Origin: a virus | Strand: one strand, 5' to 3' | IMG/VR virus record: IMGVR_UViG_3300030202_003403 | Location: 1-26,315 of that record | Length of the DNA stretch: 26,315 nt | The notes under the pieces: generated by a model | What the model saw: only the letters and a program-made list of their open reading frames with translations | Databases searched by the model: none | Told to the model about the DNA's origin: nothing | Shown: in pieces, positions 1 to 26,315 of the stretch | How positions within the stretch are numbered: the first letter of the stretch is position 1 | Layout of the letters: the number at the start of each line of letters is the position of its first letter | Translations under genes and position numbers: made by a program

Positions 1-12
1 AAAAGGTATTTT

Positions 13-714
13 TTATCTATCTAAGAAATTATTTAATTTAGACATTAATTTTAAGGCTTTATTTGCCTTATCATCTAAGGTATTAGGTTCGTTTGTACTC
101 TCTAATACTTCATCATATTTATCAGCATCTCCAGGATTTTTGAATAGGTAAGAGCCTGGTGTTGATGGTGAAGATACTAGGTCAAAACATATTAACTCAA
201 AGTCATCTTGTACCTCATTGTGACCACCAGTTTCTTTTAGTGACCCCACACCTCTTGATGAAATACCCAATGTAACCCCTTGACGTAAAAGATTTGCTGC
301 GATATCACCCATTGTAGAAACAACACCATCCTTATGATACCCCGGACTAGTTAACATTTTAAGTTTACCCATCAATCTATTACCATCCCAAAAAGTTTCA
401 GTTATTATATGTGAAGTTCTTTCTAAATCTATTAAAGAAGATTCTGGATGATTTAATTCTGATATAGAACCACCTCTTCTAATAACGTCTTGATATCTTT
501 CATTTTCTCTTTTTAATATCTCCTCTGGATATACCCTACCGTTTCTATTTGGTACATTGTACTTTTGTAGTATACAATACATCTCAACTTCCCCGTCGAA
601 ATTTGGGTCGGCTATTTCTCTTAAAATTTTTGAGTTGTGTTTTGGTGAAATACTTCCTGCGTCATATTCTATTAATATTCCATGTCCTATTTCTTTCGGT
701 CCTAAAATCTTCAT
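13..714 (-). CDS. 21: Prohead core protease, T4 gp21-like
   Basis: This 233-aa protein resembles the T4 gp21 prohead protease, a serine protease that matures the head by cutting scaffold, capsid and internal proteins. Visible family blocks are NRNGRVYP (residues 57-63), a conserved His in SELNHPE (H89), a Ser in GISSRGVG (S152/S153) and an Asp in the block ELICFDLVSSPSTPG (D178). These are the expected His, Ser and Asp positions of the catalytic site; the exact assignment is inferred from spacing. Length is close to T4 gp21. A TATTTAT box lies 17 nt upstream of the ATG and a terminator hairpin separates it from the previous gene, so it probably heads its own late transcript. Portal and terminase lie upstream, as in T4-like head modules; scaffold and major capsid genes are expected beyond the left edge. 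Confidence 0.9.
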   Translation of the reverse strand: MKILGPKEIGHGILIEYDAGSISPKHNSKILREIADPNFDGEVEMYCILQKYNVPNRNGRVYPEEILKRENERYQDVIRRGGSISELNHPESSLIDLERTSHIITETFWDGNRLMGKLKMLTSPGYHKDGVVSTMGDIAANLLRQGVTLGISSRGVGSLKETGGHNEVQDDFELICFDLVSSPSTPGSYLFKNPGDADKYDEVLESTNEPNTLDDKANKALKLMSKLNNFLDR

Positions 715-731
715 ATAAATTAGTTTTATTT

Positions 732-738
732 ATAAATA
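732..738 (-). promoter_or_regulatory. Putative late promoter box for the prohead protease
   Basis: The sense strand reads CTATTTATAAAT, 17 nt before the ATG at 714. It shares the invariant TATTTAT found before nine other minus-strand genes. Here the box is half of the inverted repeat TATTTATAAATA, so a canonical T4-orientation TATAAATA is also present in the sense strand. Confidence 0.6.
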
Positions 739-751
739 GATTACAATGAAT

Positions 752-779
752 AAAAAAAACCTCAATATTATGAGGTTTT
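752..779 (-). terminator. Rho-independent terminator after the histidine-rich gene
   Basis: In the minus-strand direction a 9-bp stem (AAAACCTCA / TGAGGTTTT) with a 6-nt loop is followed by a run of eight U. It lies between the stop at 808 and the late box of the next gene, so it should end the upstream transcript. Confidence 0.75.
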
Positions 780-807
780 AATTATTAGTTATATTTTTAA
801 TTTAAGT

Positions 808-1437
808 TTAAGCTAAAGGTGTTGTAGCTCCATCAGTTTGGATAGCGTAAAGACCACCATAATTATATGTCTTATTCCAAATTCTTAACCTACCATAAGG
901 GTAGTTGTCTGTTGTACCTGTCATTGGAATCCATTTTCCACTACCACCTACCCAAGCTGTGTTTATATTTGGTGTTGTTTGTCCACTACCTTGTATAGAG
1001 AATGGATTTAATGATGTTGAGTCAGTTACACTAGTGATATACCCATGAGAAACAAATTCCCAAGAACCAGTACTTCCACTTCCACCGTACCTTAGTATGT
1101 GAGATTGTCCTTGACATTCAGCGTTACCGTGCCTGTCACTGTGGTGATGTCTATGGTGGTGATGTTTTCTACCTGATATAGTATCATAATCCCCATCGTA
1201 CACACCATCTTCAAAAGACCAAGAAGGTTGACCGTTATATACACATCCTTTATTTTTTAAAGTTAAGTGAGGGTTTTTAGCAACAGTTGTAATAGTCGTT
1301 CCCGTTGCATAAATCACTGTAATCTCACTGTAATTGTGAAGATTCATCATATTTGCTGAAACACCTGAAATTGATTCAGTTGTTGGTTTATCGTTGTTTC
1401 CTATACCTTTTTGTTGAGTTGGTTCTAAAAATCCCAT
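808..1437 (-). CDS. Putative virion protein with natural histidine tract
   Basis: This 209-aa protein has no family I recognise. It is rich in Gly, Ser and Thr in short beta-type stretches, as in phage decoration, fibre or spike-tip proteins. Residues 92-103 hold HHHHRHHHSDRH, a natural polyhistidine tract that could bind metal ions. The Gly/Thr-rich second half (about residues 117-205) includes IPMTGTT, which resembles PMTGTT in the 139-aa protein at 10586-11005; this may be a shared short motif or coincidence. It has its own late box (TATTTAT 33-39 nt upstream of the start) and its own terminator, so it is probably a single-gene late unit expressed with the head genes. A structural role is inferred from composition and position only. 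Confidence 0.6.
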   Translation of the reverse strand: MGFLEPTQQKGIGNNDKPTTESISGVSANMMNLHNYSEITVIYATGTTITTVAKNPHLTLKNKGCVYNGQPSWSFEDGVYDGDYDTISGRKHHHHRHHHSDRHGNAECQGQSHILRYGGSGSTGSWEFVSHGYITSVTDSTSLNPFSIQGSGQTTPNINTAWVGGSGKWIPMTGTTDNYPYGRLRIWNKTYNYGGLYAIQTDGATTPLA

Positions 1438-1469
1438 ATTAATGTTTTGTTAGTTAATTTATTCTATAG

Positions 1470-1476
1470 ATAAATA
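1470..1476 (-). promoter_or_regulatory. Putative late promoter box for the histidine-rich gene
   Basis: The sense strand reads ATATTTATCTAT, with 32 nt between the box and the ATG at 1437, the longest leader of the set. It follows directly after a terminator-like hairpin. Confidence 0.6.
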
Positions 1477-1490
1477 TATCGGTACCAACA

Positions 1491-1524
1491 AAAAAAACAA
1501 AACTATCTCTAATTTTGTTTTTTT
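1491..1524 (-). terminator. AT-rich terminator-like hairpin after the 144-aa gene
   Basis: In the minus-strand direction AAAAAAACAAAA and TTTTGTTTTTTT can pair (12 bp, almost all A-U) around a 10-nt loop that contains the TAG stop; the 3' arm itself supplies the U-run. The hairpin begins in the last codons of the gene. Low stem GC makes it weaker than the one at 752-779. Confidence 0.4.
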
Positions 1525-1943
1525 CCTGAATGAAATGAAAAGTATTCGTTATTTTTTAATTCTTCATTAATTAATTTCTTTGTTTTTAGTTCAAGAGTAT
1601 TAATTGTTTTTTTATCTTTTAAACTTATCTTACCTTTAGTAAAAAATGTCATTTCACATTTCATAAAGGATTTTTTACCCAATTCAACTCCACTACTACG
1701 TAAATCTAAATCTACTATCATATTATCTTTAAAGACATCATTATCAATTAAGTTACTCATTTTGGTTTTTAGTAACTTTCTAAAGTTTTTAACAACACAA
1801 CCCCAACAACTATATTCTTTTATAGGTTGTGCCCAACTTGAGAATTGAACATATATCGATTTTAGGTTTTTTGAATCTACTGTGCCTACGTATGATTTAA
1901 ACTTGGGGTGTACTTTTATTGGTATGGTTTTTCCTGTCTTCAT
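1509..1943 (-). CDS. Hypothetical protein, 144 aa
   Basis: I do not recognise this gene. It encodes a basic, Lys-rich soluble protein of 144 aa with no signal peptide or membrane segment. A Trp/Cys-rich patch, WAQPIKEYSCWGC (about residues 37-49), stands out, and a further Cys lies at about residue 96, so metal binding or a structural Cys cluster is possible. It sits alone between the 249-aa gene and the histidine-rich gene in the head module. Its upstream region holds only a degenerate form of the late box (sense ATATTTCTAT, + positions 1960-1969), so it may be read weakly on its own or by readthrough from upstream. Position suggests a head-assembly or virion role, but nothing in the sequence proves it. 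Confidence 0.7.
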   Translation of the reverse strand: MKTGKTIPIKVHPKFKSYVGTVDSKNLKSIYVQFSSWAQPIKEYSCWGCVVKNFRKLLKTKMSNLIDNDVFKDNMIVDLDLRSSGVELGKKSFMKCEMTFFTKGKISLKDKKTINTLELKTKKLINEELKNNEYFSFHSGKKQN

Positions 1944-1984
1944 ATCTTATATCTTTATAATAGAAATATAAGATTTTACTTAAA

Positions 1985-2734
1985 CTAATTCAAATCTTTA
2001 CCTAGTTGTTTTAGTCTTAATATTGATAGTTTGTCTGAATTCATCTTTAGAACAACATTTTTTGTTTCAGTTAATTTTGCTTTTAAATTTTCCTCCTTGC
2101 TTTCTTTGACTAGTTTGTTTATCTTAGTTAATATAGTTTTTCTTGTTGACTCAAATTGTTTATTTACATTTTGGTCTTTTATAGTTAGTATCTCCGATAA
2201 AACTTGTTTGTCTTCTTTTGATAGACTCTTGAATTCTTTATTATAATTCTCAGATAATGTATAGGCTAGTACTTCTGGTTTTAGTTTTGTTCCTAAGTTT
2301 TTACTAGATTTCTTATTAATAACAGACTCTATTAAGTTATTCTTAATATCTAATCTTTTAGTTATATTTCTAACACCTTTCTTATAAATTAGATAATCTA
2401 AATGACTATAAATGTTATTATTATTTTCTTTTATTATGTTTTTTCTTTTACCAAAAACTCTTTCTAATATATTACACACACCTTTAATAGATTTAATCTT
2501 TGGTCTTAGATAGTATATTGATTCGTTTATATACTCAGTTAACTCTTCTTTATTTTTAAATTTTCGTTGTTCAACTTCATTATAAACTGTAAAAAACTCG
2601 CGAAAAGGTTTAGAAAGTTTTAAAGCTCCCATAAGTACATGGAAGTTTTCTTTAAATAATTTTTTATTTCCGTAGCAACTCTCTAATATAGAATCTATAT
2701 TATTTTTATAATAACCAAATGATTTCATAGACAT
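1985..2734 (-). CDS. Hypothetical protein, 249 aa, Lys/Asn-rich, helical
   Basis: I cannot assign a family. The protein is strongly basic (Lys-rich), looks largely alpha-helical, and lacks Cys clusters, signal peptide or membrane spans. The second half (about residues 150-249) has long amphipathic stretches suited to coiled coil. The start used is ATG at 2732-2734; a second in-frame ATG two codons later (MSMKS) is an equally good alternative. A late box lies between this gene and the portal stop. Location between portal and prohead protease is where T4-like phages often carry small head or scaffold-associated genes, but function is unknown. Confidence 0.7.
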   Translation of the reverse strand: MSMKSFGYYKNNIDSILESCYGNKKLFKENFHVLMGALKLSKPFREFFTVYNEVEQRKFKNKEELTEYINESIYYLRPKIKSIKGVCNILERVFGKRKNIIKENNNNIYSHLDYLIYKKGVRNITKRLDIKNNLIESVINKKSSKNLGTKLKPEVLAYTLSENYNKEFKSLSKEDKQVLSEILTIKDQNVNKQFESTRKTILTKINKLVKESKEENLKAKLTETKNVVLKMNSDKLSILRLKQLGKDLN

Positions 2735-2745
2735 ATCTTTTTAAA

Positions 2746-2752
2746 ATAAATA
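2746..2752 (-). promoter_or_regulatory. Putative late promoter box for the 249-aa gene
   Basis: The sense strand reads ATATTTATTTTA, with 11 nt between the box and the ATG at 2734. It begins immediately after the portal stop codon (2754-2756), so almost the whole 19-nt intergenic gap is this box plus a short leader. Confidence 0.6.
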
Positions 2753-2753
2753 T

Positions 2754-4613
2754 CTAGTCTTTAACTAAATTATCTATTTCTTTATTAATCTTATCAATCT
2801 CTAAATTTGCTTTTTTACTCATCAATTCAAAATCTGGTAAATGAATTCCTTTATTTTCTAATATAAGTGGTAAGTCTTTTTCTACTTTAAAACTTTCTGC
2901 TGCGGCTTCTGGTTCTCCACCACCCGCATCTCCACCACCCGCATCTACACTAGGCATTGGTGGTGGTGTCATAGACGGAGCTTCTATTGGTGGACTTCCT
3001 TCTGTATCATCACCCATCATACCACCAGAAAGACCTCCTTCTTCACCTTCAGCTTTTTCAGTATCCTCAATATCACCATAAAGTTTATCTATTTGGTTAA
3101 AGACACCTGTTTTCTTAATTATTTCTGAAGTTAACTCTAATTCTTTAGCGATTGCTTTCTCAAACCTTTGTTGTTGTAAGTCTAATTTAATTTCATCATC
3201 ACTCATTCCTAATATATGTTTCTTAGCCCAAGTAGCTGAAGTAGGTGATATACCAGTACCTGGGTCACTTACAGCGTCTTTATATAGTGTTATTTTAGTT
3301 TGCCAAGCTTCTAATTTAAGTAACTCCGCTTGTGTTGATGGGTTTGTTAATCCTAAAGCGAAATTATCTAGTTCTTCCTCAAAACCTAGAACATATAAAT
3401 GTATTATAGCTATTTTATTTAATTCTTGTACTATAGATTTTTGAATTCTGTTTATTGTTCTCGCGAATCTAATATCTAATAAAGCTAGATTTTTACCTTC
3501 CCCAACAACTTCTTCAAAACCTAAAAACGCTTTTGGTATTCTTAAAGCCGCTAATAATTTTTTCTGTATGTATTCTATATCCGCAATCTCACTTAAATTA
3601 GTTGCTCCTGGTAATGTTTCTATAGGACTAGGTGCTCCCTGGTCTCTAACTGGTATGAAGAAATCTTGGTCCACAGCCATTTGATTGTATCTTAAGTCTA
3701 CTTGTCCATTACTAGAATCTACTACGGGGTCCCTTTTAAATTTATTTGCAACTCTTTGTACGTAAGCTTCAACATCTTGGTCGTCCATATTACCTACAAA
3801 TATTTTAAATACTCTTCTCTCTGGTGCTCTAGAAGTTCTATATACCAACATAGCATCTTCAGCTAAAAGTAATTGTTTCCAAGTTCTTCTTGCTTTTTCT
3901 AACATAGAAGTACCATATGGTAATCTTCTATCGTCACCTAAAAGTCTAAAATGTGCTATTTCCCAAGAATTAAACTCAAGACCTTTTTCTTTCCATACAA
4001 ATCTAATTTTTCTTTCTTTTTCGTCACCCTCAACGTTTACGTTTGGGTATGTACCTGATTCAACACGTTCTATCTCAACATTTGGTAATTGGTTACATCC
4101 AATAACACCTTTCTCTGGGTCTATTTTTAAATAAACAAAGTCATCCCCATATTTAGCGGTGTTTCTAATCCACATAGCTAAGTTTGTATTTACATCTAAA
4201 ATATTGTTAAATAAATCAGCTAATATAGATTTAATTCTTGTAGATTCAGAATATATAGTCAATATGTGTCCTTCAGTAGAAGGTGTGGTGGATTCCTCAG
4301 CGTAGATATCAAGAGCTGCTGAAATTTCCGGAGTAAACTCCATAGATTCATAATCATAATAAGAAGCTAGTCTAGTTGGTTCATAGTAAACCGATTGTGT
4401 ATATATTTCATTCTCAATTTTTTGCCATTGTTTAGACAAATAAACTGTTTGTTGCGCTGTTAATTTTTCTTTCTCAAATTGTGCTTTAGAGGTAGTCTTC
4501 AATAAATCATCTTTATTGAACTTGTATTGTTGGTAGGCTGGTTCAGCCCTTCTAGGTCCGTCTGGACCAAATACTTTTGTTAATCTTTGGAATATAGTTA
4601 AATTTTCTGCCAT
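2754..4613 (-). CDS. 20: Portal vertex protein, T4 gp20-like
   Basis: This 619-aa protein matches the T4 gp20 portal family. The portal forms the dodecameric ring at the head vertex, seeds prohead assembly and is the channel through which terminase pumps DNA. The clearest family block lies at about residues 82-110: ASYYDYESMEFTPEI followed by ALDIYAEESTTPS. Further family-like stretches are NTAKYGDDFVYLKID (about 145-160), LPYGTSMLEKARRTWKQLLL (about 232-252) and the region with LPGATNLSEIADIEY and KKLLAALRIPKAFLG (about 333-368). The protein is longer than T4 gp20; most of the excess appears to be the low-complexity Gly/Pro/Met-rich acidic tail (about residues 520-575) and a short C-terminal helix. 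It lies directly after the terminase gene with its own late box. Confidence 0.93.
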   Translation of the reverse strand: MAENLTIFQRLTKVFGPDGPRRAEPAYQQYKFNKDDLLKTTSKAQFEKEKLTAQQTVYLSKQWQKIENEIYTQSVYYEPTRLASYYDYESMEFTPEISAALDIYAEESTTPSTEGHILTIYSESTRIKSILADLFNNILDVNTNLAMWIRNTAKYGDDFVYLKIDPEKGVIGCNQLPNVEIERVESGTYPNVNVEGDEKERKIRFVWKEKGLEFNSWEIAHFRLLGDDRRLPYGTSMLEKARRTWKQLLLAEDAMLVYRTSRAPERRVFKIFVGNMDDQDVEAYVQRVANKFKRDPVVDSSNGQVDLRYNQMAVDQDFFIPVRDQGAPSPIETLPGATNLSEIADIEYIQKKLLAALRIPKAFLGFEEVVGEGKNLALLDIRFARTINRIQKSIVQELNKIAIIHLYVLGFEEELDNFALGLTNPSTQAELLKLEAWQTKITLYKDAVSDPGTGISPTSATWAKKHILGMSDDEIKLDLQQQRFEKAIAKELELTSEIIKKTGVFNQIDKLYGDIEDTEKAEGEEGGLSGGMMGDDTEGSPPIEAPSMTPPPMPSVDAGGGDAGGGEPEAAAESFKVEKDLPLILENKGIHLPDFELMSKKANLEIDKINKEIDNLVKD

Positions 4614-4636
4614 ATGTCAATAATACTAATTTTATT

Positions 4637-4643
4637 ATAAATA
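4637..4643 (-). promoter_or_regulatory. Putative late promoter box for the portal gene
   Basis: The sense strand reads CTATTTATAATA, with 23 nt between the box and the ATG at 4613. Confidence 0.6.
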
Positions 4644-4653
4644 GTCCACACCT

Positions 4654-6399
4654 CTACCTTCTTCTACTACCACCAAATAACCAACTATATTCTCTATATA
4701 GTTGTTCACTACCGGAATTTGGTTTTACTTGGGGATTTAATGTTGAACTATTTGCTATTGGTCTTAAATGTACTGGTTTTTCGTCAACACTTTCTTCAGT
4801 ACCAACCCAACTATTTAACATAGCCTTTGTCATTTCGTCAGATTTTTTCAACTGAGAAAAAGAACTTTCACCCACATAAATCGCCATTGCCATTGCCATT
4901 ATTAAATCATCATGTTTACCTTTCATGTGGTTTGGTTTTCCATTTACAAATACAAAAGTGTATAATTCATTTAACAATCTATGTGATTTTATGTTAAATC
5001 CGTGTCGCAAAGCTTCTTCAAAAGCAGAAACAATTTGTGCTCTCTTATTATTAAAACTTATACCTGGTATTTTTTCTAATAGTTTTGGGTTGTACTTCCA
5101 TTTGTCAGCTGTGTTAGCTCCTTCAACATATAAATCTCTGTAACCCAATTCTTGTAATTTTCTAGCTGTTGCTACACCCATACCACCCGTTATATCAATG
5201 ACTATGTATGCTTTATATAGATTAGCCCATTTAAACGCTAAATCAGCTGCTAAATCAGGTGGGATTTTACCTAGATATTCCATAACCTGTTTTCTTTCTT
5301 CAAAATCAATAACACATATAGATGTGAAATCTTCAGAATCTCCTCGTGAAACGTCTATACCCATAATATACTTGTGGTCTATCTGTGCTTCTTCCCAAAC
5401 CCAAAGTTGTCCACTTGCGTATTTTTCTTTAGGTTCTTCAATCATTTTTTCTTTTATATTTTCTATAGTTTCTATAGGTATAACATTATCACCAGAACCT
5501 AAAAAAGCACTTTCCAATTCCTGTGATATCTTTCTTCTATCGAATTTTAATTTTTTACACATGGATTCAAACCAAGAAGAATACGGTTTATATCCCTTTC
5601 TTATTAACTTACTAAATTTATCTTGGTCTTTTTCTGGAATATTTAGACTATCATTATAATCCTCTCTATTCAACATATAATGAATAATATCTTTTGTTTT
5701 TATCCAAACTAAGTCTTTAGTAAATCTTGGGTCGTTTTCCCAATGTAATTCAGATATTACAAAATTATTCATTCCTTGAATTGATTGGTCATAAATTTCA
5801 TAGTAAATTTTATCATACCCGTTAGGTGTTGATATAACAATTACTTGACCACCGGTTGATAGTGAGGCCATACAAGCAGCCCATAAATCATCACCAGCTT
5901 CAATATAAGCAGCTTCATCGAATATTAATATTGTTGGGGTATAACCCCTTAACGCATCTACAGATGTCGCTACCGCTTTAACTTCACATCCATTATTTAA
6001 TTTATAATGTCTCTGTGAATCTTTTTCTTTTGAAAATCCAACATTAACCCAATCAGGCCATTGATTTAAAAATTGTCTAATCTTATTGGCTAATTCTTGT
6101 GCTGTATCTAATTTATTTGCTAATATTAGTACTTTTTCCGGTTTAGATTTTGAAGCAAATTGTAATTGTTTTGAAATCCACGCTGCAGTAGCAGTTGATA
6201 CACCGGCCTGTCTATATTTTTTAGTGATATTTTCATTATGTTTCTCAAAATTATTTAACATCATTTCCTGTTCTGGAAAAAGTTTAAATGGTACGTATTT
6301 ACTTTGGGTGTTATCGTATGTTTCTAGATATGACCTTATAGCGTAGGAACTATCTTTATAACATTTTGCATATTCCGATATTAGTTCTTCTTTATTCAT
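4654..6399 (-). CDS. 17: Terminase large subunit, T4 gp17-like
   Basis: This 581-aa protein is the DNA-packaging motor: an N-terminal ATPase and a C-terminal nuclease that cuts concatemeric DNA. The ATPase shows a Walker A-like KKYRQAGVST (residues 60-69), Walker B TILIFDEAAYIE (156-167, with D161 and E162) and coupling motif VISTPNG (188-194). The RNase H-fold nuclease shows acidic residues in MGIDVSRGDSED (D349), IVIDITGG (D402) and KHDDLIMA (D497/D498). Length and domain order fit T4 gp17. The C-terminal tail after residue 520 is Ser/Pro/Asn-rich and ends in GGSRRR, a likely portal-docking tail by analogy. A late box lies only 4 nt before the ATG. No small terminase subunit was recognised in the window. 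Confidence 0.95.
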   Translation of the reverse strand: MNKEELISEYAKCYKDSSYAIRSYLETYDNTQSKYVPFKLFPEQEMMLNNFEKHNENITKKYRQAGVSTATAAWISKQLQFASKSKPEKVLILANKLDTAQELANKIRQFLNQWPDWVNVGFSKEKDSQRHYKLNNGCEVKAVATSVDALRGYTPTILIFDEAAYIEAGDDLWAACMASLSTGGQVIVISTPNGYDKIYYEIYDQSIQGMNNFVISELHWENDPRFTKDLVWIKTKDIIHYMLNREDYNDSLNIPEKDQDKFSKLIRKGYKPYSSWFESMCKKLKFDRRKISQELESAFLGSGDNVIPIETIENIKEKMIEEPKEKYASGQLWVWEEAQIDHKYIMGIDVSRGDSEDFTSICVIDFEERKQVMEYLGKIPPDLAADLAFKWANLYKAYIVIDITGGMGVATARKLQELGYRDLYVEGANTADKWKYNPKLLEKIPGISFNNKRAQIVSAFEEALRHGFNIKSHRLLNELYTFVFVNGKPNHMKGKHDDLIMAMAMAIYVGESSFSQLKKSDEMTKAMLNSWVGTEESVDEKPVHLRPIANSSTLNPQVKPNSGSEQLYREYSWLFGGSRRR

Positions 6400-6403
6400 A
6401 CTA

Positions 6404-6410
6404 ATAAATA
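6404..6410 (-). promoter_or_regulatory. Putative late promoter box for the terminase gene
   Basis: The sense strand reads ATATTTATTAGT directly before ATG, a gap of only 4 nt from the octamer. If it acts as a -10 element the transcript would start at or near the A of the start codon. Just upstream (+ 6413-6420 and 6425-6432) the octamer GTAAAATA is repeated with a 12-nt period. Confidence 0.6.
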
Positions 6411-6445
6411 TCGTAAAATATTATGTAAAATAAACGGGTGGGGGG

Positions 6446-7813
6446 TTAATTACCTAAACTTTGTAGAAATATTTTTTCTTCCGCAGATAGTGAGTCCATG
6501 CCAGAACGAGATATTTTATCTAATATATTATCAACGTCCATTTCTTCTGGTTCGTCTGAACTACCAATTACGTCGTCTATTGTAAAACCGCTAGGTTCGG
6601 TAGCTAACATAGTAGAAGAATCATCATCGTTTGTGTCAATACCAACAGCCTCCTCGTAGTCTTCTTCTTTTAGTTGTTCTACAATTTCATCAACTAATTT
6701 TTTAACCAACATCTTGCCTTCGTCACTACCTGATAACATTTTTTTTGCTAAATCTAAAAATTGTTCAGCTTCTAAACTAATAATTCTAAAATAAAGATAA
6801 TTTTGTATCCTTCTACTGTCATCATTTGTAATTAATTCTTGTGGGTATGCGTCCATAAACTTTTCCCAAATTACCGGACCTAATCTTAAATCCCAAATCT
6901 CAGCTGGTAAAGTATCTTCCAAACCTATAACATCTTCAGCAAATTCTGGGTCTGATGGTAATCCGTGTGCTGAAACATATTCCATAACACCTTTAAATAT
7001 TTCATGTACTAGTATTGGAAATAAAGCTCCTTCTGCTTTTATTGTTGGTGGGTCTGTTTCTAAATCTAACTCTTCTCTTCCAGCTCCTAAACTCTCACCT
7101 TCTCCAGCGGCCATTCTCATATCCATATCAGGCATTACCCAATACATCAAATCATTTACAGACATTAATAATGAGTATAAATTAACTAAATCAGGGTTAA
7201 TAGCGTTTAACCTTTCCTCAACCATATGGAAAAGGTATAAAGCTTTTTTAGAAGAACCTTGTATTAAAGAATTAATAAATCTTCTTTTTTGTCTTTCTAA
7301 ATCAAGTTTTTGTAGTCTATCTGCTGCCTCTTGTTCTTCTTCTGGGTTTTTAGGTTCTTTAGGTTTTTTAGGTTGTTTAGGTTTGTTTTGCATCCCTTCT
7401 AAACTAGGTTTTTTAAGTTGTACGTCAAACTGTAAATCCCCTTCTGGAACACCTAAATTATCCATTACAACCTCAACAGCCAATTCTTCTAAAGCTTGTT
7501 TATGTTGGGATTCTATCTGCATGGTTCTCATTAATGCTTGTCCCATCATTGGTTGTAATGACATTGTTGCTGCTGGGTCAACAGTCTCTAACCCCGTAGC
7601 TCGTTTAACTTTTTCTATAACATCTTTAAATCTTTTCGATGCTAGTAATTCTTCGAAGTTATCTGGTGTACCACTAGTATCTATATCTGGAAAAGCTTGA
7701 TGTCCACCTAAAGGGTGTTCACCGGTAGATAACTTTCTTTCTATGTCTGGTGACATTCTCTCTGACCCATCATAATCTATCGGAGCTTCTCTTAATCTTT
7801 TTTTTCTTCTCAT
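6446..7813 (-). CDS. Putative structural protein, 455 aa, with C-terminal ISxxGxxSL motif
   Basis: No whole-protein family is recognised. The 455-aa protein is acidic and helical. A Lys/Pro spacer (PKQPKKPKEPKNPEEEQ, about residues 142-160) joins an N-terminal region to a helical middle domain, and an acidic linker (about 385-425) leads to a conserved-looking tail, ILDKISRSGMDSLSAEEK (from about residue 430). I recall a very similar motif at the C-terminus of Bacteroidetes rhomboid-family membrane proteins, which supports the host assignment and may be a docking signal. The ATG lies 4 nt after the preceding stop, so it is the last gene of the operon that starts at 11005. Placement just before the terminase suggests a head or neck role, but this is inference. 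Confidence 0.75.
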   Translation of the reverse strand: MRRKKRLREAPIDYDGSERMSPDIERKLSTGEHPLGGHQAFPDIDTSGTPDNFEELLASKRFKDVIEKVKRATGLETVDPAATMSLQPMMGQALMRTMQIESQHKQALEELAVEVVMDNLGVPEGDLQFDVQLKKPSLEGMQNKPKQPKKPKEPKNPEEEQEAADRLQKLDLERQKRRFINSLIQGSSKKALYLFHMVEERLNAINPDLVNLYSLLMSVNDLMYWVMPDMDMRMAAGEGESLGAGREELDLETDPPTIKAEGALFPILVHEIFKGVMEYVSAHGLPSDPEFAEDVIGLEDTLPAEIWDLRLGPVIWEKFMDAYPQELITNDDSRRIQNYLYFRIISLEAEQFLDLAKKMLSGSDEGKMLVKKLVDEIVEQLKEEDYEEAVGIDTNDDDSSTMLATEPSGFTIDDVIGSSDEPEEMDVDNILDKISRSGMDSLSAEEKIFLQSLGN

Positions 7814-7817
7814 ATTA

Positions 7818-8900
7818 TTAAGAATTTTCAGTTTGTGATTTTATATCGTCAAACCCCATCCAATCCGGCATTTCATCTTTACCAGCTTTTGGTTTTGGTG
7901 TGGTTTTTGGTCTTGTAAACGGACCTCTCCTTCTTTTTGGTGTTGTTGGTGTTGTGGTTGGGGTTCTTACTGGTGTTTTAACCGGCATTTCCGTACCTAC
8001 AGGTGCTCCAATATAAACACCTTCATTATCTCTTTCAGTTTCTGACAATTCTTCAGCATTAAAAAAGTTTTCACCACCAGATTCTTTTTCTCTTATTTCT
8101 TCTTCTAAATCTTGTGAGTCTTGTATAGGAGCTCCATCCATGTAGATATTACCGTCTGTATAAATCATAATGTCCCAAGTAAATCCAGCGTCTGACGCTA
8201 AAAATAAATTTAATATTGACTCTTCTGGGTCTTCACCACGTTCCAACTCATCAACCATTATTTCATAACCTTCTAAATCTAAAACGTACTTATTTAATTG
8301 TTCAAAAGCGTATTCTTGTTCTACCGAAGCAAATAATTTTGTTCTTCTTTTTTGACCTGGGTCATATGGTGAGTATGTCCTAACTTTAGTTCTATCACCC
8401 ATATCGTCTTCTTGAATATTTTTAACCATTTCTATTAGTTTAGCCTTACTTAATGGTTTTTCTTTCTTGGTTACAACTTGTGTCATCCAATTTTCCACCA
8501 TTTCTGATGTAACATCTTCTTCCACATCTTTTTTATCGTTTATAAGTTTTTCCTTTTTTTTATTAGGTTTTTTAATATCTACATCTGGATTACCCATATT
8601 ATCAGTATCAACAGTCTTAACATCTTTGTTATTTTCTACATCAGAACTTTCAGATGCTACTTGTTTTGATAAAGCTTCTTGACCAGCTTGTACCGACGCC
8701 ATACCACTATCAAAAGCGTCTTTTAATTTTTCCGCTCTAGCTTGTAAAGCTGCCTGTGCATACATAATTTCTGATTGTGCTCTTTCACTAAGAAGTTTTT
8801 TACCTAGTGCCTTTATTTGTGAATCACTAAACAAAGAAAGGGTCTTATGTGAAAACCCTTCATTTACTAACGCATCTACTATTTTAAGTCTACTCAACAT
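7818..8900 (-). CDS. Putative structural protein, 360 aa, with Pro/Thr/Arg-rich tail
   Basis: I do not recognise this protein. The N-terminal 90 residues are helical and Ala/Gln-rich (for example MYAQAALQARAEKLKDAF, about 46-63). A charged linker rich in Asp and Lys follows (about 85-130), then a compact acidic domain (about 170-285). The last 65 residues are a repetitive Thr/Pro stretch with TPTTTPTTPKRRRGPF and several Lys/Arg, typical of a disordered, nucleic-acid- or protein-binding tail. Its start overlaps the end of the preceding gene by 11 bases and its stop is 4 nt before the next ATG, so the genes are translationally coupled. No late box is present at its start, as expected inside an operon. 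Confidence 0.72.
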   Translation of the reverse strand: MLSRLKIVDALVNEGFSHKTLSLFSDSQIKALGKKLLSERAQSEIMYAQAALQARAEKLKDAFDSGMASVQAGQEALSKQVASESSDVENNKDVKTVDTDNMGNPDVDIKKPNKKKEKLINDKKDVEEDVTSEMVENWMTQVVTKKEKPLSKAKLIEMVKNIQEDDMGDRTKVRTYSPYDPGQKRRTKLFASVEQEYAFEQLNKYVLDLEGYEIMVDELERGEDPEESILNLFLASDAGFTWDIMIYTDGNIYMDGAPIQDSQDLEEEIREKESGGENFFNAEELSETERDNEGVYIGAPVGTEMPVKTPVRTPTTTPTTPKRRRGPFTRPKTTPKPKAGKDEMPDWMGFDDIKSQTENS

Positions 8901-9291
8901 AAGTTATATTTTTATCATAATCTAGAATTAAATCTCTAGCATATAATTTATTTTCTACATCTTTTAATTTTTCACCAAAATGAAAAACTAACCTATCTTC
9001 ATTAATCTCGTCCTCTTCTGAAATTTCCCAACCTAAAGATATTATTTTATCTAAAGCGTGTTCCATTCCAAAATAATCAGAGTTCTGTACCAATTCTAAC
9101 TTAATGGTACTTTGGGATAGGACACCTACTTTCTGTATGTAATTAACTTCCGGTGGTCCTGGTTTACCGTGAGCTGGGACAGAGTCCCACTCATCACCCC
9201 ACAACTCTTCCAAGTCTTCAGAAAATATAAATTCGTATATATTTTCTTTTTTATAATTTGGTCCTAATTCGTTTATAAAAATTAGAAACAT
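8890..9291 (-). CDS. Hypothetical protein, 133 aa, acidic
   Basis: This small acidic protein has no family I can name. It has a distinctive central block, EELWGDEWDSVPAHGKPGPP (about residues 29-48), followed by an alternating beta pattern (VGVLSQSTIKLELVQ) and a helix with the pattern HALDKIISLGWEIS (about 78-91). There is no signal peptide or membrane segment. The ATG lies one base after the stop of the preceding gene and the 3' end overlaps the next gene by 11 bases. This tight packing indicates co-translation with its neighbours, so it may form a complex with the 360-aa or 425-aa protein. Confidence 0.72.
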   Translation of the reverse strand: MFLIFINELGPNYKKENIYEFIFSEDLEELWGDEWDSVPAHGKPGPPEVNYIQKVGVLSQSTIKLELVQNSDYFGMEHALDKIISLGWEISEEDEINEDRLVFHFGEKLKDVENKLYARDLILDYDKNITYVE

Positions 9292-9292
9292 T

Positions 9293-10570
9293 TTATTTTA
9301 TAAGTTCCCCTTTTCTAGTAACACCAAATCTTCTATTATTTCCACTATCTTCTAGTACTATTGAGCCTGCTTTTGTCTTACCTCTATATTTTATATTTCT
9401 ATTATTTTCTATAATAGTTTTAACTTTTAATTCTTGTTCTATAGTTTCACACTTAGGGGTTATATTTTTAGATTTATGGCTACGTTTAGCACTTTCTCTA
9501 ATAAAATATCTTTTTTTAGAGTCTTCAAATAATCTTCTACCTTTTTCTTTATTTGTTAATTTAAAATAACCTTTTAATGTTTTGTTAACTTTATTCTTTA
9601 AACTTTCTTCTAACCCACCTGGTGTAGCTGGAACTTCCATATCCATATCAACATCCATATCCATATCTATTTCTTCACCTCCCATATCAAAATCTTCATC
9701 ATCATCCATATCAATGTCAACATCAGCTTCAAAATCATCTTCCATGCCATAATCATCATCTAATTCTGGTTCTAGACGAGAAACAATGTCATCTCTATCT
9801 TCATCATCTAATGTGTCTAAATCTACAGCAGCTATTACAGAATTTAAAACATATTTAATCATATCAGAATCCATATCATCTTCATATTCTCTCATTTTTT
9901 GTCCTAATTTCCCAGTAAGTTTCTGTATAGATTTTACTGTTGGGGTTTGTTCTAGTTGGTCAAAATCTTCTTCACCACCTTCCATGTCTACATCCACATC
10001 TACATCTACATCATCACCCATATCATCACCACCCATATCGTCACCACCCATATCGTCATAAGCTGCTTCCATGTCATCCATGTCATCCATAGGTAGTTCA
10101 CCACCTGCTGGTGCTGGTGGTACTGGTGCTGCTGGTACTGCTGGTGCTGCTGGTGGTACTGGTGCTGCTTGGGATTCTGGTTGTTTTAAGACAAACTTTT
10201 CATCCTCCACCTCTTGTTCGTACATAGAATCACCATAACCATCATTATATTCTTCATTTATTGGTTTTAACATTAAATTTAATCTTTTTAATGCTGCTGA
10301 ATAACTTCTATATCTATTTTTTCTTTTGTTAGATAATCCGTTTACGTAATCAAGACTACTTTCATTTAACCCTGATTTTACATAATAACCATCTTTTTCA
10401 TGTACAATAGCGTAGATATTTCCATCTGCCGCTCTTTTAGTAAAAGAATTAGTTTTAATGTGTAATTCAGTGTTTTTTGAAGTTTCACCGTATCTAGCAA
10501 TTTCCATTATTCTATTAATTTTAGCTTGTCCTGTTAGTTTTTCTGAACCAATCGATTTTAAGTCTCCCAT
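9293..10570 (-). CDS. Acidic low-complexity protein with Asp-Met/Asp-Val repeats
   Basis: This 425-aa protein has three parts. The N-terminal 110 residues are basic and folded-looking, with NIYAIVHEKDGYYVKSG and NKRKNRYRSYSAALKRLNLM. Residues from about 130 to 315 are low complexity: a Pro/Ala segment (VPPAAPAVPAAP), the repeats DDMGGDDMGGDDMGDD and DVDVDVDVDM, and later DMDMDVDMDMEVP. The C-terminal 95 residues are basic again and end in a short beta-rich unit (IKYRGKTKAG, FGVTRKGELIK). The strongly acidic centre flanked by basic ends recalls phage scaffold or head-internal proteins, but no homology is recognised. It is the second gene of the operon starting at 11005, with a 15-nt gap from the gene before it. 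Confidence 0.72.
   Translation of the reverse strand: MGDLKSIGSEKLTGQAKINRIMEIARYGETSKNTELHIKTNSFTKRAADGNIYAIVHEKDGYYVKSGLNESSLDYVNGLSNKRKNRYRSYSAALKRLNLMLKPINEEYNDGYGDSMYEQEVEDEKFVLKQPESQAAPVPPAAPAVPAAPVPPAPAGGELPMDDMDDMEAAYDDMGGDDMGGDDMGDDVDVDVDVDMEGGEEDFDQLEQTPTVKSIQKLTGKLGQKMREYEDDMDSDMIKYVLNSVIAAVDLDTLDDEDRDDIVSRLEPELDDDYGMEDDFEADVDIDMDDDEDFDMGGEEIDMDMDVDMDMEVPATPGGLEESLKNKVNKTLKGYFKLTNKEKGRRLFEDSKKRYFIRESAKRSHKSKNITPKCETIEQELKVKTIIENNRNIKYRGKTKAGSIVLEDSGNNRRFGVTRKGELIK
10011..10055. repeat. 15-bp tandem repeat encoding the acidic DDMGG units
   Basis: The 15-bp unit TATCRTCACCACCCA occurs twice in a row (10021-10035 and 10036-10050) with partial copies on each side. It encodes the repeated DDMGG pentapeptide on the minus strand. 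A 6-bp repeat (CATCTA/CATCCA) just to the left encodes alternating Asp-Val. The repeat keeps frame, so copy-number change would lengthen or shorten the acidic region without disrupting the gene. Confidence 0.8.
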
Positions 10571-10585
10571 TGTTTTTTATTTAAT

Positions 10586-11005
10586 TTAATTATTTAATCC
10601 TCCACCACCTATTATTACTGGAGCAAAAGGACTTCCATTATTTGTTGCCCATGTAGCTGTCCCACCAGTTAATGAACCACCATACCCTGTTTGGTCAAAC
10701 GCTGTAGTTCCTGTCATAGGTTCATTACAATCACAAGAATAACATAAAAACACACCATCAACAGGATTTGCTGTCAATTGTTGTGGGTCTATTTGCATAT
10801 CAAAAGTATCCCCTTTGCTAGCAAAGTTAAAGGTTGCGGCTACACCCCCTACAGTTGTGTAAGCAAATGATGCTGTGTCAGCTGTAGCTGCAAACTTAGT
10901 ACATGTATAGTCTTTATATGTTGTTGTCCTTCCTACATATAGAATATCACCCCCTATAACTACATCAGGTAAAGAACCTGCTCCAAAATTTCCTCCTTGT
11001 GGCAT
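10586..11005 (-). CDS. Putative small virion protein, 139 aa, Gly/Thr-rich
   Basis: This 139-aa protein is rich in Gly, Thr, Ala and aromatic residues with a predicted all-beta character, as in phage decoration or tail-tip proteins. It has a Cys cluster, CYSCDC (about residues 87-92), and a Gly-rich C-terminus, VIIGGGGLNN. The stretch PMTGTT (about 96-101) resembles a segment of the histidine-rich protein at 808-1437. There is no signal peptide. It heads the five-gene operon 11005 to 6446 and has a late box 17 nt before its ATG, so abundant late expression is likely. I cannot name a family. Confidence 0.65.
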   Translation of the reverse strand: MPQGGNFGAGSLPDVVIGGDILYVGRTTTYKDYTCTKFAATADTASFAYTTVGGVAATFNFASKGDTFDMQIDPQQLTANPVDGVFLCYSCDCNEPMTGTTAFDQTGYGGSLTGGTATWATNNGSPFAPVIIGGGGLNN

Positions 11006-11022
11006 AATTTATACTTTTTTAA

Positions 11023-11029
11023 ATAAATA
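11023..11029 (-). promoter_or_regulatory. Putative late promoter box for the five-gene structural operon
   Basis: The sense strand reads GTATTTATTTAA, with 17 nt between the box and the ATG at 11005. It would drive the genes at 11005, 10570, 9291, 8900 and 7813, none of which has its own box after the first. Confidence 0.6.
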
Positions 11030-11051
11030 CTTTGATTATGAAGAAAAATTT

Positions 11052-11795
11052 CTATTCTTCAAGTGACAAAGTCTCATCTGTTATTTTATTTTTTAATTCC
11101 GATAGTTTTCTAAGATAACCGTTTCTTCTAAGAAATTTAAATACTAAATTTTCGTATGAAAATTCACCTCTTTCTTCTAACCCACATCTTCTAAACTTTT
11201 TTAGTTTTTCTTTTATTTTTTGAATTATCTCCAAAGTTTCTTCTGGTTCTTGTAAATAAGATTTTCTTTCTACACCATCTATCATATCCATCCAAGATAA
11301 TGATTTGTGTAGTAATTTGTTATCATCCCAAGTATCACCTAATTTAACAGGGGACACTAACCATTCATTGTTTAGTACTGAATAAACTCCGGTTGAGAAG
11401 TGTGGTTCGTTCGCGTCTTGTGCGTATAGTTCAACTTCGTAACCGTGTACTTCTATGTCGTGAATTGAATTCCACATTCCTTGTTTCGCGTTAAATAATT
11501 CTCTAAGTACAGATTTGTCAATATTTGTATTATCAAAATCTATTAATACGTGTAAATCTATGTCTGAAAATGATGACCAATTGTAATTTGCTAAAGAACC
11601 TGTCATAGTTATATCTTCTACATCAACATCTATACCAAGAAAGTTTATAAAATTTTCTGATATCTCTAACAACTTTTCGACAATATCTGGTTTTAAATTA
11701 GGTTCCTTATCATTTTCAGAATTAGTATAATCCCATATTTCAGAATTTAACTCATCCTTAACTTTAAAACTTTGTAATATTTTATTTGTTTCCAT
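11052..11795 (-). CDS. Nucleotidyltransferase-fold protein (Pol beta superfamily)
   Basis: This 247-aa protein carries the nucleotidyltransferase signature MTGSLANYNWSSFSDIDLHV (from residue 64): the GS pair (66-67) and two metal-binding acids D78 and D80. A third acidic position fits VELYAQD (E122), completing the usual catalytic triad. The C-terminal part is helical and basic. Such enzymes transfer nucleotides to RNA, proteins or small molecules; the substrate here cannot be read from sequence. T4-like phages infecting several host groups carry proteins of this kind, generally uncharacterised. It has its own late box 5 nt before the ATG, so it is expected late, together with the head genes, which is unusual for a nucleotide-modifying enzyme and raises the possibility of a virion-associated role. 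Confidence 0.8.
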   Translation of the reverse strand: METNKILQSFKVKDELNSEIWDYTNSENDKEPNLKPDIVEKLLEISENFINFLGIDVDVEDITMTGSLANYNWSSFSDIDLHVLIDFDNTNIDKSVLRELFNAKQGMWNSIHDIEVHGYEVELYAQDANEPHFSTGVYSVLNNEWLVSPVKLGDTWDDNKLLHKSLSWMDMIDGVERKSYLQEPEETLEIIQKIKEKLKKFRRCGLEERGEFSYENLVFKFLRRNGYLRKLSELKNKITDETLSLEE

Positions 11796-11800
11796 TATTA

Positions 11801-11807
11801 ATAAATA
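11801..11807 (-). promoter_or_regulatory. Putative late promoter box for the nucleotidyltransferase gene
   Basis: The sense strand reads ATATTTATTAAT, with 5 nt between the box and the ATG at 11795. The sequence is identical over 12 bases to the box before deoC. Confidence 0.6.
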
Positions 11808-11819
11808 TTAATAAAAGGA

Positions 11820-12053
11820 TTAAGAAATTTTTTTGTATTTATAAATTTTTGCTATGTTCTTATTAAAGTAAGTTCCTTTACTAGTTGCACGTCTTAAATC
11901 TATTACAGTTTGTAATGGTACGTTACTATAAGAATATTTTCCCCCTTTTTTAAACTCCATAATTAATTCCTTAGTTTTTGAGTTATAAGTGGAAGATTTT
12001 AGGTTGCTAGAGGTATAACTCTCTTTAAGTGTCTTTTCTACTATCTTTGCCAT
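11820..12053 (-). CDS. KTSC-domain small protein
   Basis: This 77-aa protein fits the KTSC domain, a short beta-rich family found in bacteria and phages with unproven function. The family pattern is visible: a Ser-containing first strand (LKSSTYNSKTKELIMEF), then GGKYSYSNVP (about residues 37-46), then ATSKGTYFNKNI (about 56-67), where the small residues and the YFN motif are the most conserved part. The whole protein is little more than the domain plus a short N-terminal stretch. Its start lies just downstream of the dnaK terminator hairpin and 14 nt after a late box, so it is a late gene independent of dnaK. Confidence 0.8.
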   Translation of the reverse strand: MAKIVEKTLKESYTSSNLKSSTYNSKTKELIMEFKKGGKYSYSNVPLQTVIDLRRATSKGTYFNKNIAKIYKYKKIS

Positions 12054-12067
12054 AATTTTGTTTTTAA

Positions 12068-12074
12068 ATAAATA
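12068..12074 (-). promoter_or_regulatory. Putative late promoter box for the KTSC gene, overlapping a terminator
   Basis: The sense strand reads ATATTTATTTAA, with 14 nt between the box and the ATG at 12053. Its first bases are the last bases of the terminator hairpin that follows dnaK, so the two signals share sequence. Confidence 0.6.
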
Positions 12075-12097
12075 TCCCCCGGATTCCGGGGGATATT
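12068..12097 (-). terminator. Strong hairpin terminator after dnaK
   Basis: A 12-bp perfect stem (AATATCCCCCGG / CCGGGGGATATT) with a 3-nt loop starts 5 nt after the dnaK stop. The bases after it, TTATTT, are only a modest U-tract but lie where one is expected. The stem is the most GC-rich hairpin noted in the window. Confidence 0.7.
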
Positions 12098-12102
12098 AAG
12101 TC

Positions 12103-13974
12103 TTACTCTTTTACTTCCTCATATTCAACATCGGTAACCTCATCCACTTTACTTTCAGTTTTTGGTTCTTCTGTTTCGGTTTGTTGGTATAACTTTGTAC
12201 TTATCTCTTGCCATGTGCTATTTAACTTTTCCATCATAGTTTCTACTTCAGTCATATTTTCTGATTTACAAGCTTCTCTAAGTTCTTTTATAACACTTTC
12301 TAAATTATCCTTGTCACCATCTTCAAGTTTATCCCCAAATTCCTTTATTTGTTTTTCTGTCTGAAACATAAGGGAATCAGCTTCATTAAGTTTTTGAATC
12401 TTTTCTAGTTTTTGATTATCTGCATCTGCATTTGCTTCTGCCTCTTTTCTCATTCTTTCTATTTCTTCATCTGATAAACTACTTCCGGACTCAATCTTAA
12501 TATTTTGTTGTTTTGATGTACCTTTATCTACAGCCTTTACATCTATAATGCCATTAGCGTCAATATCAAAAGTTACTTCAATTTGTGGTATTCCACGTGG
12601 TGATGGTGGAATATCTGTTAGTTGAAACCTACCTAAAGTTCTGTTGTCTCCAGCCATAGGTCTTTCCCCTTGTAAAACGTGTATATCCACAGATGGTTGA
12701 TTGTCTACAGCTGTTGAGAATACTTGGCTTTTTGATGTTGGTATTGTTGTATTCGCATCTATAAGTTTTGTCATCACTTGTCCCATTGTTTCAATACCTA
12801 ATGAAAGTGGTGTTACATCTAAAAGTAGAACGTCATTTACATCACCCGCTAACACACCACCTTGAATCGCAGCTCCCATTGCTACAACTTCATCAGGGTT
12901 AACCCCTTTTGATGGTTTCTTTTTAAATAACTTCTCTACCTCTTTTTGTACTACTGGTATTCTAGTGGACCCACCAACTAATAAAATCTCATCAATATCA
13001 GTTGCTTTCATTCCAGCGTCTTTTAAAGCTTTTCTACACGGTGTTAAACTCTTTTTAACTAAACTCTCAACCATAGATTCAAATTTTGCTCTTGATAGTG
13101 TACGTACTAAATGTTTAGGTCCAGTATTATCAGCCGTAAGATATGGTAGATTAATCTCAGTTGTAGTTGAGTTTGATAGTTCTACTTTTGCTTTTTCAGA
13201 AGCTTCTCTTAGTCTTTGTAGAGCTGAAGCGTCATTAGATAAGTCCATTCCGTTTTCAACTTTAAATTCTTCTAATAACCATTCAATTATCTTTTCATCA
13301 AAATTATCACCACCTAAATGTGTATCTCCGTTCGTTGCTTTTACTTCAAAAACACCATCTCCTAATTCTAATATTGACACATCAAAAGTACCACCACCAA
13401 GGTCATAAACAGCAACTGTCATGTCTTTATTTTGTTTATCCATACCATAAGCAAGTGCCGCCGCGGTAGGTTCATTAATAATTCTAAGTACCTTTAAACC
13501 AGCTATTTCACCAGCCTCTTTTGTAGCGTTTCTTTGTTCGTCATTAAAATAAGCTGGTACAGTAATTACCGCTTCACTTACTTTTTCACCCAAATAATCT
13601 TCTGCTGTCTTTTTTAGATTTTGTAAAACAACAGCTGATATTTCTTGTGGGACATAAGATTTTCCGTCAACTTTTATAGTCACAATACCTTTTGTACCCT
13701 TTATTACGTCATAAGGCATTTTTTTAGCCTCTTTACTTATTTCACTAAACTTACTACCTATAAATCTTTTTACAGAATATATTGTATTTTTAGGATTTGT
13801 AACAGCTTGTCGTTTTGCTGGGTCACCAACACTACGGTCACCATCTTTAAACGAAACAACAGAAGGTGTGGTTCTTTTTCCTTCACCGTTTACAATTATT
13901 TCAGGGTTTCCACCCTCTACCACAGAAACACACGAATTCGTAGTTCCTAAATCGATTCCAATTACTTTTGCCAT
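12103..13974 (-). CDS. dnaK: Chaperone DnaK (Hsp70), full length
   Basis: This 623-aa Hsp70 chaperone binds and releases unfolded peptides in an ATP-driven cycle with DnaJ and GrpE. All parts are present: phosphate-1 motif [10 protein letters not shown] (residues 5-14), the [10 protein letters not shown] block (168-177), phosphate-2 [10 protein letters not shown] (191-200), adenosine motif [10 protein letters not shown] (334-343), the hydrophobic linker [10 protein letters not shown] (381-390), a complete substrate-binding domain and helical lid, and an acidic tail ending VEYEEVKE. Nothing looks decayed, so it should be active. No dnaJ or grpE is seen in the window; host partners would be needed. 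The sequence is very close in style to Bacteroidetes DnaK, which suggests acquisition from the host. Unlike its minus-strand neighbours it lacks the late box and has a host-type promoter, so it is probably expressed earlier than the head genes. Confidence 0.97.
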
Positions 13975-14037
13975 CTTTAATTAATTTTTTTTTATTTATG
14001 AAATTACTTTCATTAAGTTATATTACAATTATCATAC

Positions 14038-14068
14038 CAAAAGTAATAATTTAGTAATTAAATGTCAA
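14038..14068 (-). promoter_or_regulatory. Putative Bacteroidetes-type promoter for dnaK
   Basis: On the minus strand the -7 box is TACTTTTG (14038-14045), a full match to TAnnTTTG. A -33 TTG (14066-14068) lies 20 nt upstream. The predicted start would give a leader of roughly 60 nt. Confidence 0.5.
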
Positions 14069-14132
14069 GGTGACTGAGGGGGGTGTCATTTTGTCATATA
14101 TATCAAATTTAAATATAGAAACGTCTTCTGTG

Positions 14133-14163
14133 TTGATTATTTTATAATATATTATTAATTTTA
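14133..14163 (+). promoter_or_regulatory. Weak Bacteroidetes-type promoter candidate for the clpC-like gene
   Basis: A TTG (14133-14135) is followed after 20 nt by TAATTTTA (14156-14163), which matches TAnnTTTG except for the last base. The ATG at 14185 is 21 nt downstream. Confidence 0.3.
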
Positions 14164-14184
14164 TTTGTAACTAAAAAAAAATAT

Positions 14185-16203
14185 ATGTCTGAAATTGATG
14201 AAATACCACAAGGAGAACCTAGACAGCGTTCAAAAGATAAATCTAAGAGTTCTTCAACACCAATACTAGATAATTTTTCTAGAGATTTAACTATGTTAGC
14301 TTCTTTGGATGAATTGGACCAGGTTATTGGTAGGAAAAAGGAAATTAGAAGAATAGCTCAAACTCTATCGAGAAGAAAAAAGAACAACCCAGTATTAATA
14401 GGGGAACCTGGTTGTGGGAAGACTGCTATCGTAGAGGGTTTAGCTATGATAATTCATGAAGGTAAGTGTCCTAGGAATTTATTAGATAAAAGGATTGTTT
14501 CTTTAGAATTAACATCATTAGTTGCTGGCACAAAATATAGAGGTCAGTTTGAAGAAAGAATGAAAGCTGTTTTAGATGAATTAAGAGATAATGATGACAT
14601 TATAATCTTTATAGATGAAATTCATACTGTAGTCGGAACTGGTAATTCGTCTGGTAATCTGGACGCAGCTAACATATTTAAACCAGCTTTGGCTAGGGGT
14701 GAGGTTCAATGTATTGGGGCAACTACTTTAGATGAGTATCGTGAAAAAATTGAAAAAGACGGTGCTTTAGATAGAAGATTCCAAAAAGTATATATAGAAC
14801 CTACAACAACAGAAGAAACTTTAGAAATTCTTAAAAATATTAAGGATAAGTATGAGGACCACCATAAGGTTATATATAGTAATGATATATTAAAACAGTG
14901 TGTTGAGTTGGCTGAGAGATATATTACGGAAAGAGAATTTCCAGACAAAGCTATAGACATTTTAGATGAGGTTGGTTCTAAAGTTCAATTAGATATAAAA
15001 TACCCTAAAAGTATAGAAAACCTTAAAAAGAAAATTGTAGAGATTAAGGCTTTAAAGTTTGAGGTTGTCCAATCTCAAAAATATGAAAAAGCTGCTGAAA
15101 TTAGAGATAATGAAAAAAAATTAGTTGATGATTTACAGACAAAAAAAGATGTTTGGGAGAAAAAACAAGAAATAAATAAATTAGAGGTTAGTTTAGATGA
15201 TGTATTATCGGTTGTATCAGACATAACTAAGATACCATTGTCTAGGTTGGGTACTAAGGACAAGAAGAGACTTTTAAACTTAGAGAACAAATTACAGTCT
15301 GTAGTTATTGGTCAAAATGAAGCTATAGAAAAAATATCTAAATCAATAAGGCGTAATAGTGTTGGTATTAGGGAAAATAGAAAACCTATTGGGTCGTTTA
15401 TATTTCTTGGTCAAACGGGTGTTGGTAAAACTCATTTAGCAAAAAAATTAGCTGAAGAAGTATTTGGTAGTGAAGAAGCTGTAATTAGGGTAGATATGTC
15501 AGAATTTCAGGAGAAACACTCAATGTCTAGACTTATTGGTTCTCCACCGGGATATGTAGGATATAATGAGGGGGGTCAACTAACGGAAAAGATTAGACTA
15601 AACCCATATTCTTTAGTTCTTTTTGATGAGGTTGAGAAAGCACATAAGGATATTTTTAACCTACTTTTACAGGTATTAGATGATGGTTATATCACCGACG
15701 CTTCTGGAAGAAGAGTTAATTTTAAAAACACTTTAATTATTATGACTTCTAATATTGGTGTAAAACAGGTTATGGATTTCGGTACTGGTATAGGTTTTTC
15801 TACTAATTCAATGAAACAAAAAGAAGATGAACACGTAAGGTCTATAATATCAAAAGCTTTAAAGAACACTTTTAATCCTGAATTTTTAAATAGGATAGAT
15901 GATATTATAACATTTAATTCTTTAGATAAAGTTTCTTTAAAGAAGATTGTACGTCTTGAGTTGGGTGATTTAAAATCTAGACTTACAAAAAAGAATTATA
16001 CTTTTAGTTTTGGACCTAGTATTATAAATCACATTATAGATACTGGTTATGATGAAAAGTTTGGAGCTAGGCCTCTACAACGAACTATACAAACTGAGAT
16101 AGAAGATTTTATATCTGAAGAAATTCTAAAAGGTACCATATTAGAAGACACCCCATATACTTTAAGTTATAACAAAAAAACAAAAAAGGTTAAAATAAAG
16201 TAA
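14185..16203 (+). CDS. clpC: ClpC-like AAA+ unfoldase lacking the N-domain
   Basis: This 672-aa protein is a two-ring Hsp100 unfoldase of the ClpC type. Domain 1 has Walker A GEPGCGKT (73-80), Walker [10 protein letters not shown] (139-147) and pore loop TKYRG (116-120). The middle region holds a UVR-like motif ([16 protein letters not shown], about 298-313), a mark of ClpC rather than ClpB. Domain 2 has Walker A GQTGVGKT (409-416), pore motif PPGYVGY (454-460) and Walker [11 protein letters not shown] (478-487). GIGF (535-538) occupies the position of the ClpP-docking loop, so it could feed host ClpP. The roughly 150-residue repeat N-domain that binds adaptors is absent: the protein begins in the linker just before TPILDNF (25-31). 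The short basic head ([12 protein letters not shown]) seems an intact start rather than a broken gene. It is divergent from dnaK. Confidence 0.93.
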
Positions 16204-16210
16204 AATTATC

Positions 16211-16241
16211 TTTGTAGTTTGGAACAAAATCTCTATCTTTG
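16211..16241 (+). promoter_or_regulatory. Bacteroidetes-type promoter for the 156-aa gene and sprT-like gene
   Basis: A -33 TTTG (16211-16214) and a -7 TATCTTTG (16234-16241) are separated by exactly 19 nt. The -33 box is itself the end of an earlier TATCTTTG (16207-16214), so the 8-mer occurs twice. The ATG at 16256 is 14 nt downstream. Confidence 0.65.
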
Positions 16242-16255
16242 TCGTATAATAAGAT

Positions 16256-16726
16256 ATGAAAAAACTACCAAAAATATTAAAAAACCTAATCAAGAAAAAA
16301 ACATTTTCTTTAAACTCTATCGCGAAACAAAGTGACTGGAGAGGAGGGCTGAAGATTGATTATCGTATAACGATGGTTAAAGCTAGAGAAGAAGATTACT
16401 ATGAACATTTAACTCCTATGAATAATCAATGGGGAAAAAACTACGTGAATTTAAAAGTTAAGGGGTATGTGCAAACAAGAACAAGCTATTCCGGAGATAA
16501 ATTGTTAACAGAAATTAGTAAAGCTACCAGAACAAGAAAAAACTTTTGGGGTGGTTATGATTGTAAATACGATTCTCTTTGGGGCAACCAAGTAAACAAA
16601 AAAGTACGTAATGAAATTCGTAAAAAAGTACAGAAAGATGTTCGAGACTTTTTAAAGTTGTTGGGATGTAGTACAGACTCGTGGGATGGTGGAATAGAGA
16701 TTAAAACAATAAGTTGGGAAAAATGA
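16256..16726 (+). CDS. Hypothetical protein, 156 aa, basic
   Basis: I cannot assign a family. The protein is basic and rich in Lys, Arg, Trp and Tyr. It has a short Lys-rich N-terminus (MKKLPKILKNLIKKK), which could be a nucleic-acid-contacting or amphipathic helix. A middle section follows with alternating beta pattern (YVNLKVKGYVQTRTSYSG, about residues 61-78), then a helix rich in charged residues (VNKKVRNEIRKKVQKDVRDF, about 112-131). No membrane segment or Cys motif is seen. Its stop overlaps the ATG of the SprT-like gene in an ATGA tetranucleotide, so the two are translationally coupled and likely act in one process. A host-type promoter precedes it. Confidence 0.75.
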   Translation: MKKLPKILKNLIKKKTFSLNSIAKQSDWRGGLKIDYRITMVKAREEDYYEHLTPMNNQWGKNYVNLKVKGYVQTRTSYSGDKLLTEISKATRTRKNFWGGYDCKYDSLWGNQVNKKVRNEIRKKVQKDVRDFLKLLGCSTDSWDGGIEIKTISWEK

Positions 16727-17223
16727 AATTAGAAAAAGCAAGAAATATAGCCCTTAGATTAATGAGACAACATGGTCTTTCTGATTATACCTTTAAGTGG
16801 GACAGAGCAGTTCGTAGATTTGGTTGTCATAATGGTAGATTAAAAACACTTTCACTTTCTAGGCCTATGACAGAACATGAAAATAACGAAAAAAGAGTTA
16901 TTAATACTATTCTTCATGAAATAGCTCACGCGTTGGATTATAGAAAAAGGGGTTACTCTAATCATGACTCTGAATGGAAAAGAATGGCTAAGTCTATAGG
17001 TTGTAGTGGTGAAAGATGTAGTAGTGGTTCTGGTGTGGATAAATCTCAATTTATGAAATGGGTCGCTACTTGTCCTAGTTGTGAAAGAGAAGTTTATTAC
17101 GCTAGAAAAACAAAAGTGGATAAAGCTTGTGGTAGTTGTTGTAAAAAACACAATAATAACAAATATACTTCAGAATATAGATTTGGTTGGGTTTTAAACC
17201 CAAAAGTGGTTAAAAAGTATTAG
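16723..17223 (+). CDS. SprT-like zinc metalloprotease
   Basis: This 166-aa protein has the SprT-type zinc protease site HEIAH (residues 65-69; catalytic E66) with a third ligand H81 in NHDSEWKRM. It has a C-terminal zinc ribbon formed by CPSC (C117, C120) and CGSC (C136, C139). SprT/Spartan proteases in eukaryotes degrade DNA-bound proteins; bacterial and phage members are little studied. I chose ATG at 16723 because it overlaps the previous stop as ATGA. An upstream in-frame TTG at 16714 would add three residues but is less likely. It ends tail-to-tail with the 865-aa gene, the two stops sharing the four bases 17220-17223. Together with the ClpC-like and DnaK genes it makes a local cluster of protein-handling functions. 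Confidence 0.87.
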   Translation: MKLEKARNIALRLMRQHGLSDYTFKWDRAVRRFGCHNGRLKTLSLSRPMTEHENNEKRVINTILHEIAHALDYRKRGYSNHDSEWKRMAKSIGCSGERCSSGSGVDKSQFMKWVATCPSCEREVYYARKTKVDKACGSCCKKHNNNKYTSEYRFGWVLNPKVVKKY

Positions 17224-19817
17224 TCAATACATGTACAGTTACTAAACATATTCAGTCCTTTAGTGTTATCCGGTTCCCACATATCCCACATTTGTAATAT
17301 CTCTTTTTCATTAACCATCCAATTATCTTCAATCAAATCACATAAGCATTCCCCTTCATCTGCAAAATATTCTCTAACTTTTATTTTTTGGTCTGGACTT
17401 AGAGAAGCTGTTATAACCAGAAATTCTCGTTCATCCTCATCCTCTACCCCACGATTAAATATACCCATTAGGTCGTTAAAAACTTGTTTGACATCAAATT
17501 TATCTTCAACTGATTGTTCAAACTTTCCTAAACCACACTCAGTTATTAATTTTTCTAAGTTCTTTGGGTCAAGTAAACAATCTTCCGCGCTTAGATACAT
17601 TAGTTTTACTGACTGAAATAAATTTTCATAAATATCTGTCACATCATCGGTATCAAATAAAGCCATTTCCTGTTCTACATAATCTTCCCACAATCGTTCG
17701 TTTTTATCTCGTACTCCCTGCAGACTACCACCACCATGTCTAGTTTCTCGTTCTAAAAACTCAACCCATTCTGGGACACAACCACCGTTTAAAATATCAA
17801 CATACGCTTCAAATGTGCATGTTCTTTCTGCTTCCTGACTAAAAAACTCCTCAAAAGTAGTACCATTTTCATCTAGTTTATTTTCGAAAGCTGCCTTTAC
17901 CTTATCTGAAAATAATTCCTGAAACTCAGAATATTTTATGTACGCTCCAAAAGCGGGTAAACCTAACCCTATGGTCCATTTACCTATTTGGGTCGCGTAT
18001 CTTATACCCATTGAAATTTTGAAAGAATAGTTTAGTATGTCCTCATTAAACTTTACCATATCTAAAAAATCATCATAAGTTTTAATATTTCTAAGTCCTG
18101 GTACCTTTTGCCATTCTTTAGTAGTTGTAAGTAACTTAAATTGTTTAGCGTTCTTTACTTGTTTAGAAAACTTTACCAAATCTACCGCTTCATCGCTATT
18201 TTTTAAAATATTATAAGCTGTATGTCTATTTGCAATTACAAAATCTACCATTTCCTTAGTTGGTCCGTCTAATGTACTATATATTTTTGTGGTTGGAGCT
18301 TCAAAAAATTTCATCACACCCTCAGTAACCTCATCACCCATATTAGCGAATTTAAACATCTTGAGGAATCTAAATATACCTAAACCTTCTAAAAACCCTA
18401 CAGCAATTGCCCAACCTCTCTTACCTTGTTCCCATAACGCAACTACAGTTACGGCTCCAAGAAAAAGTATAACACCTTCAACCGCTAGTGTTGTTCCTAC
18501 AAAAAGAGTAACTACAACCATAGCTAAAGATATAGTACCAGCTACTATTTCAACACAGTACCAACCTTGTCCGTCACAATAGTCAACCATCCATTGTAAT
18601 CCGTCTATAAACTTATTAAACACCTTGGTTCCTTGATTGAAGACTTTTTCTAAAAATCTTACTGTTGATGCGGGTAATATAAGTCCATCTCCAAACGGAA
18701 GTTCTTCATTAGATGGAGCACCAGTAAAAAGATACCCAAGACCCTTCTCCATAGTTTCTAAAAACTTCGGGTTTACTTCCAGGTCTACACCGTCAAGTGT
18801 TTTAATTGGGGTTAAATCCATAGTGTAAGGATTTCTTGAACTTGAGGATTTTGAGGATTTTGAGGATTTGTCATTTTTAGTTTCCTCTAATTCAGTATAA
18901 CTACGAGTTCTACTATCAAAACTATAGTTTGTGGACTTTGGTAATGTTTTTTTAGCTTGTTTATCTAAACACTCAACAAGATTTAAAAATTGTATATTTT
19001 TTATGTTTGATGTTGTTTCTCCTCGTTTGTCATAACCGGAAACTTTACTTAATTTTTTATCCATTTTTTCCCACAGTATGTCCTTCTGACATGGTGTGGA
19101 GTAACATGTTGCTGCGAATCCATCATACATATCCTCACATTTCTTAACCCATTTATTTGGTAAATTAAATAATTCTACGTAATCACACGGATTAACTGAG
19201 CGTTGGTCTCTTTCTTTTAAAGAATATTCTGGATTATCAGACCATTTTCTAATGTTATCTATAAATGTTGGTCCATTGCTCATTTCTTTATTATTTGGGT
19301 CTAAATAAACTTTAGAGGTGTATCCCTGTGGTCCATACATGTGTAGGTATTCGTGAATTCCAAGATAACTACCCGTATCGTCATCCCCAGCCGCCATATT
19401 TTCCCAGTAAACCCTACATACTCCATTTTTTTCCTGTCCACCAAATTCAACACTACTTCTCCAGGCTAGTAATCGTTTTTTTTCATTTTTTTTTTCACCG
19501 GTATTATAAAGCTCATTTTTTCTATACTCCTCATAACTATCATACCCACCATAACTTCTACCGTCATTTGGGACAAACCCACCATAATCTCCAGCTTCTG
19601 GACCACCAAGAAATGAAACAACCACATCATCGTAAGGGTCCGCAGATATAAAATAGGTTGCACCGTCTTGATAGTTCCATCCATTTTTAAGTCCCAATGG
19701 AAGGTGCCAACTGTCGTCCGCAAAACTGGTTTGTTCTTGTAATTGTTGTTGGGCTCCCTCTAGTGTGGCTAAAATTAGTTTAACTAATTCAGATTCTTTT
19801 AAAACTAATTTAGTCAT
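17220..19817 (-). CDS. Large putative virion protein with HEYLH motif and hydrophobic segments
   Basis: I do not recognise this 865-aa protein as a whole. The N-terminus (LVLKESELVKLILATLEGAQ, from residue 4) is a short amphipathic helix followed by QLQEQ, reminiscent of head-targeting peptides that T4-type prohead proteases remove. Residues 155-159 read HEYLH, matching the zinc-protease pattern HExxH, but no clear third ligand is evident. A Ser/Lys spacer (KSSKSSKSSSSR, about 317-328) leads to two adjacent hydrophobic segments (about 421-462) rich in Val, Ala and Gly that could insert in a membrane. The C-terminal third is acidic with scattered Cys. It is the third gene after the late box of deoC, with its ATG directly abutting the stop of the gene before, so it should be made late. 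An ejected internal protein is a plausible but unproven role. Confidence 0.7.
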   Translation of the reverse strand: MTKLVLKESELVKLILATLEGAQQQLQEQTSFADDSWHLPLGLKNGWNYQDGATYFISADPYDDVVVSFLGGPEAGDYGGFVPNDGRSYGGYDSYEEYRKNELYNTGEKKNEKKRLLAWRSSVEFGGQEKNGVCRVYWENMAAGDDDTGSYLGIHEYLHMYGPQGYTSKVYLDPNNKEMSNGPTFIDNIRKWSDNPEYSLKERDQRSVNPCDYVELFNLPNKWVKKCEDMYDGFAATCYSTPCQKDILWEKMDKKLSKVSGYDKRGETTSNIKNIQFLNLVECLDKQAKKTLPKSTNYSFDSRTRSYTELEETKNDKSSKSSKSSSSRNPYTMDLTPIKTLDGVDLEVNPKFLETMEKGLGYLFTGAPSNEELPFGDGLILPASTVRFLEKVFNQGTKVFNKFIDGLQWMVDYCDGQGWYCVEIVAGTISLAMVVVTLFVGTTLAVEGVILFLGAVTVVALWEQGKRGWAIAVGFLEGLGIFRFLKMFKFANMGDEVTEGVMKFFEAPTTKIYSTLDGPTKEMVDFVIANRHTAYNILKNSDEAVDLVKFSKQVKNAKQFKLLTTTKEWQKVPGLRNIKTYDDFLDMVKFNEDILNYSFKISMGIRYATQIGKWTIGLGLPAFGAYIKYSEFQELFSDKVKAAFENKLDENGTTFEEFFSQEAERTCTFEAYVDILNGGCVPEWVEFLERETRHGGGSLQGVRDKNERLWEDYVEQEMALFDTDDVTDIYENLFQSVKLMYLSAEDCLLDPKNLEKLITECGLGKFEQSVEDKFDVKQVFNDLMGIFNRGVEDEDEREFLVITASLSPDQKIKVREYFADEGECLCDLIEDNWMVNEKEILQMWDMWEPDNTKGLNMFSNCTCID

Positions 19818-20704
19818 TATTTAAAATTATTTAAAAATGGCCATATTTCATCATCTTTTATAATCTTAGTTATAGATGGAAACAACCAAGGAGAAATGTT
19901 AGACATTTTCTGACCTTTATTTAACCAAATAAAAACCTGTTGGTTTTTTAGAGCTGATATTTGAGCTTCACCAAATGTTCCAGCACCAGCAGTACCATCA
20001 AAACTTACTAAATTAGTATCACACACTTGTAACATATATAGGTCTTGGTGTACTATCTGTTCTCTAATTTTTTCTTTAAAAATTAACATGTCTTCATCTG
20101 TCAATTCATTAGCTTTCCACTTACCGAACATTTCTTGGAATTCTGGGTCTTCTGCTCTAACCGTTTCAGCTCTTAGTGGGTTTAATATCGCTGGCTTTTT
20201 TAAACCTGAATAGTCTAAATCTCCAGTTGTCACTAATTTGTATAACCTTTCATCCTTAACTACATGGTTAGGACCAAAAAATTCTTCTACTTTAGTTCTC
20301 CAAGAAGCACCGTCTTCAGCAAAATCTATACCCCCACCCAAATACATCGCTTTTGGTTTAAATATACCAACCATATCGGTTGGGTCTAAGACCTTTATCA
20401 TGTGAATGGTATCTTTTATTTCATTCATAGACGCATTAATAAGAAAATTAGTTGCCTTGTCTGTTATATACCTTTTAAACCATTTAAATATTTTACCAAC
20501 AGTACTAGAGGCTCTCATTTCTGGTATACCTTTATAGTTTATTGATTCTTCTAGATTTTCTGAATGTTTTAGTGTCTCTAAGGTTTCTAATCCTCTTTGT
20601 ATTGCTTTTCTTTCTTCCAGTGATAAATTAAATATTTCCTCTTTAAAACTATCAATATCTGTAGCTGTTTGTTCTCTTAATATATTTTTAATTAAATTTT
20701 TCAT
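19817..20704 (-). CDS. Nucleoside 2-deoxyribosyltransferase-like protein
   Basis: This 295-aa protein appears to contain a nucleoside 2-deoxyribosyltransferase-type fold in its second half. The expected blocks are in order: YLGGGID (121-127), W135-R136, a mid-domain NP (175-176), HQDLYMLQVCDT (219-230) and AGTFGEAQISAL (241-252), where E246 sits at the place of the catalytic Glu of this family. Such enzymes exchange bases on, or remove them from, deoxyribose. The first 115 residues are extra: a short start helix (MKNLIKNILREQ) and a helical domain of unknown role. It directly follows deoC (stop at 20705, ATG at 20704) on one transcript, so a shared role in deoxyribose metabolism is likely. 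The fold call rests on motif order without a database search. Confidence 0.6.
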   Translation of the reverse strand: MKNLIKNILREQTATDIDSFKEEIFNLSLEERKAIQRGLETLETLKHSENLEESINYKGIPEMRASSTVGKIFKWFKRYITDKATNFLINASMNEIKDTIHMIKVLDPTDMVGIFKPKAMYLGGGIDFAEDGASWRTKVEEFFGPNHVVKDERLYKLVTTGDLDYSGLKKPAILNPLRAETVRAEDPEFQEMFGKWKANELTDEDMLIFKEKIREQIVHQDLYMLQVCDTNLVSFDGTAGAGTFGEAQISALKNQQVFIWLNKGQKMSNISPWLFPSITKIIKDDEIWPFLNNFK

Positions 20705-21514
20705 TTAATAATCTTTACTTGTTTCTTGACCTAACATTATTTCTTTTGCTGCTGAAGTTCCTATTCTAGATGCTCCCGCGTTAACCATGGCTAAAACATC
20801 GTCTTTACTATAAATACCACCAGACGCTTTAACCTTCAAAGGACCTGCATTTTGTGACATTATTGACACAGCGTCAATTGTTGCTCCACCGGGACTACCG
20901 TCTTCAGGTGTAAAAAATCCAGTAGAAGTTTTAACAAAAACATTACTTGCTTTTTCAATACCCACAGTTTGTATAACTATTGTACTAATTAATTTTGTTA
21001 GTTCAGCTATTTCTTCACTTGTTAAAGCTGCAGATTCTATAATCCATTTTACTGATTTTCCTCTATCTACACCAATAACTGTACCTTCACTAACCTCATA
21101 CCTAATAGTGTCTAGGTCACCATTTTTAAAATCTTTATAATTCACCACAAAATCTAACTCGTCCACACCATCCTTTATAGCTTTTAAGGCCTCATCCATT
21201 TTTTCACCATGACTATTATTACCATGTGGAAAACCAATCACGGTACCCACTAAAAGATTTGCTCCTTTATCATCTATAAATTTACGAGCTGACTCAACAT
21301 ATTCTGGTCTTATCATGACCAATTTCATATTATGTTCTATAGCATCTTTAATTGTGTTAAATATAATAACATCTGTTTCTTCCTCACCTATACCTGCTTG
21401 TTCTGGTGTTTTTAGATAGGTTGAGTCCATGTATTTACCTAAACCCTCATCTTCTTCTTTTATAAAAATCAATTCTTTAATTCTATTTATCTCCTCTTTT
21501 AATATATTTACCAT
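20705..21514 (-). CDS. deoC: Deoxyribose-phosphate aldolase (DERA) with N-terminal extension
   Basis: This 269-aa protein is a class I aldolase that splits 2-deoxyribose-5-phosphate into glyceraldehyde-3-phosphate and acetaldehyde. Catalytic residues are in place: the Schiff-base lysine K195 in VFVKTSTGF, the activating lysine K229 in VKASGGI, and D121 in DELDFVVNY. The substrate-entry strand is DSTYLK (30-35). About 28 residues precede the usual enzyme start and form a charged amphipathic helix (LKEEINRIKELIFIKEED). It is the first gene of a three-gene unit and carries a perfect late box 4 nt before its ATG. A late-expressed deoC is unusual for a metabolic gene and suggests either end-stage sugar recovery or packaging into the particle through the extension. 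Confidence 0.9.
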   Translation of the reverse strand: MVNILKEEINRIKELIFIKEEDEGLGKYMDSTYLKTPEQAGIGEEETDVIIFNTIKDAIEHNMKLVMIRPEYVESARKFIDDKGANLLVGTVIGFPHGNNSHGEKMDEALKAIKDGVDELDFVVNYKDFKNGDLDTIRYEVSEGTVIGVDRGKSVKWIIESAALTSEEIAELTKLISTIVIQTVGIEKASNVFVKTSTGFFTPEDGSPGGATIDAVSIMSQNAGPLKVKASGGIYSKDDVLAMVNAGASRIGTSAAKEIMLGQETSKDY

Positions 21515-21518
21515 ATTA

Positions 21519-21525
21519 ATAAATA
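21519..21525 (-). promoter_or_regulatory. Putative late promoter box for the deoC unit
   Basis: The sense strand reads ATATTTATTAAT directly before ATG, with a 4-nt gap from the octamer. It would drive deoC, the deoxyribosyltransferase-like gene and the 865-aa gene. The -33 box of a divergent host-type promoter begins a few bases away at 21529. Confidence 0.6.
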
Positions 21526-21528
21526 TAA

Positions 21529-21560
21529 TTTGTTTAATTCAAATTTTTTCATTATCTTTG
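21529..21560 (+). promoter_or_regulatory. Bacteroidetes-type promoter for the M20 peptidase gene
   Basis: TTTG (21529-21532) is followed after 20 nt by TATCTTTG (21553-21560). The ATG at 21565 is only 4 nt beyond the -7 box, so the transcript would be leaderless or nearly so. Confidence 0.6.
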
Positions 21561-21564
21561 TAGT

Positions 21565-22371
21565 ATGAAAGAAAAACTTAAAAATATTTTATCAGTTCCT
21601 ACGTACACTTGGGAGGAAGACCAATTAATAGAATATGTTACTAATATATTAGATAAAAAAGGTTATGAGTACTACTTAGATGACCTAGGTTCCATTTATA
21701 TAACTAAGGGTAGGTCTGACTATTATCCATGTCTAGTTGCCCATCTAGACAGTGTACATCAAATAAAAGAATACGAAGTTGTGGAGGAACTACAATTAAA
21801 TGCTCAGGGTGAAGAAAAGCCTTCGTTGGTTGGGTACGACTCTATGAGTGGTGAAAGGTGTGGTGTTGGTGGTGACGATAAAGCTGGTGTCTTTATATGT
21901 TTAGAATTATTAGATAAATTTGACAATATTAAAGCTTTTTTCCCTGTAGCTGAAGAAATAGGTTGTGAGGGTAGTAAAGCAGCTGATGAATCTTTTTTTA
22001 AAGATGTTGGTTATGCTGTCCAGTTTGATTCCACCGAAAACAACACAATGAGTAAAACTCTTTTAGGTGTTAAACTTTATGAACAAGATGGTGAGTTTAT
22101 TAAAAAATGTGAAAATTTAATATTAGAACACGGCATTAGTGAATGGAGACACCACCCTTATACCGACACTATGGTTTTAAAAGAAAAATTTGATTTTAGT
22201 TGTTTAAACTTTGCTGCTGGATATTATGGTTGGCATTCTAGTACTGAATATGTTGTAATTGAGGACGTTCAAAATGCTATTAATTTAGGTGAAAAAGTTA
22301 TAATTGAGTTGGGTAATAAAAAATACCCTTATAAACATAAAATAGATGGGTTTGTTTGGGGTGTAGACTAG
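21565..22371 (+). CDS. Short M20/M42-type metallo-aminopeptidase (PepT-like)
   Basis: This 268-aa protein has the complete two-metal site of M20/M42 peptidases: AHLDSVH (H60, catalytic D62), GGDDKAG (D104), PVAEEIG (catalytic E130 and E131), QFDST (D155) and a final His in YGWHSS (H224). The DDKAG and AEEIG blocks are closest to tripeptidase T. Typical family members have about 350-420 residues because of an inserted dimerisation or lid domain between the last two ligands. Here only about 70 residues separate D155 and H224, so most of that domain is missing and the enzyme may be monomeric. It would trim small peptides in the cytoplasm. It stands alone under a host-type promoter and ends tail-to-tail with the 1209-aa gene, the two stops sharing CTAG at 22368-22371. 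Confidence 0.85.
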   Translation: MKEKLKNILSVPTYTWEEDQLIEYVTNILDKKGYEYYLDDLGSIYITKGRSDYYPCLVAHLDSVHQIKEYEVVEELQLNAQGEEKPSLVGYDSMSGERCGVGGDDKAGVFICLELLDKFDNIKAFFPVAEEIGCEGSKAADESFFKDVGYAVQFDSTENNTMSKTLLGVKLYEQDGEFIKKCENLILEHGISEWRHHPYTDTMVLKEKFDFSCLNFAAGYYGWHSSTEYVVIEDVQNAINLGEKVIIELGNKKYPYKHKIDGFVWGVD

Positions 22372-25300
22372 TTTGTGTCTAAATCTAATTCATAATTTAA
22401 GGTATAGTCAGCTAATTGGTCTAACTTTATTTCATACCTTTTGCTATTATAACTACCTGTTCCTGCTCCTGAAATGAAAATTGTTAGAGTGTTATCTTTT
22501 GGTTTATAGTCTCTTATCTGTACTGTTCTTATACCAGCTTCTAACTTATCTTGTCGTTTTAAATCAGAGTTTGAGTATGGTTTTGTAAACCCTAACTCTT
22601 CGGTTACTTTTTTAAATTCCTCTCTATTAGCCTTTAACTTTTCTACATCACCACCGTACTCTTCAACAACTTTATCTATAAACCAAATCATTCTTTCATT
22701 AAATTCATCTACACCTTCTTTATCAATGTCCCAAGCGTCATACCAAACATCAGATAATTGTCCATCAATATGATTTATTTCAGTATCTTCTATTTCAAGA
22801 AAATTATTAATTTTTTTGTCACCTATTATATAAAGTAATTGTTCATAAGTAATATATAATTTCCATAATGGGTATCTATTATTTCCTACATATTCATAAT
22901 CTAAAACTTTGTCCTCTGATACCGTTTCTGTCACAGATTTTACTCTAGACCTTCCAACTGCACACCCGAGAGCGTCTAGAAGTTCGTAATAATTTCTTTC
23001 CCATAATTCTGGTACTAACTCTTGCATCATTTCATCTATAGAACCGTCATCTGTCCAAACATATTTATTTGGGTCTTCCCCAAATACAGTCACCATATCA
23101 TTAAGTTTTTGAGTGGTTTCTGGTGTTAAATGATAATGCATGTAATTTAATTCTTCATCATCCATTTCCTCACAGTGGTCATTATAGTAATATCTGTCGG
23201 TGGCCAACTCAAAATACCAATCATCGTCTTCGTCAACACCCATAATTTTTTCTTTAAAAATAGACTCGTCATAATAAATTGACACACCTTTATTACCAAA
23301 ATACACACTCTGAACTACAGGGTTATAATCATTTTCAAGATAAGTCATATCAGATAAAAACTCTTTTAATTTTTCTTCAGTTACAGGATTTGGATTTTTA
23401 ATCATATTATAAACTAATTTAGAAAACTCATTTGTATCTCTTAAATCTTCTAAAATAGTGGAGTCTAACTCTACACCATATTTCATTTTATCGAACGTTG
23501 TGTATGTTTGTTGAAACATGTCGTGTAAAGTTGGTTTGTCCGCTAAAAATCTATGTTGGTTTAACCACTTATTACTTTTAGTTTTTATTTGAACATGGGG
23601 GCTTGGTAATCCAGGTACTTTTTCCCTATCATCAAACTTCCACCTTTCACCAGTATCTTTAGATTGTAGTATGTAAGATGTTCCATACCCCTCAAACGAT
23701 TTAACACCGTCACTACACCATTGTGTACCTTTAGCTAATTGACAAAAACTATAATCATTTATTGGCCACACATATTTCCAATTATCATTTTCAAAAATTG
23801 TTTTTACTCTAATTCTTTGTTCTTGTTCATTTATAGGTTCTGTTTCACCTGTTGGTGTTGTTACTGTTGGTTCGTACAATAACTCTGGTAACCTATCAGA
23901 TAATGATTGGTTAATGTCATAGCTTGGGAAATAATACCCATCAAACCATCTTGTTTCCGCTTGTAAACATTCTCCTTTTTTTCCTTCACAATAATCATGG
24001 AACATATACTCCTCGTCTATCAACATGTCAAAAATTTGTTTTTCATTTAAGTATATGGGGTTTATATCTACTAACGCGTCTTCTAGTGTTGTTCCCGCGT
24101 AATCAGGATGATATTCAAATGTTTCTATGTTGTCCCACGTATTACCATCATTTACCCATTTTTTTAAATCATCTTCAAAATACCAAGACCACGAACCATC
24201 TTCATCACTTCTATATAATTTACCATCAGCTCCAAAATGTTCTCGTAATTTATCCAAAATATCTTCTTTCATAGCTTCTTTAACAGCATATTCAGCTTCA
24301 TCATTATGAGCCCACACTATAAAATTCTCAATCTCATTTATTTCTTCCTCATACTTTTCTTTAAGTTCATCTATTTCTTCACTGGTAGAACCTGGACTTA
24401 AAATATCTTCAGCAACTTCCTTGGATACACCACCAAAAATTTTACTTATAGTTTCCCAATTCCCCTTGTCAATATCTTGTAACATATATTCATCATATTC
24501 ATAATTGTACCAATCACTATGTTCATACCAATCATCTAAACTACATAAAAAGTCATGTATGTAACTCATATCATAATCTCTATTATTTCTATCAAATAAC
24601 CCTGTTAAATCATCACAATCATAGGTTCTACTAACCATAACTGGTTTTGTGGTGTTTTGTAACCAACGTTTTACTAAAAAGACTGCTACATTATAGTTTA
24701 CCTCAATCCCTAATATTTTCATATCATTAAGGTCTGCACCGTGTTCATCCCATTGTTTAAAAATATAAGGTATAATTCTTTCTGGCACTCTTTCCATGAC
24801 ATCATCCATATCTTCTTTTTCCATACCAGCTGTAAAGTCCCATTGTCCTGTTGGGAATAGTTTTAGTTGCTCCTCATGTTCACGTAACCTACCTTTCATT
24901 TGAAGGTCATATTCCGAATCTTGTTCAAATCTATATAAATCACCAAAACTAATTTTTTGGTCTATCTCAAAAGGTATATTACTACTAGATGTACTTGATG
25001 ATTGTTGTATGTCTGCTACACTACCAGTAGGGGTCATAAATATTATAAATTTTTGTGATGGTCGTCCCCAACCACCTTCTCTTGTAAACACAGCTTGAAC
25101 TAAACTACCTCTTAGGGCATCAGATATATTTCTTCTTGGTTTACGTCCACCACCAATCATACCCGCTTCAGTTAATACATCTTCTATTTTAATATATTTG
25201 TCATATGGGTCCATTAAAACTCTAACCCCATCATCGTGGTATTCATGATATCCATTATCCACAAAAGTTTCCATTTCTGGAAAATAAACTTTTAATATTG

Positions 25301-25997
25301 TAACTTCTTCACCATCTGGTGTTTCGTCTATAGTTACTTCCACCACTTTACCTTTAGAATAATTTTCTGGTGGAATATATTCACCACCTGATTCATCTTC
25401 GGATGGAAAAGTTGTGTGGTCTAAATGCACAACTCTAATATGGTCACCTGGTTTTACTTTTGGGTTTAGTTCTTTTTTTGTTTCTTCATTTAATGGTTTT
25501 AACCCTAGGCTACCCCATAGGTCTTCATCTTTAAACATATCTGGACTCATATATTCTATAGCTAACGCCATAGCTTGACCAGAAGATAGTGGAAATATAT
25601 CTATTATTTTATTTTTTATAATGTTAGTAATTGAATCATAATCACTACTATCTGTTGGGTCAAAATTACCCACCCCAATAGAAGTTGGTAAAACAAAAAA
25701 GGTTAATCCGTCTACATCTTTTTTTTCTACCCAACCATCTAGATATTCAAAAATTACTTTTTTAATATTTTCATGTCTTCTTTTTTTGTATACACCATCT
25801 ATGTGTTCTTGTATTTTATTTTGGACATTAGGGTTCCATTTATGGTCAAAATGGTTAGAGTGTAGAAGTGTAGCTAGAGTAGTATCTACATAAAGATTTT
25901 TCTTAATTGCATTAATTTGCTCTAAAAGACTTTCGTCTTTGGTAACTGTTAAGACATTTTGTGTCTTTTTTCTTAATTTTTCTAAAAGTATCGACAT
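22368..25997 (-). CDS. Giant acidic protein, 1209 aa, putative virion-associated
   Basis: I cannot name this 1209-aa protein. It starts with a short amphipathic helix (ILLEKLRKKTQNVL). At about residues 178-240 lies a likely SH3/KOW-type beta barrel (VKPGDHIRVVHLD, then KGKVVEVTID). A Ser-rich linker occurs near residue 335. The middle is very acidic and rich in aromatic residues (DDWYEHSDWYNYEYDEY). At about residues 735-775 is the pattern W..PINDYSFCQLAKGTQWCSDG followed by a Tyr/Gly block; I have seen similar WC motifs in other large phage proteins but know no function. No membrane span, polymerase or protease site is evident. A late box 7 nt before the ATG implies late expression, so a particle-associated role is likely, possibly an internal head protein. 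Confidence 0.75.
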   Translation of the reverse strand: MSILLEKLRKKTQNVLTVTKDESLLEQINAIKKNLYVDTTLATLLHSNHFDHKWNPNVQNKIQEHIDGVYKKRRHENIKKVIFEYLDGWVEKKDVDGLTFFVLPTSIGVGNFDPTDSSDYDSITNIIKNKIIDIFPLSSGQAMALAIEYMSPDMFKDEDLWGSLGLKPLNEETKKELNPKVKPGDHIRVVHLDHTTFPSEDESGGEYIPPENYSKGKVVEVTIDETPDGEEVTILKVYFPEMETFVDNGYHEYHDDGVRVLMDPYDKYIKIEDVLTEAGMIGGGRKPRRNISDALRGSLVQAVFTREGGWGRPSQKFIIFMTPTGSVADIQQSSSTSSSNIPFEIDQKISFGDLYRFEQDSEYDLQMKGRLREHEEQLKLFPTGQWDFTAGMEKEDMDDVMERVPERIIPYIFKQWDEHGADLNDMKILGIEVNYNVAVFLVKRWLQNTTKPVMVSRTYDCDDLTGLFDRNNRDYDMSYIHDFLCSLDDWYEHSDWYNYEYDEYMLQDIDKGNWETISKIFGGVSKEVAEDILSPGSTSEEIDELKEKYEEEINEIENFIVWAHNDEAEYAVKEAMKEDILDKLREHFGADGKLYRSDEDGSWSWYFEDDLKKWVNDGNTWDNIETFEYHPDYAGTTLEDALVDINPIYLNEKQIFDMLIDEEYMFHDYCEGKKGECLQAETRWFDGYYFPSYDINQSLSDRLPELLYEPTVTTPTGETEPINEQEQRIRVKTIFENDNWKYVWPINDYSFCQLAKGTQWCSDGVKSFEGYGTSYILQSKDTGERWKFDDREKVPGLPSPHVQIKTKSNKWLNQHRFLADKPTLHDMFQQTYTTFDKMKYGVELDSTILEDLRDTNEFSKLVYNMIKNPNPVTEEKLKEFLSDMTYLENDYNPVVQSVYFGNKGVSIYYDESIFKEKIMGVDEDDDWYFELATDRYYYNDHCEEMDDEELNYMHYHLTPETTQKLNDMVTVFGEDPNKYVWTDDGSIDEMMQELVPELWERNYYELLDALGCAVGRSRVKSVTETVSEDKVLDYEYVGNNRYPLWKLYITYEQLLYIIGDKKINNFLEIEDTEINHIDGQLSDVWYDAWDIDKEGVDEFNERMIWFIDKVVEEYGGDVEKLKANREEFKKVTEELGFTKPYSNSDLKRQDKLEAGIRTVQIRDYKPKDNTLTIFISGAGTGSYNSKRYEIKLDQLADYTLNYELDLDTN

Positions 25998-26004
25998 ATG
26001 TATT

Positions 26005-26011
26005 ATAAATA
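26005..26011 (-). promoter_or_regulatory. Putative late promoter box for the 1209-aa gene
   Basis: The sense strand reads ATATTTATAATA, with 7 nt between the octamer and the ATG at 25997. It directly abuts the -33 box of the divergent promoter at 26013. Confidence 0.6.
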
Positions 26012-26012
26012 T

Positions 26013-26043
26013 TTTGTCATTTCAATTAAATTGTATATATTTG
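26013..26043 (+). promoter_or_regulatory. Bacteroidetes-type promoter for the 64-aa gene
   Basis: TTTG (26013-26016) and TATATTTG (26036-26043) are separated by exactly 19 nt, a full match to the Bacteroidetes consensus. The ATG at 26066 is 22 nt downstream. The same transcript could continue into the possible tmRNA at 26275. Confidence 0.65.
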
Positions 26044-26065
26044 TTTATATAAAAATAATATAATT

Positions 26066-26260
26066 ATGCCAAAATCAAGACATAGAAAAAATCACAAGAA
26101 AAAAGTTGAATCCTGGAAACAAAGGTCACAACAAAGAATTAATTCTGCGAACAAAGAAATTATGAAAGTGCAGGAAGATTTAATGAAAAAATATAAAGAA
26201 AAACAAGAAGCTGAAGGTAAGGGTGAAAAATCATTAAATCCGAACCCTGACACTTTATAA
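26066..26260 (+). CDS. Small basic protein, 64 aa
   Basis: This short Lys/Arg/Gln-rich protein begins MPKSRHRKNHKKKVESWKQR and continues as a single charged helix with a polar tail (NPNPDTL). I recall similar small proteins with an opening like MPKSRxRKNHKxKV in other T4-like and marine phages, all without known function. The strongly basic N-terminus suggests contact with RNA or DNA. A near-consensus host-type promoter precedes it, and the start of a possible tmRNA lies 14 nt after its stop, so the two may be co-transcribed. Confidence 0.75.
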   Translation: MPKSRHRKNHKKKVESWKQRSQQRINSANKEIMKVQEDLMKKYKEKQEAEGKGEKSLNPNPDTL

Positions 26261-26274
26261 TGTATTTAGAATAT

Positions 26275-26315
26275 GGGGGTGACTGGAATTGATTGGCATC
26301 AGTCGATTAGTATCA
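26275..26315 (+). ncRNA. ssrA: Possible 5' end of a phage tmRNA (cut by window end)
   Basis: The sequence GGGGGTGACTGGAATTGATT resembles the conserved 5' start of tmRNA (GGGGcTGAttcTGGaTTcGAc in E. coli): GGGG, TGA, TGG and the TT-GA block appear in the same order and nearly the same spacing. In tmRNA this segment forms the 5' acceptor strand and D-loop region. Only 41 bases are available, so the tag-coding frame, pseudoknots and 3' T-arm/CCA half cannot be checked. A chance match or another structured RNA remains possible. Confidence 0.5.

Follow-up and report, generated by a model that had tools for sequence, protein, structure and literature searches.

A ClpC-derived AAA+ unfoldase without its N-terminal domain, encoded by large phages

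Introduction

The locus studied here raises the question of whether a phage can have a ClpC unfoldase that has really lost its N-domain, and what such a phage would use it for. The DNA analysed, hereafter the window, is a stretch of 26,315 nucleotides from a virus (positions 1 to 26,315 of IMG/VR record IMGVR_UViG_3300030202_003403), and on its plus strand an open reading frame encodes a ClpC-type double-AAA+ unfoldase of 672 amino acids that starts within the linker preceding the first AAA+ module (AAA1). ClpA and ClpP genes have already been reported from jumbo phages (PMC7824862), the bS21 phages are large Bacteroidota phages with a Clp protease and chaperones (PMC9723584), and the 'moraphages', also large Bacteroidota phages, have a core 'ClpA' gene and a DnaK of the Flavobacteriaceae type (PMC12619734). 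The window phage is probably of the moraphage kind, i.e. a Bacteroidota phage with DnaK, and was rejected as a bS21 phage, there being no S21 gene on the contig. The moraphage paper makes no mention of 'N-terminal', a discussion of a missing N-domain was not found in it, and in the open papers that we searched, with subscription papers and preprints outside the search, we found no description of an N-less ClpC or of its repeated origin. The jumbo-phage ClpA proteins and PHROG 4871 (RaK2, CBB, slurp01, PA5oct, Atu_ph07, SCTP-2) are likewise phage double-AAA+ Clp unfoldases, and the ClpP loop is present in Atu_ph07, PA5oct and qdvp001 as it is in the window ClpC, but unlike the latter these phage proteins are ClpA-like, with 160-220 residues before AAA1 and an identity of 33-37%. 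The match of the window protein to the PHROG 4871 profile starts at position 158 of 764, so that the N-domain is skipped.

Domain layout and assignment

Pfam recognises AAA (residues 70-199), AAA_lid_9, UVR (281-313; PF02151, 22.1 bits with a cut-off of 21.5), AAA_2 (400-574) and ClpB_D2-small in the 672-residue product, and gives no match to Clp_N. The top PDB match is ClpC of B. subtilis (711 bits), where the alignment opens at residue 154, and the AAA1 motif of the phage protein lies at residue 46. The initial annotation, made from the sequence alone, had described a ClpC that begins in the linker and lacks the N-domain, and the missing Clp_N match, the stop codon upstream (Table 1) and the point at which the B. 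subtilis alignment opens all agree with it. It had also listed a UVR-like middle motif, both Walker pairs, both pore loops and a G-I-G-F loop, and each of these is present. In the predicted structure (mean pLDDT 75) the N-terminal tail is disordered, the M-domain forms a helix pair and the ClpP loop is disordered, as expected of a flexible loop; the best fold matches of the model are the S. aureus MecA/ClpC/ClpP and the M. tuberculosis ClpC1P1P2 complexes.

A phylogenetic tree places the protein with ClpC of Bacteroidota and apart from E. coli ClpA, and its scores against the NCBIfam models for ClpB and ClpA fall under both cut-offs. We rejected ClpB, since the protein has a helix pair of about 55 residues instead of the long four-motif M-domain and possesses a ClpP loop, and ClpA, which has no M-domain between AAA1 and AAA2 where the phage protein has one of the UVR kind. 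PADLOC returned only generic AAA matches on this DNA. What characterises ClpC is thus found in the form of two intact AAA+ modules, a UVR-like M-domain with an aromatic tip residue and a [LIV]-G-F loop for ClpP, whereas the N-terminal Clp_N (a double repeat of about 145 residues) is not. Judged by its domains, the phage protein is therefore not a canonical ClpC, and we name it a ClpC-derived N-less variant because a defining ClpC domain is missing.

Table 1. Positions in the window of clpC, of motifs in its product and of neighbouring genes
Feature	Position	Strand	Basis
N-less ClpC-type AAA+ unfoldase, 672 aa	14185..16203	+	ORF, Pfam, PDB match, relatives
In-frame TGA, 16 codons before the ATG	14134..14136	+	excludes an in-frame upstream N-domain
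Variable disordered N-tail of 24 aa with net charge 0, left over from the linker between N-domain and AAA1	14185..14256	+	pLDDT about 40-50, alignment, host linkers
AAA1 Walker A GEPGCGKT, residues 73-80	14401..14424	+	sequence, alignment of relatives
AAA1 pore loop KYRG, residues 117-120	14533..14544	+	invariant in 24 relatives
AAA1 Walker B FIDE, residues 142-145	14608..14619	+	sequence, alignment of relatives
UVR-like M-domain helix pair, residues 275-330	15007..15174	+	Pfam UVR 281-313; the model shows two helices
Aromatic Y300 at the tip of the M-domain, aligning with F436 of S. aureus and B. subtilis (head-to-head contact)	15082..15084	+	alignment
AAA2 Walker A GQTGVGKT, residues 409-416	15409..15432	+	sequence, alignment of relatives
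AAA2 pore loop GYVG, residues 456-459	15550..15561	+	sequence, alignment of relatives
AAA2 Walker B VLFDE, residues 478-482	15616..15630	+	sequence, alignment of relatives
ClpP-docking loop Ile-Gly-Phe, residues 536-538, after AAA2 sensor 1	15790..15798	+	conservation
Full-length DnaK, 623 aa, divergent neighbour of clpC	12103..13974	-	Pfam HSP70, NCBIfam DnaK
Nucleotidyltransferase-like gene (11052-11795) and KTSC gene (11820-12053)	11052..12053	-	NTase or KTSC in 78/80 closest loci
156-aa gene (orf156) and SprT-like metalloprotease, downstream of clpC, own Bacteroidota-type promoter	16256..17223	+	Pfam SprT-like; TTG-N19-TATCTTTG at 16212

Absence of the N-domain at the locus

A missing domain in a viral contig might simply have been lost through a frameshift, an assembly error or a wrongly chosen start. 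There is a precedent in Klebsiella phage K64-1, which appears to be N-less but has its N-domain just upstream in another frame. In the window, the ATG of clpC is preceded by a gap of 210 bp and then by the divergent dnaK, and an N-domain in frame with clpC is excluded by the TGA. Clp_N (PF02861) has no match on the whole 54.8-kb contig or in 27 other viral records, and an HMM of our own, built from the N-domains of full-length proteins, detects nothing in any frame near 273 N-less loci, the window included. Viral relatives on independent contigs (88, 88 and 76% identity) begin at the same point, and an assembly error at 14185 is therefore not the explanation; the chance that the absence is an artefact seems to us negligible. 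K64-1 itself (L170, YP_010842962.1, annotated as 'ATP-dependent protease') was rejected as a cultured N-less case, as the N-domain HMM flags it upstream in the other frame and its relative RaK2 is full length; most of its N-domain is missing through a frameshift or a sequence error.

The deletion coincides exactly with the linker of the host proteins, in which the motif TPVLDNF (79 of 80 Bacteroidota ClpCs) has the counterpart TPILDNF in the phage. The 24 residues of the tail had been taken for a short basic N-terminus that might recognise substrates in a new way, a description that does not hold: they are first acidic and then basic, with a net charge of 0, and as a variable leftover of the linker they form the least conserved stretch of the protein in the alignment of relatives, which gives no support to a recognition element.

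Distribution and repeated loss

From a scan of viral contigs we obtained 372 relatives. In each of the best 80, a short tail at the N-terminus leads into TP[VIA]L[DN]NF, while the best 80 bacterial matches, nearly all from Bacteroidota, are without exception full length, with AAA1 about 200-250 residues into the open frame. Among the ClpC matches listed as best for 247 Bacteroidota genomes, all but one, of 747 residues, have an open frame of 834 residues or more. The distance from the upstream stop to AAA1 is bimodal over 337 viral loci, with one group of up to 78 codons, another from 170 codons upwards and no value between them, a set in which contig ends have cut a few of the shortest N-termini. 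Since the 80 viral relatives are all N-less and the host ClpCs full length, the N-less ClpC appears in these data as a viral trait, and on this comparison both a recent deletion and an assembly error are excluded as the origin of the short-N architecture. Host and phage proteins share AAA1, the UVR-like M-domain, AAA2, the ClpP loop and the linker, at 54-58% identity; the difference lies in the part before AAA1, where the host ClpC has an N-domain of about 150 residues and the linker, and the phage protein only its 24-residue tail.

Eight changes are required to explain the N-less state on a tree of 93 proteins, at least four of these being forced by well-supported branches, and a single clade of all N-less proteins is rejected (AU test, p 0.00064), although the trees are of the 'quick' type with single-branch support and long-branch sequences (e.g. 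L166 and L167) are of uncertain position. The huge phages LR745206, LR756502, LR756508 and LR756504 (484-642 kb) also have an N-less ClpC, with a VGF or IGF loop, but at a locus that differs from that of the window, and the LR745206 type has a separate origin in the tree, whereas LR756508 and LR756504 sit on long branches and their position is uncertain. A constraint that unites only the window line and the LR745206 line, each of which is one clade, is likewise rejected (p 0.00108). As the viral N-less ClpCs do not form one clade, the N-domain has, according to these trees, been lost at least twice in large phages.

The sister group of the window's N-less line consists of viral full-length ClpCs. 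A nucleotidyltransferase-like (NTase) or KTSC gene flanks clpC in 78/80, 65/80 and 51/62 N-less loci of the three scans nearest to the window, and lies beside it in 20 of 52 viral full-length loci versus none of 46 from the LR745206-type scan. Because the full-length viral sisters thus share the locus in part, the simplest reading is that the loss took place inside a phage lineage that already carried clpC. In hundreds of phage loci the NTase-like and KTSC genes accompany clpC as a conserved pair.

Gene neighbourhood and promoters

DnaK is present in 11 of the 28 viral records searched, and in the window its position next to clpC suggests that the two may be partners. PHROG 22485 carries the label 'unknown function', but it is DnaK, and the phage DnaK matches it over the whole length. 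Promoters of the Bacteroidota type (TTG-N19/20-TATCTTTG) lie at 16212-16241, ahead of orf156 and sprT, and at 21530-21560, ahead of an M42-like peptidase gene, on the strand that does not carry the virion genes; for clpC no clear promoter was found. Counted on both strands, the window contains 20 copies of the motif TATTTAT. Ten of them stand no more than 60 bp ahead of ten minus-strand genes, where about 0.5 would be expected, and these genes include terL and those for portal and the head maturation protease. No copy precedes clpC, dnaK, orf156, sprT or the M42 gene. TATTTAT is probably a late-promoter element resembling TATAAATA of T4, and its absence ahead of clpC speaks mildly against a late assembly gene. 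Two long minus-strand genes, at 17220-19817 (865 residues) and 22368-25997 (1209 residues), have no PHROG matches, and the shorter one has no Pfam match either.

The neighbourhood could also be taken to mean that ClpC works without ClpP, as a chaperone that together with the adjacent phage DnaK (DnaJ in other phages) remodels or disaggregates proteins in virion assembly. It adjoins dnaK among head and packaging genes, ClpA lies beside dnaJ and structural genes in other jumbo phages, and translocase or assembly roles for phage ClpA and ClpX have been suggested in a review (PMC7824862). We nevertheless find such a role unlikely, as the long M-domain with which ClpB recruits DnaK is missing, the ClpP loop that ClpB lacks is kept, only 7 of the 80 closest loci have dnaK in the vicinity of clpC, and the late-promoter-like motif is not found upstream of clpC.

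ClpP and ClpS

In 40 viral records related to the window no ClpP was found, from which it would seem that these phages never carry the protease; one of 15 further records has it. The impression is wrong for the sister clades, since among larger records ClpP is present in 20/29, 13/30 and 5/17. The catalytic Ser and His motifs are retained in 18 aligned phage ClpPs, and in seven loci (L177, L185, L187, L210, L227, L253 and L371) a clpP gene lies on the same strand directly downstream of the N-less clpC, so that these would be phage-encoded two-gene ClpCP units. In the window's own subclade ClpP was not found in 12 records (the window and 11 others), which are partial, two of them being of 156 and 211 kb, and because of this the host ClpP is the likely partner of the window protein. 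The initial proposal that the phage uses host ClpP and so redirects host proteolysis may thus stand for the window, but it is not the general story, as many relatives carry their own ClpP.

ClpS is an adaptor that binds the N-domain, and it was found in all of 20 Bacteroidota host genomes tested. Five phages of another line with an N-less ClpC (records of L338, L341, L342, L364 and L370) encode a ClpS of their own, an adaptor for the domain that is missing, which may act on the host ClpC or on the M-domain; this would be odd if an N-less ClpC simply evades ClpS.

Conservation of the ClpP loop and the M-domain

In 129 non-redundant N-less proteins (less than 88% identity) the Gly-Phe of the ClpP loop, G537 and F538, is invariant, while the columns beside it are hypervariable (2-3.5 bits of entropy). 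As these two residues stand fixed in every protein inside a hypervariable loop, strong selection on ClpP docking is supported. The residue at the tip of the M-domain, aligned with B. subtilis residue 436, is aromatic in all 129 proteins (Tyr in 123, Phe in five, Trp in one) and is equally kept in full-length ClpC. For the core, comparison with four relatives gives a dN/dS of 0.07-0.15, dS being close to saturation, and by these patterns the AAA+ motor, the M-domain and the ClpP loop are under purifying selection. Of the residues that anchor the N-domain in S. aureus, which might be relaxed where that domain is lost, D356, E426 and E435 are variable already in full-length Bacteroidota ClpC, and E359 is kept in both groups alike.

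Discussion

The reading that we favour, and regard as moderately probable, is that the phage-adapted N-less ClpC serves as the unfoldase ring in a ClpCP protease that is relieved of gating by the N-domain. The ring would dock on ClpP, in the window's phage that of the host, and the pore would recognise substrates directly by exposed tails or ssrA-like degrons and then thread them. In host ClpC the N-domain maintains the resting state and is the site to which ClpS, MecA-type adaptors or phosphoarginine bind; in the phage protein it would no longer gate the process. As the protein keeps the aromatic Y300, tuning through the M-domain is still probable, which suggests that activity would be controlled by head-to-head M-domain contacts or by an M-domain partner. 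The outcome would be a more promiscuous ClpCP protease beyond the control of host adaptors during infection.

Engineered N-less forms of S. aureus ClpC (PMC12583610) and M. tuberculosis ClpC1 (PMC6274998) have the same linker remnant, AAA1, M-domain, AAA2 and ClpP loop, but they are laboratory constructs, whereas the phage protein is a natural and selected form. The resting state of S. aureus ClpC depends on the N-domain as its anchor, and deletion of this domain raises the ATPase and lets ClpC bind ClpP without MecA or any other adaptor (PMC12583610). With F436 intact, this N-less ClpC forms ClpP-bound head-to-head rods of up to 320 nm that do not degrade casein or GFP-ssrA, while together with F436A it degrades GFP-ssrA strongly and is toxic in E. 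coli (PMC12583610). The M. tuberculosis form, N-less ClpC1, still unfolds an ssrA-tagged substrate, and inhibition by ClpS persists via the M-domain (PMC6274998). The adaptor-free binding of ClpP and the raised ATPase are in favour of the ClpCP reading. In other respects both constructs speak against it by analogy, since the phage keeps the aromatic with which the S. aureus form is inactive, and ClpS may inhibit even without an N-domain. The initial suggestion that host adaptor control is bypassed is for the same reasons plausible rather than established: the N-domain is gone and the hosts do have ClpS, but the two constructs behave otherwise. Moreover, pairing with ClpP in the window's subclade rests on an assumed host ClpP, and the host itself is inferred.

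The S. aureus rods lead to another possibility, namely that N-less rings pair head to head through the M-domain and string ClpP into inactive rods, whereby the phage would block Clp proteolysis in the host rather than redirect it. The engineered protein does exactly this, and both features that the rods require are found in 129 of 129 N-less proteins, namely the ClpP loop and the aromatic of the M-domain. The aromatic carries little weight, however, as full-length ClpC retains it equally, and the catalytic Walker, pore-loop and arginine-finger residues have been retained too. Sister phages carry their own ClpP beside clpC, which would be pointless for a pure ClpP inhibitor, and we hold sequestration to be decidedly unlikely.

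For E. coli ClpA, a short form that starts internally is reported to act by co-assembly, and the phage protein might in the same way enter mixed hexamers with host ClpC, dilute the N-domains and retune the host ClpCP. An identity of 55-58% to host ClpC that extends across the entire ring-forming core is in favour of such mixing. Window-type N-less ClpCs have, on the other hand, diverged from the hosts at many columns that are conserved in full-length ClpC, and a ClpP of their own in sister phages suggests an autonomous machine, which together make the poisoning of host rings highly improbable.

For large phages in general, it is quite possible, though we would not yet call it probable, that a derepressed ClpCP has evolved repeatedly, in which the N-domain was discarded while ClpP docking and M-domain contacts were kept, some lines supplying ClpP and others, the window's among them, taking that of the host. 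Each such protein would then be a naturally 'unlocked' ClpC beyond host adaptor control. Antibacterial peptides, adaptors and phosphoarginine all act on ClpC at its N-domain, and phages that removed this domain independently would offer natural versions of an unlocked ClpC that evolution has already tried out. These proteins make it possible to ask how substrates are chosen and activity restrained without an N-domain, and what a phage may gain from a protease outside the control of its host.
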